Below are positions 1 through 64,000 of a DNA stretch of 64,000 nucleotides, piece after piece. This DNA comes from Actinacidiphila rubida (GTDB lineage: Bacteria > Actinomycetota > Actinomycetes > Streptomycetales > Streptomycetaceae): positions 1-64,000 of the forward strand of contig NZ_FODD01000040.1 of the NCBI RefSeq assembly GCF_900110255.1, read 5' to 3'. Under the pieces are notes generated by a model that saw nothing but the letters and a program-made list of their open reading frames with translations, did not search any database and was not told where the DNA came from. The position numbers and the translations under genes are program-made. How positions within the stretch are numbered: the stretch's first letter is position 1; every line of letters starts with the position of its first letter.

Positions 1-57
1 GCATGTGTTAAGCACGCCGCCAGCGTTCGTCCTGAGCCAGGATCAAACTCTCCGTGA
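1..57 (-). rRNA. rrs: 16S ribosomal RNA, 5' end (partial)
   Basis: The reverse complement reads as the 5' end of bacterial 16S rRNA: GGAGAGTTTGATCCTGGCTC followed by the AGGACGAACGCTGGCGGCG segment and the conserved GCTTAACACATGC. Only about 57 bases lie inside the window; the rest of the gene lies to the left. Transcription runs leftward, the same direction as tyrS. The mature 5' end is placed by analogy to other actinomycetes and could be off by a few bases. Confidence 0.97.
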
Positions 58-122
58 ATGCTTCCGGGCTATCCCGGCAACACACGAAAGAGCGGGACGA
101 TCGGAGGAATAATCCGACCGCC

Positions 123-140
123 CACAGCGTCCTCGCTGTG
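123..140 (-). other. Leader hairpin upstream of 16S rRNA
   Basis: A perfect 7-bp inverted repeat (CACAGCG, 4-base loop, CGCTGTG) lies about 65 bases before the 16S start. It probably folds in the pre-rRNA leader. Its role is not evident from sequence. Confidence 0.5.
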
Positions 141-207
141 TCTTGCCTTCCCGCTACAGGAAGGACTTTTCAAAGGAACCACATCCACCACGGCGAACCG
201 TGAGGGA

Positions 208-260
208 CGGGGTATCAACATATCTGGCGTTGACTTTTGGCACGCTGTTGAGTTCTCAAG
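208..260 (-). promoter_or_regulatory. rRNA leader: boxA-like/processing element
   Basis: On the minus strand this reads CTTGAGAACTCAACAGCGTG, then a stretch ending in GATATGTTGATACCCC. TTGAGAACTCAACAG-type sequences are typical of actinobacterial pre-rRNA leaders and are associated with antitermination and with pairing to the spacer for RNase III processing. It lies between the promoter near 323-350 and the 16S start. The assignment rests on recall of other actinomycete leaders. Confidence 0.6.
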
Positions 261-322
261 GAACGGACGCTTCCTTCGGTTCCCTTTCGGGCCCCTCCGG
301 GCTTTCCCTTCGTTGTGTTCCC

Positions 323-350
323 ACCGTACCGGATTTCCCTGCCGAGTCAT
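323..350 (-). promoter_or_regulatory. Candidate rrn promoter
   Basis: On the minus strand ATGACT (345-350) and TACGGT (323-328) are separated by 16 bases. This fits a -35/-10 pair of the vegetative sigma factor and has the TAnnnT form seen in Streptomyces rrn promoters. Other promoters may lie further upstream between 350 and 490. No coding sequence is supported in 58-572; short open frames there are not credible. Confidence 0.45.
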
Positions 351-492
351 AATCGGCTTCACCGTTGTGGATTTCGGCATGCCGAATTCCGTCCCGGTGA
401 TCGGGAAGACGTAGGTAGTGGGTGGCCGCTCGTGAGGTGAGTGTCGGGTGAACCCGTCCCACCGTTTCAGCGGCTCGGACTACGTTACGCAG

Positions 493-525
493 GAGCGGCG
501 GCCGAGTCAAGCTCAGCCGCCGCTC
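493..525 (-). terminator. Hairpin downstream of tyrS
   Basis: A perfect 10-bp stem (GAGCGGCGGC / GCCGCCGCTC) with a 13-base loop lies about 50 bases past the tyrS stop and before the rrn promoter region. It lacks a U-tract, as many Streptomyces terminators do. It would insulate tyrS transcription from the rRNA operon. Confidence 0.55.
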
Positions 526-572
526 AAACGTGGATTTTCAGCCGTGTCCGGCCGGGAGCGGCCGGATCGCGG

Positions 573-1853
573 TCAGCCGGCGGTCAGTTCGACCGCGCCG
601 AGGTTGCGCTTGCCGCGCCGCAGGACCAGCCAGCGGCCGTGGATCAGATCGGCCGCGGTCGGCACCGCGTCCTCGCTCTCCACCTTGGCGTTGTTGACGT
701 AGGCGCCGCCCTCCTTGATGGTGCGGCGGGCGGCGGACTTGCTGGGGACCAGCTCGACGGCCGCCAACAGGTCGGCGACCGGCGCGAGTTCCGTGACCTG
801 TGCCCGGGGCAGCTCACTCAGGGCGGCGGCCAGCGTGCGCTCGTCGAGGTCGGCGAGCTCCCCCTGGCCGAAAAGTGCCCTGGACGCGGCGATGACCGCC
901 GCGCACTGGTCGGCGCCGTGGACCAGCGTGGTCAGCTCCTCCGCCAGGGCGCGCTGGGCGGCGCGGGCCTGCGGCCGCTCCTCGGTCGCCCGCTCCAGCT
1001 CCTCGATCTCCTCACGCGTCCTGAAGCTGAAGGTCCTCAGGTAGCGCGCCACGTCGCGGTCGTCGGCGTTCAGCCAGAACTGGTAGAAGGCGTAGGGCGT
1101 GGTCAGCTCGGGGTCGAGCCAGACCGCGCCGCCCTCGGTCTTGCCGAACTTGGTGCCGTCGGCCTTTGTGAGCAGGTTCTGGGTGAGGGCGTGGGCGGAG
1201 CCGTGCGGCTGGTTGCCGGCGATGCGCCGGATCAGGTCCAGACCCGCGGTGATGTTGCCCCACTGGTCGCTGCCGCCGATCTGCAGCGTGCAGCCGTAGG
1301 CGCGGTAGAGCTCCAGGAAGTCCAGCGACTGGAGGATCACGTAGCTGAACTCGGTGTAGCTCATGCCCTCGCCGTCGAGGCGGGACTTCACCGTCTCCCG
1401 GGCCAGCATCTGGTTGACGCTGAAGTGCTTGCCGTAGTCGCGCAGCAGTGCGAGCGCGGACAGGCCCTCGGTCCACTCGTAGTTGTTGGCCATGACCGCC
1501 TGGGTGGGTCCCGGGGTGTCGAAGTCCAGGAACGCGGCGAGCTGCCCGCGCAGGGCGGTGACCCAGGACTGCACGGTCTCGACGTCGTTCAGCACCCGCT
1601 CGGCGCTGGGCTTCGGGTCGCCGATGAGACCGGTGGCGCCGCCGACGAGGGCGATCGGCCGGTGGCCGGCGAGCTGGAAGCGCCGCAGCGCGAGGATCTG
1701 GGTGAGGTGGCCGACGTGGAGGCTCTGCGCGGTCGGGTCGAAGCCGCAATAGAGGGTGAGGGGACCGTCCGCGAGCGCCTTGCGCAGGGCTTCCTCGTCG
1801 GTGGTCTGGGCCAGTACGCCCCGCCACCGCAGCTCGTCGACGATGTCCGTCAC
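573..1853 (-). CDS. tyrS: Tyrosyl-tRNA synthetase
   Basis: Charges tRNA-Tyr with tyrosine in the cytoplasm. The 426-residue product has a class I catalytic core with the HIGH-type motif HVGH at about 46-49 after GFDPTAQSL, the tyrosine/tRNA segment GGSDQWGN near 193-200, and the KMSKS variant KFGKT at about 235-239. An S4-like RNA-binding domain fills the last 70 residues ([15 protein letters not shown]). Length matches bacterial TyrRS. The GTG start at 1853 was chosen because AAGGAG lies 12 bases upstream and the product begins as in relatives; the frame stays open further upstream without support. It sits directly upstream of an rRNA operon on the same strand. No T-box leader was recognised in the short gap to the next gene. 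Confidence 0.97.
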
Positions 1854-2005
1854 GGTGTCCGTGTCTCCTTGGGTCGGCGCGATGCCGTCGGTGGTCTGTC
1901 GGGGCGTCCACGGTCTCCGGAGAGGCGTGGACGCGGTGAGTCCGAGGGTACGCGGTGCGGCCGAGGTGGCCGCAATCGTTTCCCGCACCGGTCGCGCGGC
2001 CGCGG

Positions 2006-2644
2006 TCAGGACCGCTTGCGCGGGGTGTGGGCCCGGTAGGGGCTGACGGTGGGGTCGCCGTCGATCCAGTAGCGCCATGGGTGGCCGGCGCCCTCGCCGC
2101 CGACGCCGGTGCGCGGGCCGGTACGGACGGCGCCGGGGGCGGGCGGGGAGCCGGCGAGGATGCGGAACGGGCCGTTGCCGTCGGAGCAGGCGTCGGCCCC
2201 GTTGAGGGTGCGGTCGACGCTCAGCGCGGTGGCGAGGCGGGCGGGGCCCTGGGCCAGGTCGCTGGGCTTGCGGGAGGTGGGCCGGTGGGCGCGGGCCAGC
2301 GCGGTGCCCGCGGTGATCTCGCCGGCGCGCAGCAGCACTCCGCTGGGCTGTCCCTCGGGTCCGCAGACCAGGTTCAAGCAGTGCCACATGCCATAGGTGA
2401 AGTAGACGTAGGTGTGTCCGGGCGGGCCGAACATCACGGCGTTGCGGTCGGTGCGTCCGCGGTAGGCGTGGGAGCCCGGGTCGTTGGGGCCGTCGTAGGC
2501 CTCGACCTCGGTGAGTCGCAGGTCGATCGGTCCGTCGTCGGTGACCCGGACCAGCGTGCGGCCGAGCAGGTCGGGGGCGATCTCCAGGACGGGCCGGTCG
2601 AAGAAGGACCGGGGCAGCGGTGTCCGGTCGGGTGCGGTGATCAC
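2006..2644 (-). CDS. 3-methyladenine DNA glycosylase (AAG/MPG family)
   Basis: Base-excision repair enzyme that removes alkylated purines from DNA. The protein of about 212 residues shows the AAG family signature: LLGRTLVR, then [22 protein letters not shown] containing the catalytic-type Glu, then [20 protein letters not shown] and LNLVCGPEG, with VLLRAGEI following. The GTG at 2644 is preferred because the product then begins right before the conserved [20 protein letters not shown] block. A TTG at 2701 would add 19 unconserved residues. No strong ribosome-binding site is seen at either. It lies between tyrS and a divergently transcribed Spo0M-like gene. Confidence 0.9.
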
Positions 2645-2739
2645 GGGGATCGAGCGTAGTGGAACCGCCGGGGCGTCCTCGGCGTTCGTAGAGTTCGCCA
2701 AGATCTGTGCAAAGAAGAGGCAAACCGAGAGGTGCGGGC

Positions 2740-3537
2740 ATGGGGTTCAAGAAGCTGCTGGCGAGCCTGGGGGCGGGCGGGGCGTCGGTGGAGACCGAGC
2801 TGGCGCAGGCGGACGTGGTGCCGGGCGGTGTGGTCCACGGCGAGGTGCGCGTGCAGGGCGGCTCGGTCGAGCAGCGGATCCAGGGACTGTCGGTGGGCCT
2901 CCAGGCGCGGGTCGAGGTGGAGCGCAGGGACGCGCAGGGCAACGAGACGGAGCACCACCAGAACATCGAGTTCCACCGGGAGCAGATCGGCGGGGAGTTC
3001 GTGCTGCTGCCGGAGGCGGTGCACAGCGTGCCGTTCGCGCTGGAGATCCCGTGGGAGACGCCGGTGACGATGTTCCTCGGCCGTCATCTGACCGGGATGA
3101 ACGTGGGGGTGAGCACGGAGCTGCAGATCGCCCGGGCGGTCGACAAGGGCGACCTCGATCCGGTGAACGTCCACCCGCTGCCGGCGCAGCAGGCCCTGCT
3201 GGACGCGTTCGGGCAGCTGGGGTTCGCGTTCAAGGGCGCGGATCTGGAGAAGGGGCGGCTGCACCACACGCGGCAGCGGCTGCCGTTCTACCAGGAGATC
3301 GAGTTCCGGGTGCCGAGCCAGTACCGCGGGCTGAGCGAGGTGGAGCTGACGTTCGTGGCGGACGCCGACGCGATGGACGTCGTGCTGGAGATGGACAAGA
3401 AGCCGGGCCTGTTCAGCACGGGGAGTGACACCCACCGCTCGTTCACGATGGGGATGCACGCGGTGGAGCAGACGGACTGGGCGGCGTACCTGCACGGGTG
3501 GCTCGCCGAGGTGGGCGGTAAGCGGAACTGGTTCTAG
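2740..3537 (+). CDS. Spo0M-like sporulation-control (arrestin-fold) protein
   Basis: The 265-residue protein starts [21 protein letters not shown], the typical N-terminus of the SpoOM/Spo0M family, followed by [14 protein letters not shown] and a beta-rich arrestin-like two-domain body. In Bacillus, Spo0M affects sporulation and cell division; the actinomycete role is less clear. The ATG at 2740 follows GAGAGGTG at good spacing; an upstream GTG at 2707 is less likely. There are no membrane segments and no catalytic motif. It is divergent from the DNA glycosylase, so both promoters must lie in the roughly 95-base interval. Confidence 0.88.
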
Positions 3538-3617
3538 GGTTCTAGGCTCGCGTGCGAAGGCTCTGGCGGCGAGGTGACTCGCGGTCAGGACGATCCGGAC
3601 GATCAGGAGGTGCCGAG

Positions 3618-4157
3618 GTGACCGAGCAAGCGCGGCGGCCGCTCCCCCACGATTTCCACCCGCCGGTCCCGGCGTTCACGGTGGTCAGCGACGACGTGTC
3701 GGCGGGGGCGACGCTCAAGGACGACCAGGTGTTTGCGGCGGGCAACACGTCGCCACAGCTGCGCTGGGAGGGCTTCCCGGCGGGGACGAAGAGCTTCGCC
3801 GTCACCTGCTACGACCCGGACGCGCCGACCGGCAGCGGTTTCTGGCACTGGGTGCTGTTCGACGTTCCTGCGTCGGTGACGGAGCTGCCGCGCGGTGCGG
3901 GCACCGGTGATTTCGCGGGGCTGCCGGCGGGCGCGGTGCAGGCGCGGAACGACTACGGCACGCGGGACTTCGGCGGGGCGGCGCCGCCGCCCGGCGACGG
4001 CCCGCACCGGTACGTGTTCACGGTGTACGCGGTGGACCAGGAGAAGCTGGGTCCGGACGCGGACGCCTCGCCGGCCGTGGTGGGCTTCAACCTGCGCTTC
4101 CACACGCTGGCCAGGGCGCAGCTGATCGGCGAGTACGAGAATCCCGAGGGCGCCTGA
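3618..4157 (+). CDS. YbhB/YbcL-type PEBP (Raf kinase inhibitor-like) protein
   Basis: Phosphatidylethanolamine-binding-protein fold of about 179 residues. Visible family motifs are SPQLRWEGFPAGTKSFAVTCYDPDAPTGSGFWHW (the ligand-pocket DPDAP and FWHW), then ARNDYGTRDFGGAAPPPGDGPHRYVFTVYAVD. Bacterial members bind small anionic ligands but have no settled function. The GTG at 3618 was chosen because AGGAGG lies about 9 bases upstream; the frame is open further upstream without conservation. No signal peptide is seen, so it is predicted cytoplasmic. It may be co-transcribed with the Spo0M-like gene 80 bases upstream. Confidence 0.92.
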   Translation: MTEQARRPLPHDFHPPVPAFTVVSDDVSAGATLKDDQVFAAGNTSPQLRWEGFPAGTKSFAVTCYDPDAPTGSGFWHWVLFDVPASVTELPRGAGTGDFAGLPAGAVQARNDYGTRDFGGAAPPPGDGPHRYVFTVYAVDQEKLGPDADASPAVVGFNLRFHTLARAQLIGEYENPEGA

Positions 4158-4841
4158 CTCCGCCCGTTCCGCTGCGTGGTTAATCGTTTGCGGAGCGGTG
4201 CCGGGCCGCGCACAGTGGTGCGTGGCCCGGTGACGCGGCGGCCACCCGGACCATGTGCCCGGGCGGCTCGTGTTCCGGGTGGCCGGCACCGCTGCTGCGG
4301 GGGCGGCGGTGCGTCGCGCGGCGGATCCTCTCGTGCCCGAGCGGCCGGGGGTGTGGTCTGTCGTGCCCCGGCCGTCTGCCGGAGCCTGGGTCCGTCACCG
4401 GGCGTCCGCGCCGGCTGACGCGCTCCGGGTGCCCGTCTCACGGGGGGCGGGATCCGGGGCGCGGGCGTTCTCCGTGGTCCGCGCGGTGGCGCTGGTCCGG
4501 GGAGGTTCGCCGTTCGGCGTGGACGTTCGGCGTGGACCTTCGGCGTGGTCGTTCACGGTGCGGTCGTCCACGGTGCGGTCGCTTGCTTCGGATGATCGCC
4601 TTTTCTTTACCCGCCTCGCCGTTTCGATCGGCGTCTCACCGGTTGCCCGGCATTCGCCGCCGGGTGTGCGACCGGTCCTTGATCGTCATTCCCGGAACTT
4701 CCCCGGAGCTTTTCCGGAATGCCGTGTCCCGCTCACCTGCCGTCTGTCGTGGGGAAATTGCGTTGTCCACGGATCGGCCCCCGGGCACAGTGGACCCACT
4801 TCGCCCGTTGGGGGGCGACGGGGTCCGGGAGGTGGGCAGGG
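4158..4841. other. 684-base intergenic region without a supported gene
   Basis: No frame here has family motifs, a credible ribosome-binding site and actinomycete codon use together. Open frames that run into the HNH gene look like chance. The region holds a short tandem-repeat tract (4512-4580) and presumably the promoter of the HNH gene in its last 200 bases, which are less GC-rich than the rest. Confidence 0.6.
4512..4580. repeat. Tandem 13/15-bp minisatellite-like repeat
   Basis: Three 13-base units run head to tail: GTTCGGCGTGGAC twice, then CTTCGGCGTGGTC. Two 15-base units follow: GTTCACGGTGCGGTC and GTCCACGGTGCGGTC. The copies are near-identical, so the tract may vary in length between strains. 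No function is evident. Confidence 0.75.
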
Positions 4842-5345
4842 ATGCGCGACACGCTGGTGCTGAATGCGAGTTTCGAGCCGCTGTCGACGGTGTCGCTGCG
4901 GCGTGCCGTCGTCCTGGTCATGCAGGACAAGGCGGTCGTCGAGCAGGCGCATCCCGGGCTGCGCATCCGCGCGGCCGACGTCGAGGTCCCGGTGCCGCAG
5001 GTGATCCGGCTCTGCCGGTTCGTGCGGGTGCCGTTCCGACAACGGGCGCCGTGGTCGCGGCGGGGTGTGCTGGTGCGTGACCGGCACCGCTGCGCGTACT
5101 GCGGGCGGCGGGCGACGACCGTCGACCACGTGCAGCCGAAGTCGCGCGGGGGTGGCGACACCTGGCTGAACACGGTGGCGGCGTGCGCGGAGGACAACCA
5201 GCGCAAGGCGGACCGTACGCCGGAGCAGGCGGGGATGACGCTGCTGGTCCGGCCGTTCGAGCCGACGCCGGGGGACGCGCTGCTGCTGGCGCTGGGTGTG
5301 CGGGAGCGGGAGCGCCTGCCGGAGTGGCTGGCGCTCCCGGCCTGA
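4842..5345 (+). CDS. HNH endonuclease-family protein
   Basis: The 167-residue protein carries a compact HNH nuclease fold: zinc-type pair C84-x2-C87 (CAYCGRR), the DH of the first motif at 95-96 (TTVDHVQPKSRGG), N110 in WLNTV, C115, and N119 with the following RKADRTP. The N-terminal 75 residues (MRDTLVLNASFEPLSTVSLR) form the conserved actinobacterial extension. This stand-alone type is common in actinomycetes and is not tied to an obvious restriction or toxin system here. The start follows GGGAGGTGGGCAGGG. Substrate unknown. It is convergent with the TauE gene, with a shared terminator between them. Confidence 0.9.
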   Translation: MRDTLVLNASFEPLSTVSLRRAVVLVMQDKAVVEQAHPGLRIRAADVEVPVPQVIRLCRFVRVPFRQRAPWSRRGVLVRDRHRCAYCGRRATTVDHVQPKSRGGGDTWLNTVAACAEDNQRKADRTPEQAGMTLLVRPFEPTPGDALLLALGVRERERLPEWLALPA

Positions 5346-5390
5346 CGGCGGCCCGGCGCCGCGGGCGTGCGGGACCGCGCGGGCAGAACG

Positions 5391-5421
5391 GGTGGGTGGA
5401 GCGCACGGCGCTCCGCCCACC
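5391..5421. terminator. Bidirectional terminator between HNH and TauE genes
   Basis: A 14-bp stem (GGTGGGTGGAGCGC / GCGCTCCGCCCACC, one G-U wobble) with a 3-base loop ends two bases before the TauE stop codon. It can serve both convergent genes. Confidence 0.8.
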
Positions 5422-5423
5422 GG

Positions 5424-6191
5424 TCATTTCAGGGCCAGTTGCACGATCGCGGCGAGGCCGACGACGACGATGAGGCCGCGCAGGGCGGTGGGCGGCAGGC
5501 GGCGTCCGATGCGGGCGCCGACCATTCCGCCGAGGGTGGCGCCGGCCGCGATCAGCCCGACGGCCGCCCAGTCCATGTGGGCGACGATGACGAAGAAGAC
5601 GGCGGCGATGCCGTTGACTATCGCGGCCAGGACGTTCTTGAGGCCGTTGACGCGCTGCAGCGGTTCGTCGAGCAGCAGGCCCATCAGGGACAGGTAGAGG
5701 ACGCCCTGGGCGGCGCCGAAGTAGCCGCCGTAGGCGCTGGCGACGAGCATCCCGAGGAGCAGGACGGGGCCGCCGTCGGTGGGGGCGCTGCTGCCGGCCG
5801 CGTCCCTGCGGGCCTGGACGAAGCGGGCGAGGCGCGGCTGCAGGACGACGAGGACGAGCGCGAGGCCGATGAGTACCGGCACGATCGCGTCGAACGCCTT
5901 GGACGGCAGCGTGACGAGCAGCATGGCGCCGCCGGCGCCGCCGATCAGGCACACGGTGCCCAGGCGCAGCAGCCGGTCGCGCTGGCCGGTGAGTTCCTTG
6001 CGGTAGCCGATGGCTCCGGCCACCGAACCGGGCACCAGCCCGAGGGCGTTGGAGACGTTGGCGGTGACCGGGGGCAGACCGACCGCGAGCAGGACGGGGA
6101 AGGTGATCAGCGTTCCCGACCCGACGATGGTGTTGATCGTGCCCGCACCGACGCCGGCCGCGAGGACCGCCACTGCTTCTGCTGGGGACAT
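5424..6191 (-). CDS. TauE/SafE-family anion (sulfite) exporter
   Basis: Integral membrane protein of 255 residues with about eight hydrophobic segments. It contains the family hallmark near the N-terminus (GVGAGTINTIVGSGTLITFPVLL, with the GxGSG-type turn) and a second related repeat in the C-terminal half (GYFGAAQGVLYLSLM). Members export sulfite, sulfonates or related anions; the substrate is not readable here. The start is supported by GGAGA 7 bases upstream of ATG 6191. It appears monocistronic, between a convergent HNH gene and the SPFH gene. Confidence 0.92.
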   Translation of the reverse strand: MSPAEAVAVLAAGVGAGTINTIVGSGTLITFPVLLAVGLPPVTANVSNALGLVPGSVAGAIGYRKELTGQRDRLLRLGTVCLIGGAGGAMLLVTLPSKAFDAIVPVLIGLALVLVVLQPRLARFVQARRDAAGSSAPTDGGPVLLLGMLVASAYGGYFGAAQGVLYLSLMGLLLDEPLQRVNGLKNVLAAIVNGIAAVFFVIVAHMDWAAVGLIAAGATLGGMVGARIGRRLPPTALRGLIVVVGLAAIVQLALK

Positions 6192-6348
6192 AGGGCTCTC
6201 CGTGATCGCTGTGCAGCCTCCCCGCCATGGAGGTCGAGGGGTGCGCGGTGATCATGCCAGCCGTGCGGACCGCTTGTCGAAGGCGGCGGCCGGATTCCCG
6301 CCGGGGCCGGCGGGGTTGCGGCGGACGTGCGGCGGGGTCGCTGCGGGA

Positions 6349-7311
6349 TCAGTCCTTGTCGAAGCGGGGCGACTCGCGGCGAGGGGCGGGCATCGCGGAC
6401 GGGTTCGAGCCGCCGTTGCCGCCGTTGCCGCCGTTGGACACGCCGGGGATGTTCATCATGCCGCCGAGGCCCTTGAGCGCGTCGTTGAGCTCGCTGGGGA
6501 TGATCCAGAGCTTGTTGGCGTCGCCCTCGGCGATCTTCGGCAGCATCTGCAGGTACTGGTAGGCGAGGAGCTTCTGGTCCGGGTCGCCCGCGTGGATGGA
6601 CTCGAAGACCGTGCGGATGGCCTGCGCCTCGCCCTCGGCGCGCAGGGCCGCGGCCTTGGCGTCACCTTCGGCGCGGAGGATCGAGGACTGCTTCTCGCCT
6701 TCCGCGGTGAGGATCTGGGACTGCCTGATGCCCTCGGCGGTGAGGATCGCGGCGCGCTTGTCGCGGTCGGCGCGCATCTGCTTCTCCATGGAGTCCTGGA
6801 TGGAGGTGGGCGGTTCGATGGCCTTGAGTTCGACGCGGTTGACGCGGATGCCCCACTTGCCGGTCGCCTCGTCGAGGACGCCGCGCAGCGCCGCGTTGAT
6901 CTCCTCGCGGGAGGTGAGGGTCCGCTCCAGGTCCATGCCGCCGATGATGTTGCGCAGCGTGGTGACGGTCAGCTGCTCGATCGCCTGGATGTAGCTGGCG
7001 ACCTCGTACGTCGCGGCGCGGGCGTCGGTGACCTGGTAGTAGATGACGGTGTCGATGTTGACCACCAGGTTGTCCTGGGTGATCACCGGCTGCGGCGGGA
7101 ACGGGACCACCTGCTCGCGCAGGTCGATCCGGTTGCGGATGGTGTCGATGAACGGGACGACGATGTTCAGCCCGGCGCTGAGGGTGCGGGTGTAGCGGCC
7201 GAAGCGCTCCACGATCGCCGCGCTGGCCTGCGGGATCACCTGCACCGTCTTGATCAGCGCGATGAAGACGAGCACCACCAGGATGATGAGGACGATGATG
7301 ATGGGCTGCAT
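6349..7311 (-). CDS. SPFH/Band-7 (stomatin-like) membrane protein
   Basis: The 320-residue protein has an N-terminal membrane segment (MQPIIIVLIILVVLVFIALIKT), then a Band 7 domain of the paraslipin/QmcA type. The domain reads AAIVERFGRYTRTLSAGLNIVVPFID, then REQVVPFPPQPVITQDN and RNIIGGMDLERTLTSREEIN, followed by an Ala/Glu-rich coiled coil with repeated ILTAEGxxQ units. These proteins form oligomeric membrane microdomain scaffolds. The C-terminus is Gly/Asn-rich (SNGGNGGNGG). The next gene upstream encodes an NfeD-type protein, the standard partner of this family. Confidence 0.94.
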   Translation of the reverse strand: MQPIIIVLIILVVLVFIALIKTVQVIPQASAAIVERFGRYTRTLSAGLNIVVPFIDTIRNRIDLREQVVPFPPQPVITQDNLVVNIDTVIYYQVTDARAATYEVASYIQAIEQLTVTTLRNIIGGMDLERTLTSREEINAALRGVLDEATGKWGIRVNRVELKAIEPPTSIQDSMEKQMRADRDKRAAILTAEGIRQSQILTAEGEKQSSILRAEGDAKAAALRAEGEAQAIRTVFESIHAGDPDQKLLAYQYLQMLPKIAEGDANKLWIIPSELNDALKGLGGMMNIPGVSNGGNGGNGGSNPSAMPAPRRESPRFDKD

Positions 7312-7449
7312 GGCCGCTCCCGCGCCGGTTGAGCCGGATGTGTCACGTACGACGACATGATCAATTGTCGCAGACAGCCGGCGCGCTCCGGGCGGGGATC
7401 GGCGAATTCCCCTCGCCCCGCGGCCTGTTGTCCGCCGGTTCGAGGCCTG

Positions 7450-7872
7450 CTACATGACGACGGCGGTCGCGCCGTCGATCTCCACCACGTCCACGTGATC
7501 CCCGGGGTCGAAGACCCGGCCGGTGTCCAGAGCCCTGGCCGACCAGACCTCGCCGCCGAGTTTGATCCGGCCGCCCGCGCCGGCGTCGACCCGCTCCAGC
7601 ACCACGGCCCGCTTGCCCTTGAGGGCGTCGATGCCGCTGCGCTGCTCGGGGCGCTGGCGGTTGCGGTAGGCCAGCGGCCGGACGAACACCAGGAGCGCCA
7701 CGGACACCGCGACGAACACGATCACCTGGGCCACGATGCCGCCGCCGAGTCCCGCGGCGGCCGCACCGGCCACCGCGCCCACCGCGAACATGCCGAATTC
7801 GGGCATTGCCGTGATCACCAGCGGGATGCCCAGTCCCACCGCGGCTATCAGCCACCACACCCATGCGTCCAC
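7450..7872 (-). CDS. NfeD-like membrane protein
   Basis: A protein of about 140 residues with two hydrophobic segments (WVWWLIAAVGLGIPLV; then a longer one ending in VFVAVSVALLVFV) and a C-terminal OB-fold of the short NfeD type: GIDALKGKRAVVLERVDAGAGGRIKLGGEVWSARAL, then GDHVDVVEIDGATAVV. NfeD proteins work with SPFH proteins; the SPFH gene follows 138 bases downstream on the same strand, supporting a two-gene membrane-domain module. Start uncertain: GTG at 7872 is taken; a TTG at 7893 would add seven residues. Confidence 0.88.
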   Translation of the reverse strand: MDAWVWWLIAAVGLGIPLVITAMPEFGMFAVGAVAGAAAAGLGGGIVAQVIVFVAVSVALLVFVRPLAYRNRQRPEQRSGIDALKGKRAVVLERVDAGAGGRIKLGGEVWSARALDTGRVFDPGDHVDVVEIDGATAVVM

Positions 7873-8079
7873 GTGGTCAATCGTAGGCGCCAACGCCCTT
7901 GGCAGGGCAGGTTCTTGTCGTGCGGGACATGTGAACCGGCCAGCTCATGACCGGATCCGGGCACGGCATGGCCTTCGCGGTGATCTCGGGCATGTGCGGG
8001 GAAACGTCCCGGAAGACCTCCGGGGAAGGGGGCGGTGAGCGGGGACACCGCGACGCCGCGGAGATCCCCACAGAAGGTC

Positions 8080-8871
8080 CTAGCTCAGGGGCAGGCCCGC
8101 GGCCGTCCAGCGGTCGCCGCGGCGCTCGACGACGAGCGGCAGGCCGAAGCAGACCGACAGGTTGCGCGAGGTCAGCTCGTCCTCGATCGGGCCGGCGGCC
8201 ACCACCTTGCCCTGGCGGATCATCAGCACGTGGGTGAAGCCGGGCGCGATCTCCTCGACGTGGTGGGTGACCATGATCATGGAGGGGGCGATCGGGTCGC
8301 GGGCCAGCCGGCCGAGGCGGCGGACCAGGTCCTCGCGGCCGCCGAGGTCGAGTCCGGCGGCGGGCTCGTCGAGCAGCAGCATCTCGGGGTCGACCATCAT
8401 CGCGCGGGCGATCAGGGTGCGCTTGCGCTCGCCCTCGGACAGGGTGCCGAACTTGCGGTCGAGGAAGTCGTTCATCCCGAGCCGGTCGAGGAACGCGCGG
8501 GCCCGGTCCTCGTCGACCTTCTCGTAGCCCTCGTGCCAGGTGGCGGTCATGCCGTAGGCGGCGGTGAGGACGGTCTCCAGCACGGTCTGGCTGCGGGGCA
8601 TCTTCTCCGCCATGGCGGCGCCGGCCATGCCGATCCGGGGCCGCAGCTCGAAGACGTCGACGCCGCCGAGCTTGTCGCCGAGGATCTGGACGGTGCCAGT
8701 GGTCGGGAAGAGGTAGCTGGACGCGACGTTGAGCAGGGTGGTCTTGCCGGCTCCGTTGGGGCCCAGGATCACCCAGCGCTCGCCCTCGGCCACCGACCAC
8801 GAGACCTGGTCCACCAGAGCCCGTCCGTCGCGGACCACGGATACGTCCACCAGCTCCAGTACATCGCTCAT
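8080..8871 (-). CDS. ABC transporter ATP-binding protein
   Basis: Nucleotide-binding subunit of about 263 residues. Walker A is GPNGAGKTT, the Q-loop region is ELRPRIGMAGAAMAEKM, the signature is LSEGERKRTLIARAMM, Walker B is LLLDEPAAGLD, and the switch His is in MVTHHVEEI. Architecture resembles stand-alone ATPases of the CcmA/YhcG group. No permease gene is adjacent, so partner and substrate are unknown. ATG 8871 was chosen because GGGAG lies about 12 bases upstream. It is divergent from the conserved unknown gene at 8994. Confidence 0.92.
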   Translation of the reverse strand: MSDVLELVDVSVVRDGRALVDQVSWSVAEGERWVILGPNGAGKTTLLNVASSYLFPTTGTVQILGDKLGGVDVFELRPRIGMAGAAMAEKMPRSQTVLETVLTAAYGMTATWHEGYEKVDEDRARAFLDRLGMNDFLDRKFGTLSEGERKRTLIARAMMVDPEMLLLDEPAAGLDLGGREDLVRRLGRLARDPIAPSMIMVTHHVEEIAPGFTHVLMIRQGKVVAAGPIEDELTSRNLSVCFGLPLVVERRGDRWTAAGLPLS

Positions 8872-8993
8872 GAGCGCGTTGTCTCCCATTGCAGTCTCGG
8901 CAGTCCGGTGTGCCCACGTCGGCACGGGCCAGAAGGAACCCCCGGGGAAAACTTACGCCACCGCGCACCGGGTCCAGTCCATAGGCTGGGGGC

Positions 8994-9782
8994 ATGCTTG
9001 ATGAACCTCGCTCCGGGCGGCTGACCGCATGGGGAAATGCCCTCCTTGCCGGACTTGCCGCACCGGATGACGTCGCGGAGCGGATCACCGCGGAGGACGC
9101 GATCCACCGGATCGCCGAACTGCCGGGCGAGCACACCCCCGTGGGCCTGACGCTCGGACTGGGCCGGCTGCGGGCGATGGGTGTGACGGGCCTGCGGCTC
9201 GCGCTGCCCGTCGCGGGCCATCCGCTGGGGCTCAGCGGACCGCCGGAGTTCAACGCGCTGGCGCTGGCCGCCGGGCAGGCGGTGATCACCGTCGGGGCGC
9301 TGTCCCTGGGGCTCGTCCCCGAGGTGCACGAGGCCGGGCCGGCCGGCGACCTGCACGTCGAGGTCGAGTGGCAGTGCCAGGTCGTGCGGGACGCGCCGCC
9401 GGCCGACGTGCCCTCGCTGGGCGAGGCCGAGCGGGAACTGGCGGAGGCACTGCGGGACGCGACGGACGCGCTGGCGCGGCTGGACGTCGCCGGCGCGGGG
9501 CCGTCCGCGCAGGCCGCGCTGGAGGCGTACCGGGCGCGGGCCGAGCGGGGGCGCGAGGTCCTCGCGCCCGGCTATCCGCCGCGCGCGGTACGGGTCCTGG
9601 AACTGGCCCAGCGGGTGGCCGCGCTCGTGGACATCGCGGCGGACGGGCACGGGGCCGCGATCTCCGCGTCGCAGATCGCGGCCCGCGCGGAACTGCTGCG
9701 CCCCGTCGAGCGGACGGCCCGCCGCGCCCAGGTCGCCGCGTACAACGCGTACGTCGAGGAGATCGACCGCCGCCGCCCGTAG
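8994..9782 (+). CDS. Conserved actinobacterial protein of unknown function
   Basis: A soluble protein of 262 residues without recognised motifs. The N-terminal half alternates Leu/Ala-rich helices with a central stretch (TVGALSLGLVPEVHEAGPAGDLHVEVEWQ) that looks beta-rich. The C-terminal half is strongly helical and Ala/Arg/Glu-rich (AQAALEAYRARAERGREVLAPGYPPRAVRVLELAQRVAALVDIA). It has no signal peptide or transmembrane segment. Codon use is typical of the host, so it is a real gene. It starts 122 bases from the divergent ABC ATPase gene, leaving room for a shared promoter region. No function is proposed. Confidence 0.82.
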   Translation: MLDEPRSGRLTAWGNALLAGLAAPDDVAERITAEDAIHRIAELPGEHTPVGLTLGLGRLRAMGVTGLRLALPVAGHPLGLSGPPEFNALALAAGQAVITVGALSLGLVPEVHEAGPAGDLHVEVEWQCQVVRDAPPADVPSLGEAERELAEALRDATDALARLDVAGAGPSAQAALEAYRARAERGREVLAPGYPPRAVRVLELAQRVAALVDIAADGHGAAISASQIAARAELLRPVERTARRAQVAAYNAYVEEIDRRRP

Positions 9783-9812
9783 GCCGGGTGGGCCGGCCCC
9801 CTGGGGTGTGCG

Positions 9813-9835
9813 GTGCGTGCGGCTGCAAGGCGAGG
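9813..9835 (+). repeat. Fragment of a dispersed repeat
   Basis: GTGCGTGCGGCTGCAAGGCG closely matches GTGCGTGCGATCGCAAGGCG inside the larger inverted repeat at 28767-28953. It lies between convergent genes, a usual place for small non-autonomous repeats. Only this short core is clearly shared. Confidence 0.45.
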
Positions 9836-9871
9836 GAGGGAGGCGCCGCGGAGATCCGGACGACGGACCCC

Positions 9872-10516
9872 CTAGCCGCCGATGCCGTTGCGGACGGCCC
9901 AGAGCGCCGCCTGGGTGCGGTCCGCCAGGTCGAGCTTCATGAGGATGTTGGAGACGTGCGTCTTCACCGTCTTCTCGGACAGCACCAGGGCCCGCGCGAT
10001 CTCGCGGTTGGACCGGCCGTCCGCGATGAGGCCGAGCACCTCGCGTTCGCGGTCCGTCAGCGTGGTGGCGCGTCCGGTACCGGACGTGCCGTGGTCCTGC
10101 GCGAGCAACGCACCGGCCACCTCGGGCTGGAGGAGGACGTGCCCGGCGTGCACCGAGCGGATCGCGTCGGCGAGCGCCACCGGGTCGACGTCCTTGTAGA
10201 CGTATCCGGCCGCGCCGGCCCGCAGCGCCGGTACGACGGTGCGCTGCTCGGTGAAGCTCGTCACTATGAGCACCCGCGCCGGGTTCTGCGCGTCGCGCAG
10301 CAACTGGAGCGCCGCGATGCCGTCGGTGCCCGGCATCTTGACGTCCATGAGGATCACGTCGGGCCGCAGCTCCTGCGCGCGGGCGACGCCCTCCGCGCCG
10401 TCGGCCGCCTCGCCGACGACCTCGATGTCGCCCTGGACCTCCAGGAACGTGCGCAGGCCGCGCCGTACGACCTGGTGGTCGTCGACCAGCAGGACGCGGA
10501 TGACGCTGTCAGCCAC
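9872..10516 (-). CDS. NarL/LuxR-family response regulator
   Basis: The 214-residue protein has a receiver domain with acidic pocket D12/D13 (LLVDDH), phosphoacceptor D58 in VILMDVKMPG, T/S in VTSFTE and K in GYVYKDVD. The C-terminal LuxR helix-turn-helix (LTDREREVLGLIADGRSNREIARALVLSEKTVKTHVSNIL) spans about 145-205. It binds DNA after phosphorylation by the kinase encoded just upstream, with which it overlaps by eight bases. Target genes are not visible here. Confidence 0.96.
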   Translation of the reverse strand: MADSVIRVLLVDDHQVVRRGLRTFLEVQGDIEVVGEAADGAEGVARAQELRPDVILMDVKMPGTDGIAALQLLRDAQNPARVLIVTSFTEQRTVVPALRAGAAGYVYKDVDPVALADAIRSVHAGHVLLQPEVAGALLAQDHGTSGTGRATTLTDREREVLGLIADGRSNREIARALVLSEKTVKTHVSNILMKLDLADRTQAALWAVRNGIGG

Positions 10517-11660
10517 CGGGCACCTCCATCTCGATGACGGTGCCCTTGCCGGGCTCCGATTCCACAGCCAGCCGGCCGCCGACGCCGTCGGCCCGGTCGC
10601 GCATGGACACCAGGCCCAGGTGCCGGCCGGCCTGCCGCACCGCGTGGGGGTCGAACCCCCGCCCGTCGTCGCTGATCCGCAGCCGCACGCCCTTGCCGCG
10701 CCCTTCGAGGGTGACGCTGACGGTGCCGGCGCCGGCGTGCCGCAGCGCGTTGTGCAGGGCTTCCTGCGCGACCCGCAGCAGCGCCTCCTCCTGGGCGGCG
10801 GGCAGCGCCCGCACCTGGACGGCGTGGAAGCTGACGCCGGCGGAGTGCACCCGGTCCAGGACCTCGGCCTGGGTGCGCAGGGTGGCGACGAGGCCGTCCT
10901 CGTCGAGGGCGGCGGGCCGCAACTCCACCACGACGGCGCGCAACTCGTCGGCGGCCTCCGCGGCGAGCGCGGCGACCTGCCGGATCTCCTCCTTGGCCCG
11001 GCCGGGCTGGCCGTCGACCAGGGCGGCCGCGGCCTGCGCGGTGAGCCGCAGCGAGAACAGCTTCTGGGAGACGGCGTCGTGGAGTTCGTGCGCGATGCGG
11101 GCCCGCTCCCCCGCCAGCGTCAGCTCGCGGCTGCGCTCGTGCAGGCGCGCGTTGGTGAGGGCGATGGCGGCGTGGTCGGCGAGGATCCGCAGCAGGTCCT
11201 CGTCGTCCTGGGTGAAGCCGCAGCCGCCGCCGGGCTGCCGCGGGCACTGCTTGTTGGCCAGGAAGACGGCGCCCAGGATCTCCTCGCCGTCGGCGATCGG
11301 CATGCCGATGAAGTCCTTCATCACCGGGTGGGCGCGCGGCCAGCCGGCGAAGCTGTCGAACTCGCGGACGTCCGACAGGCGCTGCGGGGTGCCCTCGTGG
11401 AGCATCGCGGCGAGCACGCCGTGCTGCCGGGGCAGCGGGCCGATGGCCTTCCACTGCGCGTCGGTGACGCCGTCGACCACGAACTGCGCGAAGCCGCCGT
11501 GGTCGTCGGGCACCCCGAGCGCGGCGTACTCGGCGCCGAGCAGCTCGCGGGCGGAGGCGACGATGGTCTGCAGGACCTCGCGCACCTCCAGCCTGCGGTT
11601 CATCGCCAGGACCGCGGCGCTGACCGCTTCGATGCCGCCTCGCGGCGTCCGGGGGGACAT
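10509..11660 (-). CDS. GAF-domain sensor histidine kinase
   Basis: A soluble kinase of 383 residues: GAF domain at about 20-170, HisKA_3 dimerisation/phosphoacceptor helix with H191 in RIAHELHDAVSQ, and a HATPase_c domain with N-box (ALHNALRHAGAG) and G-box (SDDGRGFDPHAVRQAGRHLGLVSMRDR). No membrane segment is seen, so it senses a cytoplasmic cue. C139 and C147 in the GAF domain (KQCPRQPGGGCGF) could be redox or metal ligands. It is expressed with the response regulator, whose start overlaps this stop. It resembles the DevS/NarX-type subfamily without its haem ligands being identifiable. Confidence 0.95.
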   Translation of the reverse strand: MSPRTPRGGIEAVSAAVLAMNRRLEVREVLQTIVASARELLGAEYAALGVPDDHGGFAQFVVDGVTDAQWKAIGPLPRQHGVLAAMLHEGTPQRLSDVREFDSFAGWPRAHPVMKDFIGMPIADGEEILGAVFLANKQCPRQPGGGCGFTQDDEDLLRILADHAAIALTNARLHERSRELTLAGERARIAHELHDAVSQKLFSLRLTAQAAAALVDGQPGRAKEEIRQVAALAAEAADELRAVVVELRPAALDEDGLVATLRTQAEVLDRVHSAGVSFHAVQVRALPAAQEEALLRVAQEALHNALRHAGAGTVSVTLEGRGKGVRLRISDDGRGFDPHAVRQAGRHLGLVSMRDRADGVGGRLAVESEPGKGTVIEMEVPGG

Positions 11661-11882
11661 GCCCCCACCGTACCCGCGGCGGGTGACAGCGCGTATGCGC
11701 CGCCGGACGGACCGTCCTGGTCCGTCGGTCCTAGTCAGGGGCCTAGTCCCAAGTGCCCGGGGTGCCTGGTGCGGGCGGCCGAGGCGGAGGCCGCCGCCGC
11801 GTTCCTACGGTGAAGCCAGGTGGTCCGGCGCTGGTGCCGGACCGGGCCGTCAGGCCCTGACACGGAGGCTGGTGAGGGTGGT

Positions 11883-12590
11883 ATGCCGGTGGCGATCATC
11901 ACGGGGGCGTCGCGGGGGCTGGGGCGGGCGCTGGCCGCCGCGCTCGCGGACCGCGGCTGGGACCTCGTGCTGGACGGGCGGGACGCGGACGTGCTCGGCG
12001 CGGCGGCCGCGGAGATCGAGCGGGGCGCTCCCCCGCCGGTACGGGTCGAGGCGCGGTCGGGGGACGTCACGGACGCCGCGCACCGCGCGGAGCTCGTGGC
12101 GGCGGCCGAGGCGCTCGGCGGGGTGGACCTGCTGGTGAACAACGCGAGCGCGCTGGGCGCGGAGCCGCTGGTGCCGCTCGCCGAGCTGCCCGTGGAGGGG
12201 CTGCGGGCGGCGCTCGAGACCAATGTGGTGGCGCCGCTGGCGCTGGTGCGCGCGGTGCTGCCGGCGCTGCGGTCGGCCGGCGGCGCGGTGCTCAACGTCA
12301 GCTCGGACGCGGCGGTGGAGGCGTACCCCACGTGGGGAGGGTACGGCGCCAGCAAGGCGGCCCTGGAGCAGCTGTCGGCGGTCCTGGCCGAGGAGGAGCC
12401 GGACGTGCGGGTGTGGTGGGTCGACCCGGGCGATCTGCGGACCGGCCTGTACGCGGCGGCCGTTCCCGACGACCCGGACTTCGGGGCGCGCCCGCTGCCG
12501 GAGGAGGTCGTGCCGGCCTTCCTGCGGCTGCTGGACGGCAGGGCCGCGAGCGGCCGGTACGCGGCCCCCGGCCTGGTGGAGGCGCGATGA
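11883..12590 (+). CDS. Short-chain dehydrogenase/reductase
   Basis: NAD(P)-dependent oxidoreductase of 235 residues. It has the classical SDR cofactor motif TGASRGLG at about 8-15, NNAS near 85, catalytic Ser in NVSSDAAVEAYP, and the Tyr/Lys pair in YGASKAALEQLS. Substrate unknown. ATG 11883 follows GAGGGTGGT. Its stop overlaps the start of the QueA-like gene (ATGA), so the two are translationally coupled, which suggests linked roles in this neighbourhood. Confidence 0.93.
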   Translation: MPVAIITGASRGLGRALAAALADRGWDLVLDGRDADVLGAAAAEIERGAPPPVRVEARSGDVTDAAHRAELVAAAEALGGVDLLVNNASALGAEPLVPLAELPVEGLRAALETNVVAPLALVRAVLPALRSAGGAVLNVSSDAAVEAYPTWGGYGASKAALEQLSAVLAEEEPDVRVWWVDPGDLRTGLYAAAVPDDPDFGARPLPEEVVPAFLRLLDGRAASGRYAAPGLVEAR

Positions 12591-13678
12591 CCGCGGTGAT
12601 CACCTGCGAGACGTGCGACGCGGAGGCGGACCGGGTGGACGCGGCGGGTCTGGCCGGTCTGCGGGTGCCGTCCGAGCTGCTGGCGCGGGTGCCGGCGCCG
12701 CGGCGCGACGCGGTGCGGCTGCTGGTGGGCCGCCGGGAGGGCGGTGCGGTGACGCACCACGGCTTCCGGGAGCTGCCGCGGCTGCTGCGGGCCGGGGACG
12801 TGCTCGTGGTGAACACCTCACGGACCCTGCCGGCCGCGGTGGACGGCCGGCTGCCGGGCGAGGACGTCGTGGTGCACTTCTCCACCCGCCGTGACGACGG
12901 CCGGTGGGTGGTGGAGGTGCGCAGCCCCGACGGCCGGGGGTCCACCGAGCGCCGGGCCGGCGGCCCGGCCGGGGGTGTGGTGCGGCTGCGCGGCGGCGCG
13001 GAGCTGCGGCTGGTGGCGGCGCTGGACGCGTCGGGCGACCGCTTGTGGGTCGCCGAGCCGTCGGTGCCCGCCGTGGAGCGGTACCTGCACCGGCACGGCC
13101 GGCCCATCCGCTACTCCTACACCGAGCGCGACCAGCCGCTGTCGGCGTACCAGACGGTGTTCGCGACCGGGCCGGCCGGCGGCGCCGGGTCGGCGGAGAT
13201 GCCGAGCGCGGGACGGCCCTTCACCGCGCCGCTGGTCACGGAGCTGGTGAGCCGGGGCGTGCAGGTCGCGCCGATCGTGCTGCACACCGGTGTGGCGTCG
13301 GCCGAGGCGCACGAGCCGCCGTACGCGGAGCCCTTCGCCGTGCCGGCCAGCACGGCCTGGCAGGTGAACGCGGCCCGCGCGGCCGGCGGCCGGGTGGTGG
13401 CGGTGGGGACGACGGCCGTGCGGGCCCTGGAGTCGGCTGCCGACGCTCGGGGCGTGGTCCGTGCGGCCCGTGGCTGGACGGAGCTGGTGGTCACCCCGGA
13501 GCGGGGCGTCGGGGTCGTGGACGGCCTGCTGACGGGGCTCCACGAGCCTGAGGCCTCGCACCTGCTGATGCTGCGGGCGATCTCCGGTGACGCCCTGCTG
13601 GAGCGGGTCTACGCCGAGGCGCTGCGGGCACGCTACCTGTGGCACGAGTTCGGGGACGTCAACCTGCTGCTCCCGTGA
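12587..13678 (+). CDS. QueA-like S-adenosylmethionine:tRNA ribosyltransferase-isomerase homologue
   Basis: The 363-residue protein aligns by eye along the whole of QueA: LLRAGDVLVVNTSRTLPAAVDGRLP (LNPGDLLVFNNTRVIPARL in E. coli), YTERDQPLSAYQTVFA, VLHTGVASAEAHEPPYAEPF, VVAVGTTAVRALESAA, GLLTGLHEPEASHLLMLRA and ARYLWHEFGDVNLLLP. QueA transfers the ribosyl part of SAM to preQ1 in tRNA. Here the highly conserved QueA segment around APTAGLHF reads EMPSAGRPF, and the N-terminal 45 residues are atypical with two Cys (CETCDAE). No other queuosine gene is in the window. It may therefore catalyse a related SAM-dependent reaction. Coupled to the upstream SDR. Confidence 0.85.
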   Translation: MTAVITCETCDAEADRVDAAGLAGLRVPSELLARVPAPRRDAVRLLVGRREGGAVTHHGFRELPRLLRAGDVLVVNTSRTLPAAVDGRLPGEDVVVHFSTRRDDGRWVVEVRSPDGRGSTERRAGGPAGGVVRLRGGAELRLVAALDASGDRLWVAEPSVPAVERYLHRHGRPIRYSYTERDQPLSAYQTVFATGPAGGAGSAEMPSAGRPFTAPLVTELVSRGVQVAPIVLHTGVASAEAHEPPYAEPFAVPASTAWQVNAARAAGGRVVAVGTTAVRALESAADARGVVRAARGWTELVVTPERGVGVVDGLLTGLHEPEASHLLMLRAISGDALLERVYAEALRARYLWHEFGDVNLLLP

Positions 13679-13692
13679 GGAGGAAGCCGTTT

Positions 13693-13720
13693 CGGGCATT
13701 GTGCCCTGAATGCCCGTTTT
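13693..13720 (+). terminator. Rho-independent-type terminator after the QueA-like gene
   Basis: CGGGCAT, a 10-base loop, ATGCCCG, then TTTT: a perfect 7-bp stem followed by a U-run, placed 15 bases after the stop codon. Confidence 0.8.
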
Positions 13721-13740
13721 CGCCTATTATCCTATTCTCA

Positions 13741-13937
13741 GACGCTCCTGATTGAGCGTCACCTATGGCACCCCCGCCGTCACCATGCGCGACGCCGGGG
13801 GTGCCGGCATGTGACGTCACCTATAGGACGTGGGTCACATACTAAGCGGCTTAGTGGAATAGCGGGTACGGCCCTTGCGGGCGCACCGCCGGAAATCAGG
13901 TGCCGATTCCGGGTCCATCTACGAATTCGAATCGTAG
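13741..13937 (+). promoter_or_regulatory. Palindrome-rich leader of the SLT muralytic gene
   Basis: Within 200 bases there are: GACGCTC/GAGCGTC (13741-13760); a 14-bp hairpin GGCACCCCCG...CGGGGGTGCC with one mismatch (13767-13805); the perfect palindrome GTGACGTCAC (13811-13820); ACTAAGC-G-GCTTAGT (13841-13855); CCGGAA/TTCCGG (13889-13912); and CTACGA/TCGTAG (13919-13937). A CGTCACCTAT motif occurs twice. The gene starts at 14009 behind GGAAGAGG. This looks like an operator cluster and/or structured 5' leader for a cell-wall enzyme. No riboswitch class could be matched. Confidence 0.5.
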
Positions 13938-14008
13938 GAATCGTCATTGACCTCAGTTTTACGACCACCTAAAGATTCTCGGGTCCCAACCGGAAGAGGT
14001 AACCCGAG

Positions 14009-14830
14009 ATGCAGCTCCCCACGATCCCGAAGATCGGCCGACTGTCCAAGAAGCACAAGATCACGGCGGCCGGTGCCGCCGCCGCGACCGCCGTCGTTCT
14101 GGCAGTCACCGGTCTCCAGGCGACCGGCGGGGGCTCTGCTTCCGCCGCCGGTGATCCGACCGGCTACAAGGTCTCCACCGGTGCCGAGGTCAAGAAGACC
14201 GACGCCGCCCCGGACGCGAAGACCGACTCCGCGTCGCAGAAGGCGATCGCCGACCAGGCCGCCGCGGCCAAGAAGTCCGCTGCCGACGCCGCCGCCAAGA
14301 AGGCCGCCGCCGACGCCCTGGCCAAGAAGAAGGCCGCTGACGCGGCCGCCAGGAAGGCTTCCGCCGACGCCGCCGCCAAGAAGGCCGCGCAGGCGGCCGC
14401 GGTCAAGCGGGCCGCCGAGAAGGCCGCCGCCAACCGCTCCATGCAGCGCGCCACCCTCAAGGCCGTGCCGGTCGCCGCCAAGGCCACCCCGGCCGCGGTG
14501 AAGACCTACACCAACGACCTCGACGGCTGGATCCGCCACTCGCTGGACGTCATGGCCGCCCACAACATCCCGGGCACCTACAACGGCATCTACCGCAACA
14601 TCATCCGCGAGTCGAGCGGCAACCCGAACGCGATCAACCTGTGGGACTCCAACGCCGCGGCCGGAATTCCGTCCAAGGGCCTGCTCCAGGTGATCAACCC
14701 GACGTTCAACACGTACCACGTCGACGGCACTTCGTGGGACATCTACGACCCGGTCGCGAACATCACCGCGGCGTGCAACTACGCGTACCACGTGTACGGC
14801 ACCATCGACAACGTGTACTCCGCGTACTGA
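14009..14830 (+). CDS. Secreted lytic-transglycosylase-like (SLT) protein
   Basis: The 273-residue protein has a basic start and hydrophobic core (KKHKITAAGAAAATAVVLAV) ending near SASAA, which fits a signal peptide. A Lys/Ala-rich helical spacer with repeated AAAKKAA units covers about 85-150. A C-terminal SLT domain spans about 165-273: IRESSGNPNAINLWDSNAA with the catalytic-type Glu near 201, then GIPSKGLLQVINPTF and the closing NITAACNYAYHVYGTIDNVYSAY. It should cleave peptidoglycan glycan strands outside the cell. The spacer may thread or bind the wall. It is preceded by a palindrome-rich leader, suggesting tight control. Confidence 0.92.
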   Translation: MQLPTIPKIGRLSKKHKITAAGAAAATAVVLAVTGLQATGGGSASAAGDPTGYKVSTGAEVKKTDAAPDAKTDSASQKAIADQAAAAKKSAADAAAKKAAADALAKKKAADAAARKASADAAAKKAAQAAAVKRAAEKAAANRSMQRATLKAVPVAAKATPAAVKTYTNDLDGWIRHSLDVMAAHNIPGTYNGIYRNIIRESSGNPNAINLWDSNAAAGIPSKGLLQVINPTFNTYHVDGTSWDIYDPVANITAACNYAYHVYGTIDNVYSAY

Positions 14831-14933
14831 TCGGGGTGTTGAGCGGCGTGCGTGATCCGCGCGCGGTGCTCGGCGCGTACTGATCCGCGCGTTCCCTCCG
14901 CGTCCCGGATGTCCCGGGCGCCGATGCGCGGAA

Positions 14934-14975
14934 CGCGAAAGGGCGGTGGGACCTCGTGTCCCACCGCCCTTCGCG
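14934..14975. terminator. Strong bidirectional terminator
   Basis: A perfect 11-bp stem GGGCGGTGGGA / TCCCACCGCCC (14941-14951, 14959-14969) with loop CCTCGTG, extended by pairing of flanking GCGAA and TTCGC with one bulge. It lies between the convergent SLT and FHA-ABC genes. Confidence 0.88.
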
Positions 14976-14989
14976 CGCTTGCCCACGCG

Positions 14990-17587
14990 CTACTTGCGCA
15001 TGACCTCGGGCTCGTGGCGCCGCAGCAGGCGCGCGACGACGAACGCGCACAGCACGCTGATCAGCAGCAGCACGCCGATGTCCAGCGTCCAGGTACCCGC
15101 GGTGTGCTTCCACAGCGGGTCGACGGACTGGTGCGTCGGGTCCCACGGCAGCAGCACGTTGAGGTCCGCGGTGGTCCCCGCGCCGGCGACGGCCCAGCGG
15201 GCCGGCATCAGCCAGGACAGCTGCTCCACGCCGGGCTTGCCGAAGAGCTGGAAGAGCACGCCGGTGAAGACGATCTGCACGATGGCGAACATGACCAGCA
15301 GCGGCATGGTCTTCTCGGACGTCTTCACGAGCGAGGAGATGATCAGGCCGACCATCATCGAGGTGATGCCGAAGGCCATGATCACCAGCGCCATCTCGAT
15401 GGCCGGGTGGGCCTTGAGCACGACGCCCTCGGCGGGCAGCTTGCGGGGCGCGAAGCCGATGCCGCAGATGATCGCGCCCTGCAGGGCGGTGATCAGGCCC
15501 AGCACGATGATCTTCGACATCAGGTACGCGCTGCGGGACAGGCCGACCGCGCGTTCACGCTCGTAGATCACCCGTTCCTTGATCAGCTCGCGGACCGAGT
15601 TCGCCGCGCCGGCGAAGCACGCGCCGACCGCGAGGATCATCAGGATGGTGCCGGCGTCCTTGTTCTGGAAGTGCGCGTGCGCCGGGCCGGGACCCAGGCC
15701 GCTGTCGGCCGGGATCAGCACGCTGACGACGCCCAGCACCGCGGGCAGGATCACCATCAGCCCGATGAAGCCCTTGTCGGAGATGATCACCGACAGGTAG
15801 CGGCGGACCAGCGTCCACAGCTGGGAGCCCCAGCTCTGCGGCTTGGTCGGCCGGGCCGCCTGCTGCGGGATGTAGTGCGCCTGCTGCGGAGCGGCGGTGT
15901 CCAGCTCGGCGGCGTACGTCTGGTAGTGCTGAGAACCGCGCCAGCGACCCGACCAGTCGTAGTCGCGGTAGTTCTCGAACGCCGAGAAGACGTCGGCCCA
16001 GGTCTCGTAGCCGAAGAAGGTCAGCGCCTCGTCCGGCGGCCCGAAGTAGGCGACCGCACCGCCGGGCGCCATGACCAGCAGCTTGTCGCACAGGGCCAGT
16101 TCGGCCACGGAGTGGGTGACGACCAGGACGGTCCGGCCGTCGTCGGCGAGCCCGCGCAGCAGCTTCATCACGTCGCGGTCCATGCCCGGGTCCAGGCCCG
16201 AGGTCGGCTCGTCCAGGAAGATCAGCGACGGCTTGGTGAGCAGTTCCAGGGCCACCGACACCCGCTTGCGCTGGCCGCCGGACAGCGAGGTGATCCGCTT
16301 GTCCGCGTGGATGTCGAGCTTGAGCTCGCGCAGCACCTCGTTGATCCGCGCCTCGCGCTCGGCCGACGCGGTGTCGCCCGGGAAACGGAGCTTGGCCGCG
16401 TACCGCAGGGCGGTCCTGACCTGCAGCTCCTTGTGGAGGATGTCGTCCTGCGGGACCAGGCCTATGCGCTGGCGGAGTTCCGCGAACTGCTTGTACAGGT
16501 TGCGGTTGTCGTACAGCACCTCGCCCTGGTCGGCCGGCCGGTAGCCGGTCAGCGCGCGCAGCAGCGTGGACTTGCCGGAGCCGGACGGGCCGATGACGCC
16601 GATCAAAGACTTCTCCGGGACGCCGAACGACACGTCCTTCAGGATCGTCTTGGTCGTCTTGCCGTGCGGCACCGTCACCGACAGGCGGCGGGCGGAGAAG
16701 GAGACGTCGCCGGTGTCGACGAACTCCTCCAGCCGGTCCCCGACCAGGCGGAACGTGGAGTGGCCGACGCCGACGATGTCGTTGGCGCCGAGCAGGTGGC
16801 GCTGGATCGGCTGGCCGTTGACGTACGTGCCGTTGTGGCTGCCGAGGTCGACGATCTCGTAGCGGCCGTCGGGGTGCGCGCGGAACTCGGCGTGGTAGCG
16901 CGAGACCTGGAGGTCGGAGACGACGAGCTCGTTCTCCAGGGCGCGGCCGATCTTCATCACGCGGCCCAGGGCGAGCTGGTGGAAGGTCGTCGGGCTGCGA
17001 TCGGCACCGCCCGGCCGCTGCGGCGCGGGCTGCTGCGGGTGCGCCCCCTGCTGCTGCGGGACGGGAGGCATGCCCTGCGGGGGCTGCTGCCCGTACGGCG
17101 CCTGCCCGCCGCCCCACGCGGGCTGCTGCGGCGGGACCTGCGCGGGCGGCGCGCCCCAGCCGGCGGCGGCGGGCTGCTGCGGCTGCGCGGGGGCGGCCGG
17201 AGCAGGCGCGGCGTACGCCTGCGGGGCCTGGGCCTGGGCCGGCGCGTAGGCCGGCGCCGCCTGCGGGGCCTGGGCGGCGGCCTGTCCCGCGGTGAACTGC
17301 AGCCGCGGGCCCTCGGTGGCGTTGCCGAGGTGGACGGCGGAGCCGGGCCCGACCTCGGTCTGCTGGACGCGCTGCCCCTGCACGAAGGTGCCGTTGGTGC
17401 TGCCGAGGTCCTCGATGACCCAACTGCGTTCACCACGACGGATGGTGGCGTGGCGCCAGGACACCCGCGCGTCCTCGAGGACCAGGTCGCCCTGCGGATC
17501 GCGCCCCAGGCTGTACGACCGGGACGCGTCCAGCGTCCAGGTCTTTCCGTTCAGTTCGAGTACGAGTTCAGGCACCCCATGCCCCAT
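14990..17587 (-). CDS. Double-FHA ABC transporter (fused ATPase-permease, Rv1747 type)
   Basis: The 865-residue protein, in order: FHA domain 1 at about 22-95 (YSLGRDPQGDLVLEDARVSWRHATI, then STNGTFVQGQ); an Ala/Pro/Gln-rich linker at about 105-205; FHA domain 2 at about 210-280 (KIGRALENELVVSDLQVSRYHAEF, SHNGTYVNG); and an ABCG-type ATPase with Walker A GPSGSGKST, signature LSGGQRKRVSVALELL and Walker B LIFLDEPTSGLDP. About six membrane helices (ABC2 permease) fill the last 270 residues. FHA domains bind phosphothreonine; in Mycobacterium Rv1747 this links export to Ser/Thr kinases. Exported substrate unknown. Both FHA signatures keep the phosphate-binding Arg and Ser. Confidence 0.95.
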   Translation of the reverse strand: MGHGVPELVLELNGKTWTLDASRSYSLGRDPQGDLVLEDARVSWRHATIRRGERSWVIEDLGSTNGTFVQGQRVQQTEVGPGSAVHLGNATEGPRLQFTAGQAAAQAPQAAPAYAPAQAQAPQAYAAPAPAAPAQPQQPAAAGWGAPPAQVPPQQPAWGGGQAPYGQQPPQGMPPVPQQQGAHPQQPAPQRPGGADRSPTTFHQLALGRVMKIGRALENELVVSDLQVSRYHAEFRAHPDGRYEIVDLGSHNGTYVNGQPIQRHLLGANDIVGVGHSTFRLVGDRLEEFVDTGDVSFSARRLSVTVPHGKTTKTILKDVSFGVPEKSLIGVIGPSGSGKSTLLRALTGYRPADQGEVLYDNRNLYKQFAELRQRIGLVPQDDILHKELQVRTALRYAAKLRFPGDTASAEREARINEVLRELKLDIHADKRITSLSGGQRKRVSVALELLTKPSLIFLDEPTSGLDPGMDRDVMKLLRGLADDGRTVLVVTHSVAELALCDKLLVMAPGGAVAYFGPPDEALTFFGYETWADVFSAFENYRDYDWSGRWRGSQHYQTYAAELDTAAPQQAHYIPQQAARPTKPQSWGSQLWTLVRRYLSVIISDKGFIGLMVILPAVLGVVSVLIPADSGLGPGPAHAHFQNKDAGTILMILAVGACFAGAANSVRELIKERVIYERERAVGLSRSAYLMSKIIVLGLITALQGAIICGIGFAPRKLPAEGVVLKAHPAIEMALVIMAFGITSMMVGLIISSLVKTSEKTMPLLVMFAIVQIVFTGVLFQLFGKPGVEQLSWLMPARWAVAGAGTTADLNVLLPWDPTHQSVDPLWKHTAGTWTLDIGVLLLISVLCAFVVARLLRRHEPEVMRK

Positions 17588-17902
17588 TGTTTGTCCCCCG
17601 AGTAGTCCCCCATCAAGGGGAGTCTATGGATAGCGAACATCGGGAGGAACTATCGCAGGCCCCGGTCTCGTAACAGAAAGCACCCTGGTGTGCGGGTTCT
17701 GTGCCCGGTCCACGACACCGCGGTCACCCCGCGGTGCCAACCGCCGTACCGCGCACCGGAATGGGCGGGGGCGCCGTTCCGCTCCGGTTCGCCGCCGGTT
17801 CAGCGGGCGGGCGGGTGGCGGTCGCGGCCGCCGCGACCTGGGTGTCCGCCACGCGGGACGGGTGACCATGGGACACCGCCGGACGGTTACCGTGGGGGGA
17901 CC

Positions 17903-19174
17903 ATGGACATGGACGCCCCCTCGCAGAGCCGGCCCCACCGCCCGGGTGACGAGCCCGCCGCCGTACCGCCGGCCGACGTTCCCACCCTTCTGGTCAAGAT
18001 CTTCGGCAAGGACCGGCCGGGCATCACGGCCGGCCTGTTCGACACCCTGGCCGCGTACGCGGTGGACGTGGTCGACATCGAGCAGGTCGTCACCCGGGGC
18101 CGGATCGTGCTGTGCGCGCTGGTCAGCGCCCCGCCGCGGGGCGCCGAGGGCGATCTGCGGGCGACGGTCCACAGCTGGGCGGAGAGCATGCGCCTGCAGG
18201 CCGAGATCATCTCCGGCCTCGGCGACAACCGCCCGCGCGGCACCGGCCGTTCCCATGTGACGGTCCTCGGGCAGCCGCTGACCGCGGAGTCCACGGCGGC
18301 CATAGCGGCCCTGATCACCGGGGCCGGCGGCAACATCGACCGGATCTTCCGGCTCGCGAAGTACCCCGTCACCGCGGTGGAGTTCGCGGTCTCGGGTGCG
18401 GAGCCCGCGGTGCTGCGCTCCGCGCTGGCCCCCGAGGCGGCGGCCCGTGGCGTGGACGTCGCGGTCGTCCCGGCCGGCCTCCAGCGCAGGGCGCAGCGAC
18501 TGGTGGTGATGGACGTGGACTCCACCCTGATCCAGGACGAGGTCATCGAGCTGTTCGCGGCCCACGCGGGGTGCGAGGCCGAGGTGGCGGAGGTGACGGC
18601 CGCGGCGATGCGCGGCGACCTGGACTTCGAGCAGTCGCTCCACGCGCGGGTGGCCCTGCTGGCCGGGCTGGACGTGTCCGTGGTGGACAAGGTCCGCGCC
18701 GAGGTGCGGCTGACCCCCGGCGCCCGCACGCTGATCCGCACCCTGAAGCGGCTCGGCTACCAGGTCGGCGTGGTCTCCGGCGGGTTCACCCAGGTCACCG
18801 ACGACCTCCAGGAGCGGCTGGGACTCGACTTCGCCGCCGCCAACACCCTGGAGGTGGTCGACGGCCGGCTCACCGGCCGGGTCACCGGCCCGATCGTGGA
18901 CCGGGCGGGCAAGGCCCGGCTGCTGCGCGAGTTCGCCGCGCAGGCCGGGGTGCCGCTGAGCCAGACCGTGGCGGTCGGCGACGGCGCGAACGACCTGGAC
19001 ATGCTGAACGCGGCGGGCCTCGGGGTCGCCTTCAACGCCAAGCCGATGGTCCGCCAGGCGGCCGACACCGCGGTGAACGTGCCCTTCCTCGACACGGTGC
19101 TCTACCTGCTGGGCGTCACCCGCGAGGAGATCGAGGCGGCCGACGCGCTGGACGGCGTGACGACCGCCCCCTGA
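17903..19174 (+). CDS. serB: Phosphoserine phosphatase with N-terminal ACT-type domains
   Basis: Last step of serine synthesis: O-phosphoserine to serine plus phosphate. The 423-residue protein has two regulatory ACT-like regions (about 25-105 with KIFGKDRPGITAGLFDTLAAY, and about 115-185), then a HAD phosphatase domain. HAD motif I is VVMDVDSTLIQDEVIELFA near 203, motif II is VSGGFTQVTD, and motif III/IV is AVGDGANDLDML. ATG 17903 follows a GGGGGGA stretch; the frame is open further upstream without conservation. It stands alone, convergent with the sixA-like gene. Confidence 0.96.
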   Translation: MDMDAPSQSRPHRPGDEPAAVPPADVPTLLVKIFGKDRPGITAGLFDTLAAYAVDVVDIEQVVTRGRIVLCALVSAPPRGAEGDLRATVHSWAESMRLQAEIISGLGDNRPRGTGRSHVTVLGQPLTAESTAAIAALITGAGGNIDRIFRLAKYPVTAVEFAVSGAEPAVLRSALAPEAAARGVDVAVVPAGLQRRAQRLVVMDVDSTLIQDEVIELFAAHAGCEAEVAEVTAAAMRGDLDFEQSLHARVALLAGLDVSVVDKVRAEVRLTPGARTLIRTLKRLGYQVGVVSGGFTQVTDDLQERLGLDFAAANTLEVVDGRLTGRVTGPIVDRAGKARLLREFAAQAGVPLSQTVAVGDGANDLDMLNAAGLGVAFNAKPMVRQAADTAVNVPFLDTVLYLLGVTREEIEAADALDGVTTAP

Positions 19175-19185
19175 CCAGCGGAGCG

Positions 19186-19202
19186 CTGGGCAGCTCGCCC
19201 AG
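19186..19202. terminator. Small hairpin between serB and sixA-like gene
   Basis: CTGGGC, loop AGCTC, GCCCAG: a perfect 6-bp stem in the 37-base gap between convergent genes. Probably a weak shared terminator. Confidence 0.45.
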
Positions 19203-19226
19203 GAGTGGCTGTCAGGAGTGGCTGTC
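19201..19226. repeat. 13-bp tandem duplication at the sixA-like stop
   Basis: AGGAGTGGCTGTC occurs twice head to tail. The inner copy encodes the last residues and stop of the sixA-like gene, so the duplication lies across its 3' end without changing the reading frame. Confidence 0.7.
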
Positions 19227-19742
19227 GGACTCGTGCGGCGCCCAGAACGCGGTGAGCCGTCCGACGCCGTGCTCGACGGACTTCCACGAGCCGTCGAAGG
19301 AGACGACGGCGAAGGCCGCGGTGGGGAAGCCGCGGGTCATCCGGGCCAGCGTGTCGCCCTCGGCGGAGCCGGACAGGGCGTCGGCCAGGGCGTGCATGCC
19401 CGGGTTGTGGCCGACGAGCAGAAGGGTGGACACGTCGTCGGGCGTCTCGCCGACGAGCGCGATCAGATCGCCGAGCGACGCGTCGTACAGCCGCTCCTCG
19501 TAGACCGTCTTCGGCCGGTGCGGCATCTCGTGGGCGACGAGTTTCCAGGTCTCACGCGTGCGGGTGGCGGTGGAGCACAGGGCGAGGTCGGGACTGATGC
19601 CGTCGTCGGCGAAGCGGCGGCCGGCCGACGGCGCGTCCAGCCGGCCGCGGTCGGCCAGGGGGCGCTCGTGGTCCGGAACCTGCGGCCAGTCGGCCTTGGC
19701 GTGCCGGAGCAGGACGACGGTACGGGGCGAATCGACGGTCAT
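19212..19742 (-). CDS. SixA-like histidine phosphatase
   Basis: The 176-residue protein of the histidine-phosphatase (RHG) superfamily has the catalytic LLRHAKADWP near 11-20, Arg in LCSTATRTRETWKLV, Glu in VYEERLYDA and the second catalytic His in LLLVGHNPGMHALADAL. SixA acts on phosphohistidine of signalling proteins in E. coli; actinobacterial relatives have broader or unknown substrates. No signal peptide. The product ends SDSHS, where a 13-bp tandem duplication sits. Confidence 0.93.
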   Translation of the reverse strand: MTVDSPRTVVLLRHAKADWPQVPDHERPLADRGRLDAPSAGRRFADDGISPDLALCSTATRTRETWKLVAHEMPHRPKTVYEERLYDASLGDLIALVGETPDDVSTLLLVGHNPGMHALADALSGSAEGDTLARMTRGFPTAAFAVVSFDGSWKSVEHGVGRLTAFWAPHESDSHS

Positions 19743-19806
19743 GCCCTTCAGCTTTCCAGAAAACCGGCGGTCAGGCGCGGGATGGCCGAAGGGCTGTGGA
19801 CAACGG

Positions 19807-20055
19807 TCACAGCAGGTGATGCAGGACGCTGCCGAGCGTGGCGGCGATCGAGCGGAGGGTGTCCGCGCCGGGCGCGGCGGCCGAGGCGTCCGCGGAGGCC
19901 GGGCCGCCGGCGAGCAGCGCCAGCAGCGCCGCGAAGGCGACCACGGGCAGGGCCACGCCCCACCACGGCAGCCGGGTCTGCACGCCGGCCTGCCGCCCGG
20001 TGCGGGAGTCGGCCGGCTGCTGCCGGGTGTACAGGTGCGGGGACTGCGTGGTCAC
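19807..20055 (-). CDS. Small membrane protein of unknown function
   Basis: The 82-residue product has a polar N-terminus (VTTQSPHLYTRQQPADSRTG), one clear membrane segment (WWGVALPVVAFAALLALLAGG) and a short Ala-rich extracytoplasmic or luminal tail ending TLGSVLHHLL. GTG 20055 was chosen because GGAGG lies about 8 bases upstream; an upstream extension would be unconserved. Codon use is typical of the host. No family recognised. Confidence 0.7.
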   Translation of the reverse strand: MTTQSPHLYTRQQPADSRTGRQAGVQTRLPWWGVALPVVAFAALLALLAGGPASADASAAAPGADTLRSIAATLGSVLHHLL

Positions 20056-20242
20056 GGTGACCGCCTCCGTGGGGAGCCTCGAAGTGCCGTAGGTCTGACT
20101 GCACTTCGACGCTACGGGCGCGGGGCCTCCGGTCCCATCCGGTCGTCCACCTACTTGACCCTGAGCCTGACCCCCTAGGGATGGTGGGGTTGTCCCCACC
20201 CCCGGGTCGGGGTCGGGCCCGGGGCAGGGAGCTGTCGGGGCG

Positions 20243-20365
20243 TCAGCCCATCCGCGCGCCGATGGTGGCGATGATCGCGACGATCGCGGGCACCCCCATC
20301 ATCAGGCCGAAGATGATCAGCAGCCGCCGCTGCGGCTGCGGGGGGTTCGGTTCGAGTACGGGCAT
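20243..20365 (-). CDS. 40-residue membrane microprotein linked to the CynX-type transporter
   Basis: The product begins MPVLEPNPPQPQRRLLIIFG and continues as one hydrophobic helix with the tail IIATIGARMG. It matches what I recall of the SGM_5486 'transporter-associated' microprotein family of Streptomyces. It lies 42 bases downstream of the MFS transporter stop on the same strand, so it is probably co-transcribed and may bind or stabilise the transporter. It is short and easily missed in annotation. Confidence 0.75.
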   Translation of the reverse strand: MPVLEPNPPQPQRRLLIIFGLMMGVPAIVAIIATIGARMG

Positions 20366-20407
20366 GCGCTCAGTCTCGCACCGGTTCCCCGGAAGCCCGC
20401 GGCGGGG

Positions 20408-21748
20408 TCACAGTTCGTCCTCGATGTGGCGGTTGCGGCCGGCCAGGACACCGCACACGACCTGCGGCACGACCAGGGCGATCATCAGCGCGATCGGCAG
20501 CCCCCAGCCGCCGCTGGTCTGGTTGAGCGTGCCGACCAGGATCGGGCCGGGGATGGAGATCAGGTAGCCGGTGCTCTGCGCGAACGCGGAGAGCCGCACC
20601 ACGCCGGCGCCGGTGCGGGAGCGCATCCCGATCATCGTCAGCACCAGGGGGAAGGCGCAGTTGGCGATGCCCAGCAGCAGCGCCCACAGGTAGGGGGCGG
20701 CGGCGGGCGCGGCCCACAGGCCGGCGAACCCGGCGACCTGGAAGGCGCCGAGCACGACGACGATCGGGCCCTGGGAGCGCATCCGGGCGGCGAGCGGCGG
20801 CAGCACGAAGGACAGGGGCACGCCCATCACCATGGTGACGGCGAGCAGCAGGCCCGCCTGGCCGGCGGAGATCCCCGCGTCGCGGAAGATCTGCGGCATC
20901 CAGCCCATGGTCACGTAGGCGGCGGTGCCCTGGAGCCCGAAGAAGCAGGCGAGCATCCAGGCGGTGCGGCTGCGCAGGATGCTGCCGTGCTCGCCGGCGG
21001 CCAGGGCGTGCGGCGTGCCGGTGCGCTCCCCGGCGGCGCGGCCGGCCGTGACGACGGCGACCGGGCGGGCGGCGGACGCGGAGCGGTCGCGGGCCAGCGG
21101 CAGCCAGGCGACGATCGCGACCGCCGCCAGGGCGGCCCACACGCCCAGCCCCAGCCGCCAGCTGCCGCCCATGGCGTCGGTCAGCGGCACGGTGACGGCG
21201 GCGGCCAGCGCCGTGCCCAGGGACAGCGCCATGGAGTAGACGCCGGTGACGGTGCCCACACGGTCGGGGAAGTAGCGCTTGACGATCACCGGCATCAGCA
21301 CGTTGGAGACGGCGATGCCGGCCAGGGCCAGGGCGCTGGCCGCCAGGAAGACGGGCGTGGCGCCGGCGAACGGCCGCAGCAGCAGGCCGGCGGTGATCGC
21401 GACCATGCCGGCGAGGACGACGGCTCCCGGGCCGTGGCGGCGGGCCAGCCGCGGAGCGGCGAAGCCGAACAGCGCGAAGCAGGCGGCGGGCACGGAGGTG
21501 AGCAGCCCCGCCATGGTGCCGCTCATCCCGAGGCCGTCGCGGACCTCCTTGAGCAGCGCGCCCAGGCTGGTGATCGCGGGCCGCAGGTTGACGGCGGCCA
21601 GGACGAGCCCGACGACGACGAGACGGCGCACCCACGGCGCGGGGCCCGGGCCCGGGCCACCGGTGTCGGAGGCCGGGGAGGGCGGTGCCTGGGGTGCGGT
21701 GGCCACGTCGAGGGTGAGGGGTTCGTCATCGCGCATGGTTCCCATCAT
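20408..21748 (-). CDS. CynX/NimT-type MFS transporter
   Basis: Major facilitator protein of about 446 residues with 12 predicted helices. Typical features are the N-terminal VNLRPAITSLGALLKEVRDGLGMS and the loop-2 motif GFAAPRLARRHGPG; the second half begins near AWMLACFFGLQGTAAYVTMGWMPQIF, the CynX/NimT hallmark. These carriers move small anions or nitroimidazole-like compounds; the substrate here is unknown. It could start at ATG 21748 or ATG 21736. The divergent FadR-like gene starts only 11 bases from the first, and the palindrome at 21741-21759 covers this start, so repression by that regulator is likely. Confidence 0.92.
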   Translation of the reverse strand: MMGTMRDDEPLTLDVATAPQAPPSPASDTGGPGPGPAPWVRRLVVVGLVLAAVNLRPAITSLGALLKEVRDGLGMSGTMAGLLTSVPAACFALFGFAAPRLARRHGPGAVVLAGMVAITAGLLLRPFAGATPVFLAASALALAGIAVSNVLMPVIVKRYFPDRVGTVTGVYSMALSLGTALAAAVTVPLTDAMGGSWRLGLGVWAALAAVAIVAWLPLARDRSASAARPVAVVTAGRAAGERTGTPHALAAGEHGSILRSRTAWMLACFFGLQGTAAYVTMGWMPQIFRDAGISAGQAGLLLAVTMVMGVPLSFVLPPLAARMRSQGPIVVVLGAFQVAGFAGLWAAPAAAPYLWALLLGIANCAFPLVLTMIGMRSRTGAGVVRLSAFAQSTGYLISIPGPILVGTLNQTSGGWGLPIALMIALVVPQVVCGVLAGRNRHIEDEL

Positions 21749-21759
21749 AGAATGATGGG
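21741..21759. promoter_or_regulatory. Palindromic operator for the FadR-like regulator
   Basis: CCCATCAT-AGA-ATGATGGG is a perfect 8-bp inverted repeat filling the space between the divergent MFS and FadR-like genes. It abuts the regulator's ATG and covers the farther MFS start. GntR/FadR proteins bind short palindromes of this kind as dimers. The location suggests joint control of both genes. Not experimentally known to me. Confidence 0.7.
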
Positions 21760-22437
21760 ATGAATCTCGAACCCCTGCCCCGGCCCGCCGCTCTCGCCGA
21801 CCGGGTGATCGCGCGACTGCGTGCCGAGATCACCTCCGGCACCTGGCCGGTCGGCACCCGGATCCCGACCGAACCCGAGCTGGTGGAGCGCCTCGGTGTG
21901 GCCCGCAACACCGTCCGCGAGGCGGTCAGGGCGCTGGCGCACAACGGCCTGCTGGACATCCGGCAGGGCTCGGGCACCTACGTGGTGGCGACCAGCGAGC
22001 TGGCCGGGGTGATGCAGCGGCGGTTCGCGGACGCCGAGCCGCTGCACATCGCCGAGCTGCGCGGCTCCCTGGAGGCGACGGCCGCGTCCCTGGCCGCGCA
22101 GCGCCGCACCGAGGCGGACCTCCAGCAGCTGGAGGCGCTGCTGGAGCGGCGCGAACACGCCTGGGAGTCCGGCGAGGCCGAGGTGTTCGTGCAGGCCGAC
22201 GCGACCCTGCACCTGGCGGTGGTGGCGGCCTCGCACAACACCGTGCTCACCGCCCTGTACGCGGACCTGGGCGAGGTGCTGCGCGACTACCTGCGGGCCG
22301 ACATCGGCACCGAGCTGCACGCCGGGGACCACCTTGACCACGCGCGTCTGGTGGCCGCGATCCGCGCCGGCGACGCCGACGGCGCGGCTGCCGAGGCGCG
22401 TGACCACGCCTTCTACTGCCGCTTCAGCAACGCGTAA
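21760..22437 (+). CDS. FadR/GntR-family transcriptional regulator
   Basis: The 225-residue protein has an N-terminal winged helix-turn-helix at about 10-75 (ALADRVIARLRAEITSGTWPVGTRIPTEPELVERLGVARNTVREAVRALAHNGLLDIRQGSGTYV). A helical FCD ligand domain follows with metal/ligand residues in LRGSLEATAASLAAQR, DATLHLAVVAASHN, HLDHARLVAAIRAGD and DHAFYCRF. The transcript may be leaderless because the ATG directly follows the palindrome. It probably represses the divergent transporter; the inducer is likely the transported compound. Confidence 0.93.
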   Translation: MNLEPLPRPAALADRVIARLRAEITSGTWPVGTRIPTEPELVERLGVARNTVREAVRALAHNGLLDIRQGSGTYVVATSELAGVMQRRFADAEPLHIAELRGSLEATAASLAAQRRTEADLQQLEALLERREHAWESGEAEVFVQADATLHLAVVAASHNTVLTALYADLGEVLRDYLRADIGTELHAGDHLDHARLVAAIRAGDADGAAAEARDHAFYCRFSNA

Positions 22438-22467
22438 GGGGCGCCCCACCTGGTGGGGCGCCCCTTA
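22435..22467. terminator. Perfect bidirectional terminator including the fadR-like stop codon
   Basis: A 16-bp perfect stem (TAAGGGGCGCCCCACC / GGTGGGGCGCCCCTTA) around one central base. The TAA stop is the first three bases of the stem. It sits between convergent fadR-like and fabI genes. Confidence 0.9.
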
Positions 22468-22482
22468 CGAGGAGAACGCGTG

Positions 22483-23265
22483 TCAGGCGCCGATGGCGTG
22501 CAGGCCGCCGTCCACGTGGACGATCTCGCCGGTGGTCTTGGGGAACCAGTCCGAGAGCAGGGCGACGATGGCGCGGCCGGCCGGCTCGGGGTCGGACAGG
22601 TCCCACTCCAGCGGGGAGCGGTGGTTCCACACGTCGGCCAGCTCGGTGAAGCCCGGGATGGACTTGGCGGCCATCGAGCCGATCGGGCCGGCGGAGACGA
22701 GGTTGCAGCGGATGTTCTGCTTGCCCAGGTCGCGCGCCAGGTAGCGGGACGTGGCCTCCAGCGCGGCCTTGGCCGGGCCCATCCAGTCGTACTGCGGCCA
22801 GGCGAACTGCGCGTCGAAGGTCAGGCCGACCACCGCGCCGCCGCTTTCGCCCTCGGGGGAGGTCATCAGCGGCAGGCAGGCCATCGTCAGGGACTTCAGC
22901 GAGTACGCGGAGACGTGCATCGCGGTGGCCACCGACTCGAACGGCGTGTTGAGGAAGTTGCCGCCGAGGGCGTCCTGCGGCGCGAAGCCGATGGAGTGCA
23001 CGACGCCGTCGAGGCCGCCGAGCTCCTCGCGCACGATGTCGCCGAGGCGGTCCAGGTGCTCGGTGTTGGTGACGTCGAGCTCGACGACCTTGACCGGCTT
23101 GGGCAGCTTCCTGGCGATGCGCTCGGTCAGGGTCGGCCGCGGGAACGCGGTCAGGATGATCTCGGCACCCTGCTCCTGGGCCAGCTTGGCGGCGTGGAAG
23201 GCGATGGAGGACTCCATCAGCACGCCGGTGATCAGGACGCGCTTGCCGTCGAGGATTCCGCTCAT
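22483..23265 (-). CDS. fabI: Enoyl-[acyl-carrier-protein] reductase (NADH)
   Basis: Final reduction of each fatty-acid elongation cycle. The 260-residue SDR-type protein has the FabI/InhA glycine motif ITGVLMESSIAFHAAKLAQE, the SIGFAP segment, and the catalytic Tyr and Lys in the divergent spacing YDWMGPAKAALEATSRYLARDLG. PLEWDLSDPEPAGRAIVALLSDWFPKTTGEIVHVDGG closes the fold. It lies 5 bases after fabG, forming a two-gene fatty-acid operon as in other Streptomyces. Family knowledge marks it as the target of triclosan/isoniazid-type inhibitors. Confidence 0.96.
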   Translation of the reverse strand: MSGILDGKRVLITGVLMESSIAFHAAKLAQEQGAEIILTAFPRPTLTERIARKLPKPVKVVELDVTNTEHLDRLGDIVREELGGLDGVVHSIGFAPQDALGGNFLNTPFESVATAMHVSAYSLKSLTMACLPLMTSPEGESGGAVVGLTFDAQFAWPQYDWMGPAKAALEATSRYLARDLGKQNIRCNLVSAGPIGSMAAKSIPGFTELADVWNHRSPLEWDLSDPEPAGRAIVALLSDWFPKTTGEIVHVDGGLHAIGA

Positions 23266-23270
23266 GGTGA

Positions 23271-23990
23271 TCAGTGACCCATGCCCAATCCGCCGTCAAC
23301 GGGGATGACGGCACCAGTGATGTACGAAGCGTCGTCGGAGGCGAGGAAGCGCACGGTGGCGGCGATCTCCTCCGGCTGCGCGTAACGGCCCAGCGGCACC
23401 TGGGCGACGATCTCCGCGCGCTGCTCGTCGGTGAGGGCGCGCGTCATGTCGGTGTCCACGAAGCCGGGGGCGACGACGTTGAAGGTGAGGTTGCGCGAGC
23501 CCAGCTCGCGGGCCAGGGAGCGGGCGAAGCCCACCAGGCCGGCCTTGGAGGCCGCGTAGTTGGCCTGCCCGGCCGAGCCGAGCAGCCCGACGACCGAGGA
23601 GATGAGCACGACGCGGCCCTTCTTGGCGCGCAGCATGCCGCGGTTGGCCCGCTTGACGACCCGGTACGTGCCGGTGAGGTTGGTGTCCAGGACGGACGTG
23701 AAGTCCTCCTCGGACATCCGCATCAGCAGCTGGTCACGGGTGATGCCGGCGTTGGCGACGAGCACCTCGACGTTGCCGTGCGCCGCCTCGATCTCCTTGT
23801 ACGCCTGCTCGACCTGTTCGGCGTCGGTGATGTCGCAGCGCACGGCGAGAACGCCGAGCGAGACGAGGTCCGCCGGGGGCTCGCCCGAGCGGTAGGTGAT
23901 GGCGACCTTGTCGCCTGCGTCGGCGAATGCCCGGGCGATGGCGAGGCCGATGCCCCGGTTTCCTCCGGTGACGAGAACCGAGCGGCTCAA
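23271..23990 (-). CDS. fabG: 3-oxoacyl-[acyl-carrier-protein] reductase
   Basis: NADPH-dependent reduction of beta-ketoacyl-ACP. The 239-residue SDR has TGGNRGIGLAIARAF near 7-21, NAGITRDQLLMRM, the catalytic triad in LISSVVGLLGSAGQANYAASKAGLVGFARSLA, PGFVDTDMT and the terminal GAVIPVDGGLGMGH. The start codon is TTG at 23990, supported by GGAAGGTG upstream. It is the first gene of the fabG-fabI operon. Confidence 0.95.
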   Translation of the reverse strand: MSRSVLVTGGNRGIGLAIARAFADAGDKVAITYRSGEPPADLVSLGVLAVRCDITDAEQVEQAYKEIEAAHGNVEVLVANAGITRDQLLMRMSEEDFTSVLDTNLTGTYRVVKRANRGMLRAKKGRVVLISSVVGLLGSAGQANYAASKAGLVGFARSLARELGSRNLTFNVVAPGFVDTDMTRALTDEQRAEIVAQVPLGRYAQPEEIAATVRFLASDDASYITGAVIPVDGGLGMGH

Positions 23991-24072
23991 CGGATCACCT
24001 TCCCTCTAGACGTCTGGACGATAGGAAAACTATCGGTCCCGACACCTTTACGGGGAATCGGCCTCGACAGGC

Positions 24073-24112
24073 TGCCCCTGCGGGTCCCTGTGGGTTTCCT
24101 ACAGCAGGGGCA
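24073..24112 (-). terminator. Hairpin after the LPMO gene
   Basis: TGCCCCTGC / GCAGGGGCA, a perfect 9-bp stem with a 22-base loop immediately after the LPMO stop codon on its strand. Confidence 0.6.
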
Positions 24113-25000
24113 TCAGTCCCGCAGGCGCGCCGCGGCCCGGCGGCGGCTCCAGAAGAGCAGTCCGAGGGCACCGGTGGCCAGGACGGCACTGCCGGACAGG
24201 GCGGCCTCGAGCGTCGCGGCGGCCGGCTTGCTCGCGGCGACGTCGCTGGTCGCGATCGCCTCGGTACCGCCGTGGCCGTGGTGGCTCACGGTGGACCTCG
24301 ACTCGCCCGCCAGGATCTGCGCCTCGGTCGGCGCCTTGGGGGCGGCGGCCTGGGTGGCGGCACCGGACTGGCCGAAGACGACATCCGCGCAGCCGTAGAA
24401 CGCCTCCGGGCTGTCGTTGCGCTGCCACACCTGGTAGATCAGCTGGCGGCCGGTCCTGGCGGGCAGGTCGGCGGTGAAGCCGTAGTAGCCGCTGGGCGCG
24501 GAGGCGACCGTGTCGTAGACGGCGATCGGGGTGGCGTCCAGGTCGGACCACTTCAGCGGCTGGGTCGGGTCGTAGCCCTGCTTGGTGATGTACAGCGTCA
24601 TCGTGCCCCGGTGCGGGGCCGTGACGCGGAAGCTGACCGAGGTCTGGCCGGCGGTGACCGGTGTGGCCGGCCAGTCGGTCCTGGCCCAGTCCAGGGCGCG
24701 GTACTTGTCGCGGTTGGCCGAGCACAGGTGACCGTCGGGGATGATCTGGCGGCTCTGCCCGTTGGCGTCCGCGATGTTGACCTCGTTCCAGTCGTACAGC
24801 GGCTGGGTGCCGCTGTCGGCGACGAGGTCCTTGCAGACCTGGGACTGCGGGTGCTCGGGGCCTTCGGCGTAGCAGGCGGCGATCCGGCTCACGGGGCTGC
24901 TCAGCGCTCCGTGGGCGCTCGCCGAGCCAGGCGTGAGCACGGTGGCGGCCAGGGCCGCGGCGGCGGCGCCGAGCACGGCGGTGGTGCGGCGTGCAGACAT
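24113..25000 (-). CDS. Membrane-anchored AA10 lytic polysaccharide monooxygenase
   Basis: Copper-dependent oxidative cleavage of chitin or cellulose outside the cell. The 295-residue precursor has a signal peptide ending GSASA before H30, the N-terminal copper His of the mature chain (HGALSSPVSR). The second ligand is in VTAPHRGTMTLYITKQGYDP, and the fold closes with YQVWQRNDSPEAFYGCADVVF. A linker (about 215-260) is followed by a single membrane helix (GSAVLATGALGLLFWS) and a basic tail RRRAAARLRD, so the enzyme stays cell-bound. No carbohydrate-binding module or LAXTG sortase motif was found. ATG 25000 follows AGGAG. A DasR-like box lies about 100 bases upstream. Confidence 0.93.
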   Translation of the reverse strand: MSARRTTAVLGAAAAALAATVLTPGSASAHGALSSPVSRIAACYAEGPEHPQSQVCKDLVADSGTQPLYDWNEVNIADANGQSRQIIPDGHLCSANRDKYRALDWARTDWPATPVTAGQTSVSFRVTAPHRGTMTLYITKQGYDPTQPLKWSDLDATPIAVYDTVASAPSGYYGFTADLPARTGRQLIYQVWQRNDSPEAFYGCADVVFGQSGAATQAAAPKAPTEAQILAGESRSTVSHHGHGGTEAIATSDVAASKPAAATLEAALSGSAVLATGALGLLFWSRRRAAARLRD

Positions 25001-25097
25001 GTGGGGGGCTCCTTGTCGTGCGGGAGTTGATGCTCTGCGGACAGGAGTGAGGGCGGTTGCGCGTGCCGTCGGGAGGGCGGTTGTCATGAGCATAGAG

Positions 25098-25113
25098 ATT
25101 GGTCTGGACCAGA
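25098..25113. promoter_or_regulatory. DasR-like operator (dre) upstream of the LPMO gene
   Basis: ATTGGTCTGGACCAGA is a near-palindrome. Its core TGGTCTGGACCA differs in one base from TGGTCTAGACCA, the DasR responsive element consensus as I know it. It lies about 100 bases before the LPMO start and about 130 before the divergent tldD. DasR represses chitin and GlcNAc genes, which fits a chitin-active LPMO. Confidence 0.75.
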
Positions 25114-25243
25114 CTCAAGGGGTGACGCCGTATCAGGGCTCCCTCCCGTCCCGGTGGTTGTCCACAGGGCAAGCGGAATCCTCGCGCCCGGCCCCGCCCG
25201 GACATGATTCACTGCGAGGACGCAGAGCGAAGGGGAGTCCGTC

Positions 25244-26767
25244 GTGCCTCATGAGGTCGATCAGTCATTCCTGGCGTTGCCCCTGCGGGCACTCGCCGAC
25301 GCGGCGCTGGCCCGTGCCCGCGCGCTGGGCGCCGAGCACGCGGACTTCCGGCTGGAACGGGTGCGCAGCGCCGACTGGCGGCTGCGCGACGCCCGCGTGG
25401 CCGGGAGTTCGGACACCACCGACCTGGGCTTCGCGGTGCGGGTGGTGCTGGGCGGGGCGTGGGGCTTCGCCTCCGGCGTCGACCTGACGATGGACGCGGC
25501 GGCGAAGGTCGCGTCGCAGGCCGTCGCCATGGCCAAGCTCAGCGCCAAGGTGATCGCCGCCGCCGGCTCCGACGAACGGGTGGAACTGGCCGCCGAGCCG
25601 GTGCACGCGGACCGGACCTGGGTGTCGTCCTACGACGTCGACCCGTTCGACGTGCCGGACGCGGAGAAGACCGCGCTGCTGGCCGACTGGAGCAGGCGGC
25701 TGCTCGCCGCCGAGGGCGTCTCGCACGCCGACGCCTCGCTGCTGACCGTCCAGGAGAACAAGTTCTACGCCGACACCGCCGGCACCACGACCACCCAGCA
25801 GCGGGTGCGGCTGCACCCCACGCTGACCGCCGTCGCGGTCGACCCGGACTCCGGCGAGTTCGACTCCATGCGCACCCTGGCCCCGCCGGTGGGCCGCGGC
25901 TGGGAGTACCTGACCGGCACCGGCTGGGACTGGGACGCCGAACTGGCCGAGATCCCCGAGCTGCTGGCCGAGAAGATGCGCGCCCCCTCGGTCGAGGCCG
26001 GGACGTACGACCTGGTGGTCGACCCCTCCAACCTGTGGCTGACGATCCACGAGTCGATCGGCCACGCCACCGAGCTGGACCGCGCGCTCGGGTACGAGGC
26101 CGCCTACGCCGGCACCTCCTTCGCGACCTTCGACCAGCTCGGCACCCTCGCCTACGGCTCCGGCCTGATGAACGTCACCGGCGACCGCACCGCCGAACAC
26201 GGCCTGGCCACTGTCGGGTTCGACGACGAGGGCGTGGCCGCCCAGTCCTGGGACCTGATCCGGGACGGCGTGCTGGTCGGCTACCAGCTGGACCGCCGCA
26301 TCGCGAAGCTCACCGGCTTCGAGCGCTCCAACGGCTGCGCCTTCGCCGACTCCCCCGGTCACGTCCCCGTGCAGCGCATGGCCAACGTCTCGCTGCGGGC
26401 CGACCCATCGGGACCCGGCACCGAAGGCCTCATCTCCGGTGTGGAGCGCGGCCTCTACGTCGTCGGCGACCGCTCCTGGTCGATCGACATGCAGCGCTAC
26501 AACTTCCAGTTCACCGGCCAGCGCGCCTACCTGATCCGCGACGGCCGGCTGGCGGGCCAGGTGAAGGACTTCGCCTACCAGGCGACCACCACCGACTTCT
26601 GGGGCTCGATGGAGGGCGTCGGCGGCCCGCAGACCTACGTGCTGGGCGGGGCGTTCAACTGCGGCAAGGCCCAGCCGGGCCAGGTCGCGGCCGTCAGCCA
26701 CGGCTGCCCCTCGGCCCTGTTCCGGAACGTCAGCATTCTCAACACCACGCAGGAGGCGGGACGATGA
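25244..26767 (+). CDS. tldD: TldD-family metalloprotease
   Basis: Catalytic subunit of the TldD/TldE zinc protease, which degrades or matures unfolded and ribosomally made peptides. The 507-residue protein contains the zinc motif HESIGH at 269-274 ([20 protein letters not shown]), with downstream [25 protein letters not shown] and the C-terminal zinc Cys region [13 protein letters not shown]. The GTG start at 25244 follows AAGGGGAG. The stop overlaps the tldE start (ATGA), so the subunits are translated together, as needed for the 1:1 heterodimer. Divergent from the LPMO. Confidence 0.94.
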
Positions 26768-28155
26768 CGAGCCGGACGAAGCCGCACGAGATCGTCGAGC
26801 GGGCCCTGGAGCTCTCCCGGGCGGACGGCTGCGTGGTCCTGGCCGACGAGCAGTCCAGCGCCAACCTCCGCTGGGCGGGCAACGCGCTGACCACCAACGG
26901 TGTGACCCGCGGCCGCACTCTGACCGTGATCGCCACCGTCGACGGCACGCAGGGCACGGCCTCCGGCGTGGTGAGCCGCAGCGCCGTCACCGCGGACGAC
27001 CTCGAACCGCTGGTCCGCGCCGCCGAGGCGGCGGCCCGCGACGCGGGGCCCGCCGAAGACGCCCAGCCGCTGGTCGGGGGCGTCCCGCAGTCACCGGCGT
27101 TCACCGAGGCACCGGCCGAGACGTCCTCCGAGGTGTTCGCGGCCTTCGCGCCCGCGCTGGGCGAGGCGTTCGGCGCCGCCCGTGCCGCCGACCGCGAGCT
27201 GTACGGCTTCGCCTACCACTCGGTGACGTCGACGTACCTGGGCACCTCCACCGGGCTGCGGCTGCGGCACGACCAGCCGACCGGCACCCTGGAGCTGAAC
27301 GCCAAGTCCACCGACCGCACCCGCTCGGCGTGGGCGGGCGCCTCCACCCGGGACTTCACCGACGTGGACCCGCTGGCCATGGAGGCCGACCTTGCCCGGC
27401 AGCTGGGCTGGGCCGAACGCCGGATCGACCTGCCCGCCGGCCGCTACGAGACGCTGCTGCCGCCGAGCGCCGTCGCGGACCTGCTGATCTACCAGATGTG
27501 GTCGTCCGGCGCGCGGGACGCGGCGGAGGGGCGCACGGTCTTCAGCAGGCCCGGCGGCGGCACCCGGATGGGCGAGAAGCTGTCGCCGCTGCCGCTGACC
27601 CTGCGCAGCGACCCCGCGGAACCCGGCCTGGAGTGCGCGCCGTTCGTCATCGAGCACGCCTCCGGCGACGACGCCTCGGTGTTCGACAACGGACTGCCGG
27701 TGGGTCCGGTGGAGTGGATGCGCGAGGGCACGCTGCAGCAGCTGACCAGCAGCCGGTACACCGCGGGCCTGACCGGGGTGCCGGTCGCCCCCCAGGCGGA
27801 CAACCTGATCCTGGACGGCGGCAGCGGGCGGTCACTGGCGGAGATGGTCGCGGACACCGAGCGCGGCCTGCTGCTGACCTGCCTCTGGTACATCCGCGAG
27901 GTCGACCCGGCCACGCTCCTGCTCACCGGCCTCACCCGGGACGGCGTCTACCTCGTGGAGAACGGGGAGGTCACCGGCGCGGTGACGAACTTCCGGTTCA
28001 ACGAGTCGCCGGTGGACGTGCTGGGCCGGGCCGTGGAGGCCGGCCGCACCGAGCGGACGCTGCCGCGCGAGTGGAGCGACTGGTTCACCCGGGCCGCGGC
28101 GCCGGCGCTGCGCGTCCCGGACTTCAACATGAGTTCGGTCAGCAAGGGAGTCTGA
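26764..28155 (+). CDS. tldE: TldE/PmbA-family protease subunit
   Basis: Partner of TldD; the 463-residue protein is homologous but lacks the HExxxH motif, as expected for the non-catalytic subunit. Family features include [60 protein letters not shown] and [29 protein letters not shown]. No small RiPP-precursor-like gene was found nearby, so the natural substrate is not given by context. kptA follows after 56 bases. Confidence 0.93.
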
Positions 28156-28211
28156 CCGCGGGGCGCGGACCGCGGGCCACGTCGGGCCCGCGGGCCCGGG
28201 AAGCAGGGGGC

Positions 28212-28769
28212 ATGGCGGACGAGAAGACCACGGTACGGATCTCGCGTTTCCTCTCGATGGTGCTGCGGCACCAGCCGGACGCGGTCGGCATCACGCTCGA
28301 CGAGGGCGGCTGGGTCGACGTGGAGGTGCTGAGGGCCGCGTGCGCCGCCAAGGGCCGCCGCTTCTCGCGAGCGGACCTGGACCACATGGTCGCGACCAAC
28401 GCCAAGCAGCGGTTCGCGTTCTCGGCCGACGGCCGGCGGATCCGCGCGAACCAGGGCCACTCGATCGAGGTGGACCTGGGCCTGGCCGCCGCCACGCCGC
28501 CCGCCGTGCTCTACCACGGCACGGCCGCGGCCACCCTGCCGGCCATCCTGCGCGAGGGCCTGCGTCCCATGACGCGGCAGGACGTGCATCTGTCGGCGGA
28601 CCGGGACACCGCGGTGCGGGTGGGCGCGCGCCACGGCCGCCCTGTCGTGCTGGAGGTCGACGCGGCCGCGCTCGCCGCGGCCGGCCACACCTTCCGCGTC
28701 AGCGCGAACGGGGTGTGGCTGACCGACGCCGTCCCCGCCGGGCGGCTGCGGGTGCTGCCGGACGCGTAG
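28212..28769 (+). CDS. kptA: Tpt1/KptA RNA 2'-phosphotransferase
   Basis: NAD-dependent removal of an RNA 2'-phosphate, forming ADP-ribose 1'',2''-cyclic phosphate. The 185-residue protein has the N-terminal RHP block ([27 protein letters not shown]19, H20), the core [13 protein letters not shown] with R78 and H83, and the ADP-ribosyltransferase-like lobe ([21 protein letters not shown], then RQDVHLSAD). Catalytic Arg/His residues appear intact. In fungi this completes tRNA splicing; bacterial roles are unsettled. ATG follows AGGGGG. Its TAG stop lies in the left arm of the inverted repeat that follows. Confidence 0.93.
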
Positions 28770-28953
28770 GGCGTGTCCGCACAGTCGCGTCGTCCGCCCG
28801 AAGGGCGGGGTCGGCGGCGTCTGGTGCGTGCGATCGCAAGGCGGAGGTCGTCCGGGTCGTCCTCGTAGCGGGCCTCCTCGGACGAGCCCGACAACGCAGC
28901 GAGCGTGCGTGCCAGGCGTCGCCGGCCAGACGGGACTGCGCGGACGCGCCCTA
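28767..28953. repeat. 187-bp imperfect inverted repeat (MITE-like)
   Basis: Outer arms at 28767-28786 (TAGGGCGTGTCCGCACAGTC) and 28934-28953 (GACTGCGCGGACGCGCCCTA) pair at 18 of 20 positions. The inner parts also pair imperfectly (GGCGGCGTCTGGTGCGTGCG with CGCACGTGC-type sequence near 28880-28930). It starts exactly at the kptA stop codon. The sequence resembles palindromic repeats I recall from several Streptomyces genomes. It contains no gene; with flanks it fills the gap to 29037. Confidence 0.65.
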
Positions 28954-29037
28954 GGCGTGCCACGCGCCCGATGCGGCCCGGTGACCCGCGCAGCCGCCCT
29001 CGCGACCGGCCGGCTGTACGACCGCGGCCCGCGGTGC

Positions 29038-29334
29038 CTAGACCGCGGAACTCGGCGTCCCCGAGCGGTTGTTCCTGCCCTTGTAGGTCCGCCAGAGCGC
29101 GTCGCCGAGGGCGACGAGCACGATCGCGCCGACCAGCTGCAGCGCATGCCGTGTCCAGTCGAAGCCCTTGGTGTCGCGGACACCCAGCCAGCTCGACACC
29201 CCGTTGCCGAGGGCGCTGCCGCCGATGCCGGCGATCACCGTGAGCCACAGGGGGAGCGACTGCTTGCCCGGCAGGATCGCCTTGGCGATCAGTCCGAGGA
29301 CCAGGCCGACGATGATGGCCCACAACCAGCCCAT
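29038..29334 (-). CDS. GlsB/YeaQ/YmgE-family stress-response membrane protein
   Basis: A 98-residue membrane protein with three hydrophobic helices and the family pattern MGWLWAIIVGLVLGLIAKAILPG, then PLWLTVIAGIGGSALGNGVSSWLG. A polar insert (RDTKGFDWTRHA) and a longer third helix (LQLVGAIVLVALGDALW) extend it beyond the usual 80 residues. Members are induced by acid or envelope stress, and their biochemical role is unknown. A strong GGAGG lies upstream of ATG 29334. Confidence 0.9.
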   Translation of the reverse strand: MGWLWAIIVGLVLGLIAKAILPGKQSLPLWLTVIAGIGGSALGNGVSSWLGVRDTKGFDWTRHALQLVGAIVLVALGDALWRTYKGRNNRSGTPSSAV

Positions 29335-29543
29335 GGCGCTCGCCTCCTCCGCGGCCGGGCAGGGGCGCCCGGCGGTTGATCATGAGTCTGCGGCCGTCCG
29401 GGCGACCCCGCATGTCGGCGGCGGCCGGATGGCGGCCCCCACCCTGATGCCGGGGCGGCGCGCGGCGTACCGTAAGAAGTGCCGGACCGGAATGCTGTGA
29501 CCGGCGATCAGCGGGTCCGGCGACGGAGCAGGCGGTGGGCGGC

Positions 29544-29999
29544 ATGGGCAAGCAGGACGGACCGGGGGTCTACAGGATCACCGGAGCGCGGACCAGCCTC
29601 TCCGACGACGTCAGGGGCCGGCAGCGCCGCTACATCATCTCCATGTCGATCAGGACCGTCTCGGTGATCCTCACCGTGGTCCTGTGGAACGTGGAACGGC
29701 CGCTGGCGTGGGCGACGCTCGTCCTGGGCGCCCTGCTGCCGTACGTCGCCGTGGTGATCGCGAACGCGGGCCGGGAGAACAGGCCTCCGGCGATGCCGAC
29801 CGTGGTGATCCCGCCGCCGGTGCGGCCCGCGCTGGAGGCCTCGCGCGTGGAGACCACCTCGGAGCGCGCTCGAGCCGCCGGCCACTCCGGCGCGGAGCAG
29901 GCCGGCAGCGGGCGGGCGGACGACGGGCAGGCGCACGACGCATACCGCGAGGCCGGGCCCGCGGGAGCCGAACACCCGGAGGCGGAGCGCTCTGTGTGA
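29544..29999 (+). CDS. DUF3099-type membrane protein
   Basis: A protein of about 151 residues with N-terminal VYRITGARTSLSDDVRGRQRRYIISMSIRTVSVIL, the DUF3099 signature as I know it. Two membrane segments follow (VSVILTVVLWNVE and WATLVLGALLPYVAVVIANAG), then a long polar, disordered Glu/Ala/Arg tail. The ATG at 29544 is preferred over GTG 29535 because relatives begin at the MGKQDG-like position. Function unknown; restricted to actinobacteria in my knowledge. Confidence 0.8.
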   Translation: MGKQDGPGVYRITGARTSLSDDVRGRQRRYIISMSIRTVSVILTVVLWNVERPLAWATLVLGALLPYVAVVIANAGRENRPPAMPTVVIPPPVRPALEASRVETTSERARAAGHSGAEQAGSGRADDGQAHDAYREAGPAGAEHPEAERSV

Positions 30000-30148
30000 C
30001 CGCGTGGTCACGCATGGGCCGGGCCGCCGGCGGCCGCTCCCAACCTCAAGAAAAGCTCAGATCAATCATGGAGTTACCTCTCCACGGCAGGCTGAGCGCG
30101 TGACATACTGCGTAACGCGCTCCGCATCCCCCGTCGGAGCGACGGACC

Positions 30149-30184
30149 GACGCCGGGCGGCTCCCCCCGTGGCTGCCCGGCGTC
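30149..30184 (+). terminator. Hairpin between the DUF3099 gene and the next small gene
   Basis: GACGCCGGGC / GCCCGGCGTC: a perfect 10-bp stem with a 16-base loop and no U-run. The 273-base gap otherwise shows AT-richer sequence around 30040-30115 (GTGACATACTGCGTAACG), probably promoter DNA for the downstream gene. Confidence 0.5.
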
Positions 30185-30272
30185 GCCATGTCCGCGGCCG
30201 TGCCCACCCGGGCCCCACGCCCCGGGGACGTGCCGGCGCGCGAGCACCGCGCGGGGTTGTTTACTGGGCGTC

Positions 30273-30512
30273 GTGAACGACGAGACGCCGATCTGCTCGG
30301 CCAAGGACTGCCGCACCCCCGCCGTGTGGGTCCTGGCCTGGAACAATCCGAAACTGCACACGCCCGACCGCCGCAAGACCTGGCTGGCGTGCGAGGAGCA
30401 CCGCGAGCACCTGTCGTCCTTCCTCGGCATGCGGGGCTTCCTCAAGGACGTGGTACCGCTGGCCGAGTGGCGGGATCCAGCCGAATCCGGCGGTTCAGCC
30501 GCCGATCGCTGA
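30273..30512 (+). CDS. Small putative zinc-binding protein
   Basis: A 79-residue soluble protein with possible metal ligands C8, C13, H29, C40, H43 and H46 (ICSAKDC, then WLACEEHREHL), followed by LSSFLGMRGFLKDVVPLAEW. The GTG start is taken from codon use and the conserved look of the N-terminus. Its end overlaps the moaA end by 18 bases, tail to tail. No function assigned; relatives in Streptomyces are annotated only as hypothetical as far as I recall. Confidence 0.78.
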   Translation: MNDETPICSAKDCRTPAVWVLAWNNPKLHTPDRRKTWLACEEHREHLSSFLGMRGFLKDVVPLAEWRDPAESGGSAADR

Positions 30513-31484
30513 CATCGGCCGCTGGGGCTGCAGGAAGGCCGGGTCGTCGAGTCCCGAACCGGCCTTCTTCCCCCACATCGCGGCCTTCCACCGCTCTGCC
30601 ATCTCCGCGTCGTCCGCGCCCGCACGCAGCGCGGTCCGCAGGTCGGACTCCTCGCGGGCGAACAGGCAGTTGCGCACCTGGCCGTCCGCGGTGAGCCGGG
30701 TGCGGTCGCAGGCACGGCAGAACGGACGGGTGACCGAGGCGATGACGCCCACCGTGGCCGGGCCGCCGTCGACCAGCCAGCGTTCGGCGGGCGCGGAGCC
30801 GCGCTCCGAGTCGCCCTCCGGACGCAGGTCGAAGCGGGTGCGCAGGGCGGTCAGGATCTCGTCGGCGGTGACCATGTCGCCGCGCTGCCAGCCGTGCTGC
30901 GCGTCCAGCGGCATCTGCTCGATGAACCTCAGCTCGTAGGAGTGGTCCAGGGCCCACTGGAGCAGGTCGGGCGCCTCGTCGTCGTTGATCCCGCGCATCA
31001 GCACCGTGTTGACCTTCACCGGGCGGAGCCCCGCGTCGCCGGCCGCCTCCAGTCCGGCGATCACGTCGTGGTGGCGGTCGCGCCGGGTCAGGGTGTGGAA
31101 GACCTCGGGGCGCAGGGTGTCGAGCGAGACGTTGACCCGGTCCAGGCCGGCGTCGCGCAGCGCGGCGGCCGTCCGCCGCAGGCCGATGCCGTTGGTGGTC
31201 AGCGACAGCCGGGGCCGCGGGTCGAGGGCGGCGCAGCGCTCGACGATGCCGACGAGCCCGGGGCGCAGCAGCGGCTCACCCCCCGTGAACCGCACGTCCT
31301 TCACGCCCAGTTCGGTGACCGCGACGCGCACCATGCGGACGATCTCGTCGTCGGTCAGCAGGTCGGGCTTGGCCAGCCACTGCAGGCCCTCTTCCGGCAT
31401 GCAGTAGGTGCAGCGCAGGTTGCAACGGTCGGTGAGGGAGACCCGCAGGTCGGTCGCCACACGGCCGTAGGTGTCGATGAGCAC
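30495..31484 (-). CDS. moaA: GTP 3',8-cyclase (molybdenum cofactor step 1)
   Basis: Radical-SAM enzyme converting GTP to the cyclic precursor of molybdopterin (with MoaC). The 329-residue protein has the SAM cluster motif C21-x3-C25-x2-C28 (RCNLRCTYCMPEEGL), GGEPLLRPG, and the C-terminal cluster Cys residues in RPFCRACDRTRLTADGQVRNCLF. The very C-terminal GG, needed for MoaC-linked catalysis in characterised MoaA, is present (SAIGG). The GTG start follows GGAGGGAGGG. No other moa gene is in the window. Confidence 0.96.
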   Translation of the reverse strand: MLIDTYGRVATDLRVSLTDRCNLRCTYCMPEEGLQWLAKPDLLTDDEIVRMVRVAVTELGVKDVRFTGGEPLLRPGLVGIVERCAALDPRPRLSLTTNGIGLRRTAAALRDAGLDRVNVSLDTLRPEVFHTLTRRDRHHDVIAGLEAAGDAGLRPVKVNTVLMRGINDDEAPDLLQWALDHSYELRFIEQMPLDAQHGWQRGDMVTADEILTALRTRFDLRPEGDSERGSAPAERWLVDGGPATVGVIASVTRPFCRACDRTRLTADGQVRNCLFAREESDLRTALRAGADDAEMAERWKAAMWGKKAGSGLDDPAFLQPQRPMSAIGG

Positions 31485-31726
31485 GGTCCCGCCCTCCCTC
31501 CGGGCGCCCGGTCGCGCCGCTCGGTCTCATCCCTCCCCCCACCCTAAGACCGGCCGGCGACAATCCGGCCGGCCGGCGGTGCGCCGGAGGTTCGCCGCAG
31601 CGTACGCGATGGGAGGGCTTCAGCAACAGTTTGTTGAAATCGGCTGGACAGAAGGGGGGTGCCCCCGGACGCGGCCGGTCGTTGAACCGGGCACAGCCCG
31701 CTCCCGCCCGATCGGGGTCCCTCACG

Positions 31727-31963
31727 ATGACTGCCGCACCGCCGCCCCCGCCGCCGTCCGCCTCTCCCCCGCCGTCGGAGCCGCCGCCCCAGCCGGCCCG
31801 CCGGCCGTTCGGCAGCGTGCGACTGCCGCACCCCGTGCCGGCCGCGCCCCCGGCGCAGGCGCACGCGCGGCGGACGCGGCCGGCCCGCCGGGACGCGGCG
31901 CGGGTGGTGCTGCCGCTGCTCAGCGCGGCCGACCTGCGGCCGCCGCGCGGCCGCGACCGGTAG
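31727..31963 (+). CDS. Small Pro/Arg-rich protein, tentative
   Basis: A 78-residue frame whose third codon positions are almost all G or C, as in the host's real genes. The N-terminal half is proline-rich (TAAPPPPPPSASPPPSEPPP). The C-terminal half is basic and helical (ARRTRPARRDAARVVLPLLS). The ribosome-binding site is weak. No family known. The upstream interval 31485-31726 holds only the moaA promoter region and a short inverted repeat CAACA/TGTTG at 31623-31635. Confidence 0.45.
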   Translation: MTAAPPPPPPSASPPPSEPPPQPARRPFGSVRLPHPVPAAPPAQAHARRTRPARRDAARVVLPLLSAADLRPPRGRDR

Positions 31964-31993
31964 ACGCCGGCGGAACACCGGTCAGAACACCCG

Positions 31994-33049
31994 TCAGAAG
32001 GTGACCAGCACCTTCAGCGCGGTGCGCTCGTCCATCGCGCGGTAGCCGCCGGGCACGCCGTCCAGGTCGACGGCGTGGTCGAAGACGGGGGCGGGGTCCG
32101 TGCTGCCGTCGAGAATGCCGGGCAGCAGTTCCTCGATGTACGTGCGGACCGGCGCGACGCCGCCGCGCAGCGCGATGTTGCGGTCGAACATCTCGCCGAG
32201 GTCCAGCCCGGTGCCGCTGCCGTGCGGCACGCCGACGTAGCCGATCGCCCCGCCGTCGCGGGTGATGCCGACGGCGGTGCGCATGGACTGCTCGGTGCCG
32301 ACGGCCTCGATGACGGCGTGCGCGCCCTGGCCGCCGGTCAGTTCGCGCACGGCGGCGACGGCTTCCTCGCCCCGGGCGGCGACCACGTCGGTCGCGCCGA
32401 AGGTCCTGGCGATGTCGGTGCGGTCCTGGTGGCGGCCGAGCGCGATGATCCGCTCGGCGCCGAGCCGGCGGGCGGCCAGGACTCCGCACAGGCCGACCGC
32501 GCCGTCACCGACGACGGCCACGGTGCTGCCGGGCCGCACGCCCGCGCCCAGCGCCGCGTGGTGGCCGGTGCCGAACACGTCGGACAGCGCGAGCAGGCCG
32601 GTCAGCAGGTGGTCGTCGGAGAGCGCCTCGGGGGGCAGCTTGACCAGGGTGGTGTCGGCGAACGGCACCCGCACGGCCTCGCCCTGGCCGCCGTCGGACT
32701 GGCCCTCCTCACCGATGGAGCCCCAGAAGCCGCCGTGGACGCAGGAGGTGGTGAGGCCGTCGGCGCAGTACGTGCACACGCCGTCGGACCAGACGAAGGG
32801 CGCGACGACCAGGTCGCCGGGCCGCAGCCCGGTCACTTCGGCACCGGTCTCCTCGACGACGCCGAGGAACTCGTGCCCGATCCGCTGGCCGGGCTTGCGC
32901 GCCGACTCGCCGCGGTACGCCCACAGGTCGCTGCCGCAGATGCAGGCGCGGACCACCCGGACGACGGCGTCGCCGGGGTTGCGGAGCGCCGCGTCCGGCA
33001 CCTCCTCCACCCGGATGTCGTGGGGGGCCTGGATGACGGTGGCGCGCAT
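31994..33049 (-). CDS. Zinc-dependent alcohol dehydrogenase (MDR family)
   Basis: The 351-residue medium-chain dehydrogenase has catalytic zinc ligands C38 (CICGSDLWAYRG) and H59-E60 (GHEFLGVVEETG). Structural-zinc Cys residues cluster at about 97-108 (CTYCADGLTTSC). The NAD(P)-binding motif is VAVVGDGAVGLCGVLAARRLGAERIIALGRHQDR; the Arg/His after it suggests NADP or NAD is possible. It starts 6 bases after the lysoplasmalogenase gene, as the third gene of an operon. It may process the aldehyde produced upstream (inference). Substrate not proven. Confidence 0.93.
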   Translation of the reverse strand: MRATVIQAPHDIRVEEVPDAALRNPGDAVVRVVRACICGSDLWAYRGESARKPGQRIGHEFLGVVEETGAEVTGLRPGDLVVAPFVWSDGVCTYCADGLTTSCVHGGFWGSIGEEGQSDGGQGEAVRVPFADTTLVKLPPEALSDDHLLTGLLALSDVFGTGHHAALGAGVRPGSTVAVVGDGAVGLCGVLAARRLGAERIIALGRHQDRTDIARTFGATDVVAARGEEAVAAVRELTGGQGAHAVIEAVGTEQSMRTAVGITRDGGAIGYVGVPHGSGTGLDLGEMFDRNIALRGGVAPVRTYIEELLPGILDGSTDPAPVFDHAVDLDGVPGGYRAMDERTALKVLVTF

Positions 33050-33055
33050 GGGGGG

Positions 33056-33766
33056 CTACTCCGTGGTCAGAGGGTGGGTGCGCGGCCGGTCGGCCGCCGC
33101 CTTCCCACCGTACGTGCCGGGGTTCGCGGCCGCGCGTTCGGGCGTCGCCTGCACCGCGCGGACCAGGCAGAACTGTGCCGCCGCGTAGGTGAGCATGATC
33201 CACAGGTCGTGGGCGGGCGGGCGCGGCCAGCCGGCGAGGCCCGCCGCGATCAGCCCGTCGGAGAGCAGGAAGAGCAGCCCGCCGGCCGCGCCCGGCCTGC
33301 CGAGCCCGAAGGCACCCGCGGCCATCGCGGTCAGCAGCAGGCTGTAGCCGGCCACCGGGATCCGCATCCCGGCGTCCAGGCCCGGCCACAGCGCGGTGAT
33401 CAGCGCCACCCACACCACCGCGTAGGCCGCACACCGCACCCGCGTGGCGCGACTCCCGCGGAACGCGCCGCGAGCGGCGAACAGCCGCAGGTAGCAGACG
33501 TGCCCGGCGGCGAAGCAGCCCATGCCGAGCAGGAACGCCGCGGTGCCGCCGATCTCGAGCAGCACGTCGCCGGCCCAGCCGCAGGCCAGCGCCGCGAGCA
33601 GCAACCGGGGGCCGCCGCGGGCGGCGGCGTGGGCGGCGAGCGCGGGCACGAGCAGCGGCTTGGTGGCCAGCCGCAGGGCGTCGATCCCGGCGCCGACGGC
33701 CACCAGGTGCAGCACGGCCAGGAGCAGGAAGACCCGGAGCGCCGCCCGCGCGCGGTCGGCCCTCAC
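33056..33766 (-). CDS. YhhN/TMEM86-family lysoplasmalogenase-like membrane protein
   Basis: A protein of about 236 residues with eight hydrophobic helices and the YhhN pattern: ALRLATKPLLVPALAAHA, then ACGWAGDVLLE, FLLGMGCFAAGHVCYLRLF and LLFLLSDGLIAAG. The conserved Asp residues in GWAGD and LLSDGL are the likely catalytic pair. The family hydrolyses the vinyl ether bond of lysoplasmalogens, releasing a fatty aldehyde. GTG 33766 overlaps the desaturase stop (GTGA), so the two are translationally coupled. A longer open frame upstream is the shadow of the desaturase gene. Confidence 0.9.
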   Translation of the reverse strand: MRADRARAALRVFLLLAVLHLVAVGAGIDALRLATKPLLVPALAAHAAARGGPRLLLAALACGWAGDVLLEIGGTAAFLLGMGCFAAGHVCYLRLFAARGAFRGSRATRVRCAAYAVVWVALITALWPGLDAGMRIPVAGYSLLLTAMAAGAFGLGRPGAAGGLLFLLSDGLIAAGLAGWPRPPAHDLWIMLTYAAAQFCLVRAVQATPERAAANPGTYGGKAAADRPRTHPLTTE

Positions 33767-34689
33767 GCCGCGGACCCGCGGGCGACGGTTCCCGCGGCCG
33801 CGTCCCCGGTCGCGCCCTCGACGGCCACGCCTTCGGCGGCCGCGGCGGTGCCGGCCGCGGTCCCGGGCCGCCAGCCGGGGCCCAGCACCAGGTGCCGCAT
33901 CTTGTCCCGCCAGTCGCCCGCGGCGGCCACGTCCCGGGCGATGGCCGCGTACTCGTGCGTGGCCACCCGCAGCGGGTTGTACGTCGCGATGTTCTTCGTC
34001 AGGCCGTAGACCGGGCGCTCGGTCTCGGCCGTGAACGAGCCGAACATGCGGTCCCAGACGATCAGGATGCCGCCGAAGTTGCGGTCCAGGTAACTGCCCT
34101 GCGAGGCGTGGTGGACCCGGTGGTGCGAGGGCGTGTTGAGCAGGAACTCCAGCGGGCGGGGCAGCTTGTCGACCCGTTCGGTGTGGATCCAGAACTGGTA
34201 GACGAGGTTGACCGAGGAGCAGAAGGCCAGTGCCGCCGGGTGCACGCCGAGCACGATCAGCGGCAGGTAGAACGGCCACGAGGTGAGGCTGGTCCACGGC
34301 TGGCGCAGCGCGGTCGAGAGGTTGAAGTTGCGGCTGGAGTGGTGCACCACGTGGCACGCCCACAGGATGCGGATGACGTGGTGACCGCGGTGCGACCAGT
34401 AGTAGAAGAAGTCCTGGGCGAGCAGCATCAGCAGGACCGTCCACCAGTGCAGCGGCACGCGCAGCGGCGTCAGCGCGTACACCCCGGCGTAGATCGCCAC
34501 GACGGGGATCTTCCAGAGGGCGTCGGTGAACAGGCTGCCGATTCCCATCGACAGGCTGGCCGCCGTGTCCCTGCCCGCGTACCCCTCCGCGTCCTCGTCG
34601 GGGTGAATGCGGTAGCTCACCATCTCCACGACGGTGAGCAGCACGAACGCGGGTATCGACCACAGCACGACATCGGGCAGTTGCGGCAT
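33763..34689 (-). CDS. Sterol desaturase/fatty acid hydroxylase-family membrane di-iron enzyme
   Basis: A 308-residue membrane protein with several hydrophobic helices and the three histidine clusters of the superfamily: HRGHHVIRILW, then HVVHHSSRNFN and HRVHHASQGSYLDRNFGG. The nearby YWSH and GIDALR-type segments fit as well. The family covers sterol desaturases, fatty acid hydroxylases and alkylglycerol monooxygenases. The Ala/Gly-rich tail after about 275 is not conserved. It is the first gene of an operon with a lysoplasmalogenase homologue and an alcohol dehydrogenase, which favours a lipid, possibly ether lipid, substrate. Confidence 0.93.
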   Translation of the reverse strand: MPQLPDVVLWSIPAFVLLTVVEMVSYRIHPDEDAEGYAGRDTAASLSMGIGSLFTDALWKIPVVAIYAGVYALTPLRVPLHWWTVLLMLLAQDFFYYWSHRGHHVIRILWACHVVHHSSRNFNLSTALRQPWTSLTSWPFYLPLIVLGVHPAALAFCSSVNLVYQFWIHTERVDKLPRPLEFLLNTPSHHRVHHASQGSYLDRNFGGILIVWDRMFGSFTAETERPVYGLTKNIATYNPLRVATHEYAAIARDVAAAGDWRDKMRHLVLGPGWRPGTAAGTAAAAEGVAVEGATGDAAAGTVARGSAA

Positions 34690-34825
34690 GAGCGCACCAT
34701 AAGGGCACGCGCGGCGGGTCCGCTAGACGTTGTTACCCACTGGTATGCGGCGGGTGCCCGGCGGTCACCCGCGAGGTGCACGGCGGAGCCCGATGATCGG
34801 CTGTCGGCGGCGGCCCCTATCCTCG

Positions 34826-35854
34826 ATGACCATGCTGGACGAACAGACCGAGCCCCCCGACGTGTTCGGCGGCGCGACCGCCGCGCCCGCCCCGTGGCCC
34901 GCCGGGTATCCCGAGGGTTACGCGGTGGTCGACGTGGAGACCACCGGGCTCGGGCGGGACGACCGGATCGTCTCGGCCGCGGTCTACCGGCTGGACGCGC
35001 ACGGCGAGGTGCAGGACCACTGGTACTCGCCCGTCAACCCGCAGCGCGACCCCGGCCCGGTGTGGATCCACGGGCTCACCAGCGCGATGCTCGCCGACGC
35101 CCCGCTCTTCCCCGAGATCGCCGACGCGCTCGCCGAACGGCTCGCGGGCCGCGTCCTCGTGGCGCACAACGCGGTCTTCGACTGGTCGATGCTGGCCCGC
35201 GAGTACGCCCGCGCGCGGTCGGCCGCGCCGGTGGAGCACCGGCTGTGCACCATCGTGCTCGCCAAGGAGCTGCGGCTCCCGCTGGCCAACCACAAGTTGG
35301 AGTCGCTGGCCGCGCACTACGGCGTCGTGCAGCGCCGGGCCCACCACGCGCTGGACGACGCCCGGGTGCTCGCCGAGGCGTTCCGGCCGAGCCTGCGGCT
35401 GGCGGCCGCCGCCGAGCTGCCGCTGCCGCTGCACGTGTGCCGCCCGCTCACCGAGTGGGTGGACGGCCCCGCGCCGGTGCCCGGCCCGCGCTACGGGCGG
35501 CTGTACGGCTCGGGCCCGCACGGCTCCTGGCGGCCGGCCCGCAGGCGCCCGGCGTGCCCGTACCCCAACCCCGGCCGGCTGGAGCCCGGCGGGCCGCTGG
35601 TGCAGGGGATGCGGGTGGCGTTCACGGGGGACACCGGCACCGAACGCGAACTGCTGGAGGACCGCGCGACGGAGGCCGGCCTGCACGTGGCGTCCTCGGT
35701 GAGCCGGCTGACCAGCCTGCTGGTCACCAACGACCCGGACTCGTCCACCAGCAAGGCGGTCAGGGCCCGCCAGGTCGGCACCCCGGTCATCGACGAGCGG
35801 GCCTTCGGCGAGCTGCTGAAGGCCGTACGGCCCGCGTCCGGCGTGCACGGCTGA
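34826..35854 (+). CDS. DEDDh 3'-5' exonuclease with C-terminal BRCT domain
   Basis: DnaQ-like nuclease of about 342 residues. Exo I is VVDVETTGLGRDD (D/E), Exo II is VLVAHNAVFDWSML, and Exo III is HHALDDARVLAE with H and D, spanning about 33-190. After a linker, a BRCT domain occupies about 255-335 (LVQGMRVAFTGDTGTERELLEDRATEAG, then VSRLTSLLVTND and KAVRARQVGTPVIDERAF). The combination suits DNA repair or proofreading. Start at ATG 34826 or 34832; no strong ribosome-binding site, perhaps a leaderless transcript. Divergent from the desaturase operon. Confidence 0.93.
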   Translation: MTMLDEQTEPPDVFGGATAAPAPWPAGYPEGYAVVDVETTGLGRDDRIVSAAVYRLDAHGEVQDHWYSPVNPQRDPGPVWIHGLTSAMLADAPLFPEIADALAERLAGRVLVAHNAVFDWSMLAREYARARSAAPVEHRLCTIVLAKELRLPLANHKLESLAAHYGVVQRRAHHALDDARVLAEAFRPSLRLAAAAELPLPLHVCRPLTEWVDGPAPVPGPRYGRLYGSGPHGSWRPARRRPACPYPNPGRLEPGGPLVQGMRVAFTGDTGTERELLEDRATEAGLHVASSVSRLTSLLVTNDPDSSTSKAVRARQVGTPVIDERAFGELLKAVRPASGVHG

Positions 35855-36015
35855 GCCGCGGGCCCCGGGCCCCGGCCCGAGCGCGACTGATCCTCGCGGC
35901 ACCGCGCGGCATCGTCGCGCGGCACCATGGGAGCGGTCCGGCATTCGGGTGGACCGGGGGCGACGCGCCCTGCCGCGCGTTGCCGTGCGCCGCCGGGGAT
36001 CGCAGCCTGTGCCTC

Positions 36016-36267
36016 ATGGCCCGATGTGAGGTTTGCGGAAACGACTATGCGATGAGCTTCGAGGTGCACGCGCAGGGCGCGGTGCACGTCTTCGACTGCT
36101 TCGAGTGCGCGGTCCACCGGATGGCGCCGATCTGCGAGCACTGCCGGGTGCAGATCATCGGGCACGGCGTGGACGTCGACGGCCACTGGTACTGCGGCGC
36201 CCACTGCGCCAAGGCCGAGGGCGGCGGCGGCATCGTCGACCGCGTCGGCTCGGCCGCCGGGGCCTGA
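36016..36267 (+). CDS. Small Cys-rich (metallothionein/zinc-ribbon-like) protein
   Basis: An 83-residue protein with paired Cys/His ligands: C4-x2-C7, C28-x2-C31-x2-H34, C40-x2-C43 and H57-x2-C60-x2-H63-C64. That is enough for two or three zinc sites. The segment CEVCGNDYAMSFEVHAQGAVHVFDCFECA resembles proteins labelled prokaryotic metallothionein in Streptomyces. It is likely a structural zinc protein and not a metal store, since the ligands are spaced as ribbon knuckles. A terminator hairpin follows. Confidence 0.82.
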   Translation: MARCEVCGNDYAMSFEVHAQGAVHVFDCFECAVHRMAPICEHCRVQIIGHGVDVDGHWYCGAHCAKAEGGGGIVDRVGSAAGA

Positions 36268-36288
36268 CCTCCGATCCCCTGCCGGGGG

Positions 36289-36321
36289 CGCCCCACGCCC
36301 GGGTTCCACGGTCGTGGGGCG
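36289..36321 (+). terminator. Terminator after the Cys-rich gene
   Basis: CGCCCCACG / CGTGGGGCG, a perfect 9-bp stem with a 15-base loop, extended by G-U pairs and followed by TTCC. Confidence 0.75.
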
Positions 36322-36993
36322 TTCCTGGCGTCCCGCCGGCGGGTGGCCCTCGCCCTTTGCTGCCCGGTGACGATCCCCCTCGTGATCAGGCTGGGCCTCC
36401 GGCAAGCGCACCGCCGTGAGCGCCGGGTGGCGGACCACGGGTTCGTCGCGGCCGCGCCGAGGGCCGCACCGGTGCCGGTCGGGTCCGCCACACGTCCCGG
36501 CCACGCCGTCCCGCCCCGAGAGCTCCACGAGCCGGTGAGCGCACGCGGCCGCTTCCGCCCCCGCGCACCAGGGCGTGGCCCGGCATGCCGGCCGCGGCCC
36601 ACCGGGACCACCGCCGCCGCCGGCGGCGTCCGGGACGTCCGCGGCATGCCGCCCCGTCAGATCATGCCGATCAGCGGTGCCGAGGTGGCCGCCGAGGTGC
36701 CCGAGCGACTGCTCGGCGGCCACCTGGAGCCGCTCTCGACCACGCCCCGCGCCGGCGCAGGTCCGGCCCGCGCCGCTGCCCGGGCCGGACCACGACGGCA
36801 TCGGCCCGCGCCGGGCCTCTCCGCGAGCGCGCGGAGCCCACCCCGAGACGGGGACCGACGGGGCCGCGGGCCCCCGCGTGCGCCGTGCTCCGGGCCGCGA
36901 CGCTCCGGACCACGGCGCACGCGATTCCACGGGACGCGCTACGGTCGCGGTCTGACCTGGGGGCACCCGACACGAAGGGCGGCGAGGCGGAAC
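36322..36993. other. About 670-base interval without a supported gene
   Basis: Frames open through here on both strands lack family motifs and ribosome-binding sites. The frame that joins the GH15 gene encodes low-complexity Arg/Pro/Ala sequence upstream of its conserved start. The last 100 bases should contain the GH15 promoter. I see no RNA gene or repeat. Confidence 0.55.
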
Positions 36994-38793
36994 GTGCCAG
37001 GACGTATCGAGGACTACGCGCTGATCGGCGATCTGCAGACCGCGGCGCTGGTCGGCACCGACGGCAGCATCGACTGGCTGTGCGTACCGCGTTTCGACTC
37101 CGCGTCGGTCTTCGGCGCCCTGCTCGGCGACCACGAGAACGGCATGTGGCGGCTCGCGCCCACCGCGGGCGCCGGCGGCAGCGGGGGGTGCGCCCGCCGC
37201 GCGTACCGGGGCGACACCCTCGTGCTCGACACCGTCTGGGAGACCCCCACGGGCAGCGTGAAGGTCACCGACTTCATGCCTCAGCGCGACAAGGCGCCCG
37301 ATGTGGTCCGCATCGTCGAGGGCCTGACGGGCGAGGTCGCGATGCGCAGCGAGCTGGCGCTGCGGTTCGACTACGGCAGCGTCGTCCCGTGGGTGCGGCG
37401 CACCGACCACCACCGGGTGGCGATCGCCGGACCCGACTCCGTGTGGCTGCGCACCGACCCGCCACTGCACACCTACGGACGCGACATGCGCACGTTCTCC
37501 GACTTCACGGTGGCGGCGGGCGACACGATCGCGTTCGTCCTCACCTGGCACCCCTCGCACGAGAAGCGCCCGCGGCGCGTCGACCCGTACCAGGCGCTCC
37601 AGCAGAGCCTGGACGACTGGGAGCAGTGGTCGGCGCAGTTCCGCTACGACGGCCCGTGGCGGGACGCGGTGCTGCGCTCGCTGATCACCCTCAAGGCGCT
37701 GACGTACGCGCCCAGCGGTGGCATCGCGGCGGCCGCCACCACCTCGCTGCCCGAGGAGATCGGCGGCGTCCGCAACTGGGACTACCGCTTCTGCTGGCTG
37801 CGGGACGCCGCGCTGACCCTCAACGCGCTGATCTCCTGCGGCTTTCTCGACGAGGCGCGCGCGTGGCGCGACTGGCTGCTGCGCGCGGTGGCCGGCAACC
37901 CGGCGGACCTGCAGATCATGTACGGCATCGCCGGGGAGCGCCGGCTGCCGGAGTACGAGGTGCCGTGGCTGTCGGGCTACGAGGGCTCGGCCCCGGTCAG
38001 GGTCGGCAACGCCGCCGCGGGGCAGCTGCAGCTCGACGTGTACGGCGAGGTCCTCGACTCGCTGTTCCTGGCCCGTGACCGCGGGCTGAAGGACGAAGTG
38101 CACGTCTGGAACCTGCAGCGGGCGCTGATGGAGTTCCTGGAGACCAAGTGGCGCGAGCCCGACGAGGGCCTGTGGGAAGTGCGCGGCCCGCGACGGCACT
38201 TCGTCCACTCCAAGGTGATGGCCTGGGTCGCCGCCGACCGAGCGGTGCGCACCGTGGAGGCGTCGCCGAAGCTGCGCGGCGACGTCGGCCGGTGGCGCTC
38301 GATGCGGGCGCAGGTGCACGCGGAGGTCTGCGAGAAGGGCTATGACGCCGAGCGCAACACCTTCACCCAGTACTACGGTTCCAAGGAACTGGACGCGGCG
38401 ACGCTGCTCATCCCGCAGGTCGGGTTCCTGCCGTCCAGCGACCGGCGGGTGCACGGCACGGTGGAGGCGGTGCGCCGGGAGCTGGACAACGGCGGCTTCG
38501 TGCGCCGCTACAGCCCGGACTCGGGCGGCGTCGACGGCCTGCCGGGCAGCGAGGGCGCCTTCCTCGCCTGCTCGTTCTGGCTCGCCGACGCCCTGCACGG
38601 CACGGGCCGCACGGACGAGGCCACCGAGCTGTTCGAGAAGCTGCTGGGCCTGCGCAACGACGTGGGGCTGCTCTCGGAGGAGTGGGACCCGGTGGCGGGC
38701 CGCCTGCTGGGGAACTTCCCGCAGGCGTTCAGCCACATCGGGCTGGTGAACACGGCGCTGACGTTGTCGGGCCGTCAGAAGGGAAGGTGCTGA
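36994..38793 (+). CDS. Glycoside hydrolase family 15 protein (glucoamylase/trehalase-like)
   Basis: The 599-residue protein starts with the N-terminal domain typical of actinobacterial GH15 (RIEDYALIGDLQTAALVGTDGSIDWLCVPRFDSASVF). The (alpha/alpha)6 barrel follows with RNWDYRFCWLRDAALTLNALI and the catalytic-type acid region EEWDPVAGRLLGNFPQAFSHIGLVNTAL. Relatives include trehalases and glucan-acting enzymes. No signal peptide, so cytoplasmic. GTG 36994 is preceded by GGCGAGGCGG. The SDR gene follows after 3 bases. Confidence 0.93.
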   Translation: MPGRIEDYALIGDLQTAALVGTDGSIDWLCVPRFDSASVFGALLGDHENGMWRLAPTAGAGGSGGCARRAYRGDTLVLDTVWETPTGSVKVTDFMPQRDKAPDVVRIVEGLTGEVAMRSELALRFDYGSVVPWVRRTDHHRVAIAGPDSVWLRTDPPLHTYGRDMRTFSDFTVAAGDTIAFVLTWHPSHEKRPRRVDPYQALQQSLDDWEQWSAQFRYDGPWRDAVLRSLITLKALTYAPSGGIAAAATTSLPEEIGGVRNWDYRFCWLRDAALTLNALISCGFLDEARAWRDWLLRAVAGNPADLQIMYGIAGERRLPEYEVPWLSGYEGSAPVRVGNAAAGQLQLDVYGEVLDSLFLARDRGLKDEVHVWNLQRALMEFLETKWREPDEGLWEVRGPRRHFVHSKVMAWVAADRAVRTVEASPKLRGDVGRWRSMRAQVHAEVCEKGYDAERNTFTQYYGSKELDAATLLIPQVGFLPSSDRRVHGTVEAVRRELDNGGFVRRYSPDSGGVDGLPGSEGAFLACSFWLADALHGTGRTDEATELFEKLLGLRNDVGLLSEEWDPVAGRLLGNFPQAFSHIGLVNTALTLSGRQKGRC

Positions 38794-38796
38794 GGG

Positions 38797-39558
38797 GTGG
38801 ACCTCGGACTCAAGGACCGGGTGTTCGTGGTGACGGGCGGCGGGCGGGGCCTCGGGCTCGCCGCGGCCCGCGAGCTGGCGGCGGAGGGCGCCCGGGTGGT
38901 GCTGTCCGCCCGCAACGCCGCGTCACTGGACCGGGCGGTCGCCGAACTGGGCGGCGAGGAGCGGGCGTTGGGCCTGGTCGCGGACAACGGCGACCCGGCG
39001 GCCGCGGACCGGCTGCTCGGCGCCGCACAGGAGGCGTTCGGCCGCGTCGACGGGGTGCTGATCAGCGTCGGCGGGCCGCCGGCCGGCCCGGCCGCGGACA
39101 TGACCGACGAGCAGTGGCGGGCCGCGTTCGACACGGTGTTCCTGGGCGCGGTGCGGCTGGCCAGGGCCGCCGCCGGCGTGCTCGGCGAGGGCGGCGTGAT
39201 CGGGTTCGTGCTGTCCGGCTCGGTGTACGAGCCGATCCCCGGACTCGCGGTGTCCAACGGGCTGCGCCCGGGCCTCGCCGGGTTCGCCAAGACCCTGGCG
39301 GCCGAGCTGGGCCCGCGCGGGGTCCGGGTGGTGGGCCTGCTGCCGTCGCGCATCGACACCGACCGGGTCCGCGAGCTGGACGCGCTGGGGGGCGAGCCGG
39401 AGGCCACCCGTGCCCGGCACGAGGCGACCATCCCGTTGCGGCGCTACGGCACCCCGGAGGAGTTCGGCCGGACCGCGGCCTTCCTGCTGTCCCCGGCCGC
39501 GTCCTACCTGACCGGCCTGATGCTGCCGGTCGACGGCGGGGCGCGGCACGGTTTCTGA
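38797..39558 (+). CDS. Short-chain dehydrogenase/reductase
   Basis: The 253-residue SDR has the cofactor motif VVTGGGRGLGLAAARELAAEGA, SVGGPPAGPAADMTDEQW, and the terminal SYLTGLMLPVDGGARHGF. The catalytic Ser is present (FVLSGSVYEPIPG), but the usual YxxxK is replaced around GLAVSNGLRPGLAGFAKTLA, where Tyr and Lys are not at canonical positions (SNGLRPG for YxASK). It resembles the 3-oxoacyl reductase-like group with the N/R variant. Coupled to GH15, so it may share its regulation; substrate unknown. Confidence 0.9.
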   Translation: MDLGLKDRVFVVTGGGRGLGLAAARELAAEGARVVLSARNAASLDRAVAELGGEERALGLVADNGDPAAADRLLGAAQEAFGRVDGVLISVGGPPAGPAADMTDEQWRAAFDTVFLGAVRLARAAAGVLGEGGVIGFVLSGSVYEPIPGLAVSNGLRPGLAGFAKTLAAELGPRGVRVVGLLPSRIDTDRVRELDALGGEPEATRARHEATIPLRRYGTPEEFGRTAAFLLSPAASYLTGLMLPVDGGARHGF

Positions 39559-39580
39559 CGCCGGGTCGGGCGCGCCTGGA

Positions 39581-39612
39581 CGGCCGGGGGGCGTGCGGTC
39601 TGCCCCCGGCCG
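39581..39612. terminator. Terminator between SDR and AmaP genes
   Basis: A perfect 10-bp stem CGGCCGGGGG / CCCCCGGCCG with a 12-base loop between convergent genes. Confidence 0.75.
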
Positions 39613-39660
39613 GCGGGGACCGCGCCGGCCCGGCCGGGTCGTGCGGTCCTCAGGCGATCC

Positions 39661-40257
39661 TCACGTGACGCGGCTCGCGCGGTGCCGGACCGCGCGCAGC
39701 CGTGCCTCGGCGGGCAGCGCGTCCAGGCCGGTGGAGGTGCGGGCGCGCTCCAGGACTTCGGTGTCCAGGCCGTCGACGACCTCGACGGGCGTGGCGTGCG
39801 GGGCCAGGCCCAGGACCAGCCGGGCCTGCGGCACGCGGCGCTTGCGGATGAGCGTGGAACCGGCCCACTCCACGCCGTCGTACGCCTCGCTCTCGGCGGA
39901 CAGCACGTTCTCCACGGCCCGGCCGCGGATCTGCGCGCCCTGGCCGTCGCCGCTGTCGATCCGCAGCTGCCGCAACCGCCGGGTGCGGGCCTGGGCGAGC
40001 AGCCACCACAGGGCGCCGAGGAACAGCACGCCCAGCGCGGCGATCACCGTCGGCCACCACCAGCCGCGGGAACGGTAGCGGGTGCGGTCGTGGGCGCTCA
40101 GCAGCACGTCCTTGGGGCCGCTGAACGGCCAGCTCGACGGCATCGTGAAGTCCCACCTGCGCTGCAGGTCCAGGCTGCCGATGAGCACGGCCGCGCCCAG
40201 GGCGAGCAGCAGCAGGCCGGTCAGCCCGAGCAGGATCCGGTTGATCGAGGTGCGCAC
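39661..40257 (-). CDS. amaP: AmaP-like alkaline-shock membrane anchor
   Basis: A 198-residue protein with two membrane helices (ILLGLTGLLLLALGAAVLIG; WWPTVIAALGVLFLGALWWLLA) separated by a polar loop, then a C-terminal Asp23-like domain (GRAVENVLSAESEAYDGVEWAGSTLIRKRRVPQARLVLGLAPH). In Staphylococcus, AmaP anchors Asp23 at the membrane. It is the last gene of a five-gene operon, 9 bases after its neighbour. The GTG start follows GAGGAG. The name is by analogy. Confidence 0.83.
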   Translation of the reverse strand: MRTSINRILLGLTGLLLLALGAAVLIGSLDLQRRWDFTMPSSWPFSGPKDVLLSAHDRTRYRSRGWWWPTVIAALGVLFLGALWWLLAQARTRRLRQLRIDSGDGQGAQIRGRAVENVLSAESEAYDGVEWAGSTLIRKRRVPQARLVLGLAPHATPVEVVDGLDTEVLERARTSTGLDALPAEARLRAVRHRASRVT

Positions 40258-40266
40258 GGCTGCTCC

Positions 40267-40977
40267 TCACGTCCCCTTCTCGGCCCGCTGCAGACGCACC
40301 GTCAGGCGCGGCTGCCGGGCGAGTCCGAGCTGCCGCACCGCCCGTTCCGCGGCCTCGGTGAGGTCCCTGCGGACATCGTCGATGTCGCGGAAGTGCGAGG
40401 TGGCGCGGAGCTTGATGCGGCGCCGCTTGACGACGGCGCGGGCCCACCGGACACCGGAGACCTCCATCGCCCGGTCGCGCAGCACGAGTTCGGCCGCGTG
40501 CCGGTCGAGACCGGCCCGTACCGCGTCCGGGCCGCGCCGGGCCATCGGCAGCACCGACCGCTCGCCCGGCGTCAGCGCGAGCACGAGCAGCCACAGGCCC
40601 AGGGCCGCGGACACGCTGGCCCCGAGGATGATCCACGTGTCGTCCAGGTGCCGGGTGGCGAGTTCGTCGGCGAGCTTCTTGCGCCAGTACATCGCCTTGC
40701 GGCCGGCGCGCACCGACGCGACGTCGTACAGGAACAGGCCGCCGAGGGCGAGGATCGCGGCCGCCGTCACGGCGGCCGGCACGCGCCGCGAGGACCAGAA
40801 GCGGCGGGCCCTGACCGCGCCCGGCTCGCCCTGCTGCGGGATGCGGCGGGTGGCACCGTGCCCGGGTTCCGCGGTGCCGGCGCCGGCCGCGGTGCCGGTG
40901 GCCACGGCGGAGGGCAGCCGCACGGTCGGCTCGGACTCCTCGGAGCCGGGCCGGGGGCCCGGGGTGCCGTCGCTCAC
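40267..40977 (-). CDS. DUF6286-type membrane protein of the Asp23 cluster
   Basis: The 236-residue protein has a disordered N-terminus of about 70 residues, two membrane helices (VPAAVTAAAILALGGLFLYDVA; WIILGASVSAALGLWLLVLAL) and a C-terminal domain (DRHAAELVLRDRAMEVSGVRWARAVVKRRRIKLRATSHF) with the alpha/beta rhythm of Asp23 proteins. The GTG start overlaps the stop of the upstream Asp23 gene (GTGA). Architecture parallels the amaP product, suggesting a second membrane anchor. Confidence 0.8.
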   Translation of the reverse strand: MSDGTPGPRPGSEESEPTVRLPSAVATGTAAGAGTAEPGHGATRRIPQQGEPGAVRARRFWSSRRVPAAVTAAAILALGGLFLYDVASVRAGRKAMYWRKKLADELATRHLDDTWIILGASVSAALGLWLLVLALTPGERSVLPMARRGPDAVRAGLDRHAAELVLRDRAMEVSGVRWARAVVKRRRIKLRATSHFRDIDDVRRDLTEAAERAVRQLGLARQPRLTVRLQRAEKGT

Positions 40978-41357
40978 TCCACCCTCCCCTCCTCCTTGCG
41001 GCGGACGGCGGCGGAGTGCAGCCGCTCGACCTCGACGGCCACCTCGGGCACCGTCATGCCCGTCAGCGCCTCGACCCTGCTGGTGACATGGCGGCGCACC
41101 AGGCCGCACACCGAGCCGATGTCGACGGGGTAGCCCAGTTCCAGGGTGAGCCGGAGCCGTGCCGCGTTCCGCGGGCCCTTGCGCACCGACACCGCGGCGT
41201 GCGGGGCGGCGTCCTTGGGCACCAGGTGGGCGCCGGGCGCACCTGACAGGACCTCACCGGCCGCCTGGGCGGCGATCTTGGCGATCACCCGGTCCGCGAT
41301 CCGCAGGCCGCCGCGTTCGGACGCCGGCAACTGCGCGGGGACGAGCGTCCCCATCAA
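40974..41357 (-). CDS. Asp23/Gls24-family envelope stress protein (short)
   Basis: The 127-residue protein shows the Asp23 pattern: GGLRIADRVIAKIAAQAAGEVLSG, then RLRLTLELGYPVDIGSVCGLVRRHVTSRVEALTGMTVPEVAVEVERLH. The fold is compact, without membrane segments, and is expected at the membrane through the AmaP-type anchors. Start and stop overlap both neighbours by four bases, so the cluster is translationally coupled. Confidence 0.88.
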   Translation of the reverse strand: MMGTLVPAQLPASERGGLRIADRVIAKIAAQAAGEVLSGAPGAHLVPKDAAPHAAVSVRKGPRNAARLRLTLELGYPVDIGSVCGLVRRHVTSRVEALTGMTVPEVAVEVERLHSAAVRRKEEGRVE

Positions 41358-41551
41358 CGCCGCCGGTCGCGGTGATCACGGTCGCGCGTCCGGAAGAAAT
41401 CCCCCGGCTCGAGGTCCCCGTCGATGAACTTGCCCACCACGAAACCGACCACGCCGAGCGCCGCCACCAGCAGAAAGGCCCCGAACCCGCCGAAGTATCC
41501 GGCGAACCCGAGTGCCATTCCGACGGCCAGGCCGATCACTGCCATGCTCAT
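41354..41551 (-). CDS. DUF2273-like small membrane protein
   Basis: A 65-residue protein with two helices (MSMAVIGLAVGMALGFAGYF; AFLLVAALGVVGFVVGKFIDG) and a charged tail (FFRTRDRDHRDRRR). It matches the DUF2273 small-protein position in firmicute amaP-asp23 operons. It overlaps the next gene by four bases (ATGA). ATG 41551 was preferred to a start three residues upstream. Confidence 0.82.
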   Translation of the reverse strand: MSMAVIGLAVGMALGFAGYFGGFGAFLLVAALGVVGFVVGKFIDGDLEPGDFFRTRDRDHRDRRR

Positions 41552-41632
41552 CCCGCGCACTCCGTCCCCTCAGCCCACCGGGCAGCGTCTGCAGTGTCCC
41601 GGACCGTCACCGGCCGGTCGTCCCGGTCCCAC

Positions 41633-42133
41633 CTACTGCACCCGCACTTGCTCGTCCTCATCCTCCTCGTCGGGGAGCTTCACGTCACCGACCGCGACGT
41701 TCACCTCGACGACCTCCAGACCGGTCATCCGCTCCACGGCCGCGATGACGTTCTCCCGCACCGCGCGGGCCACGTCCACGATGGACACGCCGTAGTCCAC
41801 CACGATGTCCAGATCGAGGGCCGTCTGGACCTCGCCGACCTCGGCCTTGACGCCGCGGCTGACGGAGCGTCCGCCGCCGGGCACGCGGTCGCGGACCGCG
41901 CCGAAGGTGCGGGACAGGCCGGTGCCCATGGCGTGCACGCCCACCACGTCCCGGGCGGCCAGGCCGGCGATCTTCTCCACGACGCCGTCGGCGATGGTGG
42001 TGCGTCCCCGGGTCGCCGGGTCGCCCAGCGCCCTGCGGGCGGCGCCGCCCGCGTACCCCTTCTCCAGGGTCCTGCCCTCGGCCGGATACGAGGCGCCGTC
42101 AGGTTCGGACCTGCCCTGTGCACTGTCGGTCAT
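41633..42133 (-). CDS. Asp23/Gls24-family envelope stress protein (long)
   Basis: The 166-residue protein has a disordered 40-residue head, then RTTIADGVVEKIAGLAARDVVGVHAMG. A conserved core follows, VKAEVGEVQTALDLDIVVDYGVSIVDVARAVRENVIAAVERMTGLEVVEVNVAVGDV, and an acidic tail DEEDEDEQVRVQ. It is the first gene of the cluster and carries its promoter. ATG 42133 follows AGAAGGGA. Alkaline or envelope stress is the known inducer in firmicutes; regulation here is unknown. Confidence 0.92.
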   Translation of the reverse strand: MTDSAQGRSEPDGASYPAEGRTLEKGYAGGAARRALGDPATRGRTTIADGVVEKIAGLAARDVVGVHAMGTGLSRTFGAVRDRVPGGGRSVSRGVKAEVGEVQTALDLDIVVDYGVSIVDVARAVRENVIAAVERMTGLEVVEVNVAVGDVKLPDEEDEDEQVRVQ

Positions 42134-42271
42134 CGCGAGTCGTCCCTTCTGGTGGGCTGCTCCGTGCACCACACTAAGTGCTCATGCCCGGGTCCGCCGG
42201 GGTGATGCGGCCAGAGGGTACCGCCGGCCCCCCGATCGAGTGGTCGGCCCACGGAAGGCGGCGCGGCGCGC

Positions 42272-43000
42272 ATGGACCGACTGGGCACCACCGTTCGTGA
42301 ACAGGTCGCCCTGGGCCGGCTGCTGCCGCTCGGCACGCCGGACGACCCGCTGTGGATCACCGAACGGGCCGCGGCCGGGGTGCTGCGGCGCGCGGCGGAC
42401 GCGCTGCCGGGCGTGCGGCTGGGGCCGGTGGCGATACTGCTCGACGGCCCCGCGGGCGAGGTACCGGACGCGGCACCGCCGGGCGCGCTGCCGCACGGGC
42501 CGCTGCGGATCGAGGCGGACGTCGAGACGACCGTGGACGAGCCGCTGCCGGTGGTCGTCGCGCGGCTGCGGGACGCGTTGTGGCAGGAGGCGGAGGACGC
42601 GCTGGGCGCGACGGTGACCGCGGTCGATCTGGCGGTCACCGGCATCCTGGACGGCCCGGTGCCGCCGGACGGGGGACGAGACGGCGCACCGGCCGACGAC
42701 GGGGTGCGCGGGGCGGACCCGGACGCCTACGACGCGCTCGCCGCCTCCGTGGCCGCCGCGGTGTGCGCGGTGACGGGCGTGCGGGGTCTCACCCGGCATC
42801 TGGGCACGCTCCCCGGCGTACGCGTCACCGACGACGGGGACGCGCCGGGCAGGCGCCGGGTGCAGCTGCAGATCGCGGTCGGTCCCGGCCGCGCGCCGCT
42901 GCCCGTCGCCCGGGACGCGGCCGCGGCGGCCGCCACGGCCGCGGCAGCCGGCGCCCTTGGCCCGGTCTCCGTCGCCCTCGTCGTCACCGACGCGTTCTGA
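42272..43000 (+). CDS. Tandem Asp23-like protein of unknown function
   Basis: The 242-residue protein is divergent from the Asp23 cluster. Two parts resemble Asp23 units. Residues about 28-125 read WITERAAAGVLRRAADALPGVRLGPVAI...LRIEADVETTVDEPLPVVVARLRDALWQEAEDALGATVTAVDLAVTG. Residues about 150-242 read AASVAAAVCAVTGVRGLTRHLG...QLQIAVGPGRAPLPVARDAAAAAATAAAAGALGPVSVALVVTD. A polar linker joins them. In Streptomyces it is sometimes labelled nucleopolyhedrovirus P10 family, which looks uninformative. No membrane segment. It probably works with the adjacent envelope proteins (inference). Confidence 0.75.
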   Translation: MDRLGTTVREQVALGRLLPLGTPDDPLWITERAAAGVLRRAADALPGVRLGPVAILLDGPAGEVPDAAPPGALPHGPLRIEADVETTVDEPLPVVVARLRDALWQEAEDALGATVTAVDLAVTGILDGPVPPDGGRDGAPADDGVRGADPDAYDALAASVAAAVCAVTGVRGLTRHLGTLPGVRVTDDGDAPGRRRVQLQIAVGPGRAPLPVARDAAAAAATAAAAGALGPVSVALVVTDAF

Positions 43001-43012
43001 CGGTGCGCGGGG

Positions 43013-43804
43013 CTACTCGCCGACACCCGCGAGGTCGCGCAGGCGACGGCCCTGGGCGGCCCGCTCGGCGGCGTGCTGTGCGGCCGCGCCGGCGGAGAGC
43101 GCGGAACGCAGCAGCGCCTTCGTCTCGTTGACGGCGTCGCGGGGCGGGGCGAGCAGAGCCGCGGTCAGATCGGCGACGGCGGCGTCGAGTTCGGCGGCGG
43201 GCACCACGAGGTTGGCCAGGCCCGTGCGCTCGGCCTCCTCGGCGTGCACGAAGCGGCCGGTGACGCAGATCTCCAGCGCGCGGGCGTAGCCCACCAGCTC
43301 GACCAGCGGCTTGGTGCCGGTGAGGTCGGGGACCAGGCCGAGGCTCGTCTCGCGCATGGCGAACTGCACGTCGTCGGCGCACACCCGCAGGTCGCAGGCG
43401 AGGGCCAGCTGGAAGCCGGCACCGATGGCATGGCCCTGGACGGCGGCGACCGTGAGGAGATCGGTGCGCCGCCACCAGGTGAACGCCTCCTGGTACTCGG
43501 CGACGGTCGCGTCCAGGTCCGCTTCGGGACCCCGCGCCAGATCGAGGAACGACGGCTCGCCGTCGAAGCCCTCGGACGTGAACGCCTGCCGGTCGAGGCC
43601 TGCCGAGAACGACACGCCCTCACCGCGCAGCACCACGACCCGTACCTGCCCGGGCAGCTGCCGGCCCGCCTCGGTCAGCGCCCGCCACAGGGCGGGAGAC
43701 TGAGCGTTGCGCTTGGCGGCATTGCACAGGGTGACGGTCGCGACGGTGTCGTCGACTGCGAGCCGGACTCCGTCGCGTTCGAGCAGGATGTTGGTTTCGG
43801 ACAT
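43013..43804 (-). CDS. Enoyl-CoA hydratase/isomerase-family protein
   Basis: Crotonase-fold enzyme of 263 residues: oxyanion-hole segments VVVLRGEGVSFSAGLDRQAF and VQGHAIGAGFQLALACDLRVCADD, then FAMRETSLGLVPDLTGTKPLVELVGYARALEICVTG with one candidate catalytic Glu and Asp replacing the usual second-Glu region. Activity could be hydratase, isomerase or other. A strong GGAGGTG precedes ATG 43804. It is convergent with the tandem Asp23-like gene, 12 bases apart. Confidence 0.92.
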   Translation of the reverse strand: MSETNILLERDGVRLAVDDTVATVTLCNAAKRNAQSPALWRALTEAGRQLPGQVRVVVLRGEGVSFSAGLDRQAFTSEGFDGEPSFLDLARGPEADLDATVAEYQEAFTWWRRTDLLTVAAVQGHAIGAGFQLALACDLRVCADDVQFAMRETSLGLVPDLTGTKPLVELVGYARALEICVTGRFVHAEEAERTGLANLVVPAAELDAAVADLTAALLAPPRDAVNETKALLRSALSAGAAAQHAAERAAQGRRLRDLAGVGE

Positions 43805-43882
43805 CGGGGCACCTCCGAGCGGCCGCGGACTGGATTACCGAAGAGTAACCATCCACGGGGCCCGTCGGGGGCCCGGGTCGGA

Positions 43883-44107
43883 TCAGGCCGCCGTGGCGGT
43901 CTTCTTGCCTCGCGTGGCGCCGCCGCGACCACGCAGGGCCACGCCGGACTCGCTCAGCATGCGGTGCACGAACCCGTACGACCGGCCGGTCTCCTCAGCC
44001 AGTGCCCGAATGCTCGCACCGGAGTCGTACTTCTTCTTCAGGTCTGCCGCGAGCTTCTCGCGCGCCGGGCCGGTCACCCGGCTGCCCTTCTTCAGAGTCT
44101 CGGCCAC
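43883..44107 (-). CDS. gbn: Small helix-turn-helix DNA-binding protein, probable Gbn orthologue
   Basis: A 74-residue basic protein with a single HTH (REKLAADLKKKYDSGASIRALAEETGRSYGFVHRMLSESG) and a Lys/Arg-rich tail (RGRGGATRGKKTATAA). Size, composition and gene neighbourhood fit SCO1839/Gbn, described in S. coelicolor as a GATC-binding nucleoid-associated protein that influences development and antibiotic production. The assignment uses recalled literature and synteny; the Gbn sequence was not aligned. The GTG start follows GGAGGAGG. Confidence 0.75.
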   Translation of the reverse strand: MAETLKKGSRVTGPAREKLAADLKKKYDSGASIRALAEETGRSYGFVHRMLSESGVALRGRGGATRGKKTATAA

Positions 44108-44503
44108 CCGTGCCTCCTCCAGGGAAGTGCGCTATGGAACTCTCATGATCACCCCTAACCGGCCTCCTGGCCACCCATTCGACAAGGTCCATCACCGGAC
44201 ATGCGCACGGTGAATGCCGCGATAGGCGCCGGAGAACGCGGGAAACGGCCGATTCCCGCGCCGCACATTCGGGCCGCGGAACGGCGGTGCGGGAGTCTCG
44301 GCAGGTCAGCCACGGTCGGACAGGTGTTTACCCTGGCGACACCCCTGATCACGGACCGTCGGGCACACGTCGGGACGCGCGCGGCGCGGGTACCAGCCCG
44401 GCTCACGCAGATGATGGATCTTCGATGGGCCGAATGATCCAACCGACATGATCACCCGGCGCCGGGCCCGCCCCGGAACGCTTCGGAACCGGGGCCCGGA
44501 CGG
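44108..44503. other. Interval upstream of gbn
   Basis: About 400 bases without a supported gene. It contains the gbn promoter region, with TGATC-containing motifs near 44145-44155, 44346 and 44449 that could be self-binding sites if the product is Gbn-like. The remainder is unremarkable. Confidence 0.5.
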
Positions 44504-44538
44504 GGTCCCGGGGGGCCCGGACCGGGCCCCCCGGGACC
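44504..44538 (-). terminator. Very strong GC hairpin after the ABC-F gene
   Basis: GGTCCCGGGGGGCCC / GGGCCCCCCGGGACC: a perfect 15-bp all-but-two G-C stem with loop GGACC, 25 bases beyond the ABC-F stop. It is followed on the minus strand by no U-run. Confidence 0.85.
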
Positions 44539-44562
44539 GGCGGTCCCGCGCGCGCCGGCCGG

Positions 44563-46161
<1,599 letters not shown>

Positions 46162-46368
46162 GGGAAAAGCTCCAGGGCGGTACGGGCGACGGGTGTCGGG
46201 GGTCGGGGGTCGGGCGTACGCCGCGGCTAATCGAGGAGGAAAACTGCCATGCGGTCAGTCTACTGGCGGCCGCCGGACGCTCGGCCCGGTCTTCACGGGC
46301 ACATGTGGGGCGGATCACACATACTCGGACACGGGGACCGCCCCCGTCCGACGAGAGGATGACCGTCC

Positions 46369-46821
46369 ATGGCCGAGCCGCCGACCATCTATCCGGGGCT
46401 GCGCTACCGCGACGCGCGCGGCGCGATGTCCCTGCTCAAGGACGCCTTCGGCTTCACCGAGGTGGCCAGGTACGAGAACGAGGACGGCTCGATCGCGCAC
46501 GCCGAACTGGCCTACGGGAACGGGATGGTGATGCTCGGCTCGATCCGCGAGGAACCGGACACCCCGTACGGCCGGGCCCGCGGGCGGCTGGGCCCGGCCT
46601 CGCTGTACGTCGTGGTCAAGGACGCCGACGCGCACCACGACCGGGCGGTGGCGATGGGCGCCGTGGTGGTGATGCCGCTCACCGACCAGGAGTACGGCTC
46701 ACGCGAGTACGCGGTGCACGACCCCGAGGGCAACGTCTGGACGTTCGGCACCTACGTCCCGCAGGCGACCCCCGCCGACCCCCAGGAGCCGTGCGACCCC
46801 CCGGCCCCGTCGGACACCTGA
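46369..46821 (+). CDS. VOC-family (glyoxalase/bleomycin-resistance fold) protein
   Basis: The 150-residue protein has paired beta-alpha-beta-beta-beta units: IYPGLRYRDARGAMSLLKDAFGFTEVARY, then HAELAYGNGMVMLGSIREE, SLYVVVKDADAHHDRAVAMGAVVVMPL and GSREYAVHDPEGNVWTFGTY. The E and H of the metal-binding pattern are partly present. Related to the PhnB/DUF1428-like group; function unknown. The tail is Pro-rich. Ribosome-binding site: GAGAGG before ATG 46369. Confidence 0.9.
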   Translation: MAEPPTIYPGLRYRDARGAMSLLKDAFGFTEVARYENEDGSIAHAELAYGNGMVMLGSIREEPDTPYGRARGRLGPASLYVVVKDADAHHDRAVAMGAVVVMPLTDQEYGSREYAVHDPEGNVWTFGTYVPQATPADPQEPCDPPAPSDT

Positions 46822-46876
46822 CCTCGCCGGGCGCCCGGCCTCGCCGGACACCTGACCCCGTCGGACGCCCGCCCCC

Positions 46877-48247
46877 TCACGCCTCGCCGGTGTGCACCTG
46901 GAACGCCGCCCGGCGCATCTGCTTGGCCAGTGCGGGGTCGGGATGGACCGCGGCGAGCGCGACCAGCACGTGGACCGTGCGGGGGTGCCCGACGTCGCGG
47001 ACCTCCTGCAGCAGCCCGCGCACCGAGCCCTGCACGGCGGTCTCCAGATGGCTGACCAGCAGGTGGCCCTCGCCGTGGTCGGCGACGGCGGCCGCGGTGT
47101 CGACCCACAGCCAGGTGGCCTCCTCGCGGGTGAGCAGCGCGGTCGCGTCGTCGGGGTCGCCGCCCTCGAGCTCGGCCAGCCACAGCACCGCGTACGGGCG
47201 CAGGACCGGCTCTTCGACGACCGCGCGCACGGCGGGCTCGGCGGCGTCGCCGACCACCCGCAGCGCCTCGAAGGCCAGGCCGCGCAGCAGGGCGTCGTCG
47301 CCGCGCGCGGTGTCCAGCAGCTCGGCGACGGCGGGAGCCACCGGGCGGGCCGCCAGCCAGGCCCGGTACTCGGTGCGCGCCGGGCCCGGGGACAGGCCCG
47401 CGCAGGCCCGCAGCATCGTCGACGCCGACTGCTCCATGTGCCCCTCGGGGCCCTGGGCGGCGACGCAGATCTGCTCCAGCTTGACCCACACCGCCCAGCT
47501 GCCCAGCGCGGTCAGCACGACCTCGTCGGGGCGCTGCGGGTCGCGGGGGCGGAGCGCGCCGACGAGGGCGGCGGCGTCCAGCGTCCAGTCCAGCAGCGCC
47601 GGCAGCGGGTCGCTCATGCCCTCGGCGGGCGGCTCGTGCCGCTCGGTGCGCAGCTCGGCGACGCGCTGGCGGAGCAGGTCGAGCAGGGCGTCGATCGGCA
47701 CCGGCCCGTTGGACAGGTGCAGCAGCGACATCAACTGCGGTGCGGCCTCGACGACTTCGGCGACCAGCGCCGGGTCGGGGCCGGTGGCGTGGCCGGGCAG
47801 GAAGGGATGGGCGAGCGACCAGGCGTCGAAGAGCGCGACCCAGCCGCGCAGCACCGCGGTGTCGTCGTCGTCCCAGGCGCGCAGCCGCCAGCCGGGCCGG
47901 GCGGCGCCGTCGTGCAGTTCGACCAGTCCGGCGAGCCTGGCGCGGTCCCAGGCGGCGCGGACCTGACCGGCGGTCAGCCCCAGTTCCTCGGCGGCCGCGA
48001 GGACCACGGGCTCGGGGAGTATCCCGGTCAGGGCCGGGGTGCCGGGGCCGCCGCCGGCCCAGCGGGCGAGGCGTGCGGCGGTGGCGAGTTCGGTCCGTGC
48101 CATGCGGGCGAGTTCGGGCACCGAGGGCGTGCCCTCAGGGGGGCGCGGAGGCCTGGACCTGCGCGTCGTGGCGGTCCTGCGGGCGGCGGTGAGCGGCCGG
48201 CGGGGGACGAGTCGGAGCGGAGTGTCTCGCGGGCTACGGGACGTCAC
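46877..48247 (-). CDS. Conserved actinobacterial protein of unknown function
   Basis: A soluble, helix-rich protein of 456 residues, acidic and Leu/Ala-rich, with TPR/HEAT-like rhythm in the second half (AVRAVVEEPVLRPYAVLWLAELEGGDPDDATALLTREEATWLWVDTAAAVADHGEGHL). The N-terminal 40 residues are basic and probably disordered (RLVPRRPLTAARRTATTRRS). Other segments are LVELHDGAARPGWRLRAWDDDDTAVLRGWVALFDAW and a His-rich HLSNGPVPIDALLDLL. No catalytic motif. GTG 48247 chosen; no strong ribosome-binding site seen. Confidence 0.75.
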   Translation of the reverse strand: MTSRSPRDTPLRLVPRRPLTAARRTATTRRSRPPRPPEGTPSVPELARMARTELATAARLARWAGGGPGTPALTGILPEPVVLAAAEELGLTAGQVRAAWDRARLAGLVELHDGAARPGWRLRAWDDDDTAVLRGWVALFDAWSLAHPFLPGHATGPDPALVAEVVEAAPQLMSLLHLSNGPVPIDALLDLLRQRVAELRTERHEPPAEGMSDPLPALLDWTLDAAALVGALRPRDPQRPDEVVLTALGSWAVWVKLEQICVAAQGPEGHMEQSASTMLRACAGLSPGPARTEYRAWLAARPVAPAVAELLDTARGDDALLRGLAFEALRVVGDAAEPAVRAVVEEPVLRPYAVLWLAELEGGDPDDATALLTREEATWLWVDTAAAVADHGEGHLLVSHLETAVQGSVRGLLQEVRDVGHPRTVHVLVALAAVHPDPALAKQMRRAAFQVHTGEA

Positions 48248-48312
48248 CTGATCAGTCTCGCCGCTGAGCGCCCAGATTCCCAATCGAGCCTCCCGAAGCG
48301 GGGGGTAAGCGC

Positions 48313-49428
48313 TCACATGAGCGGCGTCAGGAAGCGCCGCAGCGTCTCCTCGTAGGCGTCCGGGTCGGCGTTCCACACGGCCGTGTGCGGCGCTCCGGGC
48401 ACGCTGTGGAGGGTGACGACGTCGGGGCGGCGGTCGGCGAGGCGCCGGGAGGCGGGGTACGGGGCGAAGTGGTCGTCGGGACCGTGCAGGAGGAGGGTCG
48501 GCACGGTCAGCAGGTCCGGGTCGAGGGCCTCGGCGTGCCGGGCGGCGCGCAGCCCGGTGCGGCCCTCGGTGGCGCGCTCGGCGAGCGGGCTGAGCACGGA
48601 CGGCAGGCCGCGGGTGTGGACGGAGGCGCGGACGGTGGAGCGCCAGTCCAGTACCGGGGAGTCCAGCACCAGGCCGGTGACGGTGCCGCGCACCTGGGAC
48701 TGCGACAGGGCCCGCAGCGCCATCGTCGCGCCGGTGGACCAGCCGTAGAGGACCAGCCGCCGCGCGCCGTGGTCGACGGCGTACCGCATCGCGGCGTCCA
48801 GGTCGCTCCACTCGGTGTCCCCGAGATGCCCGATGCCGTCGGGGGACGGGGGCGCGCCGGGGTCGTTGCGGTAGGACGGCACGAGCACGGGGAAGCGGAA
48901 GCCGTGCAGGGCGGGCAGCACGGTCAGCGCCTGCTCGCGGGTGGCGCCGGCGCCGTGCACGCAGATCACCCACGCCGGCCGGGCGCCCGGCAGGAACCAG
49001 GCCGGCATCGGACCGAGCTCACCGTCGACCCGGACGTCCTCGAAGTCCAGGCCGCGGGCGCTGCGCGGGTCGCCCGCGTAGGCCTGCGGGGTCACCCGCA
49101 CGAAGCCGCCGGCGCCGAGGGTGCCGCGGTCGACGCGCAGCAGGCGGCGGGTGACGGTGCGGTCGTCCTGGCTCAGGACCGGGCCGACGGTGGCGTGCAG
49201 CCCGCGGCCGGTCAGCCCGTGGACGCCGGGGCGGGCGGAGGCGTCGCTGCGGTCGACCACGACCCGGTCGCGGCCGACGCCGCGGACGCTGACCAGGCCC
49301 TCGGGGGCGGGGCCCGCGGCGGACGGTTTCAGGGCCAGACCCGACCCGTACCGGCCGGCCGCCAGCACGGCCGTCCCGGCACCCACCGCTGCGGTGACCG
49401 CCAGGGCCACACCGGTACGAAGGCGCAC
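48313..49428 (-). CDS. Alpha/beta-hydrolase with N-terminal signal-anchor
   Basis: A protein of about 371 residues with an N-terminal hydrophobic segment (RLRTGVALAVTAAVGAGTAVLAAG) predicted as signal anchor or peptide. The hydrolase fold shows the oxyanion region CVHGAGATREQAL, nucleophile elbow LYGWSTGATMAL (G-x-S-x-G), Asp in LLHGPDDHFAPY and His in VPGAPHTAVWN. The insertion with YAGDPRSARGLDFEDVRVDGELGPMPAWF is typical of the Streptomyces subgroup. Substrate unknown. Start uncertain: GTG 49428 or about 12 codons upstream. Confidence 0.87.
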   Translation of the reverse strand: MRLRTGVALAVTAAVGAGTAVLAAGRYGSGLALKPSAAGPAPEGLVSVRGVGRDRVVVDRSDASARPGVHGLTGRGLHATVGPVLSQDDRTVTRRLLRVDRGTLGAGGFVRVTPQAYAGDPRSARGLDFEDVRVDGELGPMPAWFLPGARPAWVICVHGAGATREQALTVLPALHGFRFPVLVPSYRNDPGAPPSPDGIGHLGDTEWSDLDAAMRYAVDHGARRLVLYGWSTGATMALRALSQSQVRGTVTGLVLDSPVLDWRSTVRASVHTRGLPSVLSPLAERATEGRTGLRAARHAEALDPDLLTVPTLLLHGPDDHFAPYPASRRLADRRPDVVTLHSVPGAPHTAVWNADPDAYEETLRRFLTPLM

Positions 49429-49565
49429 GCTCCCAGTGTGGGCGGCCCCCGGGATGCCTGCCACGGGAGCGCGTCCGGCGGGGCGGGGGCCGGTCAGGGC
49501 GACCGGGGCAACCGGGTGGGGCGGGGCTCCGTCGGCGTGGCGAGGGCCGCGCGGCGGAGGGCCCG

Positions 49566-50234
49566 TCAGCGGGGCGGGGCGTCCTGCCCGTAGCCCTCGA
49601 GCTTGTCCGCGACCCGGGCCATGTCGCGGTGCGAGAGGGTGCGCGGCACGCCGTCGCCGGACCTGGCGAGCAGCCACACCCGGCACATCCACTCCAGTTG
49701 GGCGGTCCGGTCGTACGCCTGCTCCAGGGTGTCGCCGTGCACGAGGGTGCCGTGGTTGCGCATCAGGCATCCGGTGCGGCCGTCGCGCAGCGCCTTGAGG
49801 ACCTCGCGGGCCAGCTCGTCGCTGCCGTAGAGCGCGTAGCCGGCGACGAGGACCTGGCCGCCCCGGCCGCCGAGCGCCGCCGCCATGTAGTGGACGTTGG
49901 GCAGCTTGGTGACCAGCGTGGAGGCCGCGGTCGCGTGCGGGGCGTGGGTGTGCACGACGGCACGGGCATCCGTGGCCCGGTAGACCGCCAGGTGCGTGGG
50001 CAGCTCGCTGGTGGGCCGCAGGGTGCCGCGCACCTGCTCGCCGGTGGCCACGTCCACGGCGACGGCGTCGTCCGGGCCGAGCCGGTCGTAGGGGACACCG
50101 GTGGGCGTGACGAGCACGAGGTCGCCGACCCGTGCCGAGACGTTGCCCGAGGTGCCGACGACGAGGCCGTCCGCCACGGTCCTGCGGGCCGTGGCCACCA
50201 CCTCCGACCAGGCGTTCTCCACTGCGTCGCGCAC
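49566..50234 (-). CDS. Class II aldolase/adducin-family protein
   Basis: The 222-residue zinc-dependent aldolase-fold protein has TSGNVSARVGDLVLVTPTG, catalytic Glu in ELPTHLAVYRATDARAVVHTHAPHATAAS with zinc His residues of the HTH pair, and the third His in RNHGTLVHGDTLEQAYDRTAQLEW. It resembles L-fuculose-phosphate aldolases and methylthioribulose dehydratases. No pathway genes are nearby. GTG 50234 follows GGGAAGGG. Confidence 0.9.
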   Translation of the reverse strand: MRDAVENAWSEVVATARRTVADGLVVGTSGNVSARVGDLVLVTPTGVPYDRLGPDDAVAVDVATGEQVRGTLRPTSELPTHLAVYRATDARAVVHTHAPHATAASTLVTKLPNVHYMAAALGGRGGQVLVAGYALYGSDELAREVLKALRDGRTGCLMRNHGTLVHGDTLEQAYDRTAQLEWMCRVWLLARSGDGVPRTLSHRDMARVADKLEGYGQDAPPR

Positions 50235-50375
50235 GTCGGACCCTTCCCCTGGGCACTTGTTCGGTATCCGTCATACCACTGCCGCCGGCGAGTGCGGCGG
50301 CGGGCCCGGGCGCGGCCCCGAGCGACGGCGTGCGACGCCTGTCGGACACCTGTGAGACGCTGACGATTCCAAGGT

Positions 50376-50438
50376 GGTTCATGTGACGTTCATGGCAACA
50401 CCTTGAATCCCTCCCCAGTTCACCTTCCGTTCATCATG
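50376..50438 (+). promoter_or_regulatory. Two PHO boxes upstream of pitH2
   Basis: Each is a pair of 11-base direct repeats of the GTTCAyC type. 50376-50397 reads GGTTCATGTGA then CGTTCATGGCA; 50417-50438 reads AGTTCACCTTC then CGTTCATCATG. Starts are spaced 11, 30 and 11 bases. PhoP of Streptomyces binds such units; the position just before the gene fits repression or activation under phosphate limitation. Confidence 0.85.
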
Positions 50439-50488
50439 TCTTCGTACGGTCGCCCTGCCACTGCCCGATCGAACGAATGCCTGGGTCC

Positions 50489-51697
50489 ATGGAACACATC
50501 ACGCTCCTGATCGGAATCGTGATCGCGACAGCGCTCGTGTTCGACTTCACGAACGGCTTCCACGACACCGCCAACGCGATGGCCACCACCATCTCGACCG
50601 GTGCGCTCAAGCCCAAGACGGCGGTGGCCATGGCCGCCGTGCTCAACCTCGTCGGCGCCTTCCTGTCGGTCGCCGTCGCCAAGACCATCTCCGGCGGCAT
50701 CATCGACGAGTCCGCCGGCATCAAACCCGAGGTGATCTTCGCCGGCCTGGTCGGCGCGATCCTGTGGAACCTGGTCACCTGGCTCGCGGGCCTGCCCTCC
50801 AGTTCCTCGCACGCGCTGTTCGGCGGGCTCATCGGCGCCGTGCTGGTGGCCGCGGGCACGCACGGCATCCACGGCGACGCCGTGGTGATGAAGGTCCTGA
50901 TCCCGGCCGCGGCCGCACCGGTGGTGGCGGGGCTCGCGGCCACGCTGGCCACCCGCGTCACCTACCGGGTGGGCCGCAGGGCCGACCCCGAGGCCACCTC
51001 GCGCGGCTACCGGGCCGGCCAGATCGCCTCGGCCGGCCTCGTCTCGCTCGCCCACGGCACCAGCGACGGGCAGAAGACGATGGGCGTGATCACCCTGACG
51101 CTGATCACCGGCGGCGTGCTCGCGCCGCACTCCGACCCGCCGCTGTGGGTCATGGTCTCGGCCGGCACAGCGATGGCGCTGGGCACCTACCTCGGCGGCT
51201 GGCGGATCATCCGCACCATGGGCCGCGGGCTGACCGACATCCAGCCGCAGCAGGGCTTCGCCGCGCAGACCGGCGCGGCGGCCACCATCCTCGCCTCGTC
51301 CCACCTGGGCTTCGCGCTCTCCACCACGCAGGTCTGCTCCGGCGCCGTGATGGGCGCGGGCCTGGGCCGCAAGGGCGCGGTGGTGCGCTGGGGCACCGCG
51401 GGCCGGATGGTCTCCGCCTGGGTGCTGACCCTGCCGGCGGCCGGCCTCGTCGCGGCCGGTGCCGCGCTGCTGGCCGACCAGGGCACGTGGGGCGTCACCG
51501 CCGTCGCCGTGATCGCCCTGGCCGCCTGCGCCGCGATCCGCAGCGCCGCGCGCCGCAAGCCGGTCACCCACGCCAACGTCAACGAGCCGGTGCCGGGCAC
51601 GCCGGCCGCCGGACCCCAGGACGCGGTCACCGCCGCGATCGCCGCCGTCACCCCTCCCCCGCCGGCCCCGGCGCCCGCCTCCGGCACCGCCGCCTGA
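50489..51697 (+). CDS. pitH2: Low-affinity inorganic phosphate transporter (Pit family)
   Basis: The 402-residue membrane protein has the two PHO4 signatures: VFDFTNGFHDTANAMATTI near 17-35 and SLAHGTSDGQKTMGV in the second half. About ten helices are visible; a low-complexity Ala/Pro tail ends the chain (PPPPAPAPASGTAA). Symports phosphate with protons or metal-phosphate. ATG 50489 begins with the conserved MEHITLLIG; an in-frame ATG at 50477 is possible. Two PHO boxes lie within 120 bases upstream. It is followed by a small membrane protein gene 19 bases downstream, presumably one operon. Confidence 0.94.
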   Translation: MEHITLLIGIVIATALVFDFTNGFHDTANAMATTISTGALKPKTAVAMAAVLNLVGAFLSVAVAKTISGGIIDESAGIKPEVIFAGLVGAILWNLVTWLAGLPSSSSHALFGGLIGAVLVAAGTHGIHGDAVVMKVLIPAAAAPVVAGLAATLATRVTYRVGRRADPEATSRGYRAGQIASAGLVSLAHGTSDGQKTMGVITLTLITGGVLAPHSDPPLWVMVSAGTAMALGTYLGGWRIIRTMGRGLTDIQPQQGFAAQTGAAATILASSHLGFALSTTQVCSGAVMGAGLGRKGAVVRWGTAGRMVSAWVLTLPAAGLVAAGAALLADQGTWGVTAVAVIALAACAAIRSAARRKPVTHANVNEPVPGTPAAGPQDAVTAAIAAVTPPPPAPAPASGTAA

Positions 51698-51716
51698 TCC
51701 CCGCGAGAGCCCTCCC

Positions 51717-51929
51717 ATGAGCATCGACTGGCACGCCCTCCTCACGGTCCTGGCCGTCACCCTCGTCTCCACCGTCGGCCTGGTCGGCGTCTTCACCCTC
51801 GGCATCGTCGGCCTCTCCCGCCGCGCCGCGGGCCCCGCCGCCGCGCTCGGCCGCACCGGCGCCTGGGTCTGCTTCGCCGCGTGCGCGGCGGCGGTCGTCT
51901 GGGGCATCTACCTGATCGTCCAGAAGTAA
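51717..51929 (+). CDS. Small membrane protein co-transcribed with pitH2
   Basis: A 70-residue protein with two hydrophobic helices (LLTVLAVTLVSTVGLVGVFTLGI; WVCFAACAAAVVWGIYLIV) connected by a basic SRRAAGPAAALGRTG loop, ending QK. It lies 19 bases downstream of pitH2, with GAGAGCC upstream of ATG. Likely an accessory subunit or regulator of the Pit transporter, by position only. Confidence 0.8.
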   Translation: MSIDWHALLTVLAVTLVSTVGLVGVFTLGIVGLSRRAAGPAAALGRTGAWVCFAACAAAVVWGIYLIVQK

Positions 51930-51965
51930 CGCAGCACCGGGCAGCACCGGGCAGGACCGCTGAGG

Positions 51966-51996
51966 GCAGGGCCGCGCCGCCGAGGCGCGGCCCTGC
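51966..51996 (+). terminator. Terminator of the pitH2 operon
   Basis: GCAGGGCCGCGCC / GGCGCGGCCCTGC, a perfect 13-bp stem with a 5-base loop, about 35 bases after the last stop codon. Confidence 0.88.
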
Positions 51997-52109
51997 GTGC
52001 GTTCCGGAGCGCGGCCCGGGCGGCCCGCCGGCGCGGCGCGAGTGGGCCGGTGGCGCGCCGCGGGCGGGGTGTGGGGCTCGACACAGTACGTCGCCCCAGG
52101 TCAACGCGG

Positions 52110-52312
52110 AGTTGACCGGGTATCCCGCACGTGGTGAACTGCCGGAAGCCATACGGCGGCAGGAGAGGAAGTCCGGTGCGAATCCGGCGCGGTCCCGCCA
52201 CTGTCACCGGGGAGTGCACTCCCAACCCGTACGTCACGGCCGTGTTCGACGGCTGGAAGACCGGGAGTGCGTTGATCCGGGAGCCAGGAGACTCTCACCG
52301 CCGGTCACGTCG
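52110..52312 (+). ncRNA. Cobalamin (B12) riboswitch
   Basis: The core contains GAGGAAGTCCGGTGCGAATC then CGGCGCGGTCCCGCCACTGT (52165-52205 area), the conserved J-region of cobalamin riboswitches, and the B12 box AGCCAGGAGACT at 52282-52293. Terminal arms around CACGTGGTGAAC and CCGGTCACGT can pair. It lies about 130 bases before cobD. Family knowledge: adenosylcobalamin binding lowers expression of downstream genes. Exact boundaries are approximate. Confidence 0.94.
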
Positions 52313-52347
52313 AACCAGGGCGCGGACCCTGAGTGAGGACCCCTGCC

Positions 52348-52437
52348 ATGCCCGGCACCCGAGTTGGCCCCAACACCCCCGGCGCACCGCCCTGTTCCCC
52401 CCTGTGCTCGCCCCCGCGGAGCGTGACGGCGGGCTGA
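52348..52437 (+). CDS. Possible 29-residue leader peptide upstream of cobD
   Basis: A short frame between the riboswitch and cobD, with GTGAGGA about 8 bases before its ATG. It reads MPGTRVGPNTPGAPPCSPLC and ends RSVTAG, Pro-rich with two Cys. Its stop is four bases before the cobD ATG, in a different frame. cobD itself has only a weak ribosome-binding site, so the leader could drive coupled translation. Tentative: too short for codon statistics. Confidence 0.4.
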   Translation: MPGTRVGPNTPGAPPCSPLCSPPRSVTAG

Positions 52438-52441
52438 GCCG

Positions 52442-53416
52442 ATGCCTGCCCCGCGTGCCGAACGCGTCTACGCGTACGGCGCCGCACTCGGCTTCCTGTG
52501 CGACCTCGCCGCGGGCGACCCGCGCCGCGGCCATCCGGTCGCGGCCTTCGGGCGCGCGGCACTCGCACTGGAACGCCGGCTGTGGCGCGACGACCGCCTG
52601 AACGGGGCGGTCCACACGGCGCTGTGCGCCGGAGGTGCGGCGGCTGCCGCCGCGCTCGCCGAACGCGCCGTGCGGCGCTCGCCCGTACTGGGTGTCGCGC
52701 TGACCGCGGCCGCCACCTGGTCGGTGCTCGGCGGCACGTCGCTGGCCCGTGAGGCGGCGGCGATCGGCGCCGCCCTGGAGTCCGGCGACCTGGCCGCGGC
52801 GCGCGCCCGGCTGCCGCACCTGTGCGGCCGCGACCCCCAGCACCTGGACGAGGGCGGCATCGCCCGCGCCGTGGTGGAGTCGGTCGCCGAGAACACCTCG
52901 GACGCCGTCGTGGGCGCCCTGGTGTGGGGCGGGCTGCTCGGCGTGCCCGGGCTGGCCGGGTTCCGGGCCGTCAACACCCTTGACGCGATGGTCGGTCACC
53001 GCTCGCCGCGCTACCTGCGGTTCGGCTGGGCCTCGGCCCGCCTGGACGACGCGGCGGGCTACCCCGGAGCCCGGCTGACCGCGGCGCTGGCCACCGCCTC
53101 CGGCCCGCATCCCGCGTCGGCGCTGCGCACCTGGCGCCGCGACGCCCGCCGCCACCCGAGCCCCAACGCGGGCCCGGTGGAGGCCGCGTTCGCCGGTGCG
53201 CTGCGGCTGCGCCTGGGCGGCACGCTCGCCTACGCCGGCCGCGTCGAGCACCGGCCGCTGCTCGGCGCGGAGTTCCGCGCCCCCGGGGCCGCGGACATCC
53301 CGCGCGCGGTCCGGCTCTCGCGCCGGGTGAACGCGCTGGCGCTCGGCGCCTCACTGCTGCTGTCCGCCGCGCGGGCCCGCGGCGGCGTGTCCGGACGGCC
53401 GAGGGAGGCGCGGTGA
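52442..53416 (+). CDS. cobD: Adenosylcobinamide-phosphate synthase
   Basis: Attaches aminopropanol (phosphate) to adenosylcobyric acid. The 324-residue CbiB/CobD-type protein has the family motifs [20 protein letters not shown], then [50 protein letters not shown] and [21 protein letters not shown]. It has hydrophobic stretches, as this membrane-associated enzyme should. First protein gene of the cob operon; stop overlaps cobQ start. Confidence 0.95.
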
Positions 53417-54939
53417 GCGGGACGGGCGGGACGGCCGGCGGGCGCCGGGTCAAGGGGCTGCTGGTCGCCGGGACGCACTCGGACGCCGGCAAGAGCGTGG
53501 TGACCGCGGGCATCTGCCGGTGGCTGGTCCGGCAGGGTCTGCGGGTCGCGCCGTTCAAGGGCCAGAACATGTCCCTGAACTCGTTCGTGACCCGGGACGG
53601 CGCGGAGATCGGCCGCGCCCAGGCGATGCAGGCGCAGGCCGCGCGGGTGGAGCCGACGGCCCTGATGAACCCGGTGCTGCTCAAGCCGGGCGGGGAGAGC
53701 AGCAGCCAGGTCATCGTCCTGGGCCGCGCCGTGGGCGAGTTGAGCGCCCGCGGCTACCACGGCGGCCGGCAGCGGGAGTTGCTGGACACCGTGGTCGGCT
53801 GCCTGGAGGAGCTGGGCCGCACCCACGACGCGGTGATCTGCGAGGGCGCGGGCAGCCCCGCGGAGATCAACCTGCGGCGCACCGACATCGTCAACATGGC
53901 GCTGGCCCGCCGCGCGTCGCTGCCGGCGCTGGTGGTCGGGGACATCGACCGCGGCGGTGTCTTCGCGTCGTTCTTCGGCACCACCGCGCTGCTCTCGCCC
54001 GAGGACCAGGCGCTGGTGTGCGGCTACCTGGTCAACAAGTTCCGCGGCGACGTGTCGCTGCTGCGGCCGGGCCTGGACATGCTGCTGAAGCTCACCGGCC
54101 GCCCGGCGCTGGGGGTGCTGCCGTTCGCGCACGGTCTGGGCATCGACGAGGAGGACGGGCTGCGGGCGCGCGAGTCGAAGGCGGCCGCGGCGCCGCTCGG
54201 CGAGGACGTGCTGCGGGTCGCCGTGGCGGCGGTGCCGCTGATGTCGAACTTCACCGACGTCGACGCGCTGGCCGCCGAACCCGGCGTGGTGGTGCGGTTC
54301 GTGGACCGGCCCGAGGAGATCGCCGACGCCGACCTCGTGGTACTGCCCGGTACCCGCGGCACGGTCAGGGCCCTGCGCTGGCTGCGCGAGCGGGGGCTGG
54401 CCGACGCCGTGGCGCGCCGCGCCGCGCAGGGCCGTCCGGTGCTCGGCATCTGCGGCGGCTTCCAGATGCTGGGCACGCGCATCGAGGACGACGTGGAGTC
54501 CCGCGCGGGCACCGTCGACGGCCTCGGGCTGCTGCCGGTCACCGTGCGGTTCGCCGCGCACAAGACCCTCGCACGGCCCGAGGGCGAGGCGCTGGGCCGG
54601 CCGGTGTCCGGCTACGAGATCCACCACGGGGTCGCCGAACTGCACGGCGGTGACGAGGAGTTCCTCGACGGCTGCCGGGTCGGAGCGGTCTGGGGCACGC
54701 ACTGGCACGGCTCGCTGGAGAGCGACGGCTTCCGCCGGGAGTTCCTGCGGCTGGTCGCCCAGCTGGCCGGGCGGCGCTTCGTACCCGCACCGGACACGTC
54801 CTTCGAGGCGCTGCGCGAGCAGCAGCTGGACCGGCTCGCCGACCTGATCGACGCGCACACCGACACCGCCGCGCTGCTGCGGCTCATCGAGGACGGCGCG
54901 CCCGCCGGCCTCCCCTTCCTCCCACCGGGGGCACCATGA
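53413..54939 (+). CDS. cobQ: Cobyric acid synthase
   Basis: ATP- and glutamine-dependent amidation of the four side chains of adenosylcobyrinic acid a,c-diamide. The 508-residue protein has a P-loop-like dethiobiotin-synthetase-type N-terminus ([21 protein letters not shown]), KGQNMSLNS, and [20 protein letters not shown] glutaminase-type domain carries catalytic C347 in [11 protein letters not shown] and His in GYEIHHGV. The GTG start overlaps the cobD stop. Confidence 0.96.
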
Positions 54940-57900
54940 CCACCGTTCTGCTGCTGTCCACCGCGGACACCGACCTGCTGGCGGCGCGGGCCGCGTCCCC
55001 CGGTCCCGGCGCCCCGGCCGGCACCGGCGCCGGCTCGGCCGCGGGTGCGGCCGTCTACCGGATCGGCAACCCGTCCCGGGTGGACCCGGACGCCGACCTG
55101 CCGGCGCTGCTCGACGGCGCCGACGTGGCCGTGGTGCGGCTGCTGGGCGGGCGCCGCGCCTGGGAGCGGGGGCTGGCGGTGCTGGCGGCCTCGGGCGTGC
55201 CGACGGTGCTGCTGGGCGGCGAGTCGGTGCCGGACGCGGAGCTGATGGCGCTGTCGTCGGTGCCCGCGGGCGTGGTCGCGGAGGCGCTGCGCTACCTGGT
55301 CGAGGGCGGCCCGGACAACCTCGCGCAACTGGCCCGCTTCCTGTCCGACACGGTGCTGATGAGCGGCGAGGGCTTCGAAGCGCCGCGCGCCATGCCGGAG
55401 TTCGGCGTGCACGGCGACCGGCCCCGCCACGCGGACCGCCCGACGGTCGCGGTGCTCTTCTACCGGGCCCACGAACTGTCGGGCAACACCGCGTTCGTGG
55501 ACACCCTGTGCGACGCGATCGAGGATCGGGGCGCCAACGCGCTGCCCGTGTACTGCGGTTCCCTCAGGAGCCCCGGCGACGGCGTGTACGGGCTGCTGGC
55601 GGGGGCGGACGCCATCGTCGCGACCGTGCTGGCCGCGGGCGGCACGGTCGCGTCGACGGCGAGCGCGGGCGGCGACGACGAGGCGTGGGACGTCGGCGCG
55701 CTGGCGGCGCTGGACGTGCCGGTGCTCCAGGGCCTGTGCCTGACCATCTCGCGCGCCGCCTGGCTGGCGTCCGACGCCGCGCTGACCCCGATGGACGCGG
55801 CGATGCAGGTCGCCATCCCGGAGTTCGACGGGCGTCTGATCACCGTGCCGTTCTCGTTCAAGGAGACCGGCGAGGGGGACGTTCCGGTGTACGCGGCGGA
55901 CCCCGAGCGGGCCGCCCGTGTCGCGGGGATCGCGGTGCGCCACGCCGGGCTGCGGCACACGCCGAACGCCGACAAGCGCCTGGCCCTGGTGTTCACCGCC
56001 TACCCGACCAAGCACTCACGGATCGGCAACGCGGTCGGCCTGGACACCCCCGCGTCCGCGGTCCGGCTGCTGCGGGCCCTCGGTGAGGCCGGCTACCGCG
56101 TCGGCGACCACCCCGACGAGGGCGACGAGCTGATCCACCGGCTGATCGCGGCCGGCGGCCACGACGTGGAGTGGCTGACCGAGGACCAGCTCGCGGCCGC
56201 GCCGGCCCGGGTGCCGCTGAAGGACTACCAGGAGTGGTTCGCCACGCTGGACGGCGAGTTGCGGGCCGCGATGACGGCGGCCTGGGGCGAACCGCCCGGC
56301 GGCCTCTACGTGGACGACTCGTCCGGCGAGCCGGAGATCGTGCTGGCGTCCCTGCGGTTCGGCAACGTCGTGGTGATGATCCAGCCGCCGCGCGGCTTCG
56401 GCGAGAACCCGATCGCCATCTACCACGACCCGGACATGCCGCCGTCCCACCACTACCTGGCCTCCTACCGCTGGCTGGACCGCACGTTCGGCGCCGACGC
56501 GCTGGTGCACCTGGGCAAGCACGGCACCCTGGAGTGGCTGCCCGGCAAGGGACTCGGCCTGTCCGCGGGCTGCGCGCCGGACGCGGTCCTCGGCGAACTG
56601 CCGCTGGTGTACCCGTTCATCGTCAACGATCCCGGTGAGGGCACCCAGGCCAAGCGGCGCGGCCACGCGACGGTTGTGGACCACCTGGTGCCGCCGATGG
56701 CCCGCGCAGACTCCTACGGCGACCTGGCGAAGCTGGAACAACTCCTCGACGAGTACGCGCTGGTGAGCGACCTCGACCCGGCGAAGGCCCCGGCGGTGCG
56801 CAGCCGGATCTGGACGCTGGTGCGGGCCGCCGAGCTCCACCACGACCTGCACGTCGACGAGCAGCCCGGCGAGGACGACTTCGACGACTTCGTGCTGCAC
56901 GTCGACGGCTGGCTGTGCGAGATCAAGGACGTCCAGATCAGGGACGGCCTGCACATCCTGGGTGCCGGCCCGGTCGGCGAGCCGCGCGTCAACCTGGTTC
57001 TGGCGGTGCTGCGTTCGGCCCAGGTGTGGGGCGGCGCGGGCGGCGCGCTGCCGGGGCTGCGAGCGGCACTGGCCGCGTCGTTCGGCCTGTCGGAGAAGGA
57101 GCTGCTCGCCGAACCCGGCGCCCGCACCGCCGTCCCCGGGGCGCTGACCGCGCTCGCCGCGGGGCCGGCCCGCACCGCGTCCGACGCCGTCGACCTGCTG
57201 GAGCAGCTCGCCAGGCGGCTGGTCGAGGCCATGGAGGCGGGCGGCTGGGGCGCCGGGACCGCGGAGGCGGTGCTGCGCGAGGCGCTGAACGGGCACGAAG
57301 TCCCCGACGCCGTAAGAGTGCTGGAGTTCGCGGCGACGGAGGTGGTGCCCCGGCTGGTGCGCACCGGCGACGAGATCGGCAACGTGCTGCGGGCGCTGCG
57401 CGGCGGCTACGTCCCGGCCGGACCGTCCGGATCGCCGACCCGCGGCCTGGTCAACGTGCTGCCGACGGGACGCAACTTCTACTCCGTCGATCCCAAGGCG
57501 ATCCCGTCGCGGCTGGCCTGGGACGTCGGCACCGCGCTCGCCGACTCGCTGCTGGCCCGGCACCTCGCGGACACCGGCGCCTACCCGCGCTCGGTGGGCC
57601 TGACGGTGTGGGGCACCTCGTGCATGCGGACGCAGGGCGACGACATCGCCGAGATCCTCGCGCTGCTGGGCTGCCGTCCGGTGTGGGACGACGCCTCGCG
57701 GCGCGTCACCGGCTTCGAGATCGTGCCGACCGCCGAGCTCGGCCGGCCGCGCATCGACGTCACGGTCCGCATCTCCGGGTTCTTCCGCGACGCGTTCCCG
57801 CACGTGGTCGCGCTGGTGGACGACGCGGTCCGGGCGGTCGCCGAACTGGACGAGCCCGCCGACACCAACTACGTGCGGGCGCACGCCGACCAGGACACGG

Positions 57901-58673
57901 CGGAGCACGGCGACCGCCGCCGCGCCACGGCCCGGATCTTCGGCTCGAAGCCGGGCGCCTACGGCGCCGGGCTGCTGCCGCTGATCGACGCCCGCAACTG
58001 GCGCTCCGACGCCGACCTCGCCGAGGTCTACGCGGTGTGGGGCGGTTACGCGTACGGCCGCGGCCTGGACGGCCGGGCGGCGCGCGGCGACATGGAGACG
58101 GCGTTCCGGCGCATCCAGGTGGCCGCGAAGAACGTGGACACCCGCGAGCACGACCTGGTCGACGCCGACGACTACTTCCAGTACCACGGCGGGATGGTGG
58201 CGATGGTCCGCCACCTCACCGGCTCCTCCCCGCAGGCGTACGTCGGCGACAGCGCGCTGACCGACCAGGTCAGGACCCGCACGCTGGGCGAGGAGACGCA
58301 CCGCGTCTTCCGCGCGCGGGTCGTCAACCCCCGCTGGATGGCGGCGATGCGGCGGCACGGCTACAAGGGCGCGTTCGAGATGGCGGCGACCGTCGACTAC
58401 CTCTTCGGGTACGACGCGACCGCCGGCGTCGTCGACGACTGGATGTACGAGCGGCTCTCGGCCGAGTACGTCTTCGACGCCGAGAACCGCGACTTCATGA
58501 AGCGCTCCAACCCGTGGGCGCTGCGCGGCATCACCGAGCGGCTGCTGGAGGCCGCCGACCGCGGCCTGTGGGAGCGGCCGGACCCGGAGACGCTGGCGCG
58601 GCTCCGCGAGACGTACCTCGCCCTAGAGGGCGACCTGGAAGGCGAACCGGACGACGACGAGGAGTCGGTGTGA
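54936..58673 (+). CDS. cobN: Cobaltochelatase subunit CobN
   Basis: Large subunit (1245 residues) that inserts cobalt into hydrogenobyrinic acid a,c-diamide with ATP, using the I/D-type partner. Motifs: [28 protein letters not shown], then [68 protein letters not shown] and [21 protein letters not shown]. Length is normal for CobN. It overlaps cobQ by four bases and the chelatase gene by four bases (GTGA). Confidence 0.96.
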
Positions 58674-60736
58674 GTACCCCGTACCCGTTCAGTGCCCTGG
58701 TGGGCCAGCCGGACCTGCGGCTCGCGCTGCTGCTCAACGCGGTGTCGCCGGCGGTCGGCGGCGTGCTGGTCCGCGGCGAGAAGGGGACCGCGAAGTCCAC
58801 GGCGGTGCGGGCCCTTTCGGCGTTGCTGCCCGACGTGGACGTGGTGCCGGGCTGCCGGTTCGGCTGCGACCCGGCGGATCCGGACGTGCGGTGCCCGGAC
58901 GGCCCGCACGACCCGTCGCTCGGCGGCCTCACCCGCGCCGCGCGGATGGTCGAGCTGCCCGTCGGCGCGTCCGAGGACCGCCTGGTGGGCGCCCTGGACA
59001 TCGAACGGGCCCTCGCCGAGGGCGTGAAGGCGTTCGAGCCGGGCCTGCTGGCCGACGCGCACCGCGGCATCCTCTACGTGGACGAGGTCAACCTGCTCCA
59101 CGACCACCTCGTGGACCTGCTGCTCGACGCCGCGGCCATGGGCGCCAGTTACGTGGAGCGCGAGGGCGTGTCGGTGCGGCACGCCGCCCGCTTCCTGCTG
59201 GTGGGCACGATGAACCCCGAAGAGGGCGAACTGCGGCCGCAGTTGCTGGACCGCTTCGGGCTGACCGCGGAGGTCGCGGCGTCCCGCGAGACCGACGAGC
59301 GGGTCGAGGTGGTGCGGCGGCGCCTGGCCTACGACGCCGACCCTGCGGCGTTCGCCGTGCGGTGGGCCGCCGAGGAACGGGGCCTGCGCGAACGCATCGC
59401 GGCCGCACGCCGGTTGCTGCCGGACGTGCGGCTCGGGGACGGGGCGCTGCGGCAGATCGCCGCGACCTGTGCCGCGTTCGAGGTGGACGGCATGCGCGCC
59501 GACATCGTGATGGCCAGGACCGCGACCGCCCTCGCCGCGTGGGCGGACCGCACGGTGGTGCTGGCCGAGGACGTCCGGCAGGCGGCGCTGCTGGCCCTGC
59601 CGCACCGGCGCCGCCGCAACCCGTTCGACGCGCCGGGGCTCGACGAGGACAAGCTCGACGAGACGCTGGAGCAGGCCCGCGGGGCGGGCGGTGACAGCGC
59701 GGCCGGCCAGGACCAGGATCCGGACCCCGATCCTGACGGGCCCGGACCGGACGACGGGGGCGGCCCGGACGACGGGGGCGGCGGCCGCCCGCCGCAGGAC
59801 GCTCCCGGCACCGGCGCCGGACCGGCGTCCGAGGCCGCTCCGGCGCCGGACGCGGCGCCCGGTGAGGACACCGAGCCGGCGCCCGCACCGGCCGGAGCCG
59901 GAGCCGCCGAGCGGCCGCCGGCCGCGCCCGCGGACCCCTACCGGACCCGGCCCCTGACCGTGCCGGGCCTGGGCGAGGGCGCGGCGGGCCGCCGTTCGCG
60001 CGCCCGTACGGCGGCCGGCCGCACCACCGGTGCCCGGCGGCCGGACGGACCGCTGACCAGGCTGCACCTGGCCGCGACCGTGCGGGCCGCGGCGCCGCAC
60101 CAGCGCGAGCGGGGCCGCAGCGGCCGCGGGCTGGTCGTGCGCCGCGACGATCTGCGGCAGGCGGTGCGCGAGGGCCGCGAGGGCAACCTCGTGCTGTTCG
60201 TGGTCGACGCCTCCGGCTCGATGGCGGCGCGGCAGCGCATGGGCGCGGTCAAGGGCGCCGTGCTGTCGCTGCTGCTGGACGCCTACCAGCGCCGCGACAA
60301 GGTCGGCCTGGTCACCTTCCGCGGCGCCGGCGCGGAACTGGCGCTGCCGCCGACGTCGTCGGTCGACACCGGCGCGGCCCGGCTCGCGGTGCTGCCGACC
60401 GGTGGCCGCACACCGCTGGCCGCCGGGCTGCTCAGGGCGCACGAGGTGCTGCGGGTGGAGCGGCTGCGGGACCCGTCGCGGCGGCCGCTGCTGGTGCTGG
60501 TCACCGACGGCCGGGCCACCGGCGGCGTCGAGCCGGTGGCGACCGCGGCCAGGGCGGCCCGGCTGCTGGCCGCCTCGCACGTCGCGTCGGTGGTCGTGGA
60601 CTGCGAGTCCGGGCCCGTGCGGCTCGGCCTGGCGGGCGCGCTGGCACGGGAGTTGGACGGCGTCGCGGTGACGCTGGAGGAGTTGCGGGCGGACACGGTG
60701 TCCGCCCTGGTCAAGGACGTGCGGAGGGCCGCCTGA
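58670..60736 (+). CDS. Fused chelatase I/D-type subunit (putative cobaltochelatase)
   Basis: A 688-residue fusion. The N-terminal AAA+ ATPase has Walker A LVRGEKGTAKST at about 33-44, Walker B GILYVDEVNLL near 130, and sensor LVGTMNPEEGELRPQLLDRFGL. An acidic Asp/Pro/Gly linker spans about 340-430. The C-terminal VWA domain has the metal site LFVVDASGSMAARQRMGAVK near 510. This replaces separate CobS and CobT and is standard with CobN in many actinobacteria. C62, C66 and C75 form a small cluster (GCRFGCDPADPDVRCPDG) that could bind metal. Coupled to cobN and cobO by overlaps. Confidence 0.94.
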   Translation: MSTPYPFSALVGQPDLRLALLLNAVSPAVGGVLVRGEKGTAKSTAVRALSALLPDVDVVPGCRFGCDPADPDVRCPDGPHDPSLGGLTRAARMVELPVGASEDRLVGALDIERALAEGVKAFEPGLLADAHRGILYVDEVNLLHDHLVDLLLDAAAMGASYVEREGVSVRHAARFLLVGTMNPEEGELRPQLLDRFGLTAEVAASRETDERVEVVRRRLAYDADPAAFAVRWAAEERGLRERIAAARRLLPDVRLGDGALRQIAATCAAFEVDGMRADIVMARTATALAAWADRTVVLAEDVRQAALLALPHRRRRNPFDAPGLDEDKLDETLEQARGAGGDSAAGQDQDPDPDPDGPGPDDGGGPDDGGGGRPPQDAPGTGAGPASEAAPAPDAAPGEDTEPAPAPAGAGAAERPPAAPADPYRTRPLTVPGLGEGAAGRRSRARTAAGRTTGARRPDGPLTRLHLAATVRAAAPHQRERGRSGRGLVVRRDDLRQAVREGREGNLVLFVVDASGSMAARQRMGAVKGAVLSLLLDAYQRRDKVGLVTFRGAGAELALPPTSSVDTGAARLAVLPTGGRTPLAAGLLRAHEVLRVERLRDPSRRPLLVLVTDGRATGGVEPVATAARAARLLAASHVASVVVDCESGPVRLGLAGALARELDGVAVTLEELRADTVSALVKDVRRAA

Positions 60737-61332
60737 TGCCGCAGGGCAAACCGGACGTGGTACCCGACGACGGTCTGACGACCCGTCAGCGACGCAACCG
60801 CCCGCTGACGATCGTCCACACCGGCGTCGGCAAGGGGAAGTCGACGGCCGCGTTCGGGCTGGCGCTGCGCGCCTGGAACCAGGGGTGGCCGGTCGGGGTG
60901 TTCCAGTTCGTCAAGTCCGCGAAGTGGCGGGTCGGCGAGGAGCGGGCACTGCGGGTGCTCGGCGACTCCGGCGAGGGCGGGACGGTCGCCTGGCACAAGA
61001 TGGGCGAGGGCTGGTCGTGGGTGCAGCGCTCCCCCGAGTCCAACGAGGAGGCGGCGCGGGAGGGCTGGGCACAGGTCAGGCGTGACCTGGCCGCGCAGAC
61101 CTACGGGCTGTACGTGCTCGACGAGTTCGCGTACCCGCTGCACTGGGGGTGGGTCGACACCGACGAGGTCGTGGAGGTGCTGCGCAGCCGCCCCGGCACG
61201 CAGCACGTCGTGATCACCGGGCGCAACGCGCCGGCGGCCCTGGTGGACGCCGCAGACCTGGTCACCGACATGTCCAAGGTCAAGCACCCCATGGACGTGG
61301 GCCAGAAGGGCCAGAAGGGCATCGAGTGGTGA
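60736..61332 (+). CDS. cobO: Cob(I)yrinic acid a,c-diamide adenosyltransferase
   Basis: Transfers the adenosyl group from ATP to Co(I)-corrin. The 198-residue CobA/CobO-type protein has the P-loop VHTGVGKGKSTAAFGLALRA near 32-50, VGVFQFVKSAKW, and YVLDEFAYPLHWGWVDTDEVVEVLRSRP. It ends GIEW, as is typical. ATG overlaps the previous stop (TGATG), and the cobB GTG overlaps its own stop. Confidence 0.96.
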   Translation: MPQGKPDVVPDDGLTTRQRRNRPLTIVHTGVGKGKSTAAFGLALRAWNQGWPVGVFQFVKSAKWRVGEERALRVLGDSGEGGTVAWHKMGEGWSWVQRSPESNEEAAREGWAQVRRDLAAQTYGLYVLDEFAYPLHWGWVDTDEVVEVLRSRPGTQHVVITGRNAPAALVDAADLVTDMSKVKHPMDVGQKGQKGIEW

Positions 61333-62714
61333 CGTCCGCAGGCTCCTCCCCCCTCGCGGTGCCGCGGCTCGTGGTGGCCGCGCCCGCGTCCGGCAGCGGC
61401 AAGACCACCGTCGCCACCGGGCTGATGGCCGCGTTCGCGGAACGCGGGCTGTCCGTGTCCCCGCACAAGGTCGGCCCCGACTACATCGACCCCGGATACC
61501 ACGCGCTCGCCACCGGGCGGCCCGGCCGCAACCTCGACCCGTACCTGTGCGGCCCCGAGCGGGTGGCGCCGCTGTTCCTGCACGGCGCGGCGGGCTGCGA
61601 ACTGGCCGTCGTGGAAGGCGTCATGGGCCTGTTCGACGGCGCCTCGGGGCACGGTGAGCTGGGCTCCACGGCGCAGGTCGCGAAGCTGCTGCGGGCACCG
61701 GTCGTGCTGGTCGTCGACGCGGCGTCCCAGGCCCGTTCGGTGGCCGCGCTGGTGCACGGCTTCGCCTCGTGGGACACCGGCGTCCGGATCGGCGGGGTCG
61801 TGCTCAACCGCGTCGGCTCCGACCGGCACAAAGCGGTGCTGCGCGAGGCGCTGGACGAGGCGGGCGTACCGGTGCTGGGCGCGCTGCGGCGCGACGACGC
61901 GCTGCGCGTACCGTCCCGGCACCTGGGGCTCGTACCGGCCGCCGAGAGGCGCGCGGAGGCGGCCCGCTGGATCCGGGCCGCCGCCGCACAAGTGCGGGCC
62001 TCCTGCGACCTGGCGGCCCTGTGGGCGCTGGCCCGCAGCGCGCCGCCGCTGGACGCGGCGCCCTGGGACCCGGCCGCCGAGGTGGGGCCGGTCCCGTCGC
62101 GCACCGGCCGTCCCGTGGTGGCCGTCGCCGCCGGGCCGGCGTTCAGCTTCGCCTACCCCGAGCACACCGAACTGCTGGAAGCCGCGGGCGCCGAGGTCGC
62201 GCTCTTCGACCCGCTGGCCGACGAGGCGCTGCCCGCGGGCACGTCGGGCATCGTCGTCGGCGGCGGCTTCCCCGAGGTGCACGCCCCCGCGCTGTCCGCC
62301 AACACCGCCCTGCGCAAGGCGATCGCGGCCTTCGGCGGCCCGATCGCCGCCGAGTGCGCCGGACTGCTGTACCTCGTCCGGGACCTGGACGGCGCGGAGA
62401 TGTGCGGCGTCCTCGACGCCACCGCGGTCATGACCGAGCGCCTGACCCTCGGCTACCGCGAGGCCGTCGCGCTCGGCGACAGCGTGCTGGCCGCCGAGGG
62501 CACCCGGCTGCGCGGCCACGAGTTCCACCGCACGGTCGTGCGGCCCGGCCCCGGCGCCCCGGCCCCCGCCTGGGGGTTCACCGCCCCCGAGCGCGGCACC
62601 GAGGGTTTCGTGTCCGCCAACGTGCACGCGTCGTACCTGCACGTCCACTGGTCCGCCGAGCCGTCCCTGGCCCGGCGCTTCGTCGAGAGGTGCGCCGCAT
62701 GGGCATGCGTCTGA
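61329..62714 (+). CDS. cobB: Cobyrinic acid a,c-diamide synthase
   Basis: Amidates the a and c carboxylates of the corrin ring using glutamine and ATP. The 461-residue protein has an N-terminal P-loop LVVAAPASGSGKTTVATGLMA, then HKVGPDYIDPGYHALATGRPGRNLD. A C-terminal glutaminase-like half has catalytic C343 (PIAAECAGLLYLVRDL) and His in LRGHEFHRT. It overlaps cobI by 16 bases. The GTG start follows cobO directly. Confidence 0.95.
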   Translation: MTSAGSSPLAVPRLVVAAPASGSGKTTVATGLMAAFAERGLSVSPHKVGPDYIDPGYHALATGRPGRNLDPYLCGPERVAPLFLHGAAGCELAVVEGVMGLFDGASGHGELGSTAQVAKLLRAPVVLVVDAASQARSVAALVHGFASWDTGVRIGGVVLNRVGSDRHKAVLREALDEAGVPVLGALRRDDALRVPSRHLGLVPAAERRAEAARWIRAAAAQVRASCDLAALWALARSAPPLDAAPWDPAAEVGPVPSRTGRPVVAVAAGPAFSFAYPEHTELLEAAGAEVALFDPLADEALPAGTSGIVVGGGFPEVHAPALSANTALRKAIAAFGGPIAAECAGLLYLVRDLDGAEMCGVLDATAVMTERLTLGYREAVALGDSVLAAEGTRLRGHEFHRTVVRPGPGAPAPAWGFTAPERGTEGFVSANVHASYLHVHWSAEPSLARRFVERCAAWACV

Positions 62715-63457
62715 CAGGAGTCGGGGTCGGCCCCGGTGATCCCGAACTCGTCACGGTCAAGGGCGTCAACGCGCTGCGCGCCGCCGCCGTCGTGGTGGTG
62801 CCGGTGATGGACACCGGCGAACTCGGCCGCGCCGAGGCCACCGTGCGGCACTACGTCCCCGAACAGCGCGTCGTCCGCGTGGTGTTCGCGCTCAACGAGC
62901 GCACCGACCGGGCCCGGCGCGAAGCCGCGTGGGACGCGGCGGGCACCCGGGTCGCCGAACTGCTGCGGGAGCACGGCGAGGTGGCGTTCGCCACCATCGG
63001 CGACCCCAACGTGTACTCGACGTTCACGTACCTGGCGCAGACCGTCGGTGCGCTGCTGCCCGGGACGGCCGTCGCGACGGTCCCGGGCATCACCGCCATG
63101 CAGGACCTGGCCGCCCGCAGCGGCGCGGTGCTCACCGAGGGCACCGAACCGCTGACGCTCGTCCCCGTCACGGCGGGGTCCGAGGTCCTGGCGCGGGCAC
63201 TGGCGGGCCCGGGCACCGTCGTGGCCTACAAGTTCGGCCGCCGGGCCGGGGAGGTCGCCGCCGCGCTGCACGCCGCCGGCCGCACGGAAGGCGCGGTGTG
63301 GGGCAGTGCGCTCGGCCTCCCCGACGAGTCGATCCGCCCCGCCGCGGAGCTGCTGGACGGCCCGCTGCCGTACCTGTCGACACTGATCGCGCCCGCACGG
63401 CGCGAGGGCGGCCGCGGCGGCAAGCTCGGCCCGGAGACGAAGGGAGACCCCCGATGA
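62699..63457 (+). CDS. cobI: Precorrin-2 C20-methyltransferase
   Basis: SAM-dependent methylation of precorrin-2 at C20. The 252-residue tetrapyrrole methyltransferase has LTGVGVGPGDPELVTVKGVNALR near the start, GEVAFATIGDPNVYSTFTYL, then TVPGITAMQDLAARSGAVLTEG, and LYSTLIAP-like SLPYLSTLIAP at the end. ATG 62699 follows GAGAGGTG within cobB; ATG 62705 is also possible. The last residues (GGRGGKLGPETKGDPR) are a short unconserved tail before the cobM start. Confidence 0.93.
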   Translation: MGMRLTGVGVGPGDPELVTVKGVNALRAAAVVVVPVMDTGELGRAEATVRHYVPEQRVVRVVFALNERTDRARREAAWDAAGTRVAELLREHGEVAFATIGDPNVYSTFTYLAQTVGALLPGTAVATVPGITAMQDLAARSGAVLTEGTEPLTLVPVTAGSEVLARALAGPGTVVAYKFGRRAGEVAAALHAAGRTEGAVWGSALGLPDESIRPAAELLDGPLPYLSTLIAPARREGGRGGKLGPETKGDPR

Positions 63458-64000
63458 GCGGGGACGGCACCCGGGGCGCGGCCCCGCGCCGGGGCAGGGT
63501 GACGATCGTCGGCGCCGGGCCGGGGGCCGCGGACCTGCTGACGTTCCGCGCCGCGCGCGCCATCGCGGAGGCGGACGTCGTCATCTGGGCCGCCAGCCTC
63601 GTCCAGGCGGAGGTGCTGCAGCACGCCCGCGACGACGCCGAGGTCATGGACTCGGCGGCCATGTCGCTCGAGGACGTCGTGGCCGTCTACGAGCGGGCCG
63701 GACGCGAGGGGCTGCGGGTGGCGCGCGTCCACTCCGGCGACCCGTCGCTGTGGGGCGGCACCCAGGAACAGGTCGACCGCTGCGCCGAACTGGGCGTCGA
63801 CGTCGAGATCGTGCCGGGCGTCTCGTCGTTCTCGGCCGTCGCCGCCCTGGCCGGGCGGGAGTTGACGATCCCCGAGGTGGCCCAGTCGGTCGTCCTCACC
63901 CGCCTCGGCGGCGGCAAGACGCCGATGCCGCCCAGCGAGGAGGTGCGGGAGTTCGCCCGGCACGGCACGACGATGGCGGTGTTCCTCTCGGCCGCGCGCT
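63454..64000 (+). CDS. cobM: Precorrin-4 C11-methyltransferase (partial, runs off window)
   Basis: The 182 residues seen begin MSGDGTRGAAPRRGRVTIVG and continue with the SUMT-like GPGAADLLTFRAARAIAEADVVIWAASL, VARVHSGDPSLWGGTQEQ and IVPGVSSFSAVAALAGRELTIPEVAQSVVLTRLGG, typical of CobM/CbiF. ATG overlaps the cobI stop and follows AGGGAGA. About 70-80 residues are missing at the 3' end. The final bases (CTCTCGGCCGCGCGC) match the conserved MAVFLSAAR segment. Confidence 0.93.
   Translation, partial: MSGDGTRGAAPRRGRVTIVGAGPGAADLLTFRAARAIAEADVVIWAASLVQAEVLQHARDDAEVMDSAAMSLEDVVAVYERAGREGLRVARVHSGDPSLWGGTQEQVDRCAELGVDVEIVPGVSSFSAVAALAGRELTIPEVAQSVVLTRLGGGKTPMPPSEEVREFARHGTTMAVFLSAAR

What the first reader, a model, noticed from the sequence alone, without database searches (positions are those of the whole stretch)
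31994..34689. Possible ether-lipid (plasmalogen/alkylglycerol) processing operon
Three coupled minus-strand genes are ordered: fatty acid hydroxylase/sterol desaturase superfamily (his clusters HRGHH, HVVHH, HRVHH), then a YhhN/TMEM86 lysoplasmalogenase homologue, then a zinc alcohol dehydrogenase. The first two overlap by four bases and the third follows after 6 bases. The hydroxylase superfamily includes alkylglycerol monooxygenase, and YhhN proteins release fatty aldehydes from vinyl-ether lipids, which the dehydrogenase could then process. This combination would be a complete ether-lipid catabolic module. It is an inference; actinomycetes are not known to me for abundant plasmalogens.
Basis: partly seen in the sequence, partly recalled or inferred. 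Interest (0 to 1): 0.68.

Follow-up and report, generated by a model that had tools for sequence, protein, structure and literature searches.

The report
Bacterial ether-lipid cleavage gene pair
A streptomycete-type genome carries two tightly coupled genes resembling the two animal enzymes that break down ether lipids, sometimes followed by an alcohol dehydrogenase; the pair recurs in other actinobacteria and on a plasmid, but no activity has been tested.

Summary
The three minus-strand genes are real and placed as described. Gene 1 is an alkylglycerol monooxygenase (AGMO)-like member of PF04116: 14 of 16 residues published as critical in human AGMO are present in register, but the pterin-contact glutamate (E137) is V and Y236 is F. 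Gene 2 is a YhhN/TMEM86 lysoplasmalogenase homologue with 8 of 8 proposed catalytic residues. Gene 3 is a zinc alcohol dehydrogenase.

The conserved unit is the pair, not the triad. It occurs in 31 of 80 named AGMO-like loci, all actinobacterial; in 40 of 43 pairs gene 2 can start inside gene 1's stop codon. A low-GC pair sits alone between transposase genes on a Streptomyces plasmid. The dehydrogenase follows in about half of the window-clade loci. Three other actinobacteria have AGMO-like genes, without YhhN, beside homologues of alkyl-DHAP synthase, which makes ether lipids.

Against: the host lacks CarF/PEDS1 and a close alkyl-DHAP synthase; 10 of 40 AGMO-like genomes lack YhhN; nothing is biochemical. 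Best reading: a unit cleaving alkyl and vinyl lyso-ether lipids to fatty aldehyde (0.5). The 'complete module' is partly supported.

The parts
33763..34689 (-). AGMO-like membrane di-iron oxygenase (FA_hydroxylase superfamily), 308 aa; E137 position is V105, Y236 position is F205
   Evidence: PF04116 1e-30; 14 of 16 AGMO-critical residues in register (residue numbers; checked); AGMO-like set apart from other PF04116 proteins; model pLDDT 89.4
33056..33766 (-). YhhN/TMEM86 lysoplasmalogenase homologue, 236 aa, GTG start
   Evidence: PF07947 2.8e-33; K36, G66, D67, H89, G162, S169, D170, Y194, matching the residues named
33763..33766 (-). four-base stop/start overlap (GTGA) of genes 1 and 2, inferred translational coupling
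   Evidence: sequence; a start at -4 is available in 40 of 43 other paired loci
31994..33049 (-). zinc-dependent medium-chain alcohol dehydrogenase, 351 aa; optional third gene
   Evidence: PF08240 + PF00107; best PDB match 4cpd, 1.9e-60, with ICGSD, GHE and an Asp aligned; present after YhhN in 8 of 13 genus loci and 13 of 26 named window-clade pairs

Best explanation
Genes 1 and 2 are a translationally coupled pair of membrane enzymes that break the sn-1 ether bond of lyso-ether lipids. Gene 1, an AGMO-like di-iron oxygenase, would oxidise C1 of a saturated alkyl chain to a hemiacetal, which collapses to fatty aldehyde plus a glycerol derivative. Gene 2, a YhhN lysoplasmalogenase, would hydrate the vinyl ether of lysoplasmalogens to the same kinds of product. 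Together they would handle both classes of ether lipid. Where present, gene 3 would reduce (or oxidise) the aldehyde. Because the host shows no known ether-lipid biosynthesis gene among those searched, the likeliest use is scavenging or detoxifying ether lysolipids of other organisms. Shown: the genes, conserved residues, overlap, recurrence, plasmid copy, and alkyl-DHAP synthase neighbours in three relatives. Inferred: substrate, reaction, electron donor and the role of gene 3.
For: AGMO-critical residues (PMC3617469 and PMC7911779, passages): nine His plus Q162, D233, N235, W243 and D244 sit in the window protein at offset 32 up to residue 201 and 31 after it. Q162, D233 and N235 are invariant in 100 of 100 AGMO-like proteins that matched the motif (5 of 105 did not match; the window's own copy is in twice). 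YhhN residues 8 of 8; M. tuberculosis YhhN (Rv1401) is a demonstrated lysoplasmalogenase (PMC9052158, passages). Pair adjacent in 31 of 80 named loci, 10 of 19 genus genomes and 6 of 296 phylum genomes; alone between transposase genes on plasmid p3211-1, at 51% GC against 65-66% in its flanks. -4 start in 40 of 43. YhhN in 18 of 26 AGMO-like genomes against 29 of 270 others. AGMO-like genes beside alkyl-DHAP synthase homologues in Rhodococcus, Mycobacterium and Patulibacter.
Against: E137, whose alanine mutant raised Km for tetrahydrobiopterin 18-fold in human AGMO, is V here, and Y236, essential in AGMO, is F. CarF/PEDS1 is absent from the host and from 39 of 40 related genomes searched; the host's best alkyl-DHAP synthase match is 9.7e-23 at 34% over part of the protein. 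YhhN is missing altogether from 10 of 40 genomes with an AGMO-like gene, Patulibacter among them. 45 of 80 named loci lie outside the two paired clades and have no YhhN beside the gene, and 4 of 30 window-clade loci lack it too. A bacterial AGMO-related enzyme cyclises prodigiosin, so membership does not fix the substrate. No eukaryotic AGMO sequence was compared; the AGMO-like label rests on the residue pattern. Q162 also occurs in 1 of 11 and E137 in another 1 of 11 non-member PF04116 proteins. Co-occurrence counts are not corrected for relatedness.
Confidence: 0.5

Rival explanations
1. Gene 1 oxidises an ordinary ester or amino lipid (as OlsE hydroxylates ornithine lipid) and YhhN serves general lysolipid turnover; the pair tunes membrane lipids and has nothing to do with ether bonds.
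For: Weak NCBIfam match to OlsE (48.3 bits against a cut-off of 475). No CarF and no close alkyl-DHAP synthase in the host. The only entries reported by the structural second look are yeast fatty-acid hydroxylase Scs7p (Z 5.8).
Against: AGMO residue Q162 is invariant in the AGMO-like set and present in only 1 of 11 comparable non-member proteins. The OlsE score is far below cut-off. M. tuberculosis YhhN is specific for lyso vinyl ethers. Alkyl-DHAP synthase homologues lie beside three relatives.
Confidence: 0.2
2. Gene 1 is a natural-product oxidase, like the Pseudoalteromonas AGMO-related enzyme that makes cycloprodigiosin, and YhhN is a passenger.
For: Precedent reported in PMC7911779 (passage).
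Against: The direct flanks are a DEDDh exonuclease and moaA, not biosynthetic genes. The pair is maintained over many streptomycetes and is found without other cargo between transposase genes on a plasmid.
Confidence: 0.12
3. Gene 1 is not a cleaving oxygenase but an oxygen-dependent plasmanyl desaturase that makes the vinyl ether which YhhN then hydrolyses or controls, a functional stand-in for CarF/PEDS1.
For: YhhN needs a vinyl ether but CarF is absent from 39 of 40 genomes that carry the AGMO-like gene. The AGMO-like gene lies with an alkyl-DHAP synthase homologue and an SDR in Patulibacter and on a Rhodococcus plasmid, where a cleaving enzyme would be odd. The pterin glutamate is missing in the window branch.
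Against: No direct evidence; the critical residues match a cleaving enzyme. The host lacks a close alkyl-DHAP synthase, and the three loci with one have no YhhN beside them.
Confidence: 0.12

Closest known systems
Alkylglycerol monooxygenase (AGMO/TMEM195, EC 1.14.16.5)
   Same: FA_hydroxylase motif; nine essential His, Q162, D233, N235, W243, D244 in register.
   Different: E137 (tetrahydrobiopterin contact) is V, Y236 is F; bacterial, 308 aa against 445 aa in human; activity untested; sequences themselves not aligned.
YhhN/TMEM86 lysoplasmalogenases (M. tuberculosis Rv1401, Legionella YhhN, TMEM86A/B)
   Same: PF07947; 8 of 8 proposed catalytic residues.
   Different: Coupled to an AGMO-like gene; activity untested.
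AGMO-related prodigiosin cyclase of Pseudoalteromonas rubra (de Rond 2017, known here only from reference lists and one sentence of a review)
   Same: Bacterial AGMO-related oxidase.
   Different: Acts on a pigment; sequence not compared here.
OlsE ornithine-lipid hydroxylase
   Same: Same superfamily, 48.3 bits.
   Different: Cut-off is 475 bits.

Membership tests
AGMO | eight-histidine motif plus ninth His (H201) | tested here: met
   H100, H104, H113, H116, H117, H169, H190, H193, H194
AGMO | Q162, D233, N235, W243, D244 essential residues | tested here: met
   Q130, D202, N204, W212, D213
AGMO | Y236 | tested here: not met
   F205; 40 F, 27 H and 33 Y among 100 AGMO-like proteins
AGMO | E137, tetrahydrobiopterin contact | tested here: not met
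   V105; E in 28 of 100 AGMO-like proteins. Hence filed as AGMO-like, not AGMO
AGMO | tetrahydrobiopterin-dependent cleavage of alkylglycerols | not testable with these tools
   needs an enzyme assay; the host has one PF01329 pterin dehydratase, also found in 38 of 40 related genomes, so uninformative
AGMO | grouping with eukaryotic AGMO in a tree | not tested
   no eukaryotic AGMO sequence was available to the tree
YhhN/TMEM86 lysoplasmalogenase | PF07947 above cut-off | tested here: met
   115.6 bits against 25.6
YhhN/TMEM86 lysoplasmalogenase | K, G-D, H, G, S-D, Y proposed catalytic residues | tested here: met

YhhN/TMEM86 lysoplasmalogenase | aldehyde release from lysoplasmalogen | not testable with these tools
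   needs an assay
OlsE ornithine-lipid hydroxylase | NCBIfam equivalog cut-off | tested here: not met
   48.3 bits against 475
fatty-acid hydroxylase fold (Scs7p) | structural match of the predicted model | tested here: inconclusive
   Z 5.8, 171 residues, rmsd 5.8; Foldseek itself gave nothing at E <= 0.001
sterol C5-desaturase (ERG3 type) | grouping in a tree with ERG3 proteins | not tested
   no ERG3 sequence was in the trees

The most novel reading that the evidence does not exclude
Actinobacteria possess a pterin-independent alkyl-ether oxidase branch of the AGMO family. In ether-lipid-making relatives it acts as an oxygen-dependent plasmanyl oxidase or desaturase in place of CarF/PEDS1; in Streptomycetaceae and Micromonospora it is wired to lysoplasmalogenase as a mobile cassette that turns over alkyl and vinyl ether lipids in bacteria not known to contain them.
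Probability: 0.15. Interest if true: 0.85.

Novelty: new variant of a known kind. Interest (0 to 1): 0.6.

Why it matters
[quoted passage not shown] A bacterial AGMO-like branch coupled to a lysoplasmalogenase, with some members keeping the pterin glutamate and others lacking it, gives a natural series for asking how AGMO uses pterin, and bacterial proteins to try. It would also mean that soil actinobacteria process ether lipids. Two questions become directly testable: do streptomycetes degrade alkyl and vinyl ether lipids, and does the E137-less branch need a pterin at all.

Tried and rejected
Triad as the conserved unit: rejected. The dehydrogenase is missing in 5 of 13 genus loci with YhhN, 13 of 26 named window-clade pairs and 5 of 5 named second-clade pairs.

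Pterin dehydratase as a marker of pterin dependence: uninformative, 38 of 40 genomes.

HYD-YhhN fusion in L055 (one open frame): judged a probable frameshift near the end of gene 1, not used as a fusion.

Two independent origins of the pair: not shown. The two paired gene 1 clades are separate in the tree, but one clade is not rejected (p-AU 0.125). The YhhN tree puts both paired sets in one group of weak support (82) that also holds unpaired rows. The rooting on PF04116 outgroups is on a long branch and was not trusted.

Q162 as a strict marker of the AGMO-like set: not strict; one of 11 comparable non-members (L203) has Q there, and another (L191) has E at 137.

PDB sequence searches for genes 1 and 2 found nothing at E <= 1. 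Foldseek found nothing at E <= 0.001. The YhhN query found no plasmid match at 1e-8, although the gene 1 query (56 plasmid records) led to a plasmid YhhN; so YhhN absence by tblastn alone is weak evidence. For one search a home-made YhhN profile was used, for the whole genomes Pfam's model. Of the 56 plasmid records I opened four regions; one has YhhN beside the gene.

Literature searches for the pairing or for bacterial AGMO listed no paper on the pairing among the titles and abstract starts shown; the library lacks most subscription journals.

Neighbour clusters in Bacteroidota (an enolase-superfamily protein, a CAAX protease-like protein and an AMP-binding enzyme in flavobacteria; penicillinase-repressor and BlaR1-type genes in Chitinophagaceae) gave no functional lead.
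Full report
Observation. Three minus-strand genes were re-read: ATG 34689..33763, GTG 33766..33056 and ATG 33049..31994. The first pair overlaps by four bases and the third follows after six. Pfam gives FA_hydroxylase (PF04116, 1e-30), YhhN (PF07947, 2.8e-33) and a zinc alcohol dehydrogenase. The neighbours are a divergent DEDDh exonuclease and moaA downstream, not lipid genes. The genome is 9.0 Mb. Named loci with the same genes around are Streptomyces, so I take the host to be of the Streptomycetaceae; this is an inference.

What gene 1 is. Published mutagenesis of human AGMO (PMC3617469 and PMC7911779, passages) names nine essential histidines (132, 136, 145, 148, 149, 201, 221, 224, 225), Q162, D233, N235, Y236, W243 and D244, and E137 as the tetrahydrobiopterin contact. 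The window protein has 14 of these 16 residues at the same spacing, with one single-residue shift between 201 and 221; E137 is V105 and Y236 is F205. Of 105 proteins collected, 100 matched the motif pattern (three were trimmed fragments, two were outgroups; the window's own copy is counted twice). Q162, D233 and N235 are invariant in all 100; position 137 is E in 28, V in 40 and R in 11; position 236 is Y in 33, F in 40 and H in 27. Other PF04116 proteins of the phylum score 59-117 bits or nothing with a profile of this set, against 343-434 for the members scored in the same outputs. Among 11 non-members with a comparable motif, one has Q at 162 and another E at 137; L154 and L155 also share D233 and N235 (by eye). 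One review states that no other family member has a glutamate at position 137; here many bacterial relatives do. I file gene 1 as AGMO-like, not as AGMO; no eukaryotic AGMO sequence was compared.

Structure. The AlphaFold model is confident (pLDDT 89.4, pTM 0.84). Foldseek found no PDB match at E <= 0.001. A second look over 176 chains reported the yeast fatty-acid hydroxylase Scs7p only, at Z 5.8. This fits the superfamily but is weak.

What gene 2 is. Eight proposed catalytic residues of YhhN proteins are K36, G66, D67, H89, G162, S169, D170 and Y194 in the window. M. tuberculosis YhhN is a demonstrated lysoplasmalogenase that needs a free sn-2 hydroxyl (PMC9052158, passages).

Conservation. 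Searches cover 31 genomes: own, 18 of the genus and 12 of the order. In the genus the pair is adjacent in 10 of 19 (in G010 the YhhN is broken); two more have the genes on different contigs with YhhN at a contig edge, two have only gene 1 (one of them a weaker match), one only gene 2, four neither. In family f3, 1 of 11 is adjacent although 10 of 11 have both families. In 296 genomes drawn over the phylum the pair is adjacent in 6, all of the window's family. In that sample 26 genomes were classed as AGMO-like (four of them by genus and adjacency, the rest by the profile; weaker matches not fetched were taken as non-members); YhhN occurs in 18 of the 26 against 29 of 270 others (Fisher 1e-10, not corrected for relatedness). 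Of 80 named loci kept from a capped collection scan (best by similarity to the query), 31 have YhhN beside the gene: 26 of 30 in the window's clade and 5 of a second clade (three Micromonospora, two Streptomyces); none of the other 45 loci, including Bacteroidota and Myxococcota, has one. Searched whole, 30 of 40 of these genomes have a YhhN somewhere and 10 do not (40 of the 80 genomes were given). The Micromonospora pairs keep E137. In 40 of 43 paired loci a start codon at -4 of the gene 1 stop opens the YhhN frame; the exceptions are a +1 start, the broken YhhN and the frameshifted L055.

Mobility. On Streptomyces plasmid p3211-1 a gene 1 relative (58.9% identical over 89%) is followed by a lysoplasmalogenase gene; transposase genes lie on both sides. 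If the earlier ATG is taken, the genes overlap as ATGA; the record annotates a later start. The pair has 51% GC against 65-66% in its flanks. This is the best evidence that the pair, not the triad, is the unit that travels. It is one of four plasmid regions opened out of 56 records with a match.

Gene 3. The dehydrogenase follows YhhN in 8 of 13 genus loci and 13 of 26 named window-clade pairs. Of 20 such loci examined, 18 gave a gap estimate, from -16 to 46 bases, and two gave none. ICGSD, GHE and an Asp align with Thermus 4cpd; reading them as zinc ligands is recalled knowledge. A role in aldehyde conversion is inference.

Ether-lipid link outside the pair. On a Rhodococcus plasmid and in Patulibacter medicamentivorans an AGMO-like gene, a short-chain dehydrogenase and a FAD enzyme stand together on one strand; on a Mycobacterium dioxanotrophicus plasmid the FAD enzyme lies one gene away on the other strand. 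All three FAD enzymes match solved alkyl-DHAP synthases best (3e-70 to 4e-67 for the Dictyostelium enzyme) and D-lactate dehydrogenase or glycolate oxidase far less (5e-26 at best). The Patulibacter one aligns an HHH stretch with the Dictyostelium enzyme. NCBIfam offers only matches far below cut-off, glcD first. Over the 296 genomes, close homologues (E <= 1e-120, 20 genomes; at most four candidates per genome were scored) occur in 8 of 26 AGMO-like genomes against 12 of 270 (Fisher 7e-5, uncorrected). This supports ether lipids as a substrate class of the family. But these three relatives have R at position 137, no YhhN beside them, and the Patulibacter genome has none at all. Among 80 named loci only L048 showed such a neighbour.

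Evidence against. The window genome has no CarF/PEDS1 hit, as 39 of 40 related genomes; Corallococcus rang as positive control. Its best alkyl-DHAP synthase match is 9.7e-23 at 34% over part of the protein. So no route among those searched makes its own ether lipids, and external substrates are assumed. A Pseudoalteromonas AGMO-related enzyme cyclises prodigiosin (one sentence in PMC7911779), so the substrate cannot be read from membership. Pterin dehydratase is present in the host but nearly everywhere.

Evolution. Gene 1 trees place the window clade and the Micromonospora clade apart, but a single paired clade is not rejected (p-AU 0.125). The YhhN tree groups both paired sets together with unpaired rows, weakly. 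Whether the pairing arose once or twice is open.

Conclusion. A conserved, coupled and at least once mobile AGMO-like/YhhN pair, most simply an ether-lipid cleaving unit with an optional dehydrogenase. Probability of ether-lipid cleavage by the pair 0.5; the E137-less branch leaves the cofactor and exact reaction open. The searches named under Tried and rejected listed no report of the pairing.

Noticed in passing
L048 6001-10664; L176 3980-7621; L178 1029-4810: AGMO-like gene beside an alkyl-DHAP synthase homologue (and an SDR in the first two) in Patulibacter and on Rhodococcus and Mycobacterium plasmids: possible bacterial aerobic ether-lipid cluster.
   Followed up: partly
L175 4001-5541 (plasmid p3211-1 of Streptomyces sp. 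3211): The two-gene pair at 51% GC in a 65-66% GC surrounding, between transposase genes: probably acquired from elsewhere.
   Followed up: yes
L013 (G008), from about 1196: Only a partial, diverged match to the start of gene 1 is left before YhhN: decay or loss of one partner.
   Followed up: no
L055 5908-7536: Gene 1 and YhhN read in one frame; the gene 1 tail looks frameshifted, probably a sequencing error.
   Followed up: partly
L050, L053, L054 (Micromonospora): YhhN pairs in which gene 1 keeps the AGMO glutamate E137: natural comparison for pterin dependence.
   Followed up: partly
window 31485-31993: About 510 bases between the dehydrogenase and moaA with no gene that I could name; in five congeners without the dehydrogenase, moaA follows YhhN in the same short locus.
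   Followed up: no
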